The notes under the pieces were generated by a model. It had not been told where the DNA came from. It saw nothing but the letters and a program-made list of their open reading frames with translations, and did not search any database. Source: Clostridia bacterium (GTDB taxonomy: Bacteria; Bacillota; Clostridia; Oscillospirales; Acutalibacteraceae). From it: a stretch of 64,000 bases of DNA. Position 1 is the first letter of the stretch. Every line of letters starts with the position of its first letter. Location of the stretch: NCBI GenBank assembly GCA_017430535.1, contig JAFRMR010000003.1, positions 62,001 through 126,000 of the forward strand. Reading direction: 5' to 3'. A program made the translations under genes and the position numbers. Shown here piece after piece: positions 1 to 64,000 of this stretch.

Positions 1-13
1 CCCTGAGTAATGA

Positions 14-44
14 GCAAAAAGCACAAGCCCATAGACTTGTGCGT
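14..44 (-). terminator. Intrinsic terminator after murB
   Basis: A 7-bp stem (GCACAAG at 21-27 with CTTGTGC at 36-42) is followed on the minus strand by five T residues (16-20). It lies about 85 bases past the murB stop and probably ends the tRNA-Leu/hprK/glk/murB transcript. Nothing else was recognised in 1-127. Confidence 0.65.
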
Positions 45-127
45 GATTGCAACACTCATTTATGTTATCTATTAACGATAACTCGGATTTTATCTGTGAT
101 GAAAAAGACAAATTCTTTTCCTCCGGA

Positions 128-1027
128 TTATTCAATGATTTTTACTTCGGTTTCAAGCATAACGCCCTTTTTTTCATACACCTTCTGCTGACAATACTTT
201 ATAAGATGAATAATATCTGAAGCGCTTGCATTATCCTTGTTAATAATAAAACCTGCATGTTTATCGCTTACCATTGCTCCCTTATGGCAGTATCCCTTTA
301 AACCGCATTCTTCAATAAGGGCGCCGGCATAATACCCTTCCGGCCTTTTGAATGTGCTGCCTGCGCTTGGATATTCAAGGGGCTGCTTTTCTTTACGCCT
401 TGCCATAAGCTCATTCATTTTTTCTTTTATACTATCGTATTCGGATTTTATGAGTTTAAAACTTGCGGAAAGAATAAGCATATCATCGGAAGATGAAAAA
501 ATACTTTTACGGTAAGACATTTTCATATCCTCACCGCGCATTACGCGGATAATACCGTTTGAATCAATATATCTGCACTCGCTGATAACATCTTTTATTT
601 CACCGCCGTAAGCACCGGCGTTCATATAAACAGCTCCGCCTACCGAGCCGGGAATACCGTATGCAAACTCCAGCCCGGAAAGTGAATTTTCAAGAGCAAA
701 GCGGCAAAGCTTGATAAGAGGGGTACCGCAGGCGCAGTTTACGGTGTTTTCATCTGTAAGTTCAATATAATCCAGCTTAACGGTGTTGATGATAACTCCG
801 TCAAATCCTTCATCACTGAAAAGCAGATTACTGCCTTTGCCGATAATATAATATCGAATATCATTTTCAAGCACATACTTAAGTATATCAGCGATTTTGC
901 TTTCCGTATCAGGGAAAGCCATAACAGCACAATTACCGCCGGCCCTGAATGTGGTATATTCGGCCAGCGAAACATCGCTTAAATATTCACATTGAAGTAT
1001 ATTTAAAAAATCAAAAAAATCTTTCAT
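128..1027 (-). CDS. murB: UDP-N-acetylenolpyruvoylglucosamine reductase MurB
   Basis: MurB reduces UDP-GlcNAc-enolpyruvate to UDP-MurNAc with NADPH and FAD in the cytoplasm, the second committed step of peptidoglycan synthesis. Seen: the FAD-binding GKGSNLL motif near residues 63-69, GIPGSVGGAVYMNAG near 124-138, the catalytic serine in AGSTFKRP (Ser224) and the C-terminal LETEV with the second glutamate near 294. At 299 residues the length fits the short Gram-positive form. Its ATG shares one base with the TGA of the glucokinase gene upstream (TGATG), so translation is probably coupled. The hprK-murB association is common in Clostridia, often followed by rapZ and whiA, but the window ends before that can be checked. 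Confidence 0.97.
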   Translation of the reverse strand: MKDFFDFLNILQCEYLSDVSLAEYTTFRAGGNCAVMAFPDTESKIADILKYVLENDIRYYIIGKGSNLLFSDEGFDGVIINTVKLDYIELTDENTVNCACGTPLIKLCRFALENSLSGLEFAYGIPGSVGGAVYMNAGAYGGEIKDVISECRYIDSNGIIRVMRGEDMKMSYRKSIFSSSDDMLILSASFKLIKSEYDSIKEKMNELMARRKEKQPLEYPSAGSTFKRPEGYYAGALIEECGLKGYCHKGAMVSDKHAGFIINKDNASASDIIHLIKYCQQKVYEKKGVMLETEVKIIE

Positions 1028-1974
1028 CAGTTATCAAGCAATGCAGCGCCGAAAATTCCGGCATCATTACCGAGCTCGGCAGCAACAATTTTAGTCTGTT
1101 TAGAAGCGTAACGGCTGTATCTTTCCCTGTTGATATGAGTTCTCAGGGGCTCGAGAAGAGTTTCGCGCTCATTTGCTATACCGCCGCCCACGCAGATGAA
1201 TTCCGGCTGAAGGGCGTTGATAATGTTGATAACGCCTGTTGCAACATAATAAACATATTTATCAACCACTTCTTTTGCCGCTTTATCATTCTGCCTCATC
1301 GCATCAAAAGCAGTTCTTCCGTTTACGGCATCAATATTATCATTAACAATCTGCCACATTATTGAATCGTGGTTATGTTTCATTGCGTCCTTGGTCTGGC
1401 GGATAAGTGCCGTGGCTGATGCATAGCTTTCCCAGCAACCCCTTCTGCCGCAGTTGCACTGCTCACCGTCAACGCAAATTACCATATGTCCCATTTCTCC
1501 GGCAGCATAGTTTGAGCCGCAGATTATTTTGCCGTCAATAATTATACCCGAACCAACGCCGGTTCCCAAAGTGATTGCCACAAAATTCTTTGCGCCTTTG
1601 CCGCAACCGGCAACAGCTTCGCCGAGGGCAGCACAGTTTGCATCGTTATCAAGATAAACGGTTTTATGAAGTCTCTCTTCAAGCATATCCTTTGCAGGAA
1701 CCTGAGTGAAATCAAGATTGTTTGCAAATTCTATATAACCGTTGGATTTATTAACTGTTCCGGGAGTGCCGACGCCGACAGAAATAACATCATCCATAGT
1801 AATTCCGGCATCTTCAAGGGCCAGATTAACCGCTTTTGCAATATCATCAAAAATATCTGCGGCAGGTCTGGGGCAATTGGTTTTAACCGATCCCCTGCCG
1901 ATAATTTTCAAATCCTCGCTGACAACTCCGACTGCAATGTTTGTGCCGCCGAGATCAACACCTATTCTGTACAT
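1027..1974 (-). CDS. ROK-family glucokinase
   Basis: This is a ROK-type sugar kinase, most likely glucokinase, which makes glucose 6-phosphate from free glucose and ATP. Seen in the 315-residue product: N-terminal DLGGT phosphate-binding motif (residues 7-11), catalytic aspartate in LDNDANC (Asp112), sugar-binding EMGH (161-164) and the ROK zinc motif CNCGRRGC (174-181) with His164 as further ligand. There is no N-terminal helix-turn-helix, so it is a kinase and not a ROK repressor. The start is the ATG at 1974, preceded by GGGAGGAAGCAAT. A longer reading from 2061 would run into hprK and has no good ribosome site. It sits 16 bases after hprK, which fits a link between carbon control and glucose use. 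Confidence 0.9.
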   Translation of the reverse strand: MYRIGVDLGGTNIAVGVVSEDLKIIGRGSVKTNCPRPAADIFDDIAKAVNLALEDAGITMDDVISVGVGTPGTVNKSNGYIEFANNLDFTQVPAKDMLEERLHKTVYLDNDANCAALGEAVAGCGKGAKNFVAITLGTGVGSGIIIDGKIICGSNYAAGEMGHMVICVDGEQCNCGRRGCWESYASATALIRQTKDAMKHNHDSIMWQIVNDNIDAVNGRTAFDAMRQNDKAAKEVVDKYVYYVATGVINIINALQPEFICVGGGIANERETLLEPLRTHINRERYSRYASKQTKIVAAELGNDAGIFGAALLDN

Positions 1975-1990
1975 ATTGCTTCCTCCCTTA

Positions 1991-2959
1991 TCAATAATCG
2001 TGCCAGAAATCAAGCACTTTTTTCTCTTGTTCCATATCATATTCGGTGCCGAGCTTTTCAAGCAGCTCTCTCGCCGAATTATACCCCATTTTCTTTTGCC
2101 TGTTATTCATTGCGGCCGCTTCAATAATAATTGAAAGGTTACGGCCCGGCTTTACCGGAACAACGCAAACAGGAACTTCTATACCCAGAATTTCCATATA
2201 CTCATTTTCAAGACCCATACGGTCGTATGATTTTTCGTTATCCCAGAGTTCAAGCTGAATAACCATATCTATCTTTTCGGTCATTTTAACTGCACCTATA
2301 CCGAAAAGCCGCCTGAAATTCAGAACACCTACGCCGCGAAGCTCAATAAAGTGCCTTATATTATCGGGTGCCGAACCTACAAGAGTTTTATTTGTTGTTC
2401 TTCTGATTTCAACCGCATCGTCGGCAATAAGGCGGTGTCCTCTGTTAATAAGTTCAAGTGCGGTTTCGCTTTTACCTACGCCGCTGTCGCCCAGCAGCAA
2501 AACGCCTTCGCCGTAAACCTCAACCAAAACACCGTGTCTTGTTATTCTCGGGGCAAGCTCCACACCGAGGTATGAAATGGTAGCGGACATACAGCCTGAT
2601 GTGCTGTCATTGCTGGAAACAACGGGAACTCCGTATTTTTCAGCAAATACAAGGATAGAAGGCTCAATTTCAAGACCGCGGGTAAATATTACAAGAGCCG
2701 GCTTTTTGGAAAAGAAGTATTCCATCCTTTTAAGGGATTCTTCTTCGCCCAGGCTCTTTGCAAATTCAAGCTCTGCAAGGCCCATAAACTGAACACGGCG
2801 GTTATCAAAGTATTCTTCGTAACCGGCAAGCATAAGCCCGGGGCGGTTAACATCCTGTGATTTGATGTATATATTTGAGATATCTTCCGGAGCATATATT
2901 ACTGTTAAAGATAACTCTTTTACAACTTTATCAAGCGATACACTGTATTCTGCCGACAT
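1991..2959 (-). CDS. hprK: HPr kinase/phosphorylase
   Basis: HprK phosphorylates or dephosphorylates Ser46 of HPr in response to ATP, fructose bisphosphate and phosphate, and so sets carbon catabolite repression in Firmicutes. The 322-residue protein has the usual two-domain layout: an N-terminal domain to about residue 130, then the catalytic domain with His142 (RHGV), the Walker A loop GDSGVGKS (157-164) and the family signature LRGVGVLNFRRLFG near 208. The start codon follows GAAGGGGAAAATCA. Only 25 bases separate it from the tRNA-Leu gene upstream, with no room for a separate promoter and no terminator, so hprK is probably transcribed by read-through from the tRNA promoter. Confidence 0.97.
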   Translation of the reverse strand: MSAEYSVSLDKVVKELSLTVIYAPEDISNIYIKSQDVNRPGLMLAGYEEYFDNRRVQFMGLAELEFAKSLGEEESLKRMEYFFSKKPALVIFTRGLEIEPSILVFAEKYGVPVVSSNDSTSGCMSATISYLGVELAPRITRHGVLVEVYGEGVLLLGDSGVGKSETALELINRGHRLIADDAVEIRRTTNKTLVGSAPDNIRHFIELRGVGVLNFRRLFGIGAVKMTEKIDMVIQLELWDNEKSYDRMGLENEYMEILGIEVPVCVVPVKPGRNLSIIIEAAAMNNRQKKMGYNSARELLEKLGTEYDMEQEKKVLDFWHDY

Positions 2960-2984
2960 TGATTTTCCCCTTCTGTTTTATAGT

Positions 2985-3068
2985 TGGTGCACCTGACAGG
3001 ACTTGAACCTGCACGCCGTAGCAATGGATCCTAAATCCATCGTGTCTGCCAATTCCACCACAGGTGCA
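2985..3068 (-). tRNA. tRNA-Leu (UAG)
   Basis: An 84-nt cloverleaf with the CCA end encoded (TGG at 2985-2987 on the plus strand), an acceptor stem beginning GCACCTG, the TGGCAGAC D-arm typical of leucine tRNA, an anticodon arm ATGGA-TTTAGGA-TCCAT that gives anticodon UAG, and the GGTTCAAGTCC T-arm. The extended variable arm expected of tRNA-Leu is present. It is the first gene of the hprK transcript. Confidence 0.97.
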
Positions 3069-3080
3069 TATCTAAAATAT

Positions 3081-3108
3081 ATTATACATATAATAAATAT
3101 TTTATCAA
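3081..3108 (-). promoter_or_regulatory. Sigma-A promoter of tRNA-Leu/hprK unit
   Basis: On the minus strand TTGATA (3103-3108) and TATAAT (3081-3086) are separated by 16 bases, and the -10 box ends 12 bases before the tRNA. It lies back to back with the FMN riboswitch promoter. Confidence 0.75.
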
Positions 3109-3132
3109 GAGTAAATTCCATATCAATTGCTA

Positions 3133-3160
3133 TTGACATAAACAAAAAACGGTATATAAT
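3133..3160 (+). promoter_or_regulatory. Sigma-A promoter of FMN riboswitch/ribU
   Basis: Consensus TTGACA (3133-3138) and TATAAT (3155-3160) with a 16-base spacer, ending 7 bases before the riboswitch stem. Both hexamers are perfect, so regulation must come largely from the riboswitch. Confidence 0.9.
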
Positions 3161-3167
3161 ATCAGTA

Positions 3168-3277
3168 GTTCTCGGGGCGGGGTGAAATTCCCCACCGGTG
3201 GTTAAAGTCCACGACCTCTTTATGAGCTGATGCGGTGAAATTCCGCAACCGACGGTACAGTCCGGATGGCAGAGAAT
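3168..3277 (+). promoter_or_regulatory. FMN riboswitch (RFN element)
   Basis: The element has the standard RFN core: TTCTCGGGGCGGGGTGAAA, CCCCACCGGTGG, AGTCCACGACC, a GATGCGGTGAAATTCCGCAACCGACGG block and CAGTCCGGATGGCAGAGAA, with P1 formed by TTCTC at the 5' end and GAGAA at the 3' end. It binds flavin mononucleotide. No strong terminator lies between it and ribU (58 bases to the ATG), and a U-rich stretch with GGAGGG lies just before the ATG, so control of translation start seems more likely than termination. Confidence 0.95.
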
Positions 3278-3335
3278 CATATTGTGATTTATGCTCCGAT
3301 TATTTCGGGGCTTATTTTTTTGGAGGGAAAAGAAA

Positions 3336-3956
3336 ATGACATCAACCCAGAGAAAAATATACAAAGTAACTCTTACTGCAATGCTCAGCGCAATCGCATT
3401 CGCGCTTATGTTTATAGAATTTCCGGTACCGGTAATGCCCTCATTTATTAAATTTGATATATCGGATTTACCTCCCCTGTTTGCAAGTTTTGCGCTGGGC
3501 CCGGTTTACGGAGTTATTGCAGAATTGATAAAAAATATTTTGCATATAATAGTTAAGGGGACAACAAGCGCCGGCGTAGGAGAACTCAGCAATTTTCTTC
3601 TCGGGGCTGTTTTCTGCCTTGTTGCCGGATTTATATATAAGAGCGATAAGAATAAAAAAAGAGCTGTTATCGGCTGCATTGCAGGCGCGCTTGCAATGGG
3701 GATAATATGCCTGCCGATCAATTATTTTATTGTTTATCCCGCTTATGTTAAATTTTATATGATGCCTCTTGAAGCAACTATAGGAATGTATCAGGCTATT
3801 CTCGGGCCTGTGGCAACGATTCCAACAAAAAATGCTTTATTCAACTGCCTGCTTATTTTTAATGCGCCTTTCACTTTTATTAAAGGTCTTGTTGACGCTT
3901 TAATCTGTATATTGATTTATAAGCCGCTTTCTGTGGTAATAAAAAAGAAAATGTAA
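3336..3956 (+). CDS. ribU: Riboflavin ECF transporter substrate-binding subunit RibU
   Basis: RibU is the membrane S-component that captures riboflavin and works with the shared ECF energising module (EcfA, EcfA', EcfT), not present in this window. The product of about 206 residues is highly hydrophobic with about six membrane spans, and it has the family pattern LSAIAFALMFIEFPVP near the N terminus followed by the KFDISDLP loop. The start is the ATG at 3336, eight bases after GGAGGG. An upstream in-frame ATG at 3291 falls just after the riboswitch and lacks a ribosome site. The riboswitch in front gives strong support for flavin uptake. A bidirectional terminator follows immediately. Confidence 0.95.
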   Translation: MTSTQRKIYKVTLTAMLSAIAFALMFIEFPVPVMPSFIKFDISDLPPLFASFALGPVYGVIAELIKNILHIIVKGTTSAGVGELSNFLLGAVFCLVAGFIYKSDKNKKRAVIGCIAGALAMGIICLPINYFIVYPAYVKFYMMPLEATIGMYQAILGPVATIPTKNALFNCLLIFNAPFTFIKGLVDALICILIYKPLSVVIKKKM

Positions 3957-3960
3957 AAAT

Positions 3961-4000
3961 ATGCCCAAACGTAAAATCGTTTGGGCATAAATCTTTTTTT
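3961..4000. terminator. Bidirectional terminator between ribU and the ceramidase-like gene
   Basis: An 11-bp perfect stem (ATGCCCAAACG / CGTTTGGGCAT, 3961-3987) with a T-run on the plus side and an A-rich flank on the other. It can serve the two converging genes. Confidence 0.85.
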
Positions 4001-4002
4001 AG

Positions 4003-5757
4003 TTATTTCAGTTTTAATTCATTGGCAAGCTCGGCAAATCCCTGAGCTACTGCAGAAGCAGTTTTATCACCGAGAGAAATCAGCTCCTGATAATGGTCGC
4101 CGGCAATTGCAAGCGAATAATCATTATCCGGTACTATATAACCGATTGCATCGTTGCAAAGGCCGAAGCAGATTGCATCTTTACCGATGGAATCTCTTAT
4201 GCAGGGGTAACCGAAATCCTTGCCTTTGAAAGATCCGGCAGCAGTAAGGGAACCTCCGCCGTACATAACATCCTGCACAAGTTCGCCGGGAACCATAGCT
4301 ACTCTTACATCTCCGAACTGAGCATACCCTATTTCGGAAAACATATAATATTTAAGGCCTTCCTTATACATTTTATAACAGGTCAGGTCAAGCTTGCCTA
4401 CAAGCAGAATCAAAGGATTATTTACTTCAAGCTGAATCTCTTTAAGCCGGATATTGAACAGAGGCTCGAGCTCTCTTTCTTCAACAGGTTCCCAGCCTTC
4501 AAACCAAAGGCTGTAACCGTCTCCGCCTTCTGCTTTTTCTTTATTAATGGTATCCCAATCTGCATTTGCGGATATTTCATCATAAGTATTTGTAAGATTA
4601 AGAGCAATAGCAGCCATTTCATGGCCGTATCTTACCGCCTGGCCGTACCGTCTGCCGGTATCAACGCCGTCATTGGTAAGCCCTCTGCCGTAATAAATTC
4701 CTGCAATAGCGCCGTTTATAAACATAAAGTTATATCCGGCTTTTTCAATTCCTTCGCCGAGATAGTAAACATAGTCGCCCGAAAGCTGTCTGCCGTTATC
4801 CTGCTTATCGCTGGTAGCAAGGCCCACAACATCCGGATGGGCTGCAATATTTACCATCATTGTAGGCGTGGAGCCGTCATCCGGCTTGAAAACAAACCTT
4901 GACATATCCGAGCAGAGGCTGGTTGAGGATTTTCTGTTTCTGTTGCTGAAATATTCTTTATTAAGGGTTTTAACTGCATAAGTCATTGTGCCGGGCTTCA
5001 TATCGTTAACAGCAGATTTCATTGAGTTTGCAATTATTTTACAGGCGTCATCAATCCATTTAACATTAACGCCCCTCTCCTTATCAAGGAAAGGAATATA
5101 TGATTTAAAAAGATTGGTAAAAATCTTTTTGAAAGTATCAGTCCAGAGGCCCTGGGTATCAATACAGCTGTGGCAGTGTGTTGATGTTACATTAACAGCA
5201 TTGAAAGTTACATCGGGGCAAAGGTCTCTGAGGTATCTTCTTACGGTTTTTATATCATCGTTGCAGAAGCCGATGCAGTCAACATTTGCAAATATAGTTA
5301 CTCCCCTGTCTGAACCGTCTGAAAGAGCAATAATTCTTACCTGCATATCATCAATTACTTCTTCAATTTTATTATTCATGCCGTTATCTATTGTCATAAA
5401 ACCGCCCAGATAATATTCTGTGCCGGGCTCAAGAATATCATCGGGAACAAGAGAGGCCTTGGCAAAGCCGAGATTCCATTTTGCGTTTTCCGCCGGAGAA
5501 TCGAGGAAAGATTCCGTTCCTTTAAAGAAATCTTCGGTCACATGTTCGCTGAGTTTTTTAAGGTTTTTGCTGTCAGGTACAATGGCGCAAAGACCGCCAA
5601 GCAGTCCTCTTACAATGCCTTCAAGCGCGCTCAGGCCAACGTGAGTAAGAGCTTCTTCTGCATCGGCGGCAGCGGAAGCTCCCATTGCTGAAGCGCCGGA
5701 GAAAATCATTGAAAAAACAAGCATGATTGCTATAACAGCGCTTAATCTTTTTTTCAT
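4003..5757 (-). CDS. Secreted neutral ceramidase-like hydrolase
   Basis: A 584-residue exported protein. The first 30 residues (KKR, long hydrophobic core, then ASAMGASAA) form a signal peptide. The region from about 95 has the organisation of neutral/alkaline ceramidases: a stretch ending in IIALSDGSDRGVTIFANVD, then STHCHS (His194 and His196, equivalent to the THTHSGPG metal-binding loop) and AAHPDVVGL near 310 as a further histidine site. Known family members hydrolyse the amide bond of ceramides, but distant bacterial homologues are uncharacterised. The glycine/proline residues that normally follow the histidine pair are replaced by CID, so the substrate is uncertain. The ribosome site CAGGAGG precedes the ATG. 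It is monocistronic between a terminator and a divergent kinase gene. Confidence 0.65.
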   Translation of the reverse strand: MKKRLSAVIAIMLVFSMIFSGASAMGASAAADAEEALTHVGLSALEGIVRGLLGGLCAIVPDSKNLKKLSEHVTEDFFKGTESFLDSPAENAKWNLGFAKASLVPDDILEPGTEYYLGGFMTIDNGMNNKIEEVIDDMQVRIIALSDGSDRGVTIFANVDCIGFCNDDIKTVRRYLRDLCPDVTFNAVNVTSTHCHSCIDTQGLWTDTFKKIFTNLFKSYIPFLDKERGVNVKWIDDACKIIANSMKSAVNDMKPGTMTYAVKTLNKEYFSNRNRKSSTSLCSDMSRFVFKPDDGSTPTMMVNIAAHPDVVGLATSDKQDNGRQLSGDYVYYLGEGIEKAGYNFMFINGAIAGIYYGRGLTNDGVDTGRRYGQAVRYGHEMAAIALNLTNTYDEISANADWDTINKEKAEGGDGYSLWFEGWEPVEERELEPLFNIRLKEIQLEVNNPLILLVGKLDLTCYKMYKEGLKYYMFSEIGYAQFGDVRVAMVPGELVQDVMYGGGSLTAAGSFKGKDFGYPCIRDSIGKDAICFGLCNDAIGYIVPDNDYSLAIAGDHYQELISLGDKTASAVAQGFAELANELKLK

Positions 5758-5867
5758 TTTTATACCTCCTGAACAGTTCTTTCTGTCAACACAAATATAT
5801 TAGCACCGATAAACTATATTGTAAATTATAAAAAATCACAAAATATATAAAAAGTTTTTTACACAGG

Positions 5868-5896
5868 TTGAAAAAAAGAATTGTATTTAGTATAAT
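5868..5896 (+). promoter_or_regulatory. Sigma-A promoter of the pdxK-thyA-dfrA-guaB operon
   Basis: TTGAAA (5868-5873) and TATAAT (5891-5896) with a 17-base spacer, 29 bases before the TTG start of the kinase gene. Confidence 0.8.
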
Positions 5897-5925
5897 AGAT
5901 AAAATTTATACATGGAGAAAATAAA

Positions 5926-6768
5926 TTGAAACGCATTGCAGCAATTCATGACCTTTCCGGTATAGGAAAATGTTCATTGACAGCGGCTATACCTGTTATT
6001 TCCGCTGCCGGTATAGAGTGCAATCCCGTACCTACAGCCGTGCTTTCATCCCACACCGGCGAAATGGAAGGTTACACATTTCTTGACCTGACGGATAATA
6101 TGCAGGGCTATTGTCGCCACTGGAAGAGCCTCGGCATTACTCCGGACGCAATTTACACCGGTTATCTCGGTTCACTTTCCCAGATTGAGGTTGTAAAGAA
6201 TATAATCGATGACCTGAGTTCAACCGATACTTCAGTTGTTGTTGACCCCGCTATGGCTGACAGCGGAATAATGTACAAGGGCTTTACTGCTGATTTTGCA
6301 TCGGCAATGAAGGAGTTATGCCGAAAAGCTGATTACATATTGCCCAATATTACGGAGGCCTGCTTCCTTACCGGCGCAGAATATAAAACAGAGTATAATA
6401 AGCAATATATCGAAAGCATAATTTCAGATCTTTCTTCTTTGGTTAAAAAAGGCGTAATTCTTACCGGAGTTTCATTTTCGCCGGATAAAATCGGCTGCGC
6501 TGTTTTTGACAAATCAAACAGCAGTGTCAGTTATTATTTCACCGAAAAATACGGCGGGGTTTATTACGGAACCGGTGACTTGTTTGCCTCTGCATTCACA
6601 GCCGGGATAACAAAAGAATTCAGCCTTAATGAAAGCGCTGAAACGTCGCTGGAATTTGTGCATAAATCTATAAGAGAAACATATCTTGCCAAAACAGACA
6701 CCCGGTTTGGTGTTGCGTTTGAAAATCACCTGAATTACATCTATGAAAAATATGGGAGAAAAATATGA
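5926..6768 (+). CDS. Pyridoxamine/pyridoxal kinase (PdxK/PdxY type)
   Basis: The 280-residue product is a ribokinase-fold kinase that phosphorylates pyridoxal, pyridoxine or pyridoxamine to make the PLP cofactor. Seen: the N-terminal HDLSGIGKCSL of the PdxY/PdxK group, VVVDPAMADSG near 105-115 (substrate and Mg region), PNITEA and the C-terminal anion-hole motif YGTGDLFASAF, with the catalytic Asp in GTGD. A hydroxymethylpyrimidine kinase (ThiD) would have a different N-terminal motif. Translation starts at TTG 5926 after GGAGAAAATAAA. Its stop overlaps the thyA start by four bases (ATGA), making it the first gene of a nucleotide-synthesis operon. PLP supports serine hydroxymethyltransferase, which feeds the same folate cycle, so the pairing is sensible. 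Confidence 0.88.
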   Translation: MKRIAAIHDLSGIGKCSLTAAIPVISAAGIECNPVPTAVLSSHTGEMEGYTFLDLTDNMQGYCRHWKSLGITPDAIYTGYLGSLSQIEVVKNIIDDLSSTDTSVVVDPAMADSGIMYKGFTADFASAMKELCRKADYILPNITEACFLTGAEYKTEYNKQYIESIISDLSSLVKKGVILTGVSFSPDKIGCAVFDKSNSSVSYYFTEKYGGVYYGTGDLFASAFTAGITKEFSLNESAETSLEFVHKSIRETYLAKTDTRFGVAFENHLNYIYEKYGRKI

Positions 6769-7595
6769 GCTACGCTGATACTGTATTTATCAATACCTGC
6801 AGAGATATTCTTGAAAACGGAATTAGTGATGAAAATATTGATGTAAGGCCGAAATGGGAAGACGGAACTCCCGCTCATACAATAAAAAAATTCGGTGTTG
6901 TCAACAGGTATGATCTGAGCAAAGAATTTCCCATGCTTACTTTAAGAAAAACTTTTCTAAAGAGCGCTGTTGACGAGCTGCTGTGGATATGGCAGAAAAA
7001 ATCAAATAATGTCAAAGATCTTGGCAGCCATGTCTGGGATGCCTGGGCAGATGAAAACGGATCTATAGGTAAGGCCTATGGCTATCAGCTCTCTGTAAAG
7101 CATCACTATCCTCAGGGTGACCTGGATCAGGTTGATAAAGTGCTTTGGGATTTAAAAAACAATCCGGGCAGCAGAAGAATTCTGACTAATATTTATGTGC
7201 ACCAGGATTTAAGCGAAATGGCGCTTTACCCCTGCGCTTACAGTATGACCTTCAATGTTACCGGAAATAAGCTAAACGGCATACTGAACCAAAGAAGCCA
7301 GGATATGCTGGCCGCAAATATATGGAATGTTGCTCAGTATTCCGCTTTGCTGTGTATGATGGCTCAGGTTACCGGATTTGAGCCCGGTGAATTTGTGCAT
7401 GTGATTGCCGATGCTCATATTTATGACAGGCACATTCCCATTGTTAAGGAGCTTATTGAGAAAACACCTTATGATGCTCCCGAAGTAATTCTTGATAAAA
7501 GCATAGATGATTTCTATAAGTTTACCAAGGACAGTTTCACGGTTAACAATTATAAGTATCACGATTTTACGGCAAAAATTCCGGTTGCAGTTTAA
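6765..7595 (+). CDS. thyA: Thymidylate synthase ThyA
   Basis: ThyA methylates dUMP to dTMP and oxidises methylene-tetrahydrofolate to dihydrofolate. The 276-residue length is normal. Seen: catalytic Cys157 in LYPCAYSM, SRRIL (phosphate-binding arginines) just before, the QRSQDM segment (176-181), the conserved asparagine in IWNVAQY, and the HIYDRH folate/nucleotide motif. The QRSQDMLAANIWN stretch differs from the common QRSADVFLGLPFN but keeps the Asn that selects uracil over cytosine. It overlaps the kinase gene by four bases and is followed 25 bases later by the DHFR gene, the usual partner that recycles its dihydrofolate product. Confidence 0.96.
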   Translation: MSYADTVFINTCRDILENGISDENIDVRPKWEDGTPAHTIKKFGVVNRYDLSKEFPMLTLRKTFLKSAVDELLWIWQKKSNNVKDLGSHVWDAWADENGSIGKAYGYQLSVKHHYPQGDLDQVDKVLWDLKNNPGSRRILTNIYVHQDLSEMALYPCAYSMTFNVTGNKLNGILNQRSQDMLAANIWNVAQYSALLCMMAQVTGFEPGEFVHVIADAHIYDRHIPIVKELIEKTPYDAPEVILDKSIDDFYKFTKDSFTVNNYKYHDFTAKIPVAV

Positions 7596-7620
7596 TCCTG
7601 ATTTTTGAAGAGGTTTTTAA

Positions 7621-8124
7621 ATGAAAGCAATTGTTTGTGTTGATAACAACTGGGGAATAGGCAAAGGAAATCAGCTGCTTTACCATATTCCCGATGATAT
7701 GAAATACTTTAAAGAAAAAACATGGGGAAGCACCGTTGTTATGGGGCTGAATACCCTAAAGTCATTTCCCGGCGGAAACCCACTTAAAAACAGAGTTAAT
7801 ATTGTTCTATGCGATGATGATTCGTTTTACAGGGATGATATAATTCTTGTTAAATCCATAGATGAGCTTAACGAAGTGCTAACTGAATATGATACCAACA
7901 ATACCTTTATTATAGGCGGCGCTTCTGTTTACCGTCAGCTTGTTCCGCTGTGCAATACTGTTTATGTAACAAAGGTTGACGGCTCAAAAGAAGCCGATGT
8001 TTTCTTTCCGAATCTTGATGAAGATAACAGATGGATTTGCTCAGAAGAAAGCGAAGAAATGGACTATAAAGATTTAAAATATAAATTCACAGTATATAAA
8101 ACCATTGAAACACCGGAGGAATAA
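7621..8124 (+). CDS. Dihydrofolate reductase
   Basis: DHFR reduces dihydrofolate to tetrahydrofolate with NADPH. The 167-residue protein has the N-terminal [17 protein letters not shown] block, with Asp25 as the proton-donor acid, the [12 protein letters not shown] motif, and [12 protein letters not shown] for NADPH binding. The ribosome site GAAGAGG precedes the ATG. It is third in an operon between thyA and an IMP dehydrogenase gene. Whether it is naturally trimethoprim-sensitive cannot be told from sequence alone. Confidence 0.95.
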
Positions 8125-8126
8125 TT

Positions 8127-9635
8127 ATGGCTTACTTTTTCAATGAACCTTCAAGAACTTTCAGCGAATATCTCCTTGTGCCCGGCTATACTTCCAAGGA
8201 CTGTATTCCCGATAATGTCTGCCTCAAAACACCGCTTGTAAAATACAGAAAAGGTGAAGAAGAGTGCCCTATAACGCTTAATATACCTATGTGCTCTGCA
8301 ATAATGCAGTCTGTATCAAATGATACCCTCGCCATTGCGCTTGCAAAAGAAGGCGGAATATCATTTATTTACGGCTCCCAATCAATTGAAAATGAAGCTG
8401 CGATGGTTTCAAGGGTTAAGAATCATAAAGCCGGTTTCGTTATCAGCGATTCAAACCTCAAGCCGGATTCCACTCTTCAGAATGTTCTTGATTTATTTGA
8501 AGAAAAAGGTCACAACACCATGGCCGTTACCGATAAAGGCACTGCAAACGGCAAGCTTCTCGGTGTTGTTACCAGCAGAGACTACAGGGTAAGCAGAATG
8601 GATCCTTCCACTCCGGTATCGGATTTTATGACTCCCATAGAAAAACTTGTTACTGCCGGTGAGAATACTTCCCTGAAAGAAGCCAACGATATTATCTGGG
8701 AGCATAAACTTAATTCACTCCCCATTATTGACTCAAACGGCAATCTTCTCTACTTTGTATTCAGAAAAGACTATTCACAGCACAAAGAGAATCCCCAGGA
8801 GCTTCTTGATGACAACAAGAGGTATATGGTAGGCGCAGGTATCAACACCAGAGATTTCAGGGAAAGAGTACCCGCTCTTGTTGATGCCGGCGCAGATGTG
8901 CTCTGCATAGATTCATCTGAAGGATACACCTGCTGGCAGGAAGAAACTCTTAAATTCATCAGGGAACAGTACGGCGATAAAGTAAAAGTAGGCGCCGGAA
9001 ATGTAGTTGACAGAGACGGTTTTCTTTTCCTTGCAAAAGCCGGAGCAGATTTTGTAAAAGTCGGTATAGGCGGCGGCTCAATCTGCATTACAAGAGAAAC
9101 CAAAGGTATAGGCAGAGGCCAGGCAACAGCTCTTATAGAAGTTGCCAAAGCAAGGGATGAATATTTTAAAGAAACAGGCATTTATATTCCTGTCTGTTCC
9201 GATGGCGGTATAGTTCACGATTATCATATGACACTTGCACTTGCAATGGGCGCAGACTTTATGATGCTCGGCAGATATTTTGCCAGATTTGACGAAAGCC
9301 CCACAGAAAAGATTATGGTAAACGGCGTATATGTTAAAGAATACTGGGGCGAGGGTTCAAACAGAGCCAAAAACTGGCAGAGATACGATTTGGGCGGCAA
9401 AACAAAGCTGAGCTTTGAAGAAGGCGTTGACTCTTATGTAACTTATGCCGGCTCACTTTCGGATAATGTAGCCAAGAGCCTTTATAAAGTTAAATCCACA
9501 ATGTGTAACTGCGGCGTTATAAACATACCGGATTTCCAGAAAAACGCAAAACTGACAGTTGTTTCGGCAACCAGTATTGTTGAGGGCGGTTACCACGATG
9601 TAATGCTCCGCTCAACAACCACCCCCGGCAGATAA
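8127..9635 (+). CDS. guaB: IMP dehydrogenase (GIGGGS subfamily)
   Basis: IMPDH oxidises IMP to XMP with NAD, the committed step to guanine nucleotides. The 502-residue protein shows the family order: N-terminal barrel part (NIPMCSAIM, residues 53-60), a CBS-domain pair about 105-215, then the rest of the barrel with IDSSEG, VGAGNVV, the catalytic loop with Cys320 (GSICITRE), CSDGGI and the mobile flap with the Arg-Tyr dyad in WQRYD. The loop reads [11 protein letters not shown] where most bacterial enzymes read GIGPGSICTTR, and the tail motif TMCNCG is distinctive; I recognise this as a separate subfamily found in anaerobic Firmicutes. The gene starts two bases after the DHFR stop, with GGAGGAATAATT in front, so it is co-translated with the folate genes. 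Confidence 0.92.
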
Positions 9636-9647
9636 TTAAAAAACATT

Positions 9648-9696
9648 CAGCACCCTCACATACAGTGAAGGTGCTGATTTTATAGTATTTTTACAA
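9648..9696. terminator. Terminator after guaB
   Basis: An imperfect 12-bp stem (CAGCACC-TCAC / GTGA-GGTGCTG, 9648-9676) followed by ATTTTATAGTATTTTT. It closes the folate/nucleotide operon and lies at the end of the converging FAD-reductase gene. Confidence 0.75.
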
Positions 9697-10993
9697 TATT
9701 CTTTTCAATTTGGTCTTTCCATTGAACGATTTTTTCTTTATTATATACAGCCGGAGGATTTTTATATACTCCGGCGTTTTTGCTGCCTTTAATAATTCCG
9801 GATAATATTGCAAATAAATATTTCGGCTTTTTTAAACCTCGTTTGAGTTTGCCCAGCAAAGATATAAATGATGTTTTTTTGCCTGCCCCTGCGAGATCCG
9901 AAGACTGAATAATTCCGTTTTCAAAAAGGAAATCAACGCCCTCATACGGCAGTGACAGAATAGCATTTTTCAATCCTTCGTTTTTGGAAGCTTCCGCTCC
10001 GCACTCTGTATGAAATCTTCTGTTGTATTCCCAAAGCACATCGGCGGTATAATCTTTATCGATATTTTCAGCAAGAACCTCAGAAAGAATTATGCCGGCT
10101 TTTATTGATAAATCAATACCCATACCGTTCATAGGCATAGTCATAAAGGCGCTGTCTCCGGCGGCCGCATATCCGTCGGCAACCATTACGGATAAAGGTC
10201 TCCTTACCGGTATGTATCCGTAAGATCCGCCGTTTATAATACTGCTGCCGATCCAGGGGTGGTTCTCTCTGAAAATTGCAATCTGTTCATTTACTTTTTC
10301 ATCGGTGAGCTTATCAATTCTTCCTATTAAAATATCAACAGAGTTTTCATTTGTGCAGCACCAGGAAAGGCCCTGTTCCCTTTCGTGATACATATATACC
10401 TCAAACGGCAATTCAGGGTTAATATCACTGCATTTATCAAAATATGCCCGCCAGGCATAAAACAAATCTCCCCTGCCTGGATTTCTTTCAATCATATATT
10501 CTTCGGGAAGGTTTGAACGAACAGGCGAAAAAACTCCTGCGCAGTCAACAACAATATCTGCATAATATTCTTCTTTATCGGTTTTTATACCTGTTACACG
10601 GCCTTCGGCAATTATCGGGCCTGTTATATCGGTGTTGTATATAAACCTTGCTCCGGCTTTCTCAGCGCTTGTAATAAGCATATTTATCAGCGGTTTGCGC
10701 CACATTACTTTTTGCTTATCATTTTCGGAGTATGTTACAGGTACAGATGTCCTTTTTGACGGGCTGATAAAAGCGCTGTCCCCTCTGTATCTCCATGAAT
10801 TATCGGGGAAATCGTTTATCGATTTACCGGTAACAGATTCAAGCAGCTCAAATGTAAACCTGTCCTCCCAATCGTGGCCAAGGTTTTCTCTGCTGTTTTT
10901 TTCTATTATCAGCACATCAAATTCAGATGCAGGCAGTTTTGAAGCAAGAACAAGCCCTGCGTGACCTGCTCCGGCAATAATAACTTTTTTCAC
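9680..10993 (-). CDS. FAD-dependent oxidoreductase, geranylgeranyl-reductase-like
   Basis: A 437-residue flavoprotein of the p-hydroxybenzoate hydroxylase/geranylgeranyl reductase fold. Seen: N-terminal dinucleotide motif GAGHAGLVLA (residues 8-17), a VVDCAG motif near 150, and the second FAD motif AAGDSAFMTMPMNGMGI in the last third. The C-terminal 90 residues are lysine-rich and have no match I can name. It starts at GTG 10993 after GGGGGGAGTGATACC. Family members reduce isoprenoid double bonds or hydroxylate aromatics; in Clostridia close relatives are unassigned, so the substrate is unknown. It appears monocistronic between two terminators. Confidence 0.7.
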   Translation of the reverse strand: MKKVIIAGAGHAGLVLASKLPASEFDVLIIEKNSRENLGHDWEDRFTFELLESVTGKSINDFPDNSWRYRGDSAFISPSKRTSVPVTYSENDKQKVMWRKPLINMLITSAEKAGARFIYNTDITGPIIAEGRVTGIKTDKEEYYADIVVDCAGVFSPVRSNLPEEYMIERNPGRGDLFYAWRAYFDKCSDINPELPFEVYMYHEREQGLSWCCTNENSVDILIGRIDKLTDEKVNEQIAIFRENHPWIGSSIINGGSYGYIPVRRPLSVMVADGYAAAGDSAFMTMPMNGMGIDLSIKAGIILSEVLAENIDKDYTADVLWEYNRRFHTECGAEASKNEGLKNAILSLPYEGVDFLFENGIIQSSDLAGAGKKTSFISLLGKLKRGLKKPKYLFAILSGIIKGSKNAGVYKNPPAVYNKEKIVQWKDQIEKNIVKIL

Positions 10994-11043
10994 GGTATCA
11001 CTCCCCCCTCTCTATTATAAACTGATTTTTCAATAATGCAATA

Positions 11044-11080
11044 AACCGGCAAAAACAAATTTGTTTCCGCCGGTTTTCTG
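11044..11080. terminator. Hairpin between htpG and the FAD reductase gene
   Basis: A long inverted repeat (AACCGGC at 11044-11050 pairing with GCCGGTT at 11069-11075, continued inward through AAACAAATTTGTTT). The T-tract is short on both sides, so it may be an inefficient terminator for htpG. Confidence 0.55.
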
Positions 11081-11081
11081 C

Positions 11082-12971
11082 TTATTTACTTAACAGCTCA
11101 CAAACATATTTGCTGTGCTCAACGGGGTTGTCTATTGCCCTGCCCGCAATAAGGCAGGCCTCATCGTAAAGAAGAACAGCATATTTTTTTATTTCATCTT
11201 TGTCATCATTCATGCCGTTAATAAGTTTTTGAGCAACGGGATGATCAATGTTGATTTCAAGAACGATATCCGCTTTGATTTTATTATCACGGGCACCCGG
11301 AAGAGAATTCAGCGTTTTTTCCATATCCAATGATATTTCGCCTTCTGTTGAAAGGCATACGGGATGGCCGCTGAGCTTGTTTGTAAACCTTACATCAACA
11401 ACTTTACCTTCAAGCGCTTCTTTCATTGAAGCAAGCAGATCTTTTGCATCATCATTTGATTTTTTCAGGCTTTCTTTTTCTTCATCAGAAGTAAGGTCGA
11501 AATCCTCATCGCAGATATTTGCAAACTCTCTACCCTCATACTCGTGAAGAGTTTTTACTACAAATTCATCTACATAATCCGTAAGAAGCAGCACTTCAAT
11601 ACCTTTGCCGATTGCAGCATCATATTGGGGCAGCATTTTGATTTTATCTTCGGTTTCGCCGCAGGCATAATATATTTTTTTATCTTCTTCCTTCAGCCTT
11701 TCAACATACTCGCCTATGGTGGTCATCTTATCTTCATAAGATGATTTGAATATAAGTAAATCCTTGAGTTCATCTTTATGAAGACCATACATATTATATA
11801 TGCCGAACTTAATCTGGGTACCGAATTCCTTGAAGAACTTTTCGTATTTTTCTCTCTCGGTTTTCAGCATTTTTTCAAGCTCGGATTTAATTTTCTTTTC
11901 AACTGTTTTGGCAATAAGCTTAAGCTGGCTGTCATGCTGAAGCATTTCTCTGCTGATGTTAAGGGATAAATCTTCGCTGTCAATAAGTCCCTTTACAAAG
12001 CTGAAATAATCTGGAAGCAAATCAGGGCATTTATCCATAATGAGAACGCCCTTTGAATATAACTGCAGGCCTTTTTCATAATCCTTGGTATAGTAATTGA
12101 AAGGCGCATGAGCCGGAATATAAAGCAAGGATTTATAAGTTGCATTGCCTTCAACGCTTGAATGTATTACTTTCAGAGGATCTTCAAAATCAAAGAATTT
12201 TTCTTTATAGAAATTATTGTAATCTTCTTCCTTAACTTCTGATTTATTCTTTTTCCAGATGGGAATACGGCTGTTGAGCACTCTTGTTTCGGTTACATCC
12301 TCATATTTGCCTTCTTCCCCTTCAACCGGTTTTGATTCTGTAAAATCCATTTTTATTGGATGGCGGATATAATCTGAGTATTTCTTTACAAGAGATGAGA
12401 TAGTGTATTTATCAAGATATTTGCTGTAATTCTCATCGTCGGTATCTTCTTTTATGTGCATCTCAACAACTGTTCCGAAGCCGTCTTTTTCAGTTTCGCC
12501 GATTCTGTATCCGTCAGTACCATTTGATTCCCATATATATGCTATATCAGAGCCAAATGCTTTTGTATATACGGTCACCTTATCGCTTACCATAAATGCA
12601 GAATAAAAGCCGACACCAAACTGACCTATAATATCAATATCTTTGCTGTCGTCATTTTCGGTTTTGAAATTAAGCGAACCGCTTTTTGCTATAGTTCCCA
12701 GGTTGCTGTCAAGCTCATCCTCGGTCATACCGCAGCCGTTATCGGATACCCTGATAATGCGGCTGTCTTTATCAATATCGATATTTATTACGAAATCATC
12801 GGCATTAAGGCCGACGGATGAATCGGTAAGCGATTTGAAATACAGTTTGTCTAGTGCATCGGAAGCATTGGAAATAATCTCTCTGAGGAATATTTCCTTA
12901 TGAGTGTAGATGGAGTTTATCATAAGATCCATCAGTCTTTTAGATTCGGACTTGAATTGCTTTTTCTTCAT
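11082..12971 (-). CDS. htpG: Chaperone HtpG (bacterial Hsp90)
   Basis: HtpG is the cytoplasmic Hsp90, an ATP-driven homodimeric chaperone. The 629-residue length is normal. The N-terminal GHKL ATPase domain shows EIISNASDALDKL (about 31-43, the ATP-contacting Glu/Asn), DNGCGM near 78-83 and GQFGVGFYSAFMV near 112-124. The middle and C-terminal dimerisation domains follow without interruption. The ribosome site is GAAAGGTGATG. A CIRCE element lies about 85 bases upstream, so HrcA repression is likely; in Bacillus subtilis htpG is outside the HrcA regulon, which makes this point worth noting. Confidence 0.96.
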   Translation of the reverse strand: MKKKQFKSESKRLMDLMINSIYTHKEIFLREIISNASDALDKLYFKSLTDSSVGLNADDFVINIDIDKDSRIIRVSDNGCGMTEDELDSNLGTIAKSGSLNFKTENDDSKDIDIIGQFGVGFYSAFMVSDKVTVYTKAFGSDIAYIWESNGTDGYRIGETEKDGFGTVVEMHIKEDTDDENYSKYLDKYTISSLVKKYSDYIRHPIKMDFTESKPVEGEEGKYEDVTETRVLNSRIPIWKKNKSEVKEEDYNNFYKEKFFDFEDPLKVIHSSVEGNATYKSLLYIPAHAPFNYYTKDYEKGLQLYSKGVLIMDKCPDLLPDYFSFVKGLIDSEDLSLNISREMLQHDSQLKLIAKTVEKKIKSELEKMLKTEREKYEKFFKEFGTQIKFGIYNMYGLHKDELKDLLIFKSSYEDKMTTIGEYVERLKEEDKKIYYACGETEDKIKMLPQYDAAIGKGIEVLLLTDYVDEFVVKTLHEYEGREFANICDEDFDLTSDEEKESLKKSNDDAKDLLASMKEALEGKVVDVRFTNKLSGHPVCLSTEGEISLDMEKTLNSLPGARDNKIKADIVLEINIDHPVAQKLINGMNDDKDEIKKYAVLLYDEACLIAGRAIDNPVEHSKYVCELLSK

Positions 12972-13054
12972 AAAAACATCACCTTTCTGTTGCAGAATAT
13001 TCTACTATTGCGTATAATATTTTTTGTTAAAATAATGTTAATAAACCGTTAATT

Positions 13055-13081
13055 ACAGCACTCAGGTATTTTGAGTGCCGA
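13055..13081. promoter_or_regulatory. CIRCE operator (HrcA) near htpG
   Basis: ACAGCACTC-N9-GAGTGCCGA, against the consensus TTAGCACTC-N9-GAGTGCTAA. The inner seven bases of each arm match exactly apart from the outermost positions, and the nine-base spacer is exact. It lies 84 bases upstream of the htpG start codon and also 48 bases upstream of a divergent promoter, so it could affect both. Confidence 0.85.
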
Positions 13082-13128
13082 AAATTGACATTTTACAAAT
13101 TAAATGCTGAATATTTACAGAAATTTAA

Positions 13129-13157
13129 TTTACTGTAAACCAGGAATATGGTATTAT
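13129..13157 (+). promoter_or_regulatory. Putative promoter of the membrane protein/acyltransferase group
   Basis: TTTACT (13129-13134) and TATTAT (13152-13157) with a 17-base spacer, 23 bases before the ATG at 13180. Confidence 0.55.
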
Positions 13158-13179
13158 TTTTCAAAAGGAGGAGAGATAA

Positions 13180-13989
13180 ATGAAAAGAATTATGGAATAT
13201 ATCGATTCCTCTCTCACTGCTTTTCCAAAAAGCAAATATTCGGAAAAATTCAGACAGAATCTTATTGAAGAGGTTACGGAAAGAGCAAATGATATTACAC
13301 ACGCCGGATTATCGGACGAAAAGGCGATTGAAGATATTATTATCAGTGAACATAATGATATTAAGGCCGAATACAAAGAATATGTAAAAGAACTGAATGC
13401 TTCTAAAAATAAAAGGCGTAATTTCCTGATAAAACTTTTCATTTCGGTTATTTATTTTCTGACTGTACTTTGCCTTTATTTTGTTATCAGCTCAGCTACA
13501 AAGGCCTGGTCTGTAACATGGGTGCTGCCGGTATGCTCGGTTATCGTATACATTTCGGTAATTCTTTTTATCCCTATTGCAACCTTAAGCAAGAAAAGCA
13601 CTTTATTTGTTACGCAAACAGCAAGGCTCATATTGCCTTTTATCGTATTCAACTATTCAACGGTCGCTTTTCTGATTTTTCATTTTGTTTTCGGTTTTGA
13701 AAAATCCTGGCTTGTTTTTATTGCAGGCGTAGTGCTTATGTTTGTTGCAGACGGCATTTATGTAGAAATAACAGCTGAAAGATTCGCAATATTCTTCCAC
13801 CTGCTCTATATTGTCCCCGCTTTTACAATGCTTTATATCATATTTGCGGTTCTGAATATTATTCCCTGGGGTATAGGCTGGGTTATGATTCCGGGTTCCC
13901 TTGTGATAGTGCTTGCGGTAATAGTAATACGGCTCATTATGCATAACAGGGCAGATAATTCTCTCGGAGAGGAGGAGCCTGAACTGTAA
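13180..13989 (+). CDS. Membrane protein with N-terminal permease-prefix-like helical domain
   Basis: A 269-residue protein of unknown function. Residues 1-80 are soluble and helical, with a pattern (FRQNLIEEVTERANDI ... AIEDII) resembling the small cytoplasmic prefix domain of DUF1700/HAAS-type proteins, where the domain often accompanies PadR-type regulators. Residues 85-260 hold about six hydrophobic spans, two of them rich in aromatic residues. The C-terminal tail is acidic (GEEEPEL). The ribosome site AGGAGGAG is strong. Its TAA overlaps the ATG of the acyltransferase gene by one base (TAATG), which shows tight translational coupling and suggests the two proteins work together at the membrane. 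No PadR-type regulator gene is adjacent. Confidence 0.6.
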   Translation: MKRIMEYIDSSLTAFPKSKYSEKFRQNLIEEVTERANDITHAGLSDEKAIEDIIISEHNDIKAEYKEYVKELNASKNKRRNFLIKLFISVIYFLTVLCLYFVISSATKAWSVTWVLPVCSVIVYISVILFIPIATLSKKSTLFVTQTARLILPFIVFNYSTVAFLIFHFVFGFEKSWLVFIAGVVLMFVADGIYVEITAERFAIFFHLLYIVPAFTMLYIIFAVLNIIPWGIGWVMIPGSLVIVLAVIVIRLIMHNRADNSLGEEEPEL

Positions 13990-15281
13990 TGGAAAAGAAA
14001 AAACTAAAAGCCGAGCTCTGGGATAAAATGCACTACCTGTTTCGTGATTACAATGACAGAATGGTTCATCTTGAGCTTGAGTATGATTATAAAATCGATA
14101 TTGACGCACTTAAAACCGTTATAATCTGTTTTTTTGAAAAAATCCCTGTTCTTCATTCCTCTTTTACAGATAATCACATAAGCCCGTATTGGACTGTAAA
14201 TAATTACACCATTGATGAAATTCTGACTGTTAAAGATATTGATGAAAGTGATATTGCACAAGAGGTTGACAGCTTTTTAACACAATACATTCCGCCTGAA
14301 GCTAATGTTCAGATGAAGGTAGGTGTATTTTATCACGGCGATAAATCCACATTGTGTATTGTTGAAAACCACATGTGCATGGACGGCGGAGACTTCAAGT
14401 ATTTCTGCAAATCACTCTGTGAAAACTATAATAAATACATTGATGAAAAAGTAACACCTATTGATGTAAGAAGCGGCTCAAGATCTTATCAGACTGTTTA
14501 TAATGATTTTAAACCCTCAGATAAAAAAGCGGCAGAAAACCTTTACAAAAACATAAATAAATCCGATAACCACAGATTTCCCTTTGCAGAAGCCACTGCG
14601 GAAGATAAGTCGTTTATTGCAAAACGCATAATCCCGGCTGAAAAATTTCTGAAAATTAAAACCGAAGGCAAAAAATACGGCGCTACAATAAATGATATGA
14701 TTATGGCGGCATATTTTTACTCAATTTATGAGCTTGCCGGTTATGATGAAAGCGAAAGTATGTGCATATCCAGCGCCATTGATTTAAGAAGGCATAAAAA
14801 AAATATTGAAGACTCCGGCTATACAAACCACACGGCCTGGATGCAGTGTAAAATTCCCGAGCGCGGAAAAGATATTTTTGCCACTCTTCAGTACTCCGTA
14901 AGAAGCGCCAACCAGTTCAAACAGGATAAGTTTATGGGACTTCACGGTCTTCCTCTTCTTTCACTTGGATATAAAATAATGCCTCACGCAGCAAGTGAAG
15001 AGATTATAAAAATCGGCTATTCAAATCCGTATTTTGCAATGAGCAATATAGGCATACTTGAAACAGATAAACTGGCACTGCAAGGCCATGAACCTGTAAA
15101 CGGATTTATGAGCGGAGCCGTTAAGTATAAGCCGTTTATCCTTCTCTCGGCAACCACTATGAGAAATGTGCTTACTTTATCTGTTTGCTGCCGTGGGAAT
15201 GAGGAAGACAAAAACATAATCAATAAATTCTTTGACTTGATTGAAAAAAATCTGGATAAGCTTATTGCAGGTAATGATTAA
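13989..15281 (+). CDS. Condensation-domain-like acyltransferase, stand-alone
   Basis: A 430-residue protein with the two-lobed chloramphenicol-acetyltransferase/NRPS-condensation fold signature. Seen: ENHMCMDGGDF (residues 126-136), which keeps His128 and Asp132-Gly133 of the HHxxxDG active site but has Asn for the first His; a DLRRH segment near 263-267; and a C-terminal YKPFILLSATTM strand that resembles the latch region. Family relatives include alcohol O-acetyltransferases, PapA5-type and WS/DGAT-type enzymes that move acyl groups from CoA or carrier proteins to alcohols or amines. No carrier protein or adenylation domain is encoded nearby, so an acyl-CoA donor is likely. The substrate is unknown. 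Coupling to the upstream membrane protein suggests a lipid or envelope role. Confidence 0.7.
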   Translation: MEKKKLKAELWDKMHYLFRDYNDRMVHLELEYDYKIDIDALKTVIICFFEKIPVLHSSFTDNHISPYWTVNNYTIDEILTVKDIDESDIAQEVDSFLTQYIPPEANVQMKVGVFYHGDKSTLCIVENHMCMDGGDFKYFCKSLCENYNKYIDEKVTPIDVRSGSRSYQTVYNDFKPSDKKAAENLYKNINKSDNHRFPFAEATAEDKSFIAKRIIPAEKFLKIKTEGKKYGATINDMIMAAYFYSIYELAGYDESESMCISSAIDLRRHKKNIEDSGYTNHTAWMQCKIPERGKDIFATLQYSVRSANQFKQDKFMGLHGLPLLSLGYKIMPHAASEEIIKIGYSNPYFAMSNIGILETDKLALQGHEPVNGFMSGAVKYKPFILLSATTMRNVLTLSVCCRGNEEDKNIINKFFDLIEKNLDKLIAGND

Positions 15282-15311
15282 AACGAAAAAAGAACAATAA
15301 AAAACGATTTT

Positions 15312-15884
15312 ATGAAGATTTTTTTTGACCTTTTTCTCGCTTTTTTTAAAACCGGATTATTCACATTCGGCGGCGGCTATGCAATGCTGCCGCTTATTGA
15401 GCGTATCTGCGTTAAAGAAAAACAGTGGCTGACTGATAAGGAGATGTCGGATTTACCTGCCATAGCTGAATCATCTCCCGGCCCCGTAGCAATAAACTGC
15501 GCAACTTATGTAGGATACAAGCAAAAAGGTACCGCAGGAGCTTTTGCGGCAACCTTAGGTATGGTTGTTCCCTCATTTATAATCATTCTGGTAATTTCTT
15601 TTTTTCTTGACAGATTCCTAGAAAATAAATGGGTTGCCGGAGCTTTTTACGGTATTAAAATTGCTGTTGGTATTCTTATTATTGATGCTGCTGTAAAGCT
15701 TTTTTCAAAGCTTCCGAAAAACACTCTGACAATAACTATCGGCGCTGTATCATTTATTCTTATGATGGCAGTGAATATCTTTGCTATCAGAATTACTTCT
15801 ATTGTATTTATGCTTTTTGCAGCCGCAGTCGGCTTCATTATATATCTCGTGAATAAAAAACGCACGGGAGGTAATGAAGCATGA
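15312..15884 (+). CDS. Chromate transporter family protein, first half (ChrA N-type)
   Basis: A 190-residue membrane protein with one CHR domain of about six spans. Seen: the signature FFKTGLFTFGGGYAMLPLIE at the N terminus and SSPGPVAINCATYVGYK near 57-73. Short-chain CHR proteins occur as tandem pairs whose products insert with opposite topology and act as a heterodimer equal to one full ChrA. Characterised members export chromate driven by proton gradient, but in many anaerobes the natural substrate is unknown. It has no strong ribosome site (preceding bases are AACGATTTT), and its end overlaps the next gene by four bases. Confidence 0.88.
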   Translation: MKIFFDLFLAFFKTGLFTFGGGYAMLPLIERICVKEKQWLTDKEMSDLPAIAESSPGPVAINCATYVGYKQKGTAGAFAATLGMVVPSFIIILVISFFLDRFLENKWVAGAFYGIKIAVGILIIDAAVKLFSKLPKNTLTITIGAVSFILMMAVNIFAIRITSIVFMLFAAAVGFIIYLVNKKRTGGNEA

Positions 15885-16447
15885 TATATCTTATGCTTTT
15901 CCTCGAATTTTTGAAAATCGGAGCTTTTACATTCGGCGGCGGATATGCAGCTATACCTCTCATCAGAGAAACCGTACTGTCAAATAGCTGGCTTGATGAT
16001 TCGATGCTCTCGGATTTGATTGCAGTAAGTGAAAGTACTCCCGGACCTGTTATGGTCAATATGGCAACTTATATCGGAAGTACACAAGCAGGTATAATCG
16101 GAGCTGCAATTGCTACCCTTGCAGTAGTGCTCCCGGCTTTTATATTTGTTCTTCTTCTTATTAAGATATTGAATAAAGCATTGAATTACGAGGGTTTCAA
16201 ATCTGCACTCGGAACACTGAAGCCCTGCATTGCAGGCATAATACTTGCAACAGGAATTTATATGGCTTTTAACAATATAATCGGCTCGGTTCAGAATCCG
16301 GCGTTTGATTTAAAAGCAGTTATATTAACCGTTGTTCTTGCAGCAATATATTTCGGCTCAAAAAAGTTTCTCAAAAAAGGTTTGTCGCCGATTATTCTGA
16401 TTCTGATTTCCGGAGCAGCGGGAATTGCTGTTAAGTGCTTAATATAA
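15881..16447 (+). CDS. Chromate transporter family protein, second half (ChrA C-type)
   Basis: A 188-residue partner of the preceding protein. It repeats the CHR signature (FLKIGAFTFGGGYAAIPLI) and STPGPVMVNMATYIGST near residues 51-67. The ATGA overlap with the first half and the GGGAGG ribosome site inside that gene support production of equal amounts. The pair ends the four-gene group that starts at 13180; a terminator follows. Confidence 0.88.
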   Translation: MIYLMLFLEFLKIGAFTFGGGYAAIPLIRETVLSNSWLDDSMLSDLIAVSESTPGPVMVNMATYIGSTQAGIIGAAIATLAVVLPAFIFVLLLIKILNKALNYEGFKSALGTLKPCIAGIILATGIYMAFNNIIGSVQNPAFDLKAVILTVVLAAIYFGSKKFLKKGLSPIILILISGAAGIAVKCLI

Positions 16448-16478
16448 AATTTATAACATTACACGGTTTTAATTTAAA

Positions 16479-16522
16479 AATCCGAATCCTGTACCATACG
16501 ATATAGGATTCGGATTATGTTT
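16479..16522 (+). terminator. Terminator after the chromate transporter pair
   Basis: A perfect 12-bp stem AATCCGAATCCT / AGGATTCGGATT (16479-16516) followed by ATGTTTT. The loop is 14 bases. Confidence 0.75.
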
Positions 16523-16553
16523 TAGCGGTGATTACAAGATAAAATACAGGCTA

Positions 16554-17945
16554 TCAGTCAAATTCGGAACCGTCAATTTCCTTAAGATCAACTCCGGCAG
16601 TTTCTTTAACCCTGAGTGAAAGAATGAAAAAGTCAGCAAGAAGTCCGGGTACGGTGAGGCACAGTGAAATAATGCCGATTGCCTGCTCGCTGAATAATTG
16701 CATAAACAGGAAAGATACGCCGAAGGAGAAACCGATTCCCAGCCCCAGGGGAAGATATATTGCGGAAAGCATGGAGGAACGGAGTTCCGTAGGTGTCGAT
16801 TCGCCTGCCATAAGGGAAATTGTATCGATGTTGGCCCAGAATGTTCCCACGCTGCCGCCGCAGAGAAATCCTACAAGCTGGGGAGGAAGTCCCTTTTCTG
16901 CGCCCAGCCAGAAACTGAGGAAGAGAACAACGGCCGAAGCGGACATTGCAATAGCTGAGAATCTCCTGCCCTTCTTGTCGGAAATGAATCCGGGTATAAG
17001 CTGGCTGAGTGCACAGCCTATGGGATAGAAGAAGAGAGCGGTCGTGATTTCATTCATAAGAATGCTTTCACTTGCCGTTTCCATATCGGTGAAAAGGCCC
17101 TGAGCCATTGCATTTTTCACAAATCCAAATGTCATTATAGACTGATAGTCAAGAGTAAAAATGAATCCGGTTTCGCAGAATACGAGTGCAAGGAAGAGCC
17201 ACTTTGTCTGCTTATGTCTGAAGCCGAATTTCAGGGCGTTGATAATTCCGCCGCTGCTTGAATTGCCTTCTTCTGCCTTGGCAATTCCCTTGAGCTCATT
17301 TATTCTGGCTATATTGAATGCGTCTGTTTCCTTGGCAAGGAAGATAGCCGCTAAACTGACCGCCATTCCCAGAAGAGCGGGAACAAGGAATACATTTCTC
17401 CATTCCGATGTGCTGTGCATCATCGTTTTTCTCAGAAGCGGAATAAGGGTAACGCCGAGCATGGCCACACATTTTATTGAGGAATAAATCTTTGCCCTGT
17501 GTTTGTCGGGAGCGGATTCCATTATATAGACTACCTGCATGTCATGCGTGATGAAGAACTGTGTGAGAACGGTACCCGCGATATATCCGGCCAGGTTATG
17601 CGTCATATATACAATGCTGAGTCCGAAGCACATTCCGAATGTGTTCAGAATCAGAAACGGCTTTCTGCCGAATCTGTCGGCAAGGGGTTTGTAGATTACG
17701 CCCAACGCCATAAGCGGAAATGACAGAAGAGTTATTTTATTGAGGGTTTCCAGGGAAGCAATGTCCTTTGCTATATCCTGCTGCATGAAAGATGCTATTG
17801 CCGAAGCAACTTCATCGGTTATGTAGACTATACTGATAATGAAGAACAGGTAGAAGTAGTATCTCTTGCATTCCCTTTTATCAAGCTGTTTCTGCCTTTT
17901 TGCTATCTCTTTCTCAATTTTGACGGGATCCTTGTCTTTTTTCAT
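16554..17945 (-). CDS. Major facilitator superfamily transporter
   Basis: A 463-residue membrane protein with about 12 spans. The MFS motif A appears twice in the expected positions: PLADRFGRKPF after span 2 and ISDKKGRRFS in the second half. A charged N-terminal 30 residues (lysine-rich, KIEKEIAKRQKQ) precedes the first span. The start is the ATG at 17945 with CGGAGGCTCGCC in front; an upstream reading from 18002 lacks a ribosome site. The substrate cannot be inferred. Base use looks richer in G+C than its neighbours (hand counts of five 60-base lines give 43-53 percent against 27-40 percent in three lines from other genes), which may mean transfer or high expression. Confidence 0.85.
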   Translation of the reverse strand: MKKDKDPVKIEKEIAKRQKQLDKRECKRYYFYLFFIISIVYITDEVASAIASFMQQDIAKDIASLETLNKITLLSFPLMALGVIYKPLADRFGRKPFLILNTFGMCFGLSIVYMTHNLAGYIAGTVLTQFFITHDMQVVYIMESAPDKHRAKIYSSIKCVAMLGVTLIPLLRKTMMHSTSEWRNVFLVPALLGMAVSLAAIFLAKETDAFNIARINELKGIAKAEEGNSSSGGIINALKFGFRHKQTKWLFLALVFCETGFIFTLDYQSIMTFGFVKNAMAQGLFTDMETASESILMNEITTALFFYPIGCALSQLIPGFISDKKGRRFSAIAMSASAVVLFLSFWLGAEKGLPPQLVGFLCGGSVGTFWANIDTISLMAGESTPTELRSSMLSAIYLPLGLGIGFSFGVSFLFMQLFSEQAIGIISLCLTVPGLLADFFILSLRVKETAGVDLKEIDGSEFD

Positions 17946-18040
17946 GGCGAGCCTCCGGTTCCGTTTTATGAACATAATCATTATATCAAATTTACCGCAC
18001 AATTCAATACACTGAGCCTAATATTGCACACATGGGTTGA

Positions 18041-18107
18041 TTGAAAAAAGGCAGTCAAAATAGAAAATCCGCAAACCTTTGATTGCAAAGATTTACGGAC
18101 TGCCTGA
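18041..18107 (-). terminator. Terminator after tRNA-Ala
   Basis: On the minus strand GGCAGTC(CGTAAATCTTTG ... CAAAGGTTTGCGG) ... GACTGCC forms a long two-part hairpin followed directly by TTTTTT. It starts four bases after the CCA end of the tRNA. Confidence 0.85.
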
Positions 18108-18110
18108 AAC

Positions 18111-18186
<76 letters not shown>

Positions 18187-18199
18187 ACAAGGCTCAATT

Positions 18200-18228
18200 A
18201 TAATAACACGGAATGAATAAAAAATCAA
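18200..18228 (-). promoter_or_regulatory. Sigma-A promoter of tRNA-Ala
   Basis: Minus-strand TTGATT (18223-18228) and TATTAT (18200-18205) with a 17-base spacer, 13 bases before the tRNA. The rest of the interval 17946-18337 holds only the tRNA, its terminator and the LCP promoter. Confidence 0.7.
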
Positions 18229-18277
18229 GTGTTTTTTATAATATAATGAATTAAAAATATTATAATCATATTATGGG

Positions 18278-18306
18278 TTGATAATTTTTTTCACATAATG
18301 TAAAAT
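18278..18306 (+). promoter_or_regulatory. Putative promoter of the LCP gene
   Basis: TTGATA (18278-18283) and TAAAAT (18301-18306) with a 17-base spacer, 31 bases before the ATG. Confidence 0.65.
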
Positions 18307-18337
18307 AATTTGTAAAGCATAATCGAAAGGAAAATAT

Positions 18338-19375
18338 ATGGAAGATATATATATCGGAAAAGGGCCGGAAGAAATCCCGCTTGAAGAGATTATATATAAA
18401 CAGCCTGCCCCGCCTCCTGTTCCAACCCCTGTTAATAAAAAGAAAAAAAGAGGAAAAATACGGAAGTTAATCAAGATACTGTTGATAATATTTATTGTAT
18501 TTTCATTGGTTATTTCAGCAGTTTCCGCCGTATCGGGTTATACAAGAAACAATCTTAAATCAAATCAGTATATATCCAAAGCAGAACTGCATAACAATCC
18601 GTTAATCACAAATATACTGCTTATAGGTGTTGACGGTAATGCTAACGAATCATCCCGTTCCGATTCAATGATGCTGGTGTCTCTTGACTATATGCACATG
18701 AAAATAAAGATGACCTCATTTCTGCGTGACAGCTGGGTTAATATTCCTTCAAAAAATACTTACCATAAGCTGAACGCCGCATATGCTTACGGCGGCTCCC
18801 AGCTTATTACAGACACAATTGAATACAACTTTAAAGTGGATATTGACCATTATATAAAAGTTGATTTTGAGATGTTTACCGAGATAATTGACAGATTGGG
18901 CGGTATAGATATCGAGGTAACAGAGAGCGAAGCAAAATTCATAACCAAAACAACAAGATATTCTTTATCACCCGGCGAGAGCGTTCATCTGGACGGAGCA
19001 AAAGCTCTGGTTTACAGCAGAATAAGAAAGCTGGATTCCGATTATATGCGTACCTTCAGGCAACGGAAGGTTATAACCGCAATAATAAATAAAATCAGAA
19101 AAACATCCCCTTCAGAACTCATAAACATTTTCAGAAATGTTCTTCCGCTTTTGGAAACAGACCTTAATCCAATTGAATTAACAGGCCTTCTTTATAAAGG
19201 CGGTATAGCCGCAATGCTTTTTAAAATTCAGCAGATAAGGATACCGACAGATGAGCTGATGTATGCGGATTACAGAGGCTCGGAATGGGTTGAAATAATC
19301 GATCTTGAAGGATGTCAGAATCAAATTTATGATTTTATTTATAAATCATATAATGATAAAAATTCCGATAATTGA
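18338..19375 (+). CDS. LytR-CpsA-Psr family cell-wall polymer ligase
   Basis: LCP proteins transfer lipid-linked wall teichoic acid or capsular polymer onto peptidoglycan outside the cell. The 345-residue protein has a cytoplasmic proline/lysine-rich N terminus (1-45), one membrane span (about 47-68) and an extracellular LCP domain. Seen: NILLIGVDGNANESSRSD near 92-109, where the arginine and aspartates bind the pyrophosphate and Mg; SFLRDSWV; KLNAAYAYGG; and the RIRKLDSDYMRTFRQRKVI block with its conserved arginines near 228-246. It is a natural partner for the teichoic-acid-type polymerases at 51-60 kb. The start follows AAAGGAAAATAT. Confidence 0.93.
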   Translation: MEDIYIGKGPEEIPLEEIIYKQPAPPPVPTPVNKKKKRGKIRKLIKILLIIFIVFSLVISAVSAVSGYTRNNLKSNQYISKAELHNNPLITNILLIGVDGNANESSRSDSMMLVSLDYMHMKIKMTSFLRDSWVNIPSKNTYHKLNAAYAYGGSQLITDTIEYNFKVDIDHYIKVDFEMFTEIIDRLGGIDIEVTESEAKFITKTTRYSLSPGESVHLDGAKALVYSRIRKLDSDYMRTFRQRKVITAIINKIRKTSPSELINIFRNVLPLLETDLNPIELTGLLYKGGIAAMLFKIQQIRIPTDELMYADYRGSEWVEIIDLEGCQNQIYDFIYKSYNDKNSDN

Positions 19376-19400
19376 CTTAAATATCCGTTTGTTATAAAAT
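19372..19400 (+). promoter_or_regulatory. Promoter of the DUF1292 gene/6S RNA unit
   Basis: TTGACT (19372-19377) and TAAAAT (19395-19400) with a 17-base spacer. The -35 box overlaps the TGA stop codon of the LCP gene. Confidence 0.65.
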
Positions 19401-19429
19401 GAAATAAATAAACAGTGAGGTAACTATTT

Positions 19430-19729
19430 ATGGAAGATTATACCCCAGATATAGTAAGCGTTATAGATGAAGAAGGAAAAGAGCATATTTTTGAGGAACT
19501 TGACAGAATTGAAACAGAGAACGGCCGCTATGTTGCGCTCTGCCCATTGCCGGAAGATCCTTCAAAGATAACCGAAGGCGATGAAGATGAATTTATCGTG
19601 CTTAAAGTTATAGACGGCGAGGGCGATGATGTAACTCTATGCCCCATTGAGGATGAAGCCGAATATGATGAAATAGGCAATATTTTCCTTGACAGATTTG
19701 CCGAAATGTTTTCAGAAGAAGACGAATGA
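19430..19729 (+). CDS. DUF1292 (YrzB-like) acidic protein
   Basis: A 99-residue, strongly acidic protein with the DUF1292 pattern: I-D-EEGKEHIFEELDRIE near 12-26, YVALCPL near 34-40, and EFIVLKV near 53-59, ending in an acidic tail. Members are conserved in Firmicutes and often sit with ruvX, alaS or mltG, but the function is unknown. Here it stands instead between an LCP ligase and a 6S RNA candidate. The ribosome site GTGAGGT precedes the ATG. The RNA begins four bases after its stop, so it may be transcribed with it or processed from the same transcript. Confidence 0.85.
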   Translation: MEDYTPDIVSVIDEEGKEHIFEELDRIETENGRYVALCPLPEDPSKITEGDEDEFIVLKVIDGEGDDVTLCPIEDEAEYDEIGNIFLDRFAEMFSEEDE

Positions 19730-19732
19730 TTA

Positions 19733-19913
19733 TTTCCTGCTGTGTTCGATAACTTTATTTCGGAAGTAACCCTACAACAATAATAAGGGAGCCGGACTCC
19801 GCCGGAGGATTGCAGACCTCCCGTGCAAACGGACGAAGGGAGCGTGAGAACGGTGGGAGGCACCCACCTGCTTTAACGCAGGTTACTCGCAGATAAAGCC
19901 GGCACAGCGGGAT
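19733..19913 (+). ncRNA. ssrS: 6S RNA candidate (SsrS)
   Basis: About 180 nt of non-coding sequence with the overall shape of 6S RNA, the RNA that mimics an open promoter and binds sigma-A RNA polymerase. The two ends form a 10-bp closing stem (TCCTGCTGTG at 19735-19744 with CACAGCGGGA at 19903-19912), and the flanks read TGTTCG on the 5' side and CCGGCA on the 3' side, as in known 6S RNAs. Internal pairing (GCCGGACTCCGCCGGAGG, CACCTGC/GCAGGTT) gives a long rod. It does not have the SRP tetraloop motifs, RNase P core or tmRNA tag region. A covariance search with the Rfam 6S model would settle it. Confidence 0.8.
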
Positions 19914-19930
19914 TCTTTTCGGAGGAACAA

Positions 19931-20602
19931 ATGCAAAAACTGTTTAATGCAGATATTCTGGATATATTCTTTACAGATGACGGGCTCGTTTATGCAAGCA
20001 AAGAGATATTGGAAAACGGTAAAGAAGCTATTTCATTTATCGCCTATGATTTTGAAATTGACAGATTCAGAAAGATTCCCGTATCTGAATATATTGATTT
20101 CAAATTTTCCGGCTATGACTATAATATAAGCAAAAATCTAATTGACTTTGTCACCTGTAAAATAAGGCGCCTTTCCCCTACCGAAAATATAGCAATTTAC
20201 GGTGACGGAAAACTTAAATTTTTTGATAATGACGGAAATATTACAAAAACATCTGTTATTGAATACAACGGGAATGAAGCAGGGTATTCGGAAGTAACGG
20301 AAAACGAAATCTGGGCCCCAATTCCCAACGGAAATACAGTAGTCAACTACTCTCTGATACATAACAGAATTGAAATGCGCATAGGCAGCAAAAACGAAAA
20401 AGCATTTTCAAAACCTACTGATGTTTCAATATATGACGGATGCCTTTATGTTTGCAATGCCGCTTCATTTAAAATTAACACAGTTGGCCTTAATTCATAC
20501 TCTGTAAATGAATATGCTATTTTTAATGAACCGGTCTACAGGTATTTCAGAAACGGTCAGGATGAATTTGTGCTGTTGAAATCAGGATTATTTGTTTTAT
20601 AA
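19931..20602 (+). CDS. Hypothetical protein downstream of 6S RNA
   Basis: A 223-residue soluble protein without signal peptide or membrane span. I recognise no family. The sequence is rich in beta-strand-like segments with regular aromatic residues (ENIAIYGDGKLKFF, NTVVNYSLIHNRIEMRIG, DVSIYDGCLYVCN), which suggests a beta-propeller-like or repeated beta-sheet fold. The start follows TTCGGAGGAACAA, 18 bases after the 6S RNA candidate, so the RNA forms its immediate leader. It ends at a strong terminator. Expression is therefore likely tied to 6S transcription, but whether the protein takes part in 6S function is unknown. Confidence 0.75.
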   Translation: MQKLFNADILDIFFTDDGLVYASKEILENGKEAISFIAYDFEIDRFRKIPVSEYIDFKFSGYDYNISKNLIDFVTCKIRRLSPTENIAIYGDGKLKFFDNDGNITKTSVIEYNGNEAGYSEVTENEIWAPIPNGNTVVNYSLIHNRIEMRIGSKNEKAFSKPTDVSIYDGCLYVCNAASFKINTVGLNSYSVNEYAIFNEPVYRYFRNGQDEFVLLKSGLFVL

Positions 20603-20611
20603 GTTAATAAT

Positions 20612-20648
20612 AAGCCGTATCGATTGATACGGCTTTAATTTTTTTATT
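20612..20648. terminator. Bidirectional terminator between the 6S-downstream gene and upp
   Basis: A perfect 10-bp stem AAGCCGTATC / GATACGGCTT (20612-20635) with TTAATTTTTTT on the plus side and A-rich sequence on the minus side. It ends both converging transcripts, including the seven-gene aga-upp operon. Confidence 0.85.
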
Positions 20649-21279
20649 TTGTGCCGAATATTCTGTCACCGGCATCACCGAGACCGGGGCAAATATAAGC
20701 GTTGGCATTGAGCTCTCTGTCAAGGTGGCCTATATAAATCTGAACATCGGGATGGGCGGCGTGCAGTTTTTCAAGGCCTTCGGGTGCGGCAATTATGCAC
20801 ATGAATTTGATTTTTTTACCGCCCTCTTTTTTTATCTGATTGATAGCATCAACAGCAGAGCCGCCGGTTGCAAGCATGGGATCCATAACTACTATGGTAC
20901 GTTCTTCAATGGGTTTGGGAAGCTTGCAGTAATAAGGAACAGGTTCATGGGTGGTTTCATCGCGGTACATACCGATAAAGCCGACTTTTGCCGTTGGGCA
21001 AAGCGAAAGAAGACCCTGCTGCATACCGAGGCCTGCTCTGAGAATGGGTACTATCGCAAGTTTTCTGCCTGAAATCATGGGAGTAATACATGTTTCTATG
21101 GGAGTATCAATCTCCACATCTTCTGTAGGCAGATCTGAAAGTGCCTCATAGCCTTCAAGCATAGCTATCTCTTCCACAAGTTTGCGGAATTCATTTGTGC
21201 CTGTGCGTTTATCCCTGAGCATTGATATTTTATGCTTAATCAGAGGGTGTTTCATAATAATAACATTGTTCATATCCAT
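20644..21279 (-). CDS. upp: Uracil phosphoribosyltransferase
   Basis: Upp salvages uracil to UMP with PRPP. The 211-residue protein has the PRPP loop [13 protein letters not shown] in the C-terminal half, the RAGLGM motif, and the C-terminal [14 protein letters not shown] uracil-binding tail. The start is ATG 21279, eight bases after GGAGG; a TTG at 21294 overlaps that ribosome site and cannot be the start. It is the last gene of the leftward operon and lies 17 bases after rpiB. Ribose recycling (rpiB) and uracil salvage next to each other make metabolic sense. Confidence 0.96.
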
Positions 21280-21296
21280 TATAATTACCTCCAAAA

Positions 21297-21740
21297 TTAA
21301 AATCTGTTTTCAAGTTCGGTAATCTGAGCAATTCTGCGGGAGTGCCTTTCCTCACAGCTGAAAGGCGTATTCAAAAACAAATCAACCAGCTCTACAGCTT
21401 TTTCGGGTGTAACCACTCTGCCTCCGAGGCAAAGAATATTTGCATCGTTATGCAACCTGGTCATTTCAGCAGAAAAAGCATCCGAACAGCAGGCGGCTCT
21501 TATGCCGCGGACCTTATTTGCTGCCATTGAAATACCTACTCCGGTTCCGCAGAAAAGAAGCCCGAGTTTGCACTCGCCTGAGGCAACAGCCCTTGCGGTT
21601 TTTTCTGCATATACGGCGTAATCGCAGGAATCGGGCGTATATGTGCCGTAATCTTTATACTCAATCCCCTGCTCTTCAAGATGTTTAATTATTAAATTTT
21701 TCAATTCAAGTCCTGCATGGTCACTGCCCAAAGCTATCAT
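21297..21740 (-). CDS. rpiB: Ribose-5-phosphate isomerase B
   Basis: RpiB interconverts ribulose 5-phosphate and ribose 5-phosphate. The 147-residue length is normal for RpiB/LacAB proteins. Seen: [10 protein letters not shown] at the N terminus (residues 4-13, phosphate and substrate binding), the catalytic cysteine in [16 protein letters not shown] near 62-77, and RHSRRIAQI near the end. The active-site Cys favours ribose 5-phosphate isomerase, but allose 6-phosphate activity is also possible. ATG follows AAGGAGAATTAACT, and the gene begins two bases after the tsaB stop. Confidence 0.93.
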
Positions 21741-21742
21741 AG

Positions 21743-22444
21743 TTAATTCTCCTTGTTTTTTGATTTTAATTCCCGCTCCGCCTGTGAAGGCCTCAGATAA
21801 AAAGGCACAAGCTTATCGGGTTCAATAAAAGTATTATTATAAAGCGCCGCAAGTGCGGTACCGTACGCTCTCTGGTATCTTCTGTTTTCTGCCGGTAAAA
21901 TCACGGGAAGGTCTTTTATTTTTTCATACACAATCTCTGCGCCGTCACCGGCAAGATAAACTGTCATATTTAACGGCAGAATCTTATTGATAATGTACTC
22001 TTTCAGCTCATAAATGCTCAGTGCATCATCATCTGTTATATGGCTTATAATTCCGTTTTCGGATTTGAAAAATGCGTTATAAACCTGATTGCATCTTGCA
22101 TCCATTACGCAGCATACAATGCAGTTTTCATCGGTAAAATTATATGCCATACTTTCAAGCGTTGATACGGCTGCGCAGGGTTTGCCCCCACTGAACGCAA
22201 GGCCCTTGACTGTAGCAACTCCGATTCTTACACCGGTAAAAGAGCCGGGCCCGGTATTAACTGCCAGAGCATCTAAATTATCAACAGAAATATCCGATTG
22301 TTTTAGTAGGGATTCAATAACAGGCAAAAGAGTTCTGCTGTGTGTAAGCCCGTTATTTATAAAGCACTCCCCCGTCAGTTTACCGTCGCTTAAAAGAGCG
22401 ACACTGACGCTTTTTGCCGAAGAATCAATGGCAAGTAAAATCAA
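21743..22444 (-). CDS. tsaB: tRNA t6A biosynthesis protein TsaB
   Basis: TsaB is the non-catalytic partner of TsaD in making N6-threonylcarbamoyladenosine on tRNAs that read ANN codons. The 233-residue protein has the ASKHA start ILLAIDSSAKSVSVAL and the GPGSFTGVRIGVATVKGLAF block (about 66-85) that marks TsaB and forms the dimer interface with TsaD. The best start is TTG 22444, eight bases after GGGGAG and 20 bases inside tsaE; GTG 22453 is an alternative, and a far upstream reading from 22507 would overlap tsaE by more than 80 bases. It follows tsaE as in many Firmicutes, but tsaD and rimI, the usual neighbours, are not here. Confidence 0.93.
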   Translation of the reverse strand: MILLAIDSSAKSVSVALLSDGKLTGECFINNGLTHSRTLLPVIESLLKQSDISVDNLDALAVNTGPGSFTGVRIGVATVKGLAFSGGKPCAAVSTLESMAYNFTDENCIVCCVMDARCNQVYNAFFKSENGIISHITDDDALSIYELKEYIINKILPLNMTVYLAGDGAEIVYEKIKDLPVILPAENRRYQRAYGTALAALYNNTFIEPDKLVPFYLRPSQAERELKSKNKEN

Positions 22445-22901
22445 ATTTTTCACTCCCCGATATTTCAAATATTCTTTCATTTTCGTTTTCGGTTTTAGTG
22501 ATTGCAATTCTTATACAATCATCGGGAAGCGCGGATTCTATATTTTCGCTCCACTCAATTATAACCGTTGAACCTGAATCGATGTAATCAAAATAACCTG
22601 TTGAGTAAAGGTCATCCCACCCTGAAACACGGTACATATCAAAATGATATATAACCTTATCATCTGCCCTGTATTCATTTACAATAGCAAAGGTAGGGCT
22701 GCTTACATCGGCATCAATGCCTGCGCCTGCAACAAAACCTCTGACAAATGCGGTTTTGCCTGCTCCCAGCTCACCGAAAAGCGCAACAACGGAACCATCG
22801 GGTACAGTTTTTCCGATTTTAATGCCAAGCGCCTCGGTTTCAAGGAATGATTCGGATTTAAACTCTTCAGTAAACACGGTTTTATTCTGCTTCAAACTCA
22901 T
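22425..22901 (-). CDS. tsaE: tRNA t6A biosynthesis ATPase TsaE
   Basis: TsaE is the small P-loop ATPase that resets the TsaB-TsaD complex during t6A synthesis. The 158-residue protein has Walker A GELGAGKT (about 43-50), SSPTF (the family marker), and the HFDMYRV and IIEWSENI motifs. The ATG at 22901 lies 20 bases inside the glycerophosphodiesterase gene and has no clear ribosome site, so translation probably depends on coupling. It overlaps tsaB at its 3' end. Confidence 0.94.
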   Translation of the reverse strand: MSLKQNKTVFTEEFKSESFLETEALGIKIGKTVPDGSVVALFGELGAGKTAFVRGFVAGAGIDADVSSPTFAIVNEYRADDKVIYHFDMYRVSGWDDLYSTGYFDYIDSGSTVIIEWSENIESALPDDCIRIAITKTENENERIFEISGSEKFDFTCH

Positions 22902-23649
22902 TAACGATTTTATTTACAGAATCCGGGCAATTTGTAATAATGCCGTCAACTCCGCACCTGAGCATCTTTTTTACGGTATCATCATCATCAACAGTCCAGG
23001 GATTAACGCCAATGCCATTTTCATGGCATTTATTTACATAATGCTCGCTTACAAGTGAAAAATGGGGGTGCAGATATTCAGCGCCGATTTCTTTTGCAAA
23101 CCCAACATAGTTGAACAGCATTTTATAATAAGTTATGGATTTATCCGGGCTGTATAAAAAACCTGTTTTGCAGGTGGAGTCAACCTCTTTGCATCTGATA
23201 AGTATCTGCGGGTCAAAAGATGAAATAAGCAACTTATCATAAAGGCCGTATTCTTTAACTTCGGCTATTACTTTATCGGCAATGGATTTATCGCCGTTAA
23301 GGGGTTCTTTAATCTCGATATTCATCACCTTGATATCATCGCCGGTACAGCACTCAAGGAATTCGCTTAAAAGAGGCAGCTGCGTGCCGGCAAACTTATC
23401 TGAAAAATATGAACCGAAATCAAGGTCGCGCAGCCTTTCAAGAGTCATATCCGATACTTTTCCGCTGCCGTTTGAGGTTTCATCAACGGTATAGTTGTGG
23501 CAGATTACAATATAATCATCTGCAGTAAGATGAACATCTGTTTCAAAACCATCTACACCCAGTTCAAGTGACTTTCTGAATGCGGGAACGGTATTCTGGG
23601 GCGCATACTTATTGGCGCCTCTGTGTGAAATAACATTTACATGAGCCAT
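22882..23649 (-). CDS. Glycerophosphodiester phosphodiesterase
   Basis: A cytoplasmic GDPD of 255 residues, which cleaves glycerophosphodiesters into glycerol 3-phosphate and an alcohol. Seen: ISHRGANKYAPQNTVPAF (catalytic His and Arg-Gly, about residues 7-24), ETDVHLTAD (metal-binding Glu and Asp, about 35-43), the HNYTVDETSNG loop (about 50-60), NIEIKEP, and the C-terminal NPWTVDD typical of the family. No signal peptide, so the substrate is intracellular or imported. The start is ATG 23649 after AAAGGTGATTATT. It lies 15 bases after the small zinc-ribbon gene. Turnover of glycerol-phosphate polymers made by the locus at 51-60 kb is one possible source of substrate. Confidence 0.92.
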   Translation of the reverse strand: MAHVNVISHRGANKYAPQNTVPAFRKSLELGVDGFETDVHLTADDYIVICHNYTVDETSNGSGKVSDMTLERLRDLDFGSYFSDKFAGTQLPLLSEFLECCTGDDIKVMNIEIKEPLNGDKSIADKVIAEVKEYGLYDKLLISSFDPQILIRCKEVDSTCKTGFLYSPDKSITYYKMLFNYVGFAKEIGAEYLHPHFSLVSEHYVNKCHENGIGVNPWTVDDDDTVKKMLRCGVDGIITNCPDSVNKIVNEFEAE

Positions 23650-23664
23650 AATAATCACCTTTCA

Positions 23665-23862
23665 CTAATTAAACATTGAGCATCCCATGCTCTTAAATTT
23701 TAAAATCATTTCATCGGCTTTTTCCCGTGTTAAACCGAAGTATTCGCAAAGGCAGTCAACGCACATGAACTCCTCTGCTCCGCGGTTCACCATTTTTTTA
23801 TGAAAGCCGATATCGTCTTTATTCAGCTCTTTTCCGCAGGAAACACAATATAATTCAATCAT
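23665..23862 (-). CDS. Small zinc-ribbon-like protein
   Basis: A 65-residue protein with two paired-cysteine motifs, CVSCGKEL (residues 6-9) and CVDCLC (about 34-39), which would hold one zinc ion, and a helical C terminus (TREKADEMILKFKSMGCSMF). The spacing between pairs is about 25 residues. I recognise no named family; similar short proteins occur in Clostridia. The start ATG at 23862 overlaps the stop of the alpha-galactosidase gene (ATGA), so the two are translationally coupled. A longer start at 23892 lies inside the neighbour and lacks a ribosome site. Confidence 0.75.
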   Translation of the reverse strand: MIELYCVSCGKELNKDDIGFHKKMVNRGAEEFMCVDCLCEYFGLTREKADEMILKFKSMGCSMFN

Positions 23863-25025
23863 TTTGCAAGCTTGCAGATATAGCACTCGCAATCATGCGG
23901 AGCAAGGCTTCTTGACATATAGTCTTTTTTAACTCCGAGAGACTCGCCAGTAAATACATTTTCCATAACAAGACCGTAGCCTGACGCAAAAGGAATGCCT
24001 GCATCTTCAAAATAAAGCTCGGCCTTTCTTTCACACTCATCAAAGTTTGCAAAAAGAACGGCAATTTCATTATCAGAAAGAAGCTTAACAAATGTTTTTG
24101 CTCCGCCTTTTTCAACTGTATATTTCATTTCACCGTTACAGTCTTTCTCTATGCGGCTGTTAGTAATGAAAGCGGGCCTTGCTTCTTCATCCTGGTTAAT
24201 GCGGATAAGCTTTTTGTTTGTGACAAGAGCAAGCGTTTCCTTGCTGAATGTTCTTATATCACCGCCCAGCATAAGCGGAGCAGAATATATGCACCATACG
24301 GCAAACTGTGTTTTATAGTCTGTATCGTTGCATCCTGCAGAACCTACATTGCCTTTGCCGTACATGCCGATTGTAAGCATATCAATATCATTGAAGCAGC
24401 CGGGCGCGGAATAAGCGAGCTTATCAATCTGGCTGAAGAGTATATCGCGCATTGAGGGGAAGGAATCGTTTATATCACCTGTGGAGCGGTACATGTGAGT
24501 TCCTGTTGAGCGTATCCATTTTTCAACATCATCACAGCCCCAGTTGCAGGCGGAGAAAAGAATATCTCTGCCGCAGGCTTTCAGAGCCATGCCCATACGG
24601 CGGTAAAGCAGATCGCCGTGATGGTGAGCAGGCCTGTAACAATAATCATATTTGAGAAAATCGGCGCCGTACTCAGCAAATGTTTCGGCATCAAGAAATT
24701 CGTGATCAAAAGAGCCGGGATAATCAGCGCAGGTGCGTGTTCCGGCGCAGGAATACATACCGAAAAGCAATCCTTTACTGTGAACATAGTCGCTTACCGA
24801 TTTCATCCCGTTGGGGAATTTGATATGATCGGGAATAATCTTTCCGGTAACAGAATCCCTTTCCCTTTCACTCCAGCAATCGTCAATTACAAGATATTTG
24901 TAACCTGCATCAAGCAAACCGGTATCTACCATGGCATCGGCAGTTTCTTTTATAACCGATTCGTTTATATTTTCACCGAAAGTATTCCAGGTATTAAACC
25001 CCATTGGCGGCTTATTAACAATCAT
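23859..25025 (-). CDS. Alpha-galactosidase, GH27
   Basis: A GH27 glycosidase of 388 residues that removes terminal alpha-galactose, for example from raffinose-family sugars or galactomannan fragments. Seen: the family start PPMGFNTWN (residues 6-14), IDDCW (48-51), the nucleophile Asp127 in FLKYDYC, the acid/base Asp184 in RSTGDI, and a C-terminal beta-sandwich from about 290. There is no signal peptide, so it works inside the cell on imported oligosaccharides. The start is ATG 25025, eight bases after AAGGAGG. It heads a seven-gene operon whose promoter overlaps a palindromic operator candidate. An alpha-N-acetylgalactosaminidase activity is possible but less likely from the NWG/GD context. 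Confidence 0.92.
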   Translation of the reverse strand: MIVNKPPMGFNTWNTFGENINESVIKETADAMVDTGLLDAGYKYLVIDDCWSERERDSVTGKIIPDHIKFPNGMKSVSDYVHSKGLLFGMYSCAGTRTCADYPGSFDHEFLDAETFAEYGADFLKYDYCYRPAHHHGDLLYRRMGMALKACGRDILFSACNWGCDDVEKWIRSTGTHMYRSTGDINDSFPSMRDILFSQIDKLAYSAPGCFNDIDMLTIGMYGKGNVGSAGCNDTDYKTQFAVWCIYSAPLMLGGDIRTFSKETLALVTNKKLIRINQDEEARPAFITNSRIEKDCNGEMKYTVEKGGAKTFVKLLSDNEIAVLFANFDECERKAELYFEDAGIPFASGYGLVMENVFTGESLGVKKDYMSRSLAPHDCECYICKLAK

Positions 25026-25047
25026 ATACATTTCCTCCTTATTTTAT

Positions 25048-25063
25048 TGTTAAAATTTTAACA
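25048..25063. promoter_or_regulatory. Operator-like perfect palindrome at the aga promoter
   Basis: A 16-bp perfect palindrome TGTTAAAATTTTAACA. It covers the -10 box of the aga promoter. The same half-site recurs at 25111-25118 and in an inverted pair at 25138-25160. A repressor controlling both divergent genes is the simple reading; the regulator is not encoded next to it. Confidence 0.6.
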
Positions 25064-25083
25064 GATTACAGTTGATTATTCAA
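25055..25083 (-). promoter_or_regulatory. Promoter of the aga-upp operon
   Basis: Minus-strand TTGAAT (25078-25083) and TAAAAT (25055-25060) with a 17-base spacer, plus a TG one base before the -10 box. The -10 lies inside the palindrome. Confidence 0.65.
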
Positions 25084-25132
25084 GATAATTTTAAGCATTC
25101 CTACAATGAATTTTAACATTTTAATTTGTTTA

Positions 25133-25161
25133 TTTACTTTTAACATTCTATTTGTTAAAAT
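25133..25161 (+). promoter_or_regulatory. Promoter of the E2-like gene, overlapped by an inverted repeat
   Basis: TTTACT (25133-25138) and TAAAAT (25156-25161) with a 17-base spacer. The inverted repeat TTTTAACA-N7-TGTTAAAA (25138-25160) spans from the end of the -35 to the -10 box, a position expected for a repressor site. Confidence 0.6.
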
Positions 25162-25186
25162 ATGCAAAATTGCAAAAGGGAGAATA

Positions 25187-26104
25187 ATGATGATAGAGCG
25201 TAAAACAACCTGGCTCGGTATACAGCGCAAGATAATTGCAAACATGACTTCAGAAAGCTGGAAAACCGTTCCCCATATAGGCTACAGTTATGAACCCGAA
25301 GTAACAAAATTTATGGCTGCAGTAAAGGAACTTAATAATTCCGGCAAGCATTCATCTAAAATTACAATAAATACCATTATGCTTAAAGCAATTGCCGAAG
25401 GGCTCAAAGCGGCTCCGGAGCTTAACGCCAATATACACTTTGACGCTAAGCGCGTTAAAGGATATATTACCGAATATGAAGATATCCACGCCTCTATGAC
25501 CTGGGTGCTGCCCAATAACGAAATGATGACTATTAACCTGCACGATATAGGCAGCAAAACTCTTGCGGAGCTTAATGATTATATCAACGACACCGCAAGA
25601 AAAATCGGCAACACAAACCTTGATGAGGTTATGTACTCTATTTCCTTTGATGATACAATCAGAGAACTGAAAAAAGGAAAAATATTCAAGGCCGCTAACA
25701 GACTTATAGGAGCAAAACTGGGCAAGCATAAAATCACTACCCTTAAAGGCCGGGAAAAGAAAGATTATTACGCAATACCCGAAACAGACAGGCTGACTAA
25801 AGAAGATATAAGGCAAGGTACAGTCTGCATTTCAAATATCGGCTCAACCACAAGAGGCATAAGAGGCAGATGCACAATGCTTGCAATCATTCCCCCGGAA
25901 GTATTTGTTATTTGCATGAGTTCCGTTCAGAAAACTCCGGTTGTAATTACCGATGAAAACGGTGAGGATAAAATTGTACCCGGAAATATCATGCCTATGG
26001 AAATGGTATTTGACCACAGGGCACTTGATTTCGGCAAACTGATTCCGTTCATTAAGAGAATGGAAGAAATATTTGATAATCCTCAGGAAATATTCAGCTG
26101 GTAA
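25187..26104 (+). CDS. Stand-alone 2-oxoacid dehydrogenase E2-type acyltransferase domain
   Basis: A 305-residue protein that matches only the catalytic acyltransferase domain of E2 subunits. The lipoyl domain and the peripheral subunit-binding domain, normally N-terminal, are absent, and no E1 or E3 gene is nearby. Seen: RKIIANMTSESWKTVPH at the N terminus like the E2 core start, TINTIMLKAIAEGLKAAPELNAN in the middle, and the active-site segment FDHRALDFGK at the C terminus, where His is kept but the DG after it is replaced by DF. It could act on a different acyl carrier such as CoA, as chloramphenicol acetyltransferase does with the same fold. The start is ATG 25187 or 25190 after AAAGGGAG. 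Confidence 0.75.
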   Translation: MMIERKTTWLGIQRKIIANMTSESWKTVPHIGYSYEPEVTKFMAAVKELNNSGKHSSKITINTIMLKAIAEGLKAAPELNANIHFDAKRVKGYITEYEDIHASMTWVLPNNEMMTINLHDIGSKTLAELNDYINDTARKIGNTNLDEVMYSISFDDTIRELKKGKIFKAANRLIGAKLGKHKITTLKGREKKDYYAIPETDRLTKEDIRQGTVCISNIGSTTRGIRGRCTMLAIIPPEVFVICMSSVQKTPVVITDENGEDKIVPGNIMPMEMVFDHRALDFGKLIPFIKRMEEIFDNPQEIFSW

Positions 26105-26124
26105 ACAATTTTTCAATTAATTGA

Positions 26125-26152
26125 TTGACAAAACCGAAATATTGTGTATAAT
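26125..26152 (+). promoter_or_regulatory. Sigma-A promoter of tRNA-Gln
   Basis: Consensus TTGACA (26125-26130) and TATAAT (26147-26152) with a 16-base spacer, 24 bases before the tRNA. Confidence 0.85.
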
Positions 26153-26176
26153 GTTTGCTTGTAAGTAAACATTCGT

Positions 26177-26250
26177 TGGGGAATAGTGTAACGGTAGCAC
26201 GACAGACTCTGACTCTGTTTGTTGGGGTTCGAATCCCTATTCCCCAGCCA
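26177..26250 (+). tRNA. tRNA-Gln (CUG)
   Basis: A 74-nt cloverleaf with encoded CCA: acceptor TGGGGAA / TTCCCCA with discriminator G, anticodon arm ACAGA-CTCTGAC-TCTGT giving CUG, and T-arm GGGGTTCGAATCCC. It is followed directly by its own terminator. Confidence 0.96.
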
Positions 26251-26256
26251 ATAAAA

Positions 26257-26289
26257 AATACACCTGCTTATTTGCAGGTGTATTTTTTT
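26257..26289 (+). terminator. Terminator after tRNA-Gln
   Basis: Stem ACACCTGC / GCAGGTGT around 26260-26281 with a short loop, then ATTTTTTT. A textbook intrinsic terminator. Confidence 0.9.
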
Positions 26290-26322
26290 GCAGCGAAAGC
26301 CATAACAGAATTACAAATATTA

Positions 26323-26351
26323 TTGAAGTAAATGATAATAATTGATATAAT
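26323..26351 (+). promoter_or_regulatory. Sigma-A promoter of the MBL-fold gene
   Basis: TTGAAG (26323-26328) and TATAAT (26346-26351) with a 17-base spacer, 44 bases before the ATG. Confidence 0.75.
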
Positions 26352-26395
26352 CTATAAAACAACTACATAAATGAAAATATTTAGGGAGTATAATT

Positions 26396-27361
26396 ATGAA
26401 TAACAGTTTTTCTTTCTTGTTCAAAACATTTTCTGAGCTGATTGCGCTAATTGTTCTGCTGTTTCCCGCGCTGCAGAAAGCACCTGATACCCTATCATCC
26501 CCTGACAGAATCCATTTTCTTAAAGTTGGGTCCGGAGACGCAATCCTGCTTGAGAGCGGCGGCCGCTTTGCTATGGTAGATGCCGGCGAAGATTCCGATA
26601 ATCCCCGCGGATTTGAAAACCTTGCGTTCAGCGGTCACGAAAAAGAAGTGCTTGAATACCTTAAAGCTCATGCTGCAGGTAAAGACGGAAAAGTTCATCT
26701 TGACTTTGTGCTGGGCACTCACGCTCATTCTGACCATATAGGCGGATTTGATACAGTTATACTTGACCCTGATGTAGTTATTGACCGGGCATATCTTAAA
26801 GTATATGACAGCAGCAAAATAAATGACAGCGAAATTACAGAATGGGATAATCAGGAAGTTTACGACCAAATGGTAAATGCGCTTAACAAAAGAAATGTAC
26901 CTATTATATCAAAGCCGGACGGCACATCCTTTACATTTGGAAACTTTACAGTTACGCTTTTTAATACAGATGACCCGGTCAACACAGAAAAAGTAGGCGA
27001 AAACGATCAGTCTCTGGGTGTGCTTCTTGAAAAATGCGGCACCAGAATATTCCTTGCAGGCGATATGGATGACTATACCGGGGACGAAACACGACTAGCG
27101 CCCGAAATCGGCAAGGTGAACCTGTTAAAGCTGGGTCATCACGGATATAACGGCTCAACCACAGAAGGTTTTATAGAAACTCTGCGCCCCGATGCATGCA
27201 TTGTAACAAACAACAGGAACTTCAGCCTTCTTGAAAAATTTGCAATGATTATCAAAACCTGCTGCCATAAAAACATTTATGTTACAGGAATAGAAAACGG
27301 AGTACTGGCAGTTATAGGAGAGGGCGGAGAAATATCTTATTACGGTAAGATACAAAAGTAA
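26396..27361 (+). CDS. Exported or membrane-anchored MBL-fold hydrolase (ComEC C-domain-like)
   Basis: A 321-residue metallo-beta-lactamase-fold protein. Residues 8-26 are hydrophobic and may act as a signal peptide or anchor. Seen: THAHSDHIGG (108-117) with the metal ligands His109, His111, Asp113 and His114, an AGDMDD strand with the bridging Asp near 225, and GHHGYNGS near 246. The sequence resembles the C-terminal nuclease-like domain of ComEC/Rec2, where GHHG is also found, but lacks the ComEC channel. It may cut nucleic acid or another phosphodiester outside the membrane; the substrate is unknown. It is a single gene with its own promoter. Confidence 0.8.
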   Translation: MNNSFSFLFKTFSELIALIVLLFPALQKAPDTLSSPDRIHFLKVGSGDAILLESGGRFAMVDAGEDSDNPRGFENLAFSGHEKEVLEYLKAHAAGKDGKVHLDFVLGTHAHSDHIGGFDTVILDPDVVIDRAYLKVYDSSKINDSEITEWDNQEVYDQMVNALNKRNVPIISKPDGTSFTFGNFTVTLFNTDDPVNTEKVGENDQSLGVLLEKCGTRIFLAGDMDDYTGDETRLAPEIGKVNLLKLGHHGYNGSTTEGFIETLRPDACIVTNNRNFSLLEKFAMIIKTCCHKNIYVTGIENGVLAVIGEGGEISYYGKIQK

Positions 27362-27391
27362 AACAGAATTCAGCTTTTCCCTAAAATATTA

Positions 27392-27420
27392 TTGACCTTT
27401 ATTTGATTTTGTGATAGAAT
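27392..27420 (+). promoter_or_regulatory. Promoter of tRNA-Val
   Basis: TTGACC (27392-27397) and TAGAAT (27415-27420) with a 17-base spacer, 12 bases before the tRNA. Confidence 0.75.
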
Positions 27421-27432
27421 CAACGAGGTTTC

Positions 27433-27509
27433 GGAGGCGTAGCTCAGCTGGTCAGAGTGCCTGCTTCACACGCAGGAGGTCCACGGTTCGAGCCCGTGCG
27501 TCTCCACCA
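27433..27509 (+). tRNA. tRNA-Val (CAC)
   Basis: A 77-nt cloverleaf with encoded CCA: acceptor GGAGGCG / CGTCTCC, D-arm AGCTCAGCTGGTCAGAGT, anticodon arm CCTGC-TTCACAC-GCAGG giving CAC, and T-arm CACGGTTCGAGCCCGTG. Confidence 0.97.
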
Positions 27510-27540
27510 AAAAGCACTGCAAATGCAGTGCTTTTTCCTT
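27510..27540. terminator. Bidirectional terminator after tRNA-Val
   Basis: Stem GCACTGC / GCAGTGC (27514-27531) with AAAAA on one side and TTTTT on the other, serving tRNA-Val and the converging ydcF-like gene. Confidence 0.9.
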
Positions 27541-28151
27541 TATTTGAAAGTTTTTTTGATTTTCTTTATGAGCAATTCATAAGCCACAAAATACTCTCTT
27601 ATAAGTCTTTTAATGTTAACTCCGGAATCTTTTGCAGTTACTCTGCCTATACTTTTATAACCGCACATTACGGCAATAACAGATGCTCTGTGTATATGGT
27701 AACTGCTTGAAAGAAATGCGATTTTCGGATTACTATCTCCCCTGTCTTCAATTAACTCAGCCGCGTTTTCAAAATTCTCAAAGGTTGTTGTTGATTTATC
27801 CTCGAGCATTATACGACCGGGATCAATACCCTGCGCTGTCAGATAATCGGCAATAATTCCCGCTTCGCTCTTTTTCTGCTCTTTTCTGAAACATCCACCG
27901 CAGGGAATTGCTACAGTATGCGGATGATTATTAAGATATTCCGCAGCGGTTATCATCCGTTCCTTCAGCTGCGGCGACGGAGTATCAGCTCCTATAACAT
28001 TGCCGCCAAGAATAAGCAGATAATCACAATTATCACAGTATTTTCTGCCGGCATCTTTAAGAACAAAAGGTATATATATTGCCGCCGAGGTTACGAGAAT
28101 ACCGGAAAGCGAGCCCAAAAAAGCAGTACTGTATTTAATAATTTTATTCAT
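27540..28151 (-). CDS. YdcF-family (DUF218) membrane-anchored protein
   Basis: A 203-residue protein with one N-terminal membrane span (about 9-30) and a DUF218 domain. Seen: YLLILGGNVIGADTPSP (about 44-60), RMITAAEYL, AIPCGGC, the E-A-G/S-T-T-T-F-E-N segment (about 116-124), and FLSSSYHIHRA (about 145-155). Relatives such as SanA and YdcF have roles in envelope barrier function or cyclic-phospholipid (ElyC) metabolism, but most are uncharacterised. The ATG follows GGGTGAAGAATCA. It ends inside the tRNA-Val terminator. Confidence 0.88.
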   Translation of the reverse strand: MNKIIKYSTAFLGSLSGILVTSAAIYIPFVLKDAGRKYCDNCDYLLILGGNVIGADTPSPQLKERMITAAEYLNNHPHTVAIPCGGCFRKEQKKSEAGIIADYLTAQGIDPGRIMLEDKSTTTFENFENAAELIEDRGDSNPKIAFLSSSYHIHRASVIAVMCGYKSIGRVTAKDSGVNIKRLIREYFVAYELLIKKIKKTFK

Positions 28152-28239
28152 TGATTCTTCACCCGGTTAAACTATATCACCGTGAATAATAATATGTCAA
28201 GAAATGAAAAAAGTATGCCGGTTTATGGTATATATACGC

Positions 28240-28268
28240 TTGAAATAGAGTATATAATGTGATAATAT
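28240..28268 (+). promoter_or_regulatory. Putative promoter of the GH20/symporter pair
   Basis: TTGAAA (28240-28245) and TAATAT (28263-28268) with a 17-base spacer, 31 bases before the GTG start. Confidence 0.55.
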
Positions 28269-28299
28269 ATTAAAAATAAAATTAAGAGGTTATTCTGCC

Positions 28300-29739
28300 G
28301 TGAATATTCCGCTTATACCGTTGCCTCAGAAGATAAAATATATAAACGGCGAAAGTGTTATAAACCAAAACGCCGGGTATAATTTCAGCCTGAATCCGGA
28401 TATTCCGGAATCGGGCTACAATCTTATTATCAGCAACAATACTGTTTTAATTGAATACGGCGATGAACAGGGCAGATTTTATGCTCAGAAAACTTTGGAC
28501 CAGATTAAAGCAATAAACGGCGGAAAATGCAGCAACCTTGAAATAAAAGATTGGCCTCTGATGAAACACAGAGGATTTATGATTGACTGCGCAAGGCACT
28601 TTTTTACTGTTGAGGAGCTTAAAGTTCTCATAGATTTTGCCGCAGGCATCAAACTCAATGTATTTCACTGGCATCTGACCGATGATCAGGGCTGGAGGAT
28701 ACCTATAAAAAGTCATCCCCTTCTTTGTGAAATCGGCAGCAAAAGAAAAACCTCAAATTTCGGCTCGTTTGATGAAAAATCCGAATATTGCTACTGCTAC
28801 ACCGAAAAAGAAATTAAAGATATAATTGATTATTGCAAAGAAAGATTTATTGAGGTTATACCCGAAATTGATATGCCCGGCCACACTTCAAGCATACTTG
28901 CTGCTTATCCCAATCTCGGATGCAGAGATGAAAAGTATGAAGTAAAAACCAAAGAAGGTATTTTTGAAACCGTTTTATGCCTGGGTAACCCGGATACAAA
29001 ACCTTTTATTCAGGATATCCTTGATGAAATATGTGATTTGTTCCCCGGAAAATATATACACATAGGCGGTGATGAAACACCGCGAACAAGATGGAAAGAA
29101 TGCCCGAAATGCAGAGAAAAGATTAAAGAATATAATACAGATGATATTGAAAAACTGCAGAGCTTTTTTATGCAGGAAATTGCAGAATATCTTAAAGAAA
29201 AAGGCAAAACAGCAATCGCCTGGAACGAAAGCTTAAAAGGAGATATTCTGAAACCCGGTCAGATTATTATTCAGCACTGGCTTGACAGCAAAAAAACGGG
29301 ATTTGATTTTGCAAACAAAGGCGGCACTATAATCAACAGTGATTTTTACCACTATTATCTGGATTATCCCTATGGTATGACACCTGTTAAAAAAACATAT
29401 AATTACCGGCCTTTATCAAAAATTAAAAACCCTGATTCTCTTCTCGGCATAGAGGCAAATCTATGGACTGAATATATCCAGGATTTCAGCGGAATATGCC
29501 AGAAGCTTTTCCCAAGAATATGTGCAGCAGCGGAAACTGCCTGGACTGCCCCTGCCAATAAAAACTATAAAGATTTTGTTGCAAGGCACGAAGAATTAAG
29601 ATGTTATTTTGAATCCAAAGGAATAAGTATAATACCTTTGAACCAATGGCAGATGCCGCCGATTCAAAGGCTTGCGGATATTTTAAAGTTCTTTAAAGGA
29701 TCAATTTCCAGTTTTGTTTTTCCGGACAAAAACAACTGA
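28300..29739 (+). CDS. Beta-N-acetylhexosaminidase, GH20
   Basis: A GH20 enzyme of 479 residues that releases terminal GlcNAc or GalNAc by substrate-assisted catalysis. Seen: a short N-terminal GH20b-type domain (1-85), then the barrel with RGFMIDCARHFF (91-102), FHWHLTDDQGWRIPIK (122-137), IPEIDMPGH (187-195), the catalytic pair Asp258-Glu259 in HIGGDETPRTRW, and WTEYIQ near the C terminus. It has no signal peptide, so it is intracellular. It starts at GTG 28300 after AAGAGGT. The symporter gene begins 14 bases later, which points to uptake of a small hexosaminide from mucin, chitin or peptidoglycan and cleavage inside the cell. Confidence 0.92.
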   Translation: MNIPLIPLPQKIKYINGESVINQNAGYNFSLNPDIPESGYNLIISNNTVLIEYGDEQGRFYAQKTLDQIKAINGGKCSNLEIKDWPLMKHRGFMIDCARHFFTVEELKVLIDFAAGIKLNVFHWHLTDDQGWRIPIKSHPLLCEIGSKRKTSNFGSFDEKSEYCYCYTEKEIKDIIDYCKERFIEVIPEIDMPGHTSSILAAYPNLGCRDEKYEVKTKEGIFETVLCLGNPDTKPFIQDILDEICDLFPGKYIHIGGDETPRTRWKECPKCREKIKEYNTDDIEKLQSFFMQEIAEYLKEKGKTAIAWNESLKGDILKPGQIIIQHWLDSKKTGFDFANKGGTIINSDFYHYYLDYPYGMTPVKKTYNYRPLSKIKNPDSLLGIEANLWTEYIQDFSGICQKLFPRICAAAETAWTAPANKNYKDFVARHEELRCYFESKGISIIPLNQWQMPPIQRLADILKFFKGSISSFVFPDKNN

Positions 29740-29753
29740 AACGGAGTGAAAAT

Positions 29754-31337
29754 ATGGGTTTAGGTGCTAAAATTAAAGATGCCTGCGGTATAGAAGGCAA
29801 AACAACCAAATATATCAGACCTATGGTAAACTATACCTGCGCCAATATTACAATAGGCGGCGCAGGCTATCCTCTTGGCCAGTTTCATCAGCAGTTCCTT
29901 GCTTATGTTGAGGGTATGTCAACAGGTATGGCCGGGCGTATCACCCTTATTTCAGGCCTTTGGGATGCAATAAGCGACCCTGTAATGGGAATACTTACCG
30001 ACAGAACCAAATCAAAAATGGGCAGGCACAGGCCTTATCTGCTTATAAGCGCCCTGCCTTTTGCCGTTGCGTATCTGTTTAAATGGACTTCCTTCGGTAT
30101 TTCGGCTCAGGGAAATGCTTCAAAAACCTGGCTTTGGTATCTTTTTGCTTCGCTCCTCTACTGTACTTTTATGACAATAATGAGCATTCCCCATACCGCT
30201 ATGCTCCCGACAGTTGCACCCGGATATTTTGAAAGAACTCAGTACAAAATTGTTGAATATGCAATGAACTCCGTTGGGCAGGTTTCGTCCTATGTATTCA
30301 CGGCACTTGTGCTCAGCAGTTTTAATGTAAAAACCGCTCTTACGGCTTTGCCTACGCCATCCGCGGATGACAGAAGCAAATATGCTCTTGTAGGCATTGT
30401 GCTTGCCGTCTGGTTCCTGTGGTCCCCTATAGTCTGCTTTTTCAAAACCAAAGAACCTTCTTCGGCTAATCAGATAAACGAGCCCATAGATTTCAAATTT
30501 CTGCTGCGTGAATATACAAGCGTATTCTCATCAAGAGCATTCCGCCAGTATTTTATAATCTCTCTCTTTTTCTCCATGAGCAGATATTTCTGCTCCTATG
30601 CCGACCAGTATTTTATGGTAAGCGTTACGGATACATACAATATTTTTATATCAATGAATATTATTTCCGGCATTGCGGAGTTTTCAGGTTCGCCCGTAAA
30701 CTATTTCATAACAAGATACAAAGGCAAAACCGCCTGCGGCAAAATACTCGGGCCCCTTATGGTTATCGGGATTGCCGCAAACGGGTTCCTGACTTACGAA
30801 ACGCCTCAGGTAATAAAGTATGCTGTAATTATACTTTCATCAATCTGCTACAATTTCGGATTCAGCGGGCCCGGATTTGTTGCCGAGAATATACAGCCGG
30901 ATATTACCGATGTTGATGAACTTATCACCGGCCGAAGGCGTGAGGGCGTTATTTCAACCTTCAAAACATTTTTCAGCAAAACAATCAGCTCGCTTATGGG
31001 CTTTGCCGTCGGCACTGCCCTTGAGTGGTTCGGATATGATCCTGCTGTCAAACATCCTACGCTTCAATCGAAACGCACCACATTCGGCTTAAGGCTGAAT
31101 TATGCCGTTATACCGGCAATACTTGCTTTCTTTTGCGTTCTTTCCGTATTCAGATATAAAATGACTAAATACGACCACGAAACCATAAAGAGAATTATAA
31201 AAGAAAAACACGAAACCGGCGAATGCGATATAACGGAAAACGATAAGAAGAGAATTGAACAGATTGCCGGACATAATTGGGAAGATATGTGGATAGGCCG
31301 GCCTGAAGTAAACGGAAAGATTGACGATATTATTTAA
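29754..31337 (+). CDS. GPH-type glycoside-cation symporter (MFS)
   Basis: A 527-residue membrane protein with about 12 spans. The N-terminal part has GLWDAISDPVMGILTDRTKSKMGRHRPYLL split over residues about 66-95, the signature of the glycoside-pentoside-hexuronide family in which the Asp residues bind the co-transported cation. Long loops and a charged C-terminal tail of about 55 residues follow. The gene lies 14 bases after the GH20 gene with GGAGTGAAAAT before the ATG, so it probably imports the GH20 substrate. Family members move melibiose, lactose, xylosides or glucuronides; the exact sugar here is inferred only from the neighbour. Confidence 0.88.
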   Translation: MGLGAKIKDACGIEGKTTKYIRPMVNYTCANITIGGAGYPLGQFHQQFLAYVEGMSTGMAGRITLISGLWDAISDPVMGILTDRTKSKMGRHRPYLLISALPFAVAYLFKWTSFGISAQGNASKTWLWYLFASLLYCTFMTIMSIPHTAMLPTVAPGYFERTQYKIVEYAMNSVGQVSSYVFTALVLSSFNVKTALTALPTPSADDRSKYALVGIVLAVWFLWSPIVCFFKTKEPSSANQINEPIDFKFLLREYTSVFSSRAFRQYFIISLFFSMSRYFCSYADQYFMVSVTDTYNIFISMNIISGIAEFSGSPVNYFITRYKGKTACGKILGPLMVIGIAANGFLTYETPQVIKYAVIILSSICYNFGFSGPGFVAENIQPDITDVDELITGRRREGVISTFKTFFSKTISSLMGFAVGTALEWFGYDPAVKHPTLQSKRTTFGLRLNYAVIPAILAFFCVLSVFRYKMTKYDHETIKRIIKEKHETGECDITENDKKRIEQIAGHNWEDMWIGRPEVNGKIDDII

Positions 31338-31352
31338 CGAGAGGTATTCACC

Positions 31353-33167
31353 TTGTCAGTAAACAAAGATAAAATCAGAAATTTTTGCATAATAGCTCAT
31401 ATTGATCACGGCAAATCAACCCTTGCAGACAGACTGCTTGAAAAAACAAATTCCGTGGCTCTCAGGGATATGACCGAGCAGATACTTGATGATATGGATC
31501 TTGAAAGAGAACGCGGAATCACCATAAAAGCTCACGCCGTAAAGCTTAATTACAAAGCTGATGACGGTGATGAATATGTGCTTAACCTTATAGATACCCC
31601 GGGTCATGTTGACTTTAATTACGAGGTATCGCGGTCTCTTGCTGCCTGTGAGGGCGCAATTCTTATAGTTGATGCAACTCAGGGCGTTGAAGCGCAGACC
31701 CTTGCCAATACTTACCTTGCCCTTGATCATGACCTTGAAATAGTTCCCGTAATAAACAAGATTGACCTTCCTTCGGCAGATGCGGACAGAGTAGCAAAAG
31801 AAGTTGAGGATGTAATCGGGCTTGACTGTTCCGAGGCGCCGAGAATTTCTGCAAAAACAGGCGAGAATGTTGAGCAGGTTCTGGAGCAGATAGTCAAATA
31901 CATTCCCGCGCCCGAAGCCGATGATAATCTCCCCTGCCGTGCACTGATTTTTGACTCCGTTTATGACAGCTACAAAGGCGTAATTGTATATGTAAGAATC
32001 AAAGAAGGTAAAATAAAACCCGGTGACACCATGCGTCTTATGGCAACCGGAGCAGAATTTACCATTGTTGAAACCGGATATATGAGAGCTCAGGCTCCCG
32101 AACCCTGCCCCGAGCTTTCCGCAGGTGAAGTCGGCTATATTACCGCAAGCATTAAAACCGTAGGCGACGCAAGGGTCGGCGATACAATTACAACAGCCCG
32201 CAACCCCGCATCCGAGCCATTACCCGGCTACAGAAAAGTAAACCCGATGGTTTTCTGCGGAATATATCCTGCTGACGGAGCCGATTACGAAAACCTGAGA
32301 GATGCTCTTGAAAAGCTGCAGCTCAATGATGCCGCTCTCAGCTTTGAACCTGAAACATCCGGTGCACTCGGCTTTGGATTCCGCTGCGGGTTTCTGGGCC
32401 TTCTGCACCTTGAGATTATACAGGAAAGACTAGAAAGAGAATACGATCTTGACCTTGTAACAACCGTACCCAGCGTCATTTACAAGATAAATATGACCGA
32501 CGGCAGTCAGATTATGATTGATAACCCAACCCATTACCCTGACCCCGCCAATATAGCATCCTGTGAAGAACCGTTTACAGATGCGCACATTTATTCTCCG
32601 TCCGAATATGTTGGCACTATTATGGACCTTTGCCAGGAAAGACGCGGAATATTTATCAATATGGATTATATTACGCCCTCAAGAGTGGATATACACTATG
32701 AACTGCCGCTTAACGAAATAATATATAACTTTTTTGATTCACTAAAATCTCGTACAAAAGGGTATGCTTCATTTGATTATGAAATAAAAGATTACAGAGA
32801 ATCAAAACTTGTTAAGCTTGATGTTTTGCTTAACGGCGATGCTGTTGATGCTCTTTCGTTTATTATCCACGCAGATAACGCATACGCAAAAGCACGTAAG
32901 ATTGCCGAAAAACTTAAGGATAACATACCAAGACAAATGTTTGAAATTCCCATTCAGATTGGTATAGGCGGCAAGATAATAGCCCGCGAAACCGTTAAAG
33001 CTATGCGCAAAGATGTGCTTGCAAAGTGCTACGGCGGCGATATTACAAGAAAGAAGAAACTGCTTGAAAAGCAAAAAGAAGGCAAAAAGAGAATGAGACA
33101 TTTCGGCACTGTCGAAGTACCTCAGGAAGCCTTCATGGCAGTTCTTAAACTAAATGATGATAACTGA
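31353..33167 (+). CDS. lepA: Elongation factor 4 (LepA)
   Basis: LepA is a ribosomal GTPase that back-translocates or rescues stalled ribosomes and aids 30S assembly. The 604 residues are standard. Seen: G1 AHIDHGKST (about 14-22), G2 RGITIKA, G3 DTPGHVDF, G4 NKIDLP, then domain II and the LepA-specific C-terminal domain ([16 protein letters not shown]). It starts at TTG 31353 after GAGAGGTATTCACC, 15 bases after the symporter stop. Its 3' end overlaps hemW by 14 bases, a lepA-hemW order seen in many bacteria. Confidence 0.98.
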
Positions 33168-34260
33168 TAACATAGGGCTTTATATTCATATTCCCTTTTG
33201 CAGAAGCAAATGCCCGTATTGCAATTTCTATTCAGTAGGCTGCAACTCAGAACTGATAAACAAATACAAATCAAAGATTATTGATACTGTAAAAGAATCA
33301 CCTTATTGTTTTGATACGGTATATTTCGGCGGCGGAACTCCCTCTTCAATCGGCTCATCAGCTTTAGCTGAAATTATCGGATATATTAATCATACAGATA
33401 ACTGTGAAATTACCGTTGAATGCAATCCGCGGGATATATCAGAGCAGGCCGGTGAAAAATTCTTTTATGAGCTTGCCGATGCAGGTGTAAACAGAGTATC
33501 CATCGGTCTTCAGAGTGCAGTTGACAGTGAGCGCAGAATGCTCGGCAGAGTTTCGGGTAAAAAAGAAGCACTGAAAGGCATTGAAAATGCCAAAAATGCC
33601 GGTATTAACAATATATCTTTGGATTTAATGATTGGTATACCGGAACAGACACCCGCCTCTCTTGAAGAATCACTGAAATACTGCGCAGATGCAGGAGTAA
33701 AACATATAAGCGCTTATATATTGAAAATTGAAGACGGTACTTTTTTTGCAAAGAATAAGGCAAAATACAATCTGCCTGATGAAGACGCTGTTGCCGAAAT
33801 GTATCTGCAAACCGTTGATTATTTAGATAAAACCGGTTTCAGACAATATGAGATTTCCAATTTTGCAGTACCCGGCTACGAAAGCAAACATAATCTGAAA
33901 TACTGGAACTGTGAGGAGTATTTGGGCATCGGCCCCGGAGCGCATTCATTTATTAACGGAAAGAGATTTTATTACAACAGCAGTTTAACGGATTTCATAA
34001 ATAATTCTCCGCCTGTTGATGACGGACCCGGCGGCAATGAAGAGGAATATATAATGCTCAGGTTACGCCTGAAAGACGGTGTTGATTTTGCATTATTTGA
34101 TAAAAGTTTTTCTCATCCTCTGCCGGACAGCTTTTTTGACTACGCTTTATACCTCAGCAATAACGGATTTGCAAAAATATCTGATACGGGGATAAGCTTA
34201 ACTCCCGAAGGTTTTCTTATTTCGAACAAGATAATTTTTGAGCTTATTGAGCGGCTTTAA
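33154..34260 (+). CDS. hemW: Radical SAM heme chaperone HemW
   Basis: HemW is a radical-SAM family protein that binds heme and delivers it to membrane respiratory enzymes; it was long mis-called coproporphyrinogen dehydrogenase. The 368-residue protein has the cluster motif [10 protein letters not shown] (about 17-26), and the F where HemN has C, which marks HemW. Also seen: [26 protein letters not shown] and the HNLKYW motif near 248. The start (ATG 33154 or 33157) lies inside lepA without a clear ribosome site, so coupling is likely. Length and motifs are complete. Confidence 0.93.
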
Positions 34261-34285
34261 TTCTGTATAATCATTATAAAAATTA

Positions 34286-34315
34286 TTGACTTTTTAATAC
34301 TACAATTATTATAAT
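34286..34315 (+). promoter_or_regulatory. Sigma-A promoter of xpt and the nucleoside uptake block
   Basis: TTGACT (34286-34291) and TATAAT (34310-34315) with an 18-base spacer, 33 bases before the TTG start. The short leader leaves no room for a purine riboswitch. Confidence 0.75.
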
Positions 34316-34347
34316 AAATATGTATTTTTACCGAAAGAGGCGATACT

Positions 34348-34917
34348 TTGAAACTTCTTGAGCAGGTAATTCAGGATAAAGGTAAAATAATAGGAAACGA
34401 TATTGTTAAGGTTGATATGTTCCTCAACCATCAGATTGATGTTTCCCTTCTTAATGAAAGCGGTAAAGAGTTTTACAGGCTGTTCAAAGATGATAACATC
34501 AATAAAATCGTAACCATTGAAGCATCCGGAATAGGCATTGCATGTGTTGCGGCTCAATATTTCAATGTGCCTGTTGTTTTTGCCAAAAAAGGCATACACA
34601 GAAATGTTGGCAATGATATATATACCGGCGAAGTTTTTTCGTTTACCAAAGGCGAAAAAACACAAATAGGTATATCCAGAAACTACCTTACTGCAGAAGA
34701 CAGAATACTGATTATTGATGATTTTCTGGCAAACGGCGGCGCCGTTAAAGGGCTTATACATATTGCAGAGCAGGCCGGCGCCGAGGTAAAAGGAATCGGT
34801 ATCTGTATTGAAAAGGGTTTCCAGCCCGGCGGAAAAGAACTCCGTGAAATGGGCTATAAACTGGAATCACTTGCTATCATTAATTCCATAGATGACGGAA
34901 AAATCATCTTTGGATAA
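34348..34917 (+). CDS. xpt: Xanthine phosphoribosyltransferase
   Basis: Xpt converts xanthine to XMP with PRPP for purine salvage. The 189-residue protein has IVTIEASGIGIA (about 54-65), the PVVFAKK segment, the PRPP motif ILIIDDFLANGGA (about 117-129) and the GAEVKGIGICIEKGFQ region. It starts at TTG 34348 after AAAGAGGCGATAC. It is 20 bases upstream of the BMP lipoprotein gene, so salvage enzyme and uptake system are made together. The usual purine riboswitch before xpt is absent here. Confidence 0.95.
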   Translation: MKLLEQVIQDKGKIIGNDIVKVDMFLNHQIDVSLLNESGKEFYRLFKDDNINKIVTIEASGIGIACVAAQYFNVPVVFAKKGIHRNVGNDIYTGEVFSFTKGEKTQIGISRNYLTAEDRILIIDDFLANGGAVKGLIHIAEQAGAEVKGIGICIEKGFQPGGKELREMGYKLESLAIINSIDDGKIIFG

Positions 34918-34937
34918 AATATAACGGAGGTAATCTA

Positions 34938-36170
34938 ATGAAAAAGTTACTCGCTATTGTTCTTTCCATCGCACTGCTTCTTGGCCTTGCAGCCTGCGGA
35001 GCAAACAAACCTGCAGATGATACCACTGCTGCATCTGAAAATCAGACAGAAGCAAACCCCGTAACCGATAGGAAAGTCGGCTTCATTTTCCTTCACGATG
35101 AAAACTCTACTTATGATAAGAACTTCATCGATGCCGCAAAAGAAGCCTGCGATAATCTCGGCGTTGAGTATGTTCTTAAAACCAACATTCCCGAAGATAA
35201 AGAATGCTATGAAACCGCTGCAGACCTTGCAGAAAGCGGATGCTCTATAGTATTTGCCGACAGTTTCGGTCATGAGGATTATATGATTCAGGCAGCAAAA
35301 GAATATCCCGAAGTTCAGTTCTGCCATGCCACCGGCACTCAGGCTCACACCGCCGGCCTTGATAATTTCAATAACGCTTTTGCTTCCATTTATGAGGGCC
35401 GTTACCTTGCAGGCGTTGCCGCAGGTATGAAACTCAATGAAATGATTGAAAGCGGTAAGATCAAAGCTGAAGATGCAAAAATCGGTTATATCGGCGCTTA
35501 TACTTATGCTGAAGTTATTTCCGGTTACACCTCATTCTTCCTTGGTGCTCGTTCTGTTTGCGAAAGCGCAACAATGGCAGTTCAGTTCACCGGTTCCTGG
35601 TATGATGAAACTGCCGAGAAAGAAGCAGCAAATACTCTTATTGAAAGAGGCTGTGTTCTTATCAGCCAGCACGCCGATTCCATGGGTGCCCCCACTGCCT
35701 GTGAAAACGCCGGTGTTCCCGATGTTTCCTACAACGGCTCCACAAAGAGCGTAGCCCCCAACACCTATATTATTTCTTCTAAAATTAACTGGGTTCCCTA
35801 TTTTGAATATATAATCAACCAGGTTGCCAACGGCCAGCCCATTGATACCGACTGGACCGGCACAATCGCAACAGGTTCCGTTCAGCTTACCGAGCTTAAT
35901 GAAGATGTAGCCGCCGAAGGCACAAAAGAAGCCATTGAAGAAGCACAGGCAAAGCTTGAAGCAGGCACACTTCATGTATATGATACCGCAACATTTACAG
36001 TTGACGGCAAAGAGCTTACCGAATATAAAGCTGATGTTGATTCCGATCCCGATTATACACCCGATACCAATGTTGTTTCGGACGGCTATTTCCATGAGAG
36101 CGAATTCCGTTCAGCACCTTATTTTGACCTTGAGATAGACGGTATTGAACGCCTGAACGCAAAATTCTGA
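34938..36170 (+). CDS. BMP-family nucleoside-binding lipoprotein
   Basis: The solute-binding subunit of a nucleoside ABC importer. Of 410 residues, the first 20 form a lipoprotein signal with lipobox LAAC (Cys20), followed by a threonine/serine/glutamate-rich linker (22-43) and a BMP/PnrA-like domain. Seen: GFIFLHDENSTYDKNF (about 48-63), where the aromatic and Asp contact nucleoside base and ribose, FADSFGHEDYM, and SYNGSTKSVAP. Characterised relatives bind purine nucleosides. The ribosome site CGGAGG is strong. A hairpin with GC stem follows before the ATPase gene, which would favour extra production of the binding protein. Confidence 0.92.
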   Translation: MKKLLAIVLSIALLLGLAACGANKPADDTTAASENQTEANPVTDRKVGFIFLHDENSTYDKNFIDAAKEACDNLGVEYVLKTNIPEDKECYETAADLAESGCSIVFADSFGHEDYMIQAAKEYPEVQFCHATGTQAHTAGLDNFNNAFASIYEGRYLAGVAAGMKLNEMIESGKIKAEDAKIGYIGAYTYAEVISGYTSFFLGARSVCESATMAVQFTGSWYDETAEKEAANTLIERGCVLISQHADSMGAPTACENAGVPDVSYNGSTKSVAPNTYIISSKINWVPYFEYIINQVANGQPIDTDWTGTIATGSVQLTELNEDVAAEGTKEAIEEAQAKLEAGTLHVYDTATFTVDGKELTEYKADVDSDPDYTPDTNVVSDGYFHESEFRSAPYFDLEIDGIERLNAKF

Positions 36171-36187
36171 TTTAAATAATGTTTCCC

Positions 36188-36230
36188 GGCGGGGCAGTTT
36201 GCTCGAACTCCCCGCCTCTTTATTATTTTC
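36188..36230 (+). terminator. Intercistronic attenuating hairpin in the nucleoside uptake operon
   Basis: A 7-bp GC-rich stem GGCGGGG / CCCCGCC (36188-36216) with a 15-base loop and TCTTTATTATTTTC. It lies between the lipoprotein and ATPase genes and likely acts as a partial terminator or 3' stabiliser. Confidence 0.65.
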
Positions 36231-36254
36231 TATTCGGTTTCAAGGAGGATATCA

Positions 36255-37793
36255 ATGCCTGTACCTGCAATTGAACTACGCAATATAAGTAAATCATTCG
36301 GAAGTATTGCGGCAAATAAAAACATAAACTTAACTGTTAACCGGGGCGAGATTTTATCTATACTTGGTGAAAACGGAAGCGGTAAAACCACGCTGATGAA
36401 TATGATCTGCGGAATATATTTCCCCGATCACGGCCAGATTTTTATTGACGGCAAAGAGGTTGTTATCCGCTCCCCCAGAGATTCTTTTGAATATAAGATA
36501 GGAATGATACATCAGCATTTCAAACTTGTTGATGTTTTTTCTGCTGCAGAAAATATTATTCTGGGTATGGAAGATACCGGTAAATACAACCTGAAAAAAT
36601 CCATTGAACAAATCAAAAAAATCAGTGAAGAATACGGCTTTGATATTGACCCGAACAAAAAAATATATGAAATGTCTGTTTCTGAAAAACAGACTGTTGA
36701 AATAATTAAAGTTCTTTACAGAGGCGCAGATATTCTTATCCTTGATGAACCCACGGCGGTTCTGACTCCTCAGGAAACCGATAAACTCTTTACAGTTCTC
36801 AGAAAAATGAAAGAGAACGGCAAATCAATTATTATCATTACCCATAAACTACATGAAGTGCTCTCAATTTCCGATAAAGTATCGGTATTGAGAAAGGGAG
36901 AATATATCGGCACACTTATTACCAAAGAAACAAATGAGTCGCAGCTTACCGAAATGATGGTAGGCAAAAAAATCAGCCTGGATATAGACCGCAGCGAACC
37001 TGAAGGCTGTGAAGACAGGCTGGTAGTTGAGAACCTGAACTGTACCAATTCAGATGGAATTAAAACCCTTGACAGCATTTCATTCACTGCAAAAAGCGGA
37101 GAAATACTCGGCATAGCCGGTATTGCCGGCAGCGGGCAGAAAGAACTGCTTGAATCAATTGCAGGCCTTCAGAAATTTGACAGCGGTGAAATTGTATACA
37201 ACAACCCAAAAACAGGCAAAGCGGATAATCTCAAGGGAAAAACTCCCCTGCAGATAAGAGAGCTGGGGGTACGGCTTTCATTCGTTCCCGAAGACCGCCT
37301 TGGTATGGGACTTGTAGGCAATATGGATATAACCGATAATATGATGCTCCGTTCCTACAGGAAAGGAAAAACCGCATTCCTTAAAAGAGGAGCGCCTAAA
37401 AAACTGGCAGAAAAAGTTGTTTCTGACCTTGAAGTAGTTACACCGGGAATCGGAACCCCGGTAAGGCGCCTTTCCGGCGGCAATGTGCAGAAAATACTTG
37501 TTGGCAGAGAAATAGCATTTGCCCCGACCGTATTTATGGCAGCATATCCGGTAAGAGGTCTTGATATTAATTCATCGTATCTTATATATAACCTGCTCAA
37601 TGAGCAAAAAGAAAACGGCGTTGCCGTTATTTTCGTTGGCGAAGACCTTGATGTTCTGCTTGAACTCTGTGACAGAATAATGGTACTCAGCTCCGGTTCT
37701 GTCACGGGAATTGTTGACGCAAAAAACACAACAAAAGAAGAGCTGGGTATTCTTATGACTAAAAACAGCAAAGGAGGCTATGGTGATGAGTAA
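36255..37793 (+). CDS. Nucleoside ABC importer, double ATPase subunit
   Basis: A 512-residue protein with two ABC domains in tandem, as in RbsA/NupO-type importers. First domain: Walker A GENGSGKTTL (about 37-46), signature SVSEKQTVEI (a variant of LSGGQ), Walker B ILILDEPTAVLT. Second domain: a degenerate Walker A GIAGSGQKEL, signature LSGGNVQKILVGREI, and the D-loop region YPVRGLDI. In relatives the first site is catalytically weaker or different from the second. The ribosome site is CAAGGAGGATATCA. It is followed by two permease genes with overlaps. Confidence 0.93.
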   Translation: MPVPAIELRNISKSFGSIAANKNINLTVNRGEILSILGENGSGKTTLMNMICGIYFPDHGQIFIDGKEVVIRSPRDSFEYKIGMIHQHFKLVDVFSAAENIILGMEDTGKYNLKKSIEQIKKISEEYGFDIDPNKKIYEMSVSEKQTVEIIKVLYRGADILILDEPTAVLTPQETDKLFTVLRKMKENGKSIIIITHKLHEVLSISDKVSVLRKGEYIGTLITKETNESQLTEMMVGKKISLDIDRSEPEGCEDRLVVENLNCTNSDGIKTLDSISFTAKSGEILGIAGIAGSGQKELLESIAGLQKFDSGEIVYNNPKTGKADNLKGKTPLQIRELGVRLSFVPEDRLGMGLVGNMDITDNMMLRSYRKGKTAFLKRGAPKKLAEKVVSDLEVVTPGIGTPVRRLSGGNVQKILVGREIAFAPTVFMAAYPVRGLDINSSYLIYNLLNEQKENGVAVIFVGEDLDVLLELCDRIMVLSSGSVTGIVDAKNTTKEELGILMTKNSKGGYGDE

Positions 37794-38937
37794 TAATACC
37801 GGTAAAAAAGCCCACGAGCCTCTGTTTCACATAATCAAGAGAAACGGTTTGCCGTTCTGGAAAAGCTGGCTTATAAGAATACTGTCAGTTATTGCCGCTT
37901 TGATTGTTTGCGGAATCGTAATTGTATTTGTGACCGGCGAGAACCCTCTTGAAATGTATAAAACAATGTTTGAAGGCGCTTTCGGCACAGAGAGAAGACG
38001 CTGGGGACTGATGCAGGACCTTGCCATGCTGCTTTGTGTTTCCCTTGCCGTTACTCCCGCTTTCAAAATGAAATTCTGGAATATCGGCGCTGAAGGCCAG
38101 GTGCTTATAGGCGGTCTGGCAACGGCAGCCTGTATGATACTTTTCGGCGAGAAGCTTTCGCCTTATATTCTTTATCCCCTGATGATCTGCTCCAGCATTA
38201 TTGCCGGTGCAGTCTGGGCGGTTATCCCCGCTTTCTTTAAAGCAAAATGGAATACAAATGAAACCCTGTTCACCCTGATGATGAATTATATTGCAATTCA
38301 GATTCTTTCTTACTTTTCTTATATTTGGTCAAACCCAAAAGGAAGCGGAAAAATAGGCATTATCAACGCCTCGTCAAGTGCCGGGTGGCTTCCTTATATA
38401 GGCAATAACAAATATCTTTTCAATATACTTATCGTTCTTGCTTTAACAATTTTTATGTATATATATCTTAAATATTCAAAGCACGGCTATGAGCTTTCGG
38501 TTGTCGGCGAAAGTGAAAACACAGCAAGATATATCGGCATAAATGTTAAAAAAGTAATTATTCGTACTATGCTTCTATCAGGCGCAATATGCGGAATAGC
38601 GGGCCTGCTGCTTGTGGCGGGAGCTAACCATACCGTATCAAGCAACGCGGCAGACGGCAGAGGCTTCACAGCTATAATGGTTTCCTGGCTTGCAAAATTC
38701 AACCCGATATATATGATTCTGACTTCACTGCTGCTTGTATTCCTTGATAAAGGAGCAACAGAAATATCCACTACTTTTTCACTTAATGATTCGTTCTCGG
38801 AAATAATTACGGGAATAATCATATTCTTTATAATAGGCAGCGAATTCTTTATAAATTATAAAATCAAGTTTCGTGAAAAAGAAGTTATAACAAAACCCGA
38901 AACACAGGAAACAGTAAAGGAGGGAAATGAGCAATGA
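37786..38937 (+). CDS. Nucleoside ABC importer permease 1
   Basis: A 383-residue permease of the BPD_transp_2 family with about ten spans. Seen: the cytoplasmic N terminus of about 25 residues, FWNIGAEGQVLIGGLATA near 104-121, NETLFTLMMNYIAIQ near 162-176, and GESENTARYIGINV near 241-254, which is the EAA-like coupling loop. The start taken here is ATG 37786, eight bases after GGAGG; ATG 37780 would leave only two bases. It lies inside the end of the ATPase gene. It pairs with the next gene product to form the membrane channel. Confidence 0.9.
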   Translation: MSNNTGKKAHEPLFHIIKRNGLPFWKSWLIRILSVIAALIVCGIVIVFVTGENPLEMYKTMFEGAFGTERRRWGLMQDLAMLLCVSLAVTPAFKMKFWNIGAEGQVLIGGLATAACMILFGEKLSPYILYPLMICSSIIAGAVWAVIPAFFKAKWNTNETLFTLMMNYIAIQILSYFSYIWSNPKGSGKIGIINASSSAGWLPYIGNNKYLFNILIVLALTIFMYIYLKYSKHGYELSVVGESENTARYIGINVKKVIIRTMLLSGAICGIAGLLLVAGANHTVSSNAADGRGFTAIMVSWLAKFNPIYMILTSLLLVFLDKGATEISTTFSLNDSFSEIITGIIIFFIIGSEFFINYKIKFREKEVITKPETQETVKEGNEQ

Positions 38938-39914
38938 TTGTTGCATTTATAACCAGAGCAATTATGCAGGCGATTCCTCTTCTTTACGGTTCAACAGGAG
39001 AAATAATAACAGAAAAAAGCGGTCACCTTAACCTCGGTACCGCGGGCGTAATGTATGTTGGCGGCATATGCGGTGTAATCGGTGCTTTTATGTATGAAAC
39101 ACATACATCATCATTTAACAGCGTGCTTGCCGTGCTCGTTCCCCTGCTGGCATCTGTTTTAGGCTCCGCAATCATGGGCCTTATTTATGCGGTTTTAACC
39201 GTAACATTAAGGGCTAACCAGAATGTTACCGGCCTTGCCCTTACCACCTTCGGTGTTGGTTTCGGTAATTTCTTCGGCGGATCACTTATAAAACTCTCCG
39301 GCAATACCGAAATACCTTCAATAGCGCTTTCAAATACAAGCAACGCATTCAGAACAACACTCCCCTTTGCAGATAAACTCGGTGTAATCGGTAAGCTTTT
39401 ATTCTCATACAGCTTTCTTGCTTACGCTGCAATAATAATTGCTTTTATAGCAACATATTACTTCAACCACACAAGATCCGGTCTTCATCTCAGAGCTGTT
39501 GGCGAAAGCCCTGCAACTGCCGACGCCGACGGAATAAATGTAAGCGCATATAAATACGGGGCAACAATTATCGGTTCTGTTATTGCAGGTCTCGGCGGTC
39601 TTTACTATGTTATGGATTATGCAAACGGCGTATGGTCAAATGACGGATTCGGTGACAGAGGATGGCTTGCAATCGCACTAGTTATTTTCGCAATCTGGAG
39701 GCCGAATATCGGTATAATCGGTTCGTTTGTTTTCGGCGGGTTGTTTATAATTCACAATTATATTCCGGGCCTTTCAATGGGCGCTCAGGAAATATTTAAA
39801 ATGGCGCCTTATGTTGTAACAATACTTGTGCTTATAATAGTCAGTACAAGAAAGAAGAGGGAAAATCTTCCCCCTGCAAGTCTCGGCCTCTCATATTTCA
39901 GAGAAGACAGATAA
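38934..39914 (+). CDS. Nucleoside ABC importer permease 2
   Basis: A 326-residue permease, second half of the channel. Seen: the STGEIITEKSGHLNLGTAGVM region near 20-40 typical of the NupQ-type subunit, NQNVTGLALTTFGVGFGNF near 94-112, and the coupling loop GESPATADADGINV near 188-201. About ten spans. The start overlaps the first permease by four bases (ATGA) with GGAGGGAAATGAGCA before it. It is the last gene of the operon; a bidirectional terminator follows six bases after the stop. Confidence 0.91.
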   Translation: MIVAFITRAIMQAIPLLYGSTGEIITEKSGHLNLGTAGVMYVGGICGVIGAFMYETHTSSFNSVLAVLVPLLASVLGSAIMGLIYAVLTVTLRANQNVTGLALTTFGVGFGNFFGGSLIKLSGNTEIPSIALSNTSNAFRTTLPFADKLGVIGKLLFSYSFLAYAAIIIAFIATYYFNHTRSGLHLRAVGESPATADADGINVSAYKYGATIIGSVIAGLGGLYYVMDYANGVWSNDGFGDRGWLAIALVIFAIWRPNIGIIGSFVFGGLFIIHNYIPGLSMGAQEIFKMAPYVVTILVLIIVSTRKKRENLPPASLGLSYFREDR

Positions 39915-39920
39915 CATATA

Positions 39921-39956
39921 AAAAAGTGAGCTTGCTGTAATGCAAACTCACTTTTT
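39921..39956. terminator. Bidirectional terminator between the permease and glycosyltransferase genes
   Basis: A 14-bp stem AAAAAGTGAG-TTGC / GCAA-CTCACTTTTT (39921-39956) with one mismatch and T-runs on both strands. Confidence 0.9.
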
Positions 39957-39957
39957 A

Positions 39958-40710
39958 TCATTTATGAATATCATTATAATCATAGAACATTTCATCAAGA
40001 AGTTTATTGTATTCCTCAGGTTTTCCGAGTGCCGATTTAATCATCGGCAGCATATTCTTTGCCATAAGCCTGAAATAAAGCCAGTCATCACCTGCATCAT
40101 CATATTTTCGGGTTGAATTGATAAGATAATTATATTTAAGCACCCCGAATTTTTTATGCTGAGTTTTACCGTAGGCTTTCAGCTTCTTAACAGTTGCAAT
40201 ATCTTCCATTGCCTTTTTATCAGCAAAACCGCCGATGGCTTTAAAGCTCGATTTTTCCGCCCATATTATGCCCGCATAAAGTCCGGTTATGAAGAACCCG
40301 GCTCTGCACATATAATCGTTTATTTTAAGCGGCAGCGATTCGCGTTCAAATCTGATAGGCGCTCCCCCGCCGATATATTCGCCGCTGTTTATTCTGGAAT
40401 ATATTTCGGCAAGAGTACCTTCTGTCATACGGTTATCACAGTCTATTGTAACAATTATTTGTCCTTTTGCGTTTTTTATTCCGGTGTTCCGGACCAGAGC
40501 GATGCATCTGTCCTCATTTTCGCAGACAACCGCACCGCATTCTGCGGCGATTTCCGCAGTTTTATCTGTACAGCGGTTACAGACAACTATTATTTCTGTT
40601 TTGCCCGTATATAAACTATCTGCCTGTTTTACAGAGTCTATACATCTTTTTACATATTTCTCTTCATTATGGGCAGGTATTATAACAGAAATATCATATA
40701 AGTCTTCCAT
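39958..40710 (-). CDS. Glycosyltransferase family 2 protein
   Basis: A 250-residue cytoplasmic GT-A enzyme. Seen: VIIPAHNEEKYVKRCIDSV (about 9-27), the nucleotide-binding start of GT2, EIIVVCNRCTDKT near 39-51, DCDNRM (94-99) as the DxD metal motif, and IGGFADKKAMEDI near 158-170, which carries the ED catalytic base region. There is no membrane span, so it acts at the membrane surface on a lipid or sugar acceptor. The acceptor and donor cannot be told. It is monocistronic, and the ATG follows AAGGGGAATAAT. Confidence 0.88.
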   Translation of the reverse strand: MEDLYDISVIIPAHNEEKYVKRCIDSVKQADSLYTGKTEIIVVCNRCTDKTAEIAAECGAVVCENEDRCIALVRNTGIKNAKGQIIVTIDCDNRMTEGTLAEIYSRINSGEYIGGGAPIRFERESLPLKINDYMCRAGFFITGLYAGIIWAEKSSFKAIGGFADKKAMEDIATVKKLKAYGKTQHKKFGVLKYNYLINSTRKYDDAGDDWLYFRLMAKNMLPMIKSALGKPEEYNKLLDEMFYDYNDIHK

Positions 40711-40762
40711 ATATTATTCCCCTTTATTTATCATCCATAATTCTATCATAGTACGGGTTTTC

Positions 40763-40791
40763 TTGCAACGGGAAAAAAGATATGATAAAAT
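40763..40791 (+). promoter_or_regulatory. Promoter of the metallophosphoesterase gene
   Basis: TTGCAA (40763-40768) and TAAAAT (40786-40791) with a 17-base spacer, 28 bases before the ATG. Confidence 0.65.
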
Positions 40792-40819
40792 CAAATAAAA
40801 TATATTAAGGGGTATTGCT

Positions 40820-42388
40820 ATGAAAATAAAAAAACTGTTTAATTTCCCTTGGTTACTTATATCTTTTATTCTCGCAGTATGTGCCGCCTCAATATTCAGG
40901 GCTCTGAGAGAAGTCTGGGTGTTTTATACGCCGAATATGAAATTTTTAGGCGGAGCTCCGGGTTTATTTGTTATACTCATCTGCAACATTGCTTTTATAA
41001 CCGCACTGCTGATTTATAACTCATACAGTAAAACAGAATTACCGGATAATAAACTGCTGAAAACGGTTGTAATTATTTCTTGGGTTATTACAGGTCTGTC
41101 GGTAATTGCTGCGGCAGCAATAGCTGTTTTTAACGGCGCACAGACAAATTCGGTAATGCTCATGTACCTTAAAAGGGATTTAACTGTAATTATTCCTTTT
41201 GTTGCTTTGATTCTGCTTCTTATATCTGTTGGCAAATTAACAGGAAAAGCCCGAATTGCCGTAATATCAGCTGCATTGGCCGCACTTTCCGCAGTACTTA
41301 TCATTAAGGTATTTCCGCTGAAAGATATAAAAATTTCCTCTGACCCCTGTGTAATGGATACAGGCGAGAATTATTCCGTTGTATTTTCAACAAACAGAAC
41401 CGGCACTGCATATATTAAATACAGTTATAACGGTAAAGAGTATAAAATATATGAGCAGGAAAGCGGAAGAAGGATGACCGACAGGCGGATTCATAGTATT
41501 GCAGTGCCCTACGATCATCTGAACAATAATGAATATTCAATAGGCACCACAAGAGTAACAGATGATTACAGCTACGGTAGCCGGCTAGGAAAAACAGCCG
41601 AAAAAGGGCCTTATGAATTCAAAAGATTCACCGGTGAATATCAAAAATATCTTGTAATTTCGGATTGGCATTCTTACCTTAAAAAAGCTTTATCCGCCAT
41701 AGCATATCAGGATAAATATGATGCAGTGATACTATTGGGCGACCCGGCAGCAGGAATGGATTTTGAAGAGGAAGCGGTAAGATATATAGTTGAATTCGGA
41801 GGTGCACTTACAAACGGGAAAATTCCCGTTATTTATGTTAGGGGTAACCACGAAACAAGAGGCAGTTTTGCCGCATATATGCCTGAATACCTGGGCTATA
41901 ACAAATTATACTATACAGTTGACAGAGGCCCGTATTCATTCATAATACTTGACAGCGGCGAGGATAAAGAAGATTCGCACATAGAATACGGCGGGCTTGA
42001 TGATTATGCGGTAAACCGTAATGAAATGGTCGATTGGCTTGAAACCGTATCAGTCTCAAACGAGAAGATTATATGCCTGTGCCATGCTTGGCAGGTAAGC
42101 GAACCGGAAGAGAATCTTTCACTTAAGGCCTGGGATATTCTTAACATACTCGGCGTAGATTTTATGCTGAGTGGTCATACACACGAGTGCAGATTTATTG
42201 ACGGTGCCAACGACAGAGAAAAGGAACAAATCGAAAAATATCCCGATATTCCGGTTTATATCGACGGCGGATACTCAGACGGAAAATATATAGCCTCCGC
42301 AATTTCACTTTCTCCGGATGAGGTGAAATTTGAAGCCTATGATAACAGCGGCAACAAAGTAATGGATAAAACAATACCCTGGGATTAA
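40820..42388 (+). CDS. Membrane-anchored metallophosphoesterase
   Basis: A 522-residue protein with four or five N-terminal spans (residues 10-170), a beta-rich linker (170-270) with PCVMDTGENYSV-like strands, and a calcineurin-type phosphoesterase domain (about 275-500). Seen: SDWH as the first metal motif (usually DxH), LLGDPA for GDxx, RGNHET, the CHAW histidine and GHTHECRF. The LLGDPA lacks the usual Asp/Asn three residues later, so the active site may differ slightly. The domain probably faces outside. Substrates of relatives range from nucleotides to phospholipids; this one is unassigned. Monocistronic, with ribosome site AAGGGGTATTGCT. Confidence 0.85.
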   Translation: MKIKKLFNFPWLLISFILAVCAASIFRALREVWVFYTPNMKFLGGAPGLFVILICNIAFITALLIYNSYSKTELPDNKLLKTVVIISWVITGLSVIAAAAIAVFNGAQTNSVMLMYLKRDLTVIIPFVALILLLISVGKLTGKARIAVISAALAALSAVLIIKVFPLKDIKISSDPCVMDTGENYSVVFSTNRTGTAYIKYSYNGKEYKIYEQESGRRMTDRRIHSIAVPYDHLNNNEYSIGTTRVTDDYSYGSRLGKTAEKGPYEFKRFTGEYQKYLVISDWHSYLKKALSAIAYQDKYDAVILLGDPAAGMDFEEEAVRYIVEFGGALTNGKIPVIYVRGNHETRGSFAAYMPEYLGYNKLYYTVDRGPYSFIILDSGEDKEDSHIEYGGLDDYAVNRNEMVDWLETVSVSNEKIICLCHAWQVSEPEENLSLKAWDILNILGVDFMLSGHTHECRFIDGANDREKEQIEKYPDIPVYIDGGYSDGKYIASAISLSPDEVKFEAYDNSGNKVMDKTIPWD

Positions 42389-42400
42389 TATAATCAGAAA

Positions 42401-42442
42401 CCCCCGTACCGTTTTACTGTTAACGTTACGGGGGTTTTTTAA
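42401..42442. terminator. Terminator between the metallophosphoesterase and YfcC-like genes
   Basis: Stem CCCCCGTA-CG / CG-TACGGGGG (42401-42434) with TTTTTTAATTTTT after it on the plus side; it also closes the converging gene. Confidence 0.85.
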
Positions 42443-42445
42443 TTT

Positions 42446-44092
42446 TTATTTATATCCAATCATCAATGCAAAGTGCATGCATGATATTGCCAGCACAAGC
42501 TCGGTGAGGAACAGTTTCCAAGAAAATTTAAGCCATTTGCCATAGGATACATTTACAAGACCTATAGCGATTATCATTACACCGCTTGTCGGGTAAAGAA
42601 GATTTGTAAACCCGTCTGCCATACAGAATGTAAGCACAACAGAGTTACCGGAAATACCAATAAGGCTTGCAAGCGGAGCAACTATAGGCATAATAAGAAA
42701 GGCCTTTGCAGTTCCTGAGCCGATAAAGAATTCCAGCACCGCAATAAATAAGAAGAGAATAAGTATTGCAGAGTATGGCGACAAGCCTGAAATAAGATCA
42801 TATACCTTATTAAGTAAGGTATGGGTAATCATACCCTTATCAAGAATATAAGTAATAGCGATAATAAAGAGTATAAGGGGAATTGCAGGTGCAATGGTTT
42901 TAACACCCTTTATAAACCCGTTTAAAAGATCTTTACCTCTAAGGCCTGTGAAATATCCTGCTGCAATTCCGCCTGCAGTAAACAGAATTGCCATTGACGG
43001 CATGGAAAGATAACCGTTTAATGAGAACGCAAAATCAATAACTATACATACCAGCACAAAACTGATAAACAGAACAAATGCTCTTGTGGCTTTCTTAAGC
43101 GAAAGGTCATTCAATACTTCCGTTCCTTCGGAAAGCTTGAACTTGGCTCTCATTTTATCATCTGATTCATAACAGATTGATTTCTGAGGGTTCTTTTCAA
43201 TCTTTTTAGCATAAATAACAACAAAAGCTGTAAGTGTGAGATAAACAAGAAGAAATACAAGCAGCCTCAGCCAAAGCCCTGAGAAAATCGGTATATCTGC
43301 AAGTTTCTGAACTGTAACAACATTAAAAGGATTAAATGTGGCAGCGGTAAAGCCAAAAGCAACCGCAACAAGACTGATGCTGATGCCCACCAGGCTGTCC
43401 CACCCAAGAGCAAGGGCAACTGCAACAGCAATAGGAACAAGTGTAACAGATTCCTCAAGTATACCGGCAGTAGAGCTTAATAGCATGCATACGAAAATAA
43501 CAGCACAAAGAAGGAGATATTTTTTCTTTTCAAATTTTTTAATAATAACCGCCATTATGTACCGCAGTACACCGCGGTCATCAAGAATAAAGAATGTGCC
43601 GCCAATAAGAACAATAAAAAGAATTATGGCAATACCGGTTGTAATATTATCCGATGCGAACATAAGAACCGGTGATGCAATAATCTTCCAAACAGGCATC
43701 TTGTAATCAACCTTGTGATAAGTACCGTCAATTACCTTACCGCTTAAATCATCGGCAACCTGCTTTTCAATTCCTTCCGGTTCGGATACTTTGTATATTT
43801 CTGTTCCGTAAGAGGAAATAAGTTTTATATATTCATCAAGATTAACTCTATTACCGCCGTCAACCTTATATTCATTATCCTGTGTATCAAGGGTAACAAT
43901 CATTCCGTCATCAAGAAGATACGTTTTTTCGGGATAAGTATAATACTGGCCTCTGGGAACTATCTGAGTAAGAAAACCGACAAATATAAGAATAACAAAC
44001 AAAACAGCAAATATACCATACAGTGTTTTTTTGTTAAGAGAAAGACCGGATTCGCTGCCGTTTTCAGTTTTTACTATTTCATTTTCGCTCAA
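42446..44092 (-). CDS. YfcC/DcuC-family membrane carrier
   Basis: A 548-residue transporter with about 12 spans. The N terminus has a short charged tail, a first span (28-48) and then a long external loop of about 85 residues (IVPRGQYYTYPEK ...), typical of the YfcC branch of the C4-dicarboxylate/basic amino-acid ion transporter superfamily. Seen also: FFIGSGTAKAFLIMPIVAPLA near the C terminus, a conserved loop with GSGxAK, and TNLLYPTSGV. Relatives are annotated as arginine, ornithine or short peptide carriers, but evidence is thin, so the substrate is open. It starts at TTG 44092 after GGAGGAGATTTT. Confidence 0.82.
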   Translation of the reverse strand: MSENEIVKTENGSESGLSLNKKTLYGIFAVLFVILIFVGFLTQIVPRGQYYTYPEKTYLLDDGMIVTLDTQDNEYKVDGGNRVNLDEYIKLISSYGTEIYKVSEPEGIEKQVADDLSGKVIDGTYHKVDYKMPVWKIIASPVLMFASDNITTGIAIILFIVLIGGTFFILDDRGVLRYIMAVIIKKFEKKKYLLLCAVIFVCMLLSSTAGILEESVTLVPIAVAVALALGWDSLVGISISLVAVAFGFTAATFNPFNVVTVQKLADIPIFSGLWLRLLVFLLVYLTLTAFVVIYAKKIEKNPQKSICYESDDKMRAKFKLSEGTEVLNDLSLKKATRAFVLFISFVLVCIVIDFAFSLNGYLSMPSMAILFTAGGIAAGYFTGLRGKDLLNGFIKGVKTIAPAIPLILFIIAITYILDKGMITHTLLNKVYDLISGLSPYSAILILFLFIAVLEFFIGSGTAKAFLIMPIVAPLASLIGISGNSVVLTFCMADGFTNLLYPTSGVMIIAIGLVNVSYGKWLKFSWKLFLTELVLAISCMHFALMIGYK

Positions 44093-44131
44093 AAAATCTC
44101 CTCCATCCGATGTATATAATATTCTTAAAGT

Positions 44132-44161
44132 ATTATATCATCGAACAGAGGAAAAATGCAA
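44132..44161 (-). promoter_or_regulatory. Promoter of the YfcC-like gene
   Basis: Minus-strand TTGCAT (44156-44161) and TATAAT (44132-44137) with an 18-base spacer, 40 bases before the TTG start, within the short interval after clpB. Confidence 0.65.
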
Positions 44162-44197
44162 GAATATTATACAGTATATATTGAAATAATTGAATAA

Positions 44198-46777
44198 TTA
44201 TTCAATATGCGAACTCAGACCTTCCTGATTTCTTTCAATCACAATTACAGAACCGGGTGAAGGATTATCGGCAACAATACATTTTGCAACCATTGTTTCA
44301 ACCGTGCTCTGAAGGTATCTCTTAAGCGGTCTTGCTCCGTAAACAGGATCAAACCCTTCATCTATAATATAATCCTTTGCTTCTTCGGTTATTCTGAGCC
44401 CAAGCTGTTTGTCTGAAAGCCTTGATCTGAGAGATTCGGCAAGCAAATCAACAATACCGTAGATATTCTCTTTTGTAAGAGGTTTATAGAAAACAATTTC
44501 ATCAATTCTGTTAAGAAATTCAGGCCTGAAAGAGGATTTAAGCAAATTACTTACCATTTCTCTTGCTTCAGGTGATATTTCACCTTCTTTAATTCCTTCA
44601 AGAATTATATCCGAACCTAAATTGGAAGTAAGAATAATAATGGTATTTTTAAAATCTACTGTTCTCCCCTGGCTGTCGGTAATCCGGCCGTCATCAAGAA
44701 CCTGGAGCAGTATATTGAAAACATCGGGATGAGCCTTTTCAATTTCATCAAAAAGAACTACTGAATAAGGCTTTCTTCTGACAGCTTCGGTAAGCTGACC
44801 GCCCTCATCATAACCCACGTATCCCGGAGGAGCGCCTATAAGCCTTGAAACCGAATACTTTTCCATATATTCGCTCATATCAATTCTTATCATATTACGC
44901 TCATCATCAAACAGAGCTTGTGACAATGCTTTTGCAAGCTCTGTTTTGCCTACTCCGGTAGGGCCGAGGAACAGAAATGAACCGATAGGCTTTGACGGAT
45001 CCTTTATGCCCGCCCTTGATCTGAGAATTGCATCGCAGACTTTTTCAACAGCCTCATCCTGACCGATTACTCTCTTATGAAGAATCTCATCAAGGTGAAG
45101 TATTTTTTCTCTTTCGCCTTCCATAAGTTTTGAAACGGGAATACCGGTCCATCGGGACACAATTTTTGAAATTTCCTCTTCAGTAACCTTATCCCTTAGC
45201 AAACTGTCTTCATCCGAGTGCTCTGCGCTTTCAAGTTCATCAATCTGCTTTTGCAGCTGAGGCAGTTTGCCGTATTTCAGCTCGGCAACAGTTTCAAGAT
45301 CATATCTGTTCTGCGCATTTTCAATCTTTGAATTGATACTTTCGATTTCGCTTCTCAATTCTCTGACCTTTTTGATTGATTCTTTTTCGTTTTCCCATTT
45401 TGCTTTCAGTTCATTGAACTTATCACGGGACTCGGCGAGCTCTTTTCTTATTTCGGCTAAATGCTCTTCAGCGACTTTATCCGTTTCCTTTTTTAATGCT
45501 GCTTCCTCTATTTCAAGCTGCATTATTTTGTGAGAAAGCTCATCAAGCTCTGATGGCATTGAATCAATTTCTGTTTTAATTGTAGCGCATGCTTCATCCA
45601 CAAGGTCAATTGCTTTATCGGGAAGAAATCTGTCAGAAATATATCTGTTTGAAAGAGTGGCTGCAGCAATCAATGCAGAATCCTGAATTTTAACGCCGTG
45701 GAATACTTCATATCTTTCTTTAAGGCCTCTCAGGATTGAAATTGTATCCTCAACCGACGGTTCACAGACCAATATCGGCTGAAAACGCCTTTCGAGGGCC
45801 GCATCCTTTTCAATATACTGCCTGTATTCATTAAGTGTAGTTGCGCCGATACAATGAAGTTCGCCTCTTGCAAGCATCGGTTTCAAAATATTGCCTGCAT
45901 CCATAGCTCCGTCTGTTTTGCCTGCGCCGACAATAAGATGAAGCTCATCAATAAACAGAATTATTTTGCCTTCGCTTTTCTGGATCTCGGTAAGTACTGC
46001 TTTAAGCCGTTCCTCAAATTCACCTCTGTATTTAGCTCCGGCTACAAGAGAACCCATATCAAGGGAAAAAACAGTTCTGTCTTTTAGTTTATCGGGAACA
46101 TCGCCTTTTGCAATTCTTATGGCCAGCCCTTCTGCAATTGCAGTTTTACCTACACCGGGTTCACCGATAAGGCAGGGATTGTTCTTCGTTTTCCTTGAAA
46201 GAATACGGATTACATTCCTTATTTCATCATCTCTGCCTATTACAGGATCCAGTTTCTGCTTTTTGGCAAGGTCGGTAAGATCTTTGCCGTACTTGTTAAG
46301 AGAATCATAGGTTTCTTCCGGATTATCGCCGGTAACCCTGTTGTTGCCTCTTATTTTCTTTAAAGCATTAAGAATATTATTTTCATTGATATTATACTCA
46401 CCGAACAATCTTTTGGTGAATATATCAGGTTTTTTTATAAGGCCCAAAAGAAGATGCTCAACAGAAATATATTCATCGCGCATTGCATGTGCGGTTTTTT
46501 CCGCCTCAACCAGAGCAGCAGAAAGAGCTTGCGAAATATAAACATCCCCTCCGCTGATTTTCGGGCTGCCTGAAATTTCGGTTAGAACAGTATTTTTAAT
46601 TGACTGAATATCAACGCCCAATGAATTGAAAAGAGATACAGCTAAGCTGTTTTCAGATTTCAGCAATGCATAAAGCAAGTGTGCCTGCTCAATCTGAGAA
46701 TTTGAATTTTCAATTGCGATGTTATGGGAATCCTGTAATGCTTCAAGACTTTTCTGAGTATATTTTTCGTTATTCAT
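44198..46777 (-). CDS. clpB: ClpB disaggregase chaperone
   Basis: ClpB is the hexameric AAA+ disaggregase that rescues aggregated proteins with DnaK. The 859-residue protein has the N-terminal Clp repeats (1-145), AAA-1 with Walker A GEPGVGKT (205-212) and [14 protein letters not shown], the long coiled-coil middle domain (about 400-520, rich in Glu/Lys), and AAA-2 with [14 protein letters not shown] and [22 protein letters not shown]. It lacks the ClpC-type UVR motif and the ClpP-binding loop. The start is ATG 46777 after GGGGGTGTAATT; a TTG at 46795 overlaps that site. A CIRCE element lies about 90 bases upstream. Confidence 0.97.
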
Positions 46778-46865
46778 AATTACACCCCCATTCAAAATTT
46801 ACAATCCAATTTTAAATCAGAATTATTAAATATATATCTCAATATTATTGCTGATTTGTAAACTT

Positions 46866-46892
46866 TTAGCACTCTGGTTTGTAGAGTGCTAT
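46866..46892. promoter_or_regulatory. CIRCE operator (HrcA) upstream of clpB
   Basis: TTAGCACTC-N9-GAGTGCTAT, matching the CIRCE consensus at 17 of 18 arm positions with the exact nine-base spacer. It lies 89 bases before clpB on one side and 89 bases before the NSS symporter start on the other, so HrcA control of clpB is very likely and an effect on the symporter is possible. Confidence 0.95.
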
Positions 46893-46981
46893 TAATATTC
46901 GATATATATTTCTTAATTGGAAATTATAACCCGTATCTATATGATATAATTCGTTTGCTATTTATTATTGAGGTGATATTC

Positions 46982-48331
46982 TTGGAAAAAAGAAACTCAT
47001 TTTCCGGCAGAATTGGTTTTGTTCTTGCTGCATCAGGCTCAGCTGTAGGGCTTGGCAATTTATGGAGATTCCCCTACCTGGCCGCAAAATACGGCGGCGG
47101 AATATTTCTGTTTGTATATGTTCTGTTGGCCCTTACCATCGGTTTTATTCTTATGATAACCGAAATATCAATCGGACGAAAAACCGGCTTAAGTCCCCTC
47201 GCCGCTTTCGGTGAGCTTAGCAAAAAATGGTCGTGGCTGGGAAAGATTGCCACATTTGTTCCTGTTCTGATTTTCCCTTATTACTGCCTTATTGGCGGAT
47301 GGGTTACTAAATTTACAGTTGCAACACTTACCGAAACACAGGCAACTGCTCAAGATTCTTACTTTTCGGGATATATATCATCCACCGCAGAACCGGTAAT
47401 TTATTTTCTGATTTTTCTTATTTTAACATCATTTATAATCCTGCTCGGTGTAAATAACGGAATTGAAAAAATCAGTAAAATATTGATGCCGCTGCTTTTA
47501 ATTCTTATTGTTGCTATCGCAGTATTTGTAATAACCCGCCCGGGCTCAGGTGAAGGAGTAAAATATTACCTTTTACCTGATTTCAGCAGACTCAGTTTCA
47601 AAACATTTCTTGCCGCACTCGGTCAGATGTTCTACTCCATGAGCCTTGCAATGGGTATTATGATAACTTACGGATCATATTTTTCAAAAGAAGAGTCAAT
47701 TACAAAATCAGCTCATCAGATAGAGATTTTTGATACTCTTGTAGCGTTCCTTGCGGGCCTTGTAATAATTCCGGCCGTATTTCAGTTTTCCGGCGGAGAT
47801 AAAGAAGCGCTGCAATCCGGCCCGTCTCTTATGTTTGTTACTTTGCCAAAAGTATTCAATGCTCTTCCGGCAGGCAAAATTATCGGCACAATGTTTTTCT
47901 TCCTTGTGCTGTTTGCCGCACTAACCAGTTCAATATCGATACTTGAAGCAATAGTATCAGGCATAATTGATTCATTTAATATATCAAGAACTACAGCTAC
48001 TGTTCTTGTTTCAATTTACGGAATTATCGTAGGAGTAATTTGTTCATTCGGTTTTGGTATCTGGAGTGATTTTACCATTATCGGGTTCTCTATTCTTGAT
48101 TTTCTTGACTTTATATCCAACAGCATTTTCCTTCCGTTGGTAGGTATGCTCACATGTATTCTTGTCGGATTCTTCCTGAAGCCGAAATCTATAACAGATG
48201 AGATTGAAATAACAGGTCCTTACGTTATGAAAAAATATTATTCTGTAATGGTTAAATGGATTGTGCCTGTGTTTATTTTCGGAATTCTGGTTTCCGGTAT
48301 TCTTCAAAGTTTCGGTATAATATCAATCTGA
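46982..48331 (+). CDS. Sodium-dependent transporter, NSS/SNF family
   Basis: A 449-residue LeuT-fold symporter that takes up an amino acid or amine with Na+. Seen: the N-terminal family signature ASGSAVGLGNLWRFPYLA (about 16-33), with the unwound span-1 region that binds substrate and sodium, FPYYCLIGGW near 99-108, and span 6 near residues 215-235 (LGQMFYSMSLAMGIMI). About 11 or 12 spans; the bacterial group with 11 spans is common. The start is TTG 46982, eight bases after GAGGTGA. Reading from ATG 46886 would begin inside the CIRCE element, so it is rejected. The substrate is unknown. Confidence 0.92.
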   Translation: MEKRNSFSGRIGFVLAASGSAVGLGNLWRFPYLAAKYGGGIFLFVYVLLALTIGFILMITEISIGRKTGLSPLAAFGELSKKWSWLGKIATFVPVLIFPYYCLIGGWVTKFTVATLTETQATAQDSYFSGYISSTAEPVIYFLIFLILTSFIILLGVNNGIEKISKILMPLLLILIVAIAVFVITRPGSGEGVKYYLLPDFSRLSFKTFLAALGQMFYSMSLAMGIMITYGSYFSKEESITKSAHQIEIFDTLVAFLAGLVIIPAVFQFSGGDKEALQSGPSLMFVTLPKVFNALPAGKIIGTMFFFLVLFAALTSSISILEAIVSGIIDSFNISRTTATVLVSIYGIIVGVICSFGFGIWSDFTIIGFSILDFLDFISNSIFLPLVGMLTCILVGFFLKPKSITDEIEITGPYVMKKYYSVMVKWIVPVFIFGILVSGILQSFGIISI

Positions 48332-48337
48332 AATAAT

Positions 48338-48376
48338 AAAACCTGCGGGATTCAAAATCCTGCAGGTTTTAATTAT
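48338..48376. terminator. Bidirectional terminator between the symporter and lipase genes
   Basis: A 15-bp stem AAAACCTGCGGGATT / AATCCTGCAGGTTTT (48338-48370) with one mismatch and a three-base loop, flanked by A and T runs. Confidence 0.88.
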
Positions 48377-49555
48377 TCAATTAAGTCCTGATATAATCGC
48401 CATCAGATTACTGTACATTGCTCTCGTTTTGCTTTTTGATGCAAGCAGACCGATTGCAGTGCCGTGGTCCCCCTGTTGCACGGGCATTACATTCCAGATG
48501 CCCTTTTCAGGTGATTTATAAGGATTATAATCGATATGGGGTTCGGTAAAGGGATACTTCTGAGAAATTGTATTACATAAAAGATCGTTCGGCCGCCATT
48601 CTTCATCATAAACCTGGCCTGTAATTTCGTTTGTGAATTCTTTTTGCTGTGTCATTATGATTCCAAGCGGAGCAATAACAGGGTTGGATGTGACTATCGG
48701 CCAACGTTTGCCGGTTATTTTATCCTTGAAAGTTGAATCAAAAGAATAGGAAAAATAATAAATATCAGGGCATATTTTAAGGCGTTTATTGAATTCATCC
48801 GTTACCGCAGGCATCATATCATATTCACAGGTATCATCACTGTTTTCAAGAAAATTTCTGACAGCCTCTATATACTTATCAGCATCCTTGCTGCCCGGGG
48901 TATTTGAAAGGCCGAACTGCTCAAGATGAAAATCAACCAATTTGCCGTTAATCGGAGAACGACCCAAAGCTCCGCAATAAAGCGCGCTGATATTAAGCAA
49001 TATTTCAAACAGTTTTGTTTTAGTAACAAATTTATATATTGAAGAGCTGTTATGTGGGGTGCAGATTGTAGTAACGCTGTTTATAAGATACTCCTTACCT
49101 CCGGTGAACAAACCGGAAGCGGAATCTCCTGCCGCTTCAACTTCTTCAGGCCAGCCGTATGTAAGCAAATAAGCAAACAGCCTAACAGTTGTTCCTCCGA
49201 AAGAGTGACCGATAAGGTTTATTTTTTTAATATTACCGGAAGAATCCTTCTCTCCGAAACCGGGTACAAGAGGCGCATCATATTCTCTGCCGAAACGCTT
49301 ATGATTGAATTTACGGCTGTGAAGCACACCGTAATCAACCGTTGTGCCGGTAAGCTGTGCGTAAAGCTCACATACCCTGTCCCAAACACTGGAAACCGGG
49401 CCCACTGAAGCGGAATAGCATTCATATCCTTCGGAATGAAGATATTTGATTAAATCACCGGTGGTGGCTCCCCAGTAAGGAATTAATCCGTTGATACCTT
49501 CATTACCGCCCCATCCGTTCAAACCGTGAACAAAAACATTAGGATAATTATTCAT
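48377..49555 (-). CDS. Triacylglycerol lipase-like alpha/beta hydrolase (family I.5/I.6 type)
   Basis: A 392-residue esterase/lipase. Seen: oxyanion-hole VHGLNGWG (residues 9-16), the zinc-lid region VDYGVLHSRKFNHKRFG (73-89) found in staphylococcal and Geobacillus lipases, the nucleophile Ser118 in GHSFGG, and a C-terminal QQGDHGTA with the likely catalytic His. It has no signal peptide, unlike the secreted relatives, so it is cytoplasmic or exported by another route. The ATG follows AAGGTGACTAT. It begins 24 bases after proS and is likely the last gene of the polymer-locus transcript. An intracellular lipid ester is the probable substrate. Confidence 0.83.
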   Translation of the reverse strand: MNNYPNVFVHGLNGWGGNEGINGLIPYWGATTGDLIKYLHSEGYECYSASVGPVSSVWDRVCELYAQLTGTTVDYGVLHSRKFNHKRFGREYDAPLVPGFGEKDSSGNIKKINLIGHSFGGTTVRLFAYLLTYGWPEEVEAAGDSASGLFTGGKEYLINSVTTICTPHNSSSIYKFVTKTKLFEILLNISALYCGALGRSPINGKLVDFHLEQFGLSNTPGSKDADKYIEAVRNFLENSDDTCEYDMMPAVTDEFNKRLKICPDIYYFSYSFDSTFKDKITGKRWPIVTSNPVIAPLGIIMTQQKEFTNEITGQVYDEEWRPNDLLCNTISQKYPFTEPHIDYNPYKSPEKGIWNVMPVQQGDHGTAIGLLASKSKTRAMYSNLMAIISGLN

Positions 49556-49579
49556 ATAGTCACCTTAATACAATATGCA

Positions 49580-51304
49580 TCATTTGCACTCGTTAAGTTT
49601 TTCTTCAATCGTTTTCTTAATAAAATCAACAACCTGATCAACAGAAATTTTAGTGTTCAAGGTTTTGTCTCTTGACGTGATTTCACAAATTCCATCTTTC
49701 ATGTTTCTGGGGCTCACAATAACCCTGAGAGGAGCTCCGATTAAATCGGCATCCGAGAACATAAATCCGGGCCTTATATTTCTGTCATCATAAATGACTT
49801 CAATTTTTTCGGCATTCATATCTTCGTACAGTCTGTCACTCAACGCTTTGCATTCCTCATCATCTGCCCTCAGACAGCAGAGCTCAACCTGCCACGGAGC
49901 AATGCTCATGGGCCATATAGGACCGTACTCATCGTGATGAGCTTCACAAACGGAAGCAGCAAGCCTGCCGACACCTATACCGTAACATCCCATTATTGGG
50001 TACTGAAGTTCGCCTTCGCTGTCAAGATACTGCATGCCCATAGATTTTGTATATTTTGTACCAAGCTGGAAAATATTGCCGACTTCAATTCCTCTTGAAA
50101 CACTTATGGTATGTTTTCCGCATTTGGGGCAAATTCCGCCCTCTTTTATTTTGGCAACGTCAACATATTCAACTTCGCCGATATCTCTCGAGATTTTAAG
50201 GCCTTTATAATGATACTCCGGTTTGTTTGCCCCGCAGGAAAGGTTATGTGTGTTTTTAAGAGATGAATCAAACACCACAGTAAACTTTTCTCTGTCTAGC
50301 CTGTAAGGACCCGTAAATCCTGCATAAAGGCCGCAGCTATCGGTTACCTCGCCGGGATGTATTTCTTCTCCCAGATAATTTGTAAGCTTGGTTTCATTAA
50401 CATCAAGATCGCCCCTGATGAAAACAACAACATATTCATCGGTAAGGTTTTTCTGATAAATAACGGCTTTACAGCTCTCTTCAAGCGGTGTATTCAAATA
50501 ATTGCAGATATCTTCTATTGTATGGATACCGGGAGTATGAACCAGCTCAAGAGGTCTGTCTTCTCCGGTGCAGTCATTTTCTATAATCGACTCAGCAGCC
50601 TCAACATTCGCTCTGTAATCACATTCATTACAGATTGCAATTGAATCCTCGCCTATTGCGGTAAGCAGCATATATTCGTGAGAAACGCTTCCGCCCATCA
50701 TACCGGAATCAGATTTAACCGTAATTACTTCGGGAATACCGCAGCGGGCAAAAATCCTGTTGTATGCCTCATAACATACATCATAATATCTTTCCAAATC
50801 CTCCTGTGAGGTATGGAAAGAATATGCGTCTTTCATAGTAAACTCTCTAACTCTGATAAGACCTGCTCTAGGCCTGCCCTCATCACGGAATTTGGTCTGT
50901 ATCTGATAAATCATAAACGGATATTTTGTATATGAATTAGCATACTCCCTTACAAGATGAACAGCAGCTTCCTCATGAGTCATACCGAGCACCATAGGTG
51001 TTCCGTTTCTGTCTTCAAAACGGGCCATTTCACTGCCTATGCTTTCATATCTGCCGCTTTCGGACCAGAGGGATGCAGGCATAACAACAGGAAACTGAAC
51101 TTCCTGCCCGTCAATGGCATCCATTTCCTCGCGGATGATATTTTCTATTTTCCTTGTAACCCTGCGAAGAGGCATATAAGATGAGTAAATGCCGTTGGCA
51201 ACGCCTTTCATATATCCGCCTCTAATCATAAGAGCGTGGCTGTCAACAACACAGTCAGAGGGTTTTTCTTTAAACCTCTCGCCGGCAAGTTTATCAACTT
51301 TCAT
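49580..51304 (-). CDS. proS: Prolyl-tRNA synthetase, bacterial type with editing domain
   Basis: ProS charges tRNA-Pro. The 574-residue protein is the long bacterial type: class II motif 1 region (VQFPVVMPASLW), motif 2 (TKFRDEGRPRAGLIRVREF, split over about 135-153), an inserted editing domain (about 225-385, with VVFIRGDLDVNETK), motif 3 (GIGVGRL near 440) and the anticodon-binding domain. The start is ATG 51304, nine bases after GGGAG; ATG 51313 touches the ribosome site. No T-box leader was seen. The 56-base gap from the large polymerase gene has no terminator, so this housekeeping gene may share its transcript. Confidence 0.96.
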   Translation of the reverse strand: MKVDKLAGERFKEKPSDCVVDSHALMIRGGYMKGVANGIYSSYMPLRRVTRKIENIIREEMDAIDGQEVQFPVVMPASLWSESGRYESIGSEMARFEDRNGTPMVLGMTHEEAAVHLVREYANSYTKYPFMIYQIQTKFRDEGRPRAGLIRVREFTMKDAYSFHTSQEDLERYYDVCYEAYNRIFARCGIPEVITVKSDSGMMGGSVSHEYMLLTAIGEDSIAICNECDYRANVEAAESIIENDCTGEDRPLELVHTPGIHTIEDICNYLNTPLEESCKAVIYQKNLTDEYVVVFIRGDLDVNETKLTNYLGEEIHPGEVTDSCGLYAGFTGPYRLDREKFTVVFDSSLKNTHNLSCGANKPEYHYKGLKISRDIGEVEYVDVAKIKEGGICPKCGKHTISVSRGIEVGNIFQLGTKYTKSMGMQYLDSEGELQYPIMGCYGIGVGRLAASVCEAHHDEYGPIWPMSIAPWQVELCCLRADDEECKALSDRLYEDMNAEKIEVIYDDRNIRPGFMFSDADLIGAPLRVIVSPRNMKDGICEITSRDKTLNTKISVDQVVDFIKKTIEEKLNECK

Positions 51305-51360
51305 TTTCAACATCTCCCGGATAAATAAATGTTAATAGTAAGAATAAATAATGAAGACTT

Positions 51361-54300
51361 TTACTGTAAAAATCTTTCAATAAATTCACACACTTTTTCG
51401 CCTGAATGGCCGTCACAATATGTCAGATATTTATTCTTAAAATCATTTTGTGGGGCATAATCATAATTGTTTATATTTTTAATTCTCTCAAAGAGTTCTT
51501 CAGATGATTTAATAATCGGGAAAGGAGCAGTCTTTGAATAATCCAGCGTGAAATTTACATCACGATATCTGTTCTCATAATCATATCCTGAAAAGAACAC
51601 TGGTTTATTAAGAAGAACAGATTCAAACAGCGTATCTCTGAAATCGCCTACAATAACATCGGCTGTTACAACCAGTTCTCTCAGACTGAGATTTGAGTTT
51701 ATAACCTTACTGAAGCCTTTTATTTCGAGAGTATTGGGAACCTCATTCAAAAGCTCTTTATGATTTCTTGTATCTATTATTACAACATATTCATCACCAA
51801 TAAGTTTTGATAAAGAATCAATATCAATCAGATTGTAGTAATAATATTTATCCTGCATTTTTCTGAGGTTTGGCATATACAGAAGAATCTTTTTGTTTTC
51901 AGCTTCGGGAAATTCTGTATAGACTTTTTCAAACGCATTTGATTTAAAGGATTCATCCCAATAAACATCGGTAACAGGACTTCCTTTAATAATATGCGAG
52001 TCATCAAGCGCAACTCCATACTTTTTTTGCGACTCAGAAGCTGCCAAATCGGAAGAGGCGTTAATTGCGCTTACGCTGAGATTGTGCAACGAATCGTTAT
52101 ATTTTTTCATTGACTTAATCCGGGCATGTGAATCAAATCCCTTGCGAATCAGTTCAAACGCAGATGACTCAATTACAATCATTTTACTGTTTTCGCGGAG
52201 TTCCAGTCCGGACAATACAGATATTGACCCATTCACTATTATAAATGCCGATGCAGCCATCAAAACCGCCAATTGCTTTTTCCTTTCATCATCCAGCTTA
52301 CTGCAACTGAATTCGATCAAATTCAATTCTTTTTTTGATGATAAAGAGGATTTAATCGATTTAAGCGCATCAGGTAAAGATTTTGAGCTGTAAATAACCA
52401 ACACCTGATTACTGTCAAGAACTGTATTTTTGCATGCCTGATAATAATCAAGTGAAAAACACTCAGAATCTCTGAGCACCTTTTTATATAGCTTAACATA
52501 CTCTCTGCTTTTTTCAATTTCCGAATCTTTCAGGCAGAAACCCGATGCACAGTCATCACCCGACTCAATCTGATACAATTCATCATATTTGATTTTTGTA
52601 ACAGGATCGCTCTTGAGATAGGACATAGTGACAGACATTGTGCCTCTCGTTCTCGGTATACCATGTCTGAAATTGTTTATATCTTCTTCTGTGTAAGGAC
52701 GGGCAAAAGGACGCTTTTCGCCAAAAACACTGACAGCGTCAATTAAATTGCCGATATTATTATAAATAAATGGATCCGAACGATTATCCTGATAATAATA
52801 AAGCAATGAATCAAATAAAGACTTGTCAAAACTTTTCCTGTCATTTAATTCAAGCCCGGAATATCTGTCGGCATATTCAGGAAGAAGCAATTCCATAGCA
52901 TTATATAAATCAGTATCACACTGAATCGGAACTTTAACCGGTACAATTTTACCATCTTTCAGTGTATACTCTTCGATGCTTTTATATGGCATATTTGCAA
53001 ATATGGCTTCAATAAAGAAAAACTGTATTCCTGTTGATGTAAGTTTATATCTTATGCAGTTTCCTTCTGTAGGGAGCAAAGCCCTGGAATAATAATAATA
53101 AACCGGAACATCTTTGCCTAACGCGTAATCCCATAAACGGCTGTGGCATGTTTGATTATATCCTCTTCCGAAAAACTCAACAAAAGCATGCTTTTCATCA
53201 GGATCAACTTCCTGCAGCAGATAATCGCAAACAATTTTCCTTTGATTGGCTGCATAATCCAAAAGGTATTCATGATACTGATTTGATGTGCTGAGAATAG
53301 CTGCCAGTTTTTTTGCCGGCTGTCCATCGGACCAGTCATCAAAATCTATACTGTCCAAATCAATATGAGGAAACACTTTGCTGAACTCTTCTTTGGAATC
53401 AAAGCATGCTGCTTTAAGGAATTTTTCCTTATCATGTATCTCGTTGAAATTGCCTCCGTAATTTGCAAAAAATTCATCATCAACCGAATCGATATACGAA
53501 GGAACACGCCAGACTCTTCTCGAAGCATAAATATATTTTGTTTTAAGGCTGAGATTACTTTTTTTAATAATTGCATCTGCAATTCTCTTTAAATGGTGTC
53601 CGTCACGGCTGACAAAATAAAGGGTTTGAAATCCCTTATCAACAGCATCCCTGACAACCCAATCAATATATGAAACAAAAAGTGGAGCAACATAGTCAAT
53701 TACAAAATCAGCAGATTTGAATGAATATTCATTTTTCATTCTCGCCTGCATAGCCATCAATTTGTACGCATCATAACAGCCGATTTTTTCTGCAATTGTT
53801 TTTTCAATGTCAGTGAACTCAGGCTTATTGACAAGCCTTGTCTCAATACCGAGGAGACGAGGCTGCTTTTGATCGGCATTTAAATTATCGCCGGTATGAA
53901 TCCACTTACCATAGCCGTAAAAAGGCTTTTGGTTTCTGTATACCTCAAAAAACAGGAACTTATTATTCTTTAATGTTCCGTACTCATTTGATAAGAAAAT
54001 CTCAATATCATTGAAAATCGGATCTGCTTTTTCAAGCATTTTTCTGATTACTGAAACAGGTAAATACATATCGGAAATAAGAATTACCTTTTCTCCTTCT
54101 TTCAAAAGAGATTTCAAATTATCAATTTCCTCGGAAACAGGCAGAACTGAATCAATTTCAATCTCGCATTCTAGATTCATAAGATAATCACGCTGCTCAT
54201 CCGTAAGATCTTCGAGCAGCTGCAATTCGTCATATATCATGGAAAGCGTAATTTCACGCTTAATAGTCTTACGCTGTTCCATAGATTTATTCATATACTC

Positions 54301-55866
54301 TCTTATACCAAACTCAGCGTTTTTACGGCGCAAAGGGAATCTTTCTATGAATAATTCATTAAAATTCAGAGCATTATTATCGCGAAGAGCATCTCTCACT
54401 GCATAGAAAATACTATCTGGTTCCAATCCCTTTCTGGAAATCAGAGTATCAAAAATGTCAAAACTGTAAAGAGTGGGATATTCTTTATCCTTGATTTTAT
54501 AATCCAAAGTAAATTCAATTATTTTATTTAAATCATCATCGCCGGCATACTCCCATTGCCTCTTTACAAAATCATCCAGGCTTTCCTCTTCATCATACCC
54601 TTCGTAATTGCTTAACGCTTCCAGCATTTCATCAAACGAACGGCAGATTACGCCTCGGGTATTGCTGTAATACTCCTCATCACTGTTCATACCGGTTGCT
54701 TTAGCAAGATCATCTCCGTCAAATATATACCTGATATAATTTTTAACCCCGGCAAGAACAAAATCCGAGATAATACTTGAATAGTCATAAATAAGCAGAT
54801 CCGCTTTATTCATAACTTCATAAAAATCATTATTATTATCCCAAAACAGAAAATAAGGTCTGTCTCCCATTGTCTCTTTAGCCGAAACAAATGCAGTTTC
54901 ATTCTCCATCAATGGGTGCATTTTAAAAATTAAAAGGATATTGTTGTTTTTACAATAACTGTAAAGTTTTTCAAGATCGGGAATTGCATCGGAAAAAGTA
55001 TTTCCTCTGTTTTTTCTGAAAGTAGGAGCATAAACCGCAATTTTTGTATTACTATCCAAACCATCTCTTTTGATAATACTGTGATCGAAAGTTGAAATCG
55101 GTTTGTATTTATTCTGATAAATACATCTTGCATATCCGGCCCTCAAAAATGCATCTTGATCTACACCGATTTGTTGAGCAAAGTATTTTTCCTGCAATGA
55201 ATTAACAACACATACTATCTGGTTGTTTAAATAGAATGTGTTATGCTTTATATATTTAGGACATAAATTAAACCTTAAATCGTCATCATCATCAGTTCTT
55301 AATCTTTCTACAGGTTTAAAACCCCAACCATGCCACATATTTAAATATTTAATATTATTTGAAAGAGGGATTTTCTGCCTGATCTGTTCATCTGCCATCA
55401 CGCCTGCTACATTGTATAAATAGCCGGCGCTTGAACTTCCGTCAGAGTATGCTTTATATCCGAGTTTTCGGATAACAGCGATTGTATCTTCATCATTCGT
55501 AATCCAAGCAGCTTTAATATCTGATCTGTATTCATTTATGAACGCAAATAAGTACTTGGGATTTCCGACAAATTCATTCCCTGTGTTTCCTGATTTAAAA
55601 ACCCAGATATGGTTTTTGTCAGTATCACTAAGCCAAATTTTTAATTCATCAAGTTCAGCTTTATCTGAAGAAAAATCGGGAATATCGTTTTCTTCCGATA
55701 TATTGTTATTCAGATCAAGATAAAAATCGCCTTTATTCTCTTTTATTCTCCTGAGATCATCTTTTTCTTTCTCAGAAACCTGATATATATTATAAGGTTC
55801 CAAGGTCCGGAGCAAAACTTTTTTTGCCTTGCTTTTTAACCTGACGGTTAATTTCTTTTTACTCAT
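51361..55866 (-). CDS. TagF-HAD-TagF-like three-part surface polymer protein
   Basis: A 1501-residue protein of at least three parts. Part 1 (about 70-450) is a CDP-glycerol:poly(glycerophosphate) transferase-like domain with the active-site histidine in MWHGWG (about 178-182), FKMHP (315-319) and YDYSSII (360-366). Part 2 (about 465-700) is a HAD phosphatase-like domain with DIFDT (470-474), ILISDMYL (596-603) and HTGDN (657-661), followed by a VSRDGHH segment (753-759), the arrangement of COG5610-type HAD proteins. A region of unknown type (760-1150) follows. Part 3 (about 1155-1500) resembles a second TagF domain but its catalytic motifs are degenerate (no WHG, no HP, VGDFRDT for TDYSS), so it may only bind. 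No membrane span is seen. The start is ATG 55866 after AAGGAAG. It lies 16 bases after the SDR gene. Confidence 0.8.
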   Translation of the reverse strand: MSKKKLTVRLKSKAKKVLLRTLEPYNIYQVSEKEKDDLRRIKENKGDFYLDLNNNISEENDIPDFSSDKAELDELKIWLSDTDKNHIWVFKSGNTGNEFVGNPKYLFAFINEYRSDIKAAWITNDEDTIAVIRKLGYKAYSDGSSSAGYLYNVAGVMADEQIRQKIPLSNNIKYLNMWHGWGFKPVERLRTDDDDDLRFNLCPKYIKHNTFYLNNQIVCVVNSLQEKYFAQQIGVDQDAFLRAGYARCIYQNKYKPISTFDHSIIKRDGLDSNTKIAVYAPTFRKNRGNTFSDAIPDLEKLYSYCKNNNILLIFKMHPLMENETAFVSAKETMGDRPYFLFWDNNNDFYEVMNKADLLIYDYSSIISDFVLAGVKNYIRYIFDGDDLAKATGMNSDEEYYSNTRGVICRSFDEMLEALSNYEGYDEEESLDDFVKRQWEYAGDDDLNKIIEFTLDYKIKDKEYPTLYSFDIFDTLISRKGLEPDSIFYAVRDALRDNNALNFNELFIERFPLRRKNAEFGIREYMNKSMEQRKTIKREITLSMIYDELQLLEDLTDEQRDYLMNLECEIEIDSVLPVSEEIDNLKSLLKEGEKVILISDMYLPVSVIRKMLEKADPIFNDIEIFLSNEYGTLKNNKFLFFEVYRNQKPFYGYGKWIHTGDNLNADQKQPRLLGIETRLVNKPEFTDIEKTIAEKIGCYDAYKLMAMQARMKNEYSFKSADFVIDYVAPLFVSYIDWVVRDAVDKGFQTLYFVSRDGHHLKRIADAIIKKSNLSLKTKYIYASRRVWRVPSYIDSVDDEFFANYGGNFNEIHDKEKFLKAACFDSKEEFSKVFPHIDLDSIDFDDWSDGQPAKKLAAILSTSNQYHEYLLDYAANQRKIVCDYLLQEVDPDEKHAFVEFFGRGYNQTCHSRLWDYALGKDVPVYYYYSRALLPTEGNCIRYKLTSTGIQFFFIEAIFANMPYKSIEEYTLKDGKIVPVKVPIQCDTDLYNAMELLLPEYADRYSGLELNDRKSFDKSLFDSLLYYYQDNRSDPFIYNNIGNLIDAVSVFGEKRPFARPYTEEDINNFRHGIPRTRGTMSVTMSYLKSDPVTKIKYDELYQIESGDDCASGFCLKDSEIEKSREYVKLYKKVLRDSECFSLDYYQACKNTVLDSNQVLVIYSSKSLPDALKSIKSSLSSKKELNLIEFSCSKLDDERKKQLAVLMAASAFIIVNGSISVLSGLELRENSKMIVIESSAFELIRKGFDSHARIKSMKKYNDSLHNLSVSAINASSDLAASESQKKYGVALDDSHIIKGSPVTDVYWDESFKSNAFEKVYTEFPEAENKKILLYMPNLRKMQDKYYYYNLIDIDSLSKLIGDEYVVIIDTRNHKELLNEVPNTLEIKGFSKVINSNLSLRELVVTADVIVGDFRDTLFESVLLNKPVFFSGYDYENRYRDVNFTLDYSKTAPFPIIKSSEELFERIKNINNYDYAPQNDFKNKYLTYCDGHSGEKVCEFIERFLQ

Positions 55867-55882
55867 CAATAAAACTTCCTTT

Positions 55883-56956
55883 TTATTCAGAGAGAATATA
55901 TTTTAAAGTATCATATGTATGTTTCAATCCTGTATCAGGGTCAAACAGCGCTTTCCAGCCAAGCGCTTCAAGCCTGTCGCTGTTAAGGGTGGAATTCTTC
56001 ATAGGATTAAAAGATTTTTTCTCATTTTCTTCAGGAACATCCATAATAAGATTCACACCGGAAACCGTTGAAATTTTCTTTGAAAGATCAAGAATACTGA
56101 GATATGAATCATGATTGGAAATATTATATGCTTTCATACTGCTTCCGTTAAGCAATACTTTTATTATTGCAGATGCACAATCAAGGCAATAGCAATAACT
56201 TCTGACTTGCGAGCCATCGCTTTTTAAAATGATATCTTCGCCTCTTATTGCTCCGTAAATAAATGCAGATGCAACTCTGCTGTCAGTTTCTGAAGCTGTA
56301 GGGCCATATATGTGTCCGGGCCGGACAATAACAGAATCAATATCATATTCTGAATTGTAGCAGGCAAAAAGAGTTTCGGTTGCAATTTTCCCGATTGAAT
56401 ACGAGCTTCTCGGGTTAAGAATATCAATATATCCGTAGGAATCCTCAGCCAAAGGTTTATTGTGATCGCTGATTCCGTATACTTCGCTGCTGGAAACATA
56501 CAATATTCGCTTAACACTGTTCTCGTGGGCATAATTAAGCAACTGATATGCTCCGCCAAAATTGCCGACCATTGTTTCTGCCGGTTCATTCATTATAATT
56601 TTGGGCGAAGCATTACTTGCCCCATGAATAATATAATCAAATTTTCTGTCAAATTTGTTATCTTCCGAGGTAGCGTCATACTGGATAAAACTCACATATT
56701 CTTTTTCAAGAAAGCAGCCAAATCTCTGCTTCATCCGCTCAATAGACCTGCCGGCAAGATAAATAAATATTTTATTTGTATGTGTTTCGTTATATCTGAT
56801 AAGAATATCCGCAACAGAAGAACATATTAAACCGGAAGCTCCTGTAATAAGTACTGATCTTCCGCATAATCTGTCCAGTTCCGGAATAACAGAACTAGCC
56901 TTATCAATATCACTTATCCAGTTTTCCGAGTCATAAATCCTGTAATATGAAATCAT
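55883..56956 (-). CDS. NAD-dependent epimerase/dehydratase-family protein (extended SDR)
   Basis: A 357-residue extended short-chain dehydrogenase. Seen: the nucleotide motif ITGASGLICSS (37-47), in which the third glycine is replaced, DYIIHGASNASP near 107-118, YVSSSEVYG, the catalytic YSIGK near 185-189 (Tyr and Lys), and VRPGHIYGP. The first 30 residues before the dinucleotide fold are unusual for the family. It lies one base after the cytidylyltransferase gene, so the two enzymes probably act on the same compound. Possibilities are reduction of ribulose 5-phosphate or epimerisation of a nucleotide sugar for a surface polymer; the substrate is not fixed by sequence. Confidence 0.85.
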   Translation of the reverse strand: MISYYRIYDSENWISDIDKASSVIPELDRLCGRSVLITGASGLICSSVADILIRYNETHTNKIFIYLAGRSIERMKQRFGCFLEKEYVSFIQYDATSEDNKFDRKFDYIIHGASNASPKIIMNEPAETMVGNFGGAYQLLNYAHENSVKRILYVSSSEVYGISDHNKPLAEDSYGYIDILNPRSSYSIGKIATETLFACYNSEYDIDSVIVRPGHIYGPTASETDSRVASAFIYGAIRGEDIILKSDGSQVRSYCYCLDCASAIIKVLLNGSSMKAYNISNHDSYLSILDLSKKISTVSGVNLIMDVPEENEKKSFNPMKNSTLNSDRLEALGWKALFDPDTGLKHTYDTLKYILSE

Positions 56957-56957
56957 T

Positions 56958-57668
56958 TTATCTCAACCAATCTGATCTTTTAGTACTGAGCAGCGCTTTG
57001 AAAATATCTATGTCATCTACTGTTGTTAACTTAATATTCTTCTCTGATCCTTTTGAAAAATAGACCTTTCTTCCCATTTCAATATATAAGGTACAGGAAG
57101 CAACAGAATTGACAATTCCTTTTTCAAGAGCATCTCTGTGAACCTGACATATTTCACCTAAGCGAAATGCCTGGGGTGTCTGGGTCCTTTTCAAATCATC
57201 CCTTGGAAAACTCTCTGTTGAGCTGGCACCGTCTTTAGTCTGAAGCATAGCTTCCGCGCACGGAATAACGGTAATAGCATTGCCGTTCTCATTTGCAACC
57301 CTTATACAGTCAGATATTATTTCCGCCGAAACCATAGGCCTGATAGCATCGTGAATCAATACAAGATCATTTTTATCGCAATTACGCTCAAGTTCAAATA
57401 AACCATTTCTGATAGAATCCTGACCGTTTTCTCCGCCGGTAACAACTGAAGTTAATTTAGTTATATTAAACTGTTTAGCATACGCATGCAAAACACTTTC
57501 CCAGCCCTTAATGCATACAATTGCAATTTTATCTATCTGAGGGTGTTTTTGAAACTGTTCCAATGTGTATATAATAACAGGCTTTTCATTTACAGTCAGA
57601 AATTGTTTCGGGATATCCTGATTCATTCTGGCACCGGAACCGCCGGCAATAATAAGTGCAATATTCAT
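56958..57668 (-). CDS. IspD/TarI-type cytidylyltransferase
   Basis: A 236-residue nucleotidyltransferase that makes a CDP-alcohol from CTP and a sugar-alcohol phosphate. Seen: IAGGSGARMNQDIPKQF (about 7-23) with the CTP-binding loop and Lys, GGENGQDSIRNGL near 78-90, HDAIRP (about 107-112), KRTQTPQAF, and the end KLTTVDDIDIF. IspD (MEP pathway) and TarI (ribitol 5-phosphate) share these motifs. Its place with an SDR and two TagF-type polymerases favours a TarI-like role making CDP-ribitol or CDP-glycerol-like donor, but a housekeeping IspD role cannot be excluded without knowing if the genome has another copy. The ATG follows AAGGAGACACTT. First gene of the leftward unit. Confidence 0.85.
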   Translation of the reverse strand: MNIALIIAGGSGARMNQDIPKQFLTVNEKPVIIYTLEQFQKHPQIDKIAIVCIKGWESVLHAYAKQFNITKLTSVVTGGENGQDSIRNGLFELERNCDKNDLVLIHDAIRPMVSAEIISDCIRVANENGNAITVIPCAEAMLQTKDGASSTESFPRDDLKRTQTPQAFRLGEICQVHRDALEKGIVNSVASCTLYIEMGRKVYFSKGSEKNIKLTTVDDIDIFKALLSTKRSDWLR

Positions 57669-57700
57669 AAGTGTCTCCTTTATAAATTTTTCGGTTTTAT

Positions 57701-57729
57701 ATTATATAATAAATTTAAATATATTTCAA
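57701..57729 (-). promoter_or_regulatory. Sigma-A promoter of the cytidylyltransferase operon
   Basis: Minus-strand TTGAAA (57724-57729) and TATAAT (57701-57706) with a 17-base spacer, 33 bases before the ATG. Confidence 0.75.
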
Positions 57730-57770
57730 CACTTAACTTTTTTATATTTCTAATTGTATATTTGGTGTTC

Positions 57771-57799
57771 TTGACTCTTACTTTTTTAAATGATAAAAT
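57771..57799 (+). promoter_or_regulatory. Sigma-A promoter of the tagF-like/GH78 unit
   Basis: TTGACT (57771-57776) and TAAAAT (57794-57799) with a 17-base spacer, 29 bases before the TTG start. It is arranged divergently from the other promoter with about 40 bases between -35 boxes. Confidence 0.75.
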
Positions 57800-57827
57800 T
57801 ATGAAAAACAAAACGGAGGATTCAATC

Positions 57828-59720
57828 TTGACAGAATACAGCGTTATAATCAATGAAGCTGAAATAATAAACAATTATTTAAGAATTGAGATTGCTGTCG
57901 TTTGTAACGGTATTCATCATCCGCCAAAAATGAGAGCAGTTTTTAAAAGCGGAACAGATATCAGACGTTTACCTTTATTGATGAAAAATGTATTTTATCA
58001 AACTGAAAATGACAGTAATATTGTTTATTATTCATATGAATATGACATAATAAACCTCTTTTCATGCGAAAAGGCACCGGATATGATATCTGTTTATTTT
58101 GAAATAACAACAGATGATAATTGTGCAGAAGAAATTCCTTTCTATATTTCACGCGGAATTGCAAATAACAATAAGATCAGAATTTACGACAGATATATCG
58201 GCGGCGAACTGTTTAACGGCATTGCATCATATAAGCCCAATTTTTCAAACAATAACGGTGATACCTGTTATTTATTAAATGCCGACCCTGAAAACAAACG
58301 GCTGGAATTACAGCTTAAAAAACAAAAAAAAGATAAGGTAAGCGGTTCAAAGTTTAACGCTTTTAAAAGCTTTGCAAAAACGATAGTCTTGGTATTGGTT
58401 TTATTCAGCATATTCTTGCTTATTCCATTATTTTTAATCAACAGTTTACTCTCAACAATAGGAGTAATCCCACAGAGAAATGCGCCTCAAACTAATGGCT
58501 TTAAGTCAAAATTTGCAGGTCAGTTAAAAGCTGAAATTGCATCATATATATTATTTGCAATAAAAGATGAAGGAAGAGCCCGTAAAATCATTGCATATAA
58601 GGATAATTACCTGACATGGTATTACAGCAGATTATGTAAAAAGCCTGTTGTTAAAAATCGTATTTCTTTCATATCGGGCAGAAGAGATGAAATGGGAGGA
58701 AATGAAAAATTCGTTTATGATATATTAAAAAGCAGAAATAATATTGATTTTAAATTCATTTTGCAATCAGATCTTGACAAAAGCTCAAAGATCAGTAAGA
58801 AGAAAGAATTCTACAAGCTATATGCAACCAGCAGGATTGTAATTGTTGATGACTACTTCAATTTACTTGACACAGTAAAAAAACGAAATGATGTTACCCT
58901 TATTCAGCTATGGCATGCCTGCGGAGCATTCAAGACCTTCGGCTTTTCAAGATTAGGAAAACCGGGAGGCCCTAAACAAACCTCAACAAGCCACAGAATG
59001 TACGATTACACTATCGTAAGCTCTGAAAACATTATTAAATACTATGCTGAAGGATTCGGCCTGAGCGACAGAAATATTCTGCCCACCGGCATACCGAGAA
59101 CAGATATTTTCCGTGACAGTGAATATGCAGATAGAATAAAAAAAGAGTTTTACTCAAAACATCCTCAGCTTACAAATAAAAAGATAATAATGTTTGCGCC
59201 TACTTTCAGAGGGGCCGGGCAGAACAGCGCATATTATCCTCTTGATGTTTTTGACCCCGACAGATTTTATGAAAAAATCGGCGATGAATATGCAGTTATT
59301 ATAAAACTACATCCATTCTGTAAGGAAAGATTTAAAATTGAGGATAAATATAAAGATTACATAATCGACCTTTCCGATGAAGATGAGCTTAATGATTTAT
59401 TATTTGTTACCGATTTGCTGATAACGGATTATTCAAGCGCAATATTTGAAGCTTCTCTTCTTGATATTCCGATGCTTTTCTTCTCTTATGATTTATACCA
59501 TTATATATCGGACAGAGACTTTTACTGCGATTACGAAACATTTGTTCCCGGTAAAATTGTATTCACACAGCAAGCTCTTGAAGAAGCCGTTATTAAATCA
59601 GACTGCGAAACAGAAAAAATCAAACCTTTCAGAGAAAAGTTCTTTTCAGGTTATGACGGCAAATCAAGTGAAAGAGTTGCAAACTTTATTATAGATATTC
59701 TGGAGGGCAGAAATGAATAA
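57828..59720 (+). CDS. CDP-glycerol glycerophosphotransferase-like polymerase (TagF/TagB family)
   Basis: A 630-residue enzyme. It has an N-terminal beta-rich domain (1-165), one membrane-insertion helix (about 185-208) and a C-terminal GT-B-like transferase (about 275-625) with LWHACGAFK (His363), FAPTFRG, IIKLHPF and TDYSSAIFEA. TagF-type enzymes add glycerol phosphate or ribitol phosphate units from CDP-donors to lipid-linked teichoic acid at the inner membrane face. The start is TTG 57828, eight bases after GGAGG. An in-frame ATG at 57801 lies before that ribosome site, and a reading back to 57486 would cover the opposite gene. All motifs are intact here, in contrast to the third part of the giant protein. 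Confidence 0.9.
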   Translation: MTEYSVIINEAEIINNYLRIEIAVVCNGIHHPPKMRAVFKSGTDIRRLPLLMKNVFYQTENDSNIVYYSYEYDIINLFSCEKAPDMISVYFEITTDDNCAEEIPFYISRGIANNNKIRIYDRYIGGELFNGIASYKPNFSNNNGDTCYLLNADPENKRLELQLKKQKKDKVSGSKFNAFKSFAKTIVLVLVLFSIFLLIPLFLINSLLSTIGVIPQRNAPQTNGFKSKFAGQLKAEIASYILFAIKDEGRARKIIAYKDNYLTWYYSRLCKKPVVKNRISFISGRRDEMGGNEKFVYDILKSRNNIDFKFILQSDLDKSSKISKKKEFYKLYATSRIVIVDDYFNLLDTVKKRNDVTLIQLWHACGAFKTFGFSRLGKPGGPKQTSTSHRMYDYTIVSSENIIKYYAEGFGLSDRNILPTGIPRTDIFRDSEYADRIKKEFYSKHPQLTNKKIIMFAPTFRGAGQNSAYYPLDVFDPDRFYEKIGDEYAVIIKLHPFCKERFKIEDKYKDYIIDLSDEDELNDLLFVTDLLITDYSSAIFEASLLDIPMLFFSYDLYHYISDRDFYCDYETFVPGKIVFTQQALEEAVIKSDCETEKIKPFREKFFSGYDGKSSERVANFIIDILEGRNE

Positions 59721-62157
59721 GTTTTTTGATACAGCTGATTTCATTACAACCGATTTTATAAATTACACCGCAGCAGTTGATTCTGTCTGGTCTGAAATGA
59801 GAGAACGGGACAGGCTGTTTCAGCATACCGATCTCCCCTGTTCAAATGGACTACCGATGTTTACTCAAAATTTTGAAATTGCTAAAACCGAAAGCACAAA
59901 AATAATCTTTTCAGCATTGGGCTGCATTAATATTTTTATAAACGGTAAAAGAATCGGCACCGGTGAACTTAACCCCGGCTGGACTGATTACAATAAAAGA
60001 GCGCTTTCTATTGAATACGATATATCCGGATCAGTCAGACCCGGATTAAACAGAGTGCTTGCGGTTGTTGCGCCCGGCTGGTATTCGGGAAGAATATCCG
60101 GCGGATATTACGGCAACCACTCGCCTGCTTTTGTTGCTGTAATCAAAAACGGAAATGACACAATACTTTCAACTGATGAAAGCTGGCTTTGCAAGGTCGG
60201 CGGTCAGATCAGAACAGCGGACATCTGGGATGGTGAATTCCGTGACGGCAGAGAGGATAATTATGAAGATATTTCCAAAACAGATTATCCGCTTGACGGT
60301 TGGAAAGCCTCCTATATTTATGATTATACCGGTGTTGTAACGCCGTTAATCGGTCCTGAAATCAGAGTCAGAGACAATCTTACGTTAACCCCTGTTTCTC
60401 TGAAAAAATCCGATGGTATTATCGATAACGGTACAGATTTCGGGAAGCTCAGGTATTCCGACGAAAATGCAAATCTCCCTGTTAATTTAAGCAAAAATGA
60501 AAAGCTGACTGTTGATTTCGGCCAGGAAAGCGTTGGATGGGCGGTTATTAAAGTATCCGGGCCAAAAGGCACAAGGATTAAGATACGATACAGTGAATTC
60601 CTTAACGACAGCGGCCGGGAAGACAGAGGGAACGACGGGCCGGAGGGCTCGGTATACACCATAAATCTCCGTTCGGCCCTTGGCAAAGCATACTATATAC
60701 TTTCCGGTAAATCATCTGAAATTTACAGACCGACTTTCACATTTTTCGGCTACAGATATGTGGAAATCAGCACAGATAATGATGTTACAATTGAAAATAT
60801 ATGCGCTGAAGTTGTAGGCACTGCAACGGAAGAAATCGGAACCATAGAAACAGACAGCACTTTGGTAAACAAACTTATTTCAAATACTTTGTGGGGCCAG
60901 AGAAGCAATTATCTGAGTGTTCCCACAGATTGTCCCCAAAGAGATGAAAGGCTTGGCTGGACCGGAGATGCCCAGGCTTTCAGCATTACCGCAGCATATA
61001 ATGCCGATGTATATGAATTCTTCCGTAAATGGATGCAGGATATGCGTGATTCCCAAAGCGAAGACGGCGGTTACGGCTTTGTTAACCCCAAAGTATCCTA
61101 CTGCGACGGTGATGATGCCAGCGCCTGGTCTGATGCCGGAATAATAATACCATATAATATGTATATGATGTATGGTAACAAGCAGATTATCGAAGAGCAT
61201 TTTGATTCCATGGAAGCCTATATGAACGGCATAATGAAAAAATTCGGTCCGTCCGGTTCAGGCCCGGTATTTGGGGACTGGCTTGCATACGATCAATGCT
61301 CAAATGAATTTATCTCCTCCGCTTATTTTGTTCACGACTGCGATCTGATGATAAAAATGAGCCGGACAATCGGCAAAGAAGATAAAGCCGTTTATTATAC
61401 ATCAATGAGGGAAAAAGCCTACAATCATTTTAAAGAGAATTATCTTAAAGACGGATTCCCTGCTGAGACAACTCAGTGCAACAAGATACTTTCTCTTGCA
61501 TTTGATCTTATTGATGAAGATAAGCGCAATACTCTTTCCGAAATGCTTGCCGGGCAGATAAAAGAAAACGGCAACAGATTATCCTGCGGCTTCCTCGGCA
61601 CATATAACCTTTGCCCTGCACTTTCAAAATTCAATCAGGATAAAACAGCATATAATCTTTTACTGCAAACTGAAGAGCCTTCCTGGCTTTACAGCGTTCT
61701 TCAGGGCGCAACCACAATATGGGAAAGATGGAACTCATATACTATTTCAGACGGTTTCGGCGATGTAGGAATGAATTCATTCAACCACTACGCTTACGGC
61801 TCAATAGTTGAGTGGCTTTACGGCTATGCTGCAGGAATTATGCCGGAAGAACCGGGATTCAGCAAAATAAGACTTTCGCCGAGAATTGATAACAGAAATG
61901 CTGATGAAATTCCTGACGGTCAGAAACCCATAAATCACCTGAAAGCAACATATAAATCTGCATCCGGTTTAATTAAGAGCGAATGGAATACGGAAAACGG
62001 ATTTATCTACAAGTGTGAGATTCCCGTAAATACTGTTCTGTATCTGCCGGTAACCGGAACAGATATTACTATGAACGGAAATTCAATAACACCTGATATT
62101 AAAGACGGCAAAGCTGTTATTGAATTATTGCCGGGAAAATACGAGTTTATTCAGTAA
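59713..62157 (+). CDS. Alpha-L-rhamnosidase, GH78
   Basis: An 814-residue inverting glycosidase that removes alpha-L-rhamnose. Seen: N-terminal carbohydrate-binding-like domain with INIFINGKRIGTGELNPGWTDY split over about 77-98, a linker domain, the GH78 catalytic alpha/alpha barrel (about 390-720) with PTDCPQRDERLGWTGDAQAF around 399-418 holding the conserved acids, and a C-terminal beta domain from about 725. There is no signal peptide, so it acts on imported rhamnosides. The ATG lies inside the end of the tagF-like gene (eight-base overlap) after CTGGAGGGCAGAA, so both are translated from one mRNA. Whether it degrades plant rhamnosides or trims a rhamnose-containing surface polymer is open. 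Confidence 0.92.
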   Translation: MNKFFDTADFITTDFINYTAAVDSVWSEMRERDRLFQHTDLPCSNGLPMFTQNFEIAKTESTKIIFSALGCINIFINGKRIGTGELNPGWTDYNKRALSIEYDISGSVRPGLNRVLAVVAPGWYSGRISGGYYGNHSPAFVAVIKNGNDTILSTDESWLCKVGGQIRTADIWDGEFRDGREDNYEDISKTDYPLDGWKASYIYDYTGVVTPLIGPEIRVRDNLTLTPVSLKKSDGIIDNGTDFGKLRYSDENANLPVNLSKNEKLTVDFGQESVGWAVIKVSGPKGTRIKIRYSEFLNDSGREDRGNDGPEGSVYTINLRSALGKAYYILSGKSSEIYRPTFTFFGYRYVEISTDNDVTIENICAEVVGTATEEIGTIETDSTLVNKLISNTLWGQRSNYLSVPTDCPQRDERLGWTGDAQAFSITAAYNADVYEFFRKWMQDMRDSQSEDGGYGFVNPKVSYCDGDDASAWSDAGIIIPYNMYMMYGNKQIIEEHFDSMEAYMNGIMKKFGPSGSGPVFGDWLAYDQCSNEFISSAYFVHDCDLMIKMSRTIGKEDKAVYYTSMREKAYNHFKENYLKDGFPAETTQCNKILSLAFDLIDEDKRNTLSEMLAGQIKENGNRLSCGFLGTYNLCPALSKFNQDKTAYNLLLQTEEPSWLYSVLQGATTIWERWNSYTISDGFGDVGMNSFNHYAYGSIVEWLYGYAAGIMPEEPGFSKIRLSPRIDNRNADEIPDGQKPINHLKATYKSASGLIKSEWNTENGFIYKCEIPVNTVLYLPVTGTDITMNGNSITPDIKDGKAVIELLPGKYEFIQ

Positions 62158-62173
62158 TTATTAAAAATCGAAA

Positions 62174-62215
62174 AAAGCTGTTGCAAATATGCAACAGCTT
62201 TCTTTTATTTTTTTA
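62174..62215. terminator. Bidirectional terminator after GH78
   Basis: A perfect stem AAGCTGTTGC / GCAACAGCTT (about 62174-62200) followed by TCTTTTATTTTTTT; A-rich on the other side. Confidence 0.9.
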
Positions 62216-62444
62216 TCGGAAGCCACCAGGTAAACCCAAAGCTAAGGCAATTAAGAAATGAAGGAATAATCCCCATTTTATTTGCTTTGCCTACTTTATA
62301 TCCGATTACTGTAAATTCAATGATATGCATAGCGGCAAGAACAACAATAGGAATCCATATTCCTTTTGCAAGTAAAGCTGCAAAAACGGCATATAGGATT
62401 ACGCAAACCGGTTTACCGTAACCGATTGTAATTTTTCTGAACAT
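62205..62444 (-). CDS. Small two- or three-span membrane protein
   Basis: A 79-residue hydrophobic protein with spans at about 12-27, 30-48 and 60-75 and the end TWWLPIKK. A family cannot be named with certainty. The start is ATG 62444, after GGGGGAGATTAT; a reading from 62471 has no ribosome site of its own. It lies 23 bases after the PHP phosphatase gene, with which it is probably co-transcribed. Confidence 0.7.
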   Translation of the reverse strand: MFRKITIGYGKPVCVILYAVFAALLAKGIWIPIVVLAAMHIIEFTVIGYKVGKANKMGIIPSFLNCLSFGFTWWLPIKK

Positions 62445-62467
62445 ATAATCTCCCCCTGTTTTTATTA

Positions 62468-63241
62468 TCATAATTGCAGATAATTATTATCGGCAATTTC
62501 AATGCCTGTTTGTTTTGCAAAATCAATACATTTGCTGTGGAGTTCTTTGCAGCTCAGCAGCTCAGGGCTGTGAGCATCAATACCGACAACAGCCCTGTTA
62601 CCGATTTCTGCTGCAATTTTAAAAAATTTTTTGTTTGGATAATGACGATCATCCGAAAGACCCAAGCAGTTTATTTCAATGGGAATTTCAAGTTTTTTTA
62701 TTTCCTTAAGGAACTTACGGGTCTCGGTATTATATATTTCAATATCACCGGTATAATTTATTACATCCGGGTGCGCAATATACAGAAATTTTCCGGTTTT
62801 GACCGCCTGAAGCACATTCTTAAAATAGCTTCTGAGTTTTTCCGGGTCATCGCTTTTATGAAATGAAGAAATACCGTCCTCTTCCCTCCATAAAAAATGC
62901 TGGCCCAGTATCATATATTCGCACGGGAACTGCGACATATATTCACAGTATAATTCAAATGTGTCGGGATAATACTCTGTTTCAACTCCTATATGAATCT
63001 CAATATCATTTTTATACTCTTTTTTCAGCTCGGATAGAGAATAAAAATAATCATCCGCTTTATCAAGAGGAACCCTGTGCCCCGAATGGTGCCCGCTTGG
63101 AAAAGGCATTGGAGTATGGTCGGAAAATCCAAGCACTTTAAGGCCCGCATTTAATGCTGCTTCAATATATTCTTTATCCTCGCCCACTGCATGGCCGCAC
63201 CTGAATGTGTGTGTATGATAATTAGCAAGTATTCTGTTCAT
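62468..63241 (-). CDS. PHP-domain histidinol-phosphatase-like protein
   Basis: A 257-residue PHP-fold metallophosphatase. Seen: NYHTHTFRCGHA at residues 7-18 (metal-binding histidines), LGFSDHTP near 37-44, IHIGVETEYYP, ILGQHFL near 111-117, YIAHPDVI near 150-157 and the terminal GIDAHSP. The HisK-type histidinol phosphatase (HisJ family) has this exact order. No other his genes are near, and PHP enzymes of this group can also act on other phosphoesters, so assignment to histidine synthesis is likely but not certain. The ATG follows CCGGAGAATTCCAG. Confidence 0.85.
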   Translation of the reverse strand: MNRILANYHTHTFRCGHAVGEDKEYIEAALNAGLKVLGFSDHTPMPFPSGHHSGHRVPLDKADDYFYSLSELKKEYKNDIEIHIGVETEYYPDTFELYCEYMSQFPCEYMILGQHFLWREEDGISSFHKSDDPEKLRSYFKNVLQAVKTGKFLYIAHPDVINYTGDIEIYNTETRKFLKEIKKLEIPIEINCLGLSDDRHYPNKKFFKIAAEIGNRAVVGIDAHSPELLSCKELHSKCIDFAKQTGIEIADNNYLQL

Positions 63242-63318
63242 CTGGAATTCTCCGGTTAATTTAGCTTTATACAGGTATTATATTCTTACTTAATAAAACA
63301 GTCAAGCATTCATACAGA

Positions 63319-63347
63319 TTGAAAAAAATACAAACAAATGATATAAT
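63319..63347 (+). promoter_or_regulatory. Sigma-A promoter of the GH3 gene
   Basis: TTGAAA (63319-63324) and TATAAT (63342-63347) with a 17-base spacer, 28 bases before the ATG. Confidence 0.8.
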
Positions 63348-63375
63348 TCATTTCAGTTATTTAGGAGGCGGGATA

Positions 63376-64000
63376 ATGAATAAAGCTAAAAAATCGGTTA
63401 ATAAGTTAATCGGCAAAATAGTTAACAGATTCACATCTGCAACATCACAATCAACAGATAATAAAAGTAAAAAATTTGAAATAAGTGAGTATATGTCTGA
63501 GCTTTGCAGAAAAGCCGGCGCCGAAGGCGCAGTTCTGCTGAAAAATAATAATAATGTTTTACCAATCAAACCTGATGAGGTTATATCTGTTTTCGGCAGA
63601 GTACAAAATGACTTTTTCTTTGTTGGTTACGGCTCGGGCGGTGATGTCAATGCTCCGTACAAGGTCGGCTTTATGGAAGGGCTGCGCAATTCGGAAATTA
63701 AAATCAATGAAAGCCTTGCCTCATATTACGAAAAAGCGTGCACAGATAACCCCGTTGACAATGGGTACTGGGGGCACTGGCCAATGAGCTATGATGAAAT
63801 TGAAATCACCGAAGAAATCTGCAAAGAAGCTGCAAATAACAGTGACAAAGCGGTAGTACTTATCGGCAGATCATCCGGTGAGGACAGAGAACTGAAGCTT
63901 GAAAAAGGCAGTTACCTTTTAAGCGATGAGGAAAAGACTCTTCTTGACCGTGTAACATCATCCTTTGACTCCGTTATACTGCTTCTGAACTGCGGCAGTA
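63376..64000 (+). CDS. Beta-glucosidase-type glycosidase, GH3, permuted order (partial)
   Basis: The start of a gene cut by the window end; 208 codons are visible. After a basic, non-exported N terminus (about 1-42), the protein runs straight into the GH3 C-terminal domain: CRKAGAEGAVLLKNNNNVLPI near 46-66, the loop FGRVQNDFFFVGYGSGG, and GRSSGEDREL near 166-175. In ordinary GH3 enzymes this domain comes after the barrel. A C-domain-first order is known from the Ruminococcus albus and Butyrivibrio type of beta-glucosidase, so the barrel is expected downstream. The start ATG 63376 follows TAGGAGGCGGGATA. Confidence 0.85.
   Translation, partial: MNKAKKSVNKLIGKIVNRFTSATSQSTDNKSKKFEISEYMSELCRKAGAEGAVLLKNNNNVLPIKPDEVISVFGRVQNDFFFVGYGSGGDVNAPYKVGFMEGLRNSEIKINESLASYYEKACTDNPVDNGYWGHWPMSYDEIEITEEICKEAANNSDKAVVLIGRSSGEDRELKLEKGSYLLSDEEKTLLDRVTSSFDSVILLLNCGS

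Follow-up and report, generated by a model that had tools for sequence, protein, structure and literature searches.

A predicted Bcs3-type polymerase with a degenerate TagF-like C-terminal domain in a clostridial genome

A single open frame in the genome of a Clostridia bacterium joins an apparent CDP-polyol transferase, a phosphatase-like domain, and a second TagF-like domain that looks degenerate, which raises the question of what kind of enzyme it encodes and what such a C-terminal domain would do. Within the window (the whole stretch of DNA analyzed, 64,000 nucleotides), this frame and its parts are as follows.

51361 to 55869, minus strand: Bcs3-type polymerase gene with four domains (open frame; match to Bcs3)
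54505 to 55617, minus strand: CroT-like TagF domain, residues 85 to 455, a predicted CDP-polyol (ribitol-type) phosphate transferase with His180, Gly183, and second His318 (PF04464; alignment with Bcs3 CroT; motifs kept in 7/7 proteins)
53800 to 54504, minus strand: CrpP-like HAD phosphatase domain, residues 456 to 690, with nucleophile Asp471 and motif III Lys634 (alignment with Bcs3 CrpP; both kept in 7/7)
52585 to 53799, minus strand: CriT-like domain, residues 691 to 1095, a predicted PRPP-dependent ribofuranosyl-5-phosphate transferase with Ser754-Arg755-Asp756, Glu898, Glu954, and Ser964 (alignment with Bcs3 CriT; kept in 7/7)
52420 to 52584, minus strand: variable linker, residues 1096 to 1150 (33% identity between the window protein and L006, 35% between L008 and L009)
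51364 to 52419, minus strand: degenerate TagF-like C-terminal domain, residues 1151 to 1502, with Ser1235 at the catalytic His position and GDFRD in place of DYSS (PF04464 in 4/4 members; profile matches to TarL and TagF; first His and DYSS absent from all four)

The frame contains no internal stop and comprises 1,502 codons from a TTG at 55869 or 1,501 from an ATG at 55866, in line with the roughly 1,500 codons reported for it in an earlier note made from the sequence letters. The ATG is the likelier start, being preceded by a ribosome-site-like stretch (AAGGAAG), and the end coordinate of 55866 given earlier therefore fits. A search for the same domain order in other genomes found all four parts in three further assemblies (L006, 57% identical over the full alignment; G176, 37%; G252, 36%). 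Thus, misassembly is ruled out, and a chance or assembly fusion of adjacent genes, a reading to which the existence of relatives with three domains only lends some color, is hardly credible.

Colinearity of the catalytic domains with Bcs3

Residues 99 to 1091 match chain residues 13 to 1012 of Bcs3, the capsule polymerase of Haemophilus influenzae type b (PDB 8a0c, 8a0m, 9h50, and 9h5i; PMC10299916), in one stretch (E = 8.3e-152), and a profile built from seven proteins matches Bcs3 with E = 1e-295. The CroT, CrpP, and CriT domains lie in one chain in the Bcs3 order and are colinear over about 1,000 residues, although the window protein carries approximately 84 residues ahead of the first domain. 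The TagF-then-HAD arrangement described in the earlier note was right and corresponds to the Bcs3 ribitol-phosphate transferase (CroT) and phosphatase (CrpP), and the motifs listed there (WHG, HP, DYSS, DIFDT, SD, and GDN) were all found. The region of roughly 390 residues that follows is real as well, and although the earlier note could not name it, by alignment it corresponds to Bcs3 CriT. In the Pfam copy used, no model covers it; the window region has no credible match, and among the seven members the only two matches are weak (E = 0.024 and 0.19), so that the CriT identification gives the region a name.

Sixteen residues named in the Bcs3 paper (H96, G99, K101, H233, D386, K548, S678, R679, D680, S707, R708, R712, E818, T825, E874, and S884) were mapped by eye on the window-Bcs3 alignment. 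Fifteen are kept in the window protein, and these 15 are kept in all seven aligned proteins; T825 is Asn905 in the window protein and Asn also in L006, with Thr in 5/7. In the CroT-like domain, whose PF04464 match scores 123.6 bits on its own (cut-off, 22.1; this Pfam model hits the polymerase in two stretches), the base His180, the second His318, and Gly183 are present in 7/7. Gly rather than Pro at this place (G99 of Bcs3) is described as marking ribitol rather than glycerol (PMC10299916). The CrpP-like domain has the nucleophile Asp471 and motif III Lys634 in 7/7. The CriT-like domain retains the Asp756/Glu898 pair and, among PRPP-binding residues, Ser754, Arg755, Ser783, Arg784, Arg788, Glu954, and Ser964, with Asn905 in place of T825.

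Judged by its sequence, the window protein is therefore not a new kind of enzyme but a Bcs3-type one, and it is very probably a multienzyme polymerase that would extend a teichoic-acid-like surface polymer at its free end by alternate addition of ribofuranose and polyol phosphate. In the proposed cycle, CriT would move ribose-5-phosphate from PRPP onto the terminal polyol, CrpP would then remove the 5-phosphate of the added ribose, and CroT would use a CDP donor to attach polyol phosphate, with ribitol or a similar compound as the polyol. The C-terminal domain may hold or position the growing polymer or set its length. The model is based upon homology, colinearity, and conservation of active-site residues, and from these we infer the activities, the nature of the polyol, and an exported product in the form of wall teichoic acid or capsule.

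The HAD step had earlier been proposed to represent chain-end editing, which would be a new mechanism. Its action at the polymer end is supported by the homology to Bcs3 CrpP, but the novelty is not, because work published in 2023 already assigns to CrpP, as a step of every cycle, removal of the 5-phosphate that CriT leaves (PMC10299916); we rejected editing as a new mechanism on this basis. Routine removal of the 5-phosphate is the most likely role of the HAD domain. Editing of chain ends or recycling of the CDP product is compatible with the intact HAD motifs and is nevertheless very unlikely, since the domain aligns with an enzyme published as acting on the 5-phosphate of ribose that has just been added and since the adjoining CriT would create exactly that phosphate. 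The companion suggestion, that the domain takes a phosphate from the CDP-donor product, found no support in this analysis.

Weak CriT-like matches (E = 1.2e-39 to 8.1e-16) were found in 12 of the 14 genomes listed from the order sample, and two (G202 and G1200) were found in the class sample; none was counted as the same machine. Coverage of at least 80% of the query was reached by none of the 37 matching plasmid records and none of the seven matching phage records.

A degenerate TagF-like domain at the C terminus

Both end domains belong to the superfamily of the teichoic acid polymerases TarL and TagF (PDB 8va1 and 3l7i), which align with no HAD or CriT part. PF04464 matches the C-terminal domain in all four proteins with the four-part layout (113.3 bits for the window domain scored separately), and the domain profile matches TarL over profile positions 25 to 401 (E = 9.7e-30). 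The C-terminal part is thus placed inside the TagF superfamily by sequence profiles; a position outside it would have counted against the earlier description. That description had the domain lacking both the catalytic His and the HP motif. The first loss holds (Ser1235), but HP is altered to HK, so a His remains at the second site; DYSS has become DFRD.

Across the four C-terminal domains, Ser, Lys, Asp, or Glu stands at the position of the catalytic His, and DYSS has given way to D[FY]R[DN], whereas both features are kept in 17/17 other TagF domains, either N-terminal or standing alone, and in 7/7 CroT domains. The second catalytic His is aligned in the window protein and L006; L008 and L009 have Gln with a His two columns earlier. 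On these grounds, the domain belongs to the TagF superfamily but is not an active TagF, and the loss of His and DYSS argues strongly that it is a pseudotransferase without activity. It is still constrained, as indicated by a dN/dS of about 0.2 between L008 and L009 (with dS at 1.9, near saturation), and relative to the catalytic domains its dN is raised approximately 1.8- to 3-fold. An origin by duplication of CroT within the same protein was rejected, as a branch with support of 98/97 separates the two; the four C-terminal domains cluster together as a distinct group (99/99).

The same region is where the window protein departs from Bcs3, in which a polymer-binding SH3b domain follows CriT, beginning at residue 1037 of the paper's numbering (PMC10299916). 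No SH3b was found by sequence after CriT; the aligned part of Bcs3 ends at chain residue 1012 with the window protein and at 1021 with L010, a relative with three domains. The window protein would therefore work like Bcs3 but as a variant of it, and what is new relative to Bcs3 is the degenerate TagF-like domain itself.

Candidate roles of the C-terminal domain

Holding of the acceptor chain by the dead transferase is plausible because the domain occupies the place in the chain taken by the polymer-binding SH3b of Bcs3. Truncations that break SH3b are reported to inactivate Bcs3, in which it is essential (PMC10299916), and a catalytically inactive TagF-like protein, Cps7A, is described as still letting Cps7C/D make long chains (PMC11666461). 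We infer, tentatively although with some weight, that the C-terminal domain holds or positions the growing polymer as SH3b does or otherwise sets chain length. The net charges of the four domains are -6, 0, -8, and +1, and at -6 over residues 1151 to 1502 the window domain does not favor binding of a polyanion, although a local patch may do so.

A purely structural domain that serves in dimer contact, membrane association, or docking to an export machine without binding polymer is a possibility that we regard with some reserve. It is consistent with the rapid sequence change, with the net acidic charge in 2/4, and with the view that the C-terminal helices of Bcs3 function in contacts between proteins or in association with the membrane (PMC10299916). 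Furthermore, the relatives with three domains manage without it. L010, L011, and L012, from the same bacterial family, have the same three enzymes (38 to 45% identical to the window protein per domain) in approximately 1,025 to 1,031 residues as translated and no C-terminal TagF-like domain, which suggests that such a machine in general does not need a holding domain of this kind. Frames of 1,028 to 1,066 residues, too short for it, occur in four of the seven family members found. Three of these short-frame members end in a short basic tail, with a net charge of +6 to +10 in the final 20 to 24 aligned residues, and in L010, the one that was tested, the Bcs3 match ends before the SH3b position. 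Against a purely structural role, several motif positions common to the four C-terminal domains coincide, by alignment, with active-site motifs of active TagF.

An active transferase with an altered active site that adds a different unit, as a branch or cap, is unlikely. Purifying selection, the motifs GD[FY]R[DN] and KY[LF]TYCDGH common to 4/4, and the second-site His in the window protein and L006 (nearby in L008 and L009) could all be read in its favor. However, the base His is replaced in every member, both His residues are called crucial for TagF-like enzymes in a legend passage and in the title of Schertzer 2005, and the domain changes faster than its catalytic neighbors.

A comparable pseudo-TagF lies behind an active TagF in G169 and G246 (L064 and L065), proteins with no HAD or CriT. 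It matches the window domain group by hhalign (98.4%, E = 9.1e-15, 360 columns), but the active-TagF profile scores higher on it than the profile of the window domain does, and it is not taken as sharing an origin with the latter (tree support, 94/84). A broader and rather doubtful proposal is that a dead TagF was recruited in the SH3b place as a polymer-gripping and chain-length module, that the same use arose again on ordinary TagF polymerases of the same bacterial family, and that the machine polymerizes a complex clostridial wall teichoic acid containing ribose and polyol. If this were true, it would supply clostridia with a member of a class whose polymerases are stated to be not yet identified (PMC10299916). 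The same source mentions homologs of the entire Bcs3 sequence in Gram-positive bacteria, which remained to be placed. The locus also provides a natural swap of the polymer-binding module, which could be used to test how Bcs3-type machines hold their chain.

Neighboring genes

The locus puts a Bcs3 homolog beside an IspD/TarI-type cytidylyltransferase in a clostridial genome, with the following genes upstream.

55883 to 56956, minus strand: extended SDR of the NAD-dependent epimerase/dehydratase type, tightly linked (Pfam; PDB relatives; 59% identical to the L006 copy)
56958 to 57668, minus strand: IspD/TarI-type cytidylyltransferase, first gene of a presumed operon with the SDR and the polymerase (Pfam; NCBIfam models just or well below their cut-offs)
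57801 to 59720, plus strand: divergent TarL-like transferase (L001) with intact WHA, HP, and DYSS, start placed by eye (PF04464, 275.9 bits; TarL model, 345 bits, below the cut-off of 1,000)

The cytidylyltransferase is presumed to be the source of the CDP-activated polyol. It and the SDR are separate genes, in contrast to the single enzyme, Bcs1, reported to make CDP-ribitol (PMC10299916). Among PDB entries, the SDR is closest to UDP-glucuronate decarboxylases and to a putative nucleotide sugar dehydratase. As an extended SDR it is unlike the genes in the TarJ position elsewhere, and the CDP-polyol may therefore be other than ribitol.

The tight linkage of cytidylyltransferase, SDR, and polymerase is the same in L006. 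The window cytidylyltransferase is 80% identical to the L006 copy and 32% identical to the TarI that the genome encodes elsewhere, outside the polymerase locus. A housekeeping enzyme inherited in the genus is not favored for it: relatives occur in 29/31 genomes (its own included), but the best outside its own genome is 38% identical, compared with 80% for L006. Nor does the SDR appear to be a general partner of the polymerase, with matches in 3/8 genomes searched; the matches in G176 and G252 (32%) are approximately 85 kb distant or on a different contig and, by eye among the listed frames, have no IspD-like neighbor. Among the relatives with three domains, the one in G100 adjoins a TarI gene (NF001183, 374 bits; cut-off, 166), and in G089 a TagH-like ABC ATPase (264.7 bits, below the cut-off of 538) is encoded two genes away.

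Architecture of the polymerase and its Bcs3-type core

The polymerase frame is open for 1502 codons from a TTG (51361-55869, minus strand, by reading of the frame), and AAGGAAG stands eight bases ahead of an ATG at 55866, the start with which the coordinates of an earlier note agree. Two other minus-strand genes precede it at short distances, so that the polymerase is the last in a row of three; near them, a TarL-like transferase gene is divergently oriented.

Neighboring genes of the polymerase
56958-57668, minus strand: IspD/TarI-type cytidylyltransferase
55883-56956, minus strand: extended SDR
From ATG 57801, plus strand, divergent: TarL-like transferase gene (start placed by eye)

Directly past the TarL-like gene, the product of 59713-62157 (plus strand) in the window resembles, by eye, an alpha-L-rhamnosidase.

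As described in PMC10299916, the H. influenzae type b capsule polymerase Bcs3 combines CroT, a ribitol-phosphate transferase resembling TagF; CrpP, a phosphatase of the HAD type; and CriT, a ribofuranosyl-5-phosphate transferase that uses PRPP and has a phosphoribosyltransferase-like core, along with an SH3b domain that binds the polymer and predicted helices at the C terminus. Residues 99-1091 of the window protein align with Bcs3 in a single phmmer stretch (E 8.3e-152), and a profile built from seven proteins matches Bcs3 at E 1e-295. When 16 named Bcs3 residues were mapped by eye through the phmmer alignment (chain number = paper number + 3), 15 were found in the window protein (H96, G99, K101, H233, D386, K548, S678, R679, D680, S707, R708, R712, E818, E874, and S884) and in all seven aligned proteins; the other, T825, is Asn in the window protein and Thr in five of the seven. 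The earlier note had described a TagF-HAD-TagF fusion with a region that it could not name. That region is indeed present, and the colinear alignment with Bcs3 and the retained residues identify it as a predicted CriT; the description as a whole is confirmed and sharpened. The CriT domain (52585-53799, minus strand) has no credible Pfam match (none in the window protein and two weak ones over the seven members), despite a solved homologous structure.

By homology, CriT would add ribose-5-phosphate from PRPP, CrpP would take off the 5-phosphate, and CroT would attach a polyol phosphate taken from a CDP-linked donor, and CriT -> CrpP -> CroT is the most likely predicted cycle. Most of the mechanism that the earlier note put forward as new, in which the HAD acts at the polymer end, is already known. 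Gly, which marks ribitol rather than glycerol in PMC10299916, is present at the place of G99. A polyol other than ribitol may be used, since the adjoining SDR is of the extended kind and its closest PDB entries are a putative nucleotide sugar dehydratase and UDP-glucuronate decarboxylases.

A degenerate TagF-like domain after CriT

PF04464 matches the window protein twice (123.6 and 113.3 bits when each match is scored alone; cut-off, 22.1), and it matches the C-terminal domain (C-domain; residues 1151-1502) in all four four-domain members. The alignment of the C-domain with TarL spans profile positions 25-401 (E 9.7e-30), and on these matches we assign it to the TagF superfamily. Across the four proteins, the residue in place of the catalytic His is Ser, Lys, Asp, or Glu, and DYSS is replaced by DFRD, DYRD, DYRN, and DYRN. 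The second His persists in the window protein and in L006 (from uncultured Ruminococcus RUG11149), as HK rather than HP, and in the four-domain proteins L008 and L009 Gln is aligned there, with a His two columns before. Both His residues and DYSS are kept in 17 of 17 stand-alone or N-terminal TagF domains (3 from the window's genome and 14 from the best-scoring loci of the family search), and all seven CroT domains keep both His residues and D[YF]SS.

The tree places the four C-domains together (99/99), apart from the CroT domains, which cluster at 100/100. Because a branch with 98/97 support parts the two groups, the C-domain was added by fusion and is not a copy of CroT. For the C-domain, dN between L008 and L009 is 0.39, against 0.13 to 0.20 in the three remaining domains (dS near 1.9); a comparison of the window protein with L006 gives 0.52 and 0.28 to 0.30 (dS not computable). 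The C-domain thus changes faster than the other domains yet stays constrained, and the apparently dead fourth domain is, judging by sequence, a real, conserved variation.

The TagF-like C-domain stands where Bcs3 has SH3b, after CriT. Bcs3 truncations that break SH3b are inactive (PMC10299916). The Bcs3 match ends ahead of SH3b, at chain residue 1012 for the window protein and 1021 for the three-domain L010, so that no SH3b is found by sequence in these two proteins. In the three-domain relatives L010, L011, and L012, the C terminus is a short, positively charged tail (+6 to +10 net over 20 to 24 residues), and the frame in genome G1480 likewise ends shortly after CriT. By analogy, we favor a role for the pseudo-TagF in holding or positioning the chain. 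Inactive Cps7A mutants still permit long chains with Cps7C and Cps7D (PMC11666461), a precedent for a noncatalytic effect of a TagF-like protein that counts for such a role; against it, the C-domain of the window protein is net acidic and the three-domain relatives do without one.

Among its best matches, an open-literature search showed no paper that describes a TagF-like domain at the C terminus of a Bcs3-type protein. Besides PMC10299916, passages of PMC11666461, PMC5974469, and PMC13171606 were consulted. The four-domain layout may be among the Gram-positive homologs in the supplement of PMC10299916.

Among ten stretches (L057-L066) picked from the family search mainly for long frames, only those from genomes G169 and G246 encode a TagF-like domain without the motifs: proteins of about 800 residues, in which an intact TagF precedes a degenerate domain lacking WH, HP, and DYSS.

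Second pseudo-TagF appendages
L064:3196-5598, minus strand: TagF + degenerate TagF-like protein (G169)
L065:3378-5777, minus strand: TagF + degenerate TagF-like protein (G246)

The hhalign probability that these degenerate domains are related to the C-domain is 98.4% (E 9.1e-15 over 360 columns), and the tree joins them with the C-domains at 94/84, which is not firm. Since the active-TagF profile outscores the C-domain profile on them (95 and 98 versus 83 and 89 bits), separate decay would be as possible as a common origin.

Distribution and teichoic acid genes

All counts take in the window's own genome. In the family sample, 136 of 300 genomes match somewhere, mostly with TagF domains alone among the matches listed; CroT, CrpP, and CriT occur in one protein in at least six of the 300 (at least three four-domain and at least three three-domain). 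In an overlapping family sample, the CriT profile finds 7 of 398 genomes at E 1e-60 or better, with three frames of 1473 to 1513 residues and four of 1028 to 1066. Two genomes, G000 and G101, account for the hits at better than 1e-60 in both the order (2/394) and the class (2/391) samples, and the phylum sample yields 1 of 398 with a single-sequence query. The genus has 1 of 45 genomes (E 1e-30), and the genus of G176, another assembly with the four-part order, has 2 of 6. A contig scan, sensitive to close relatives alone, added the four-domain protein of RUG11149, which has the same three-gene row (identity: IspD, 80%; SDR, 59%; polymerase, 57%). Within its genus, the polymerase gene occurs sporadically, as would be expected of a surface-polymer locus moving between strains. 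Two genus relatives (L087 and L089) have IspD-family matches with one TAA inside the frame.

The three-domain relative in G100 directly adjoins TarI (374 bits; cut-off, 166), which is followed by a gene standing where TarJ usually does and presumably TarJ on that ground; it has no NCBIfam match at E 1e-20. In G089, the three-domain relative is two genes away from a TagH-like ATPase that scores under the curated cut-off. A further TarI is encoded in the window's own genome, on contig C27 near 558 kb, adjoining a TagH-like ATPase (also under the cut-off). Apart from the polymerase locus, this genome has a teichoic acid-type cluster (L035:5305-12107) with a TagH-like ABC ATPase, TarI, a gene at the TarJ position, two TagF-like proteins, and a frame that by eye resembles a glycosyltransferase.

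In a large frame of G860 (L038:1-3087, plus strand; 1556 aa in the genome), the phosphatase and ribosyltransferase parts seem to have another fusion partner: a GT4-type-looking transferase and a HAD part, both seen by eye, are joined to a distant CriT-like part (135.9 bits).
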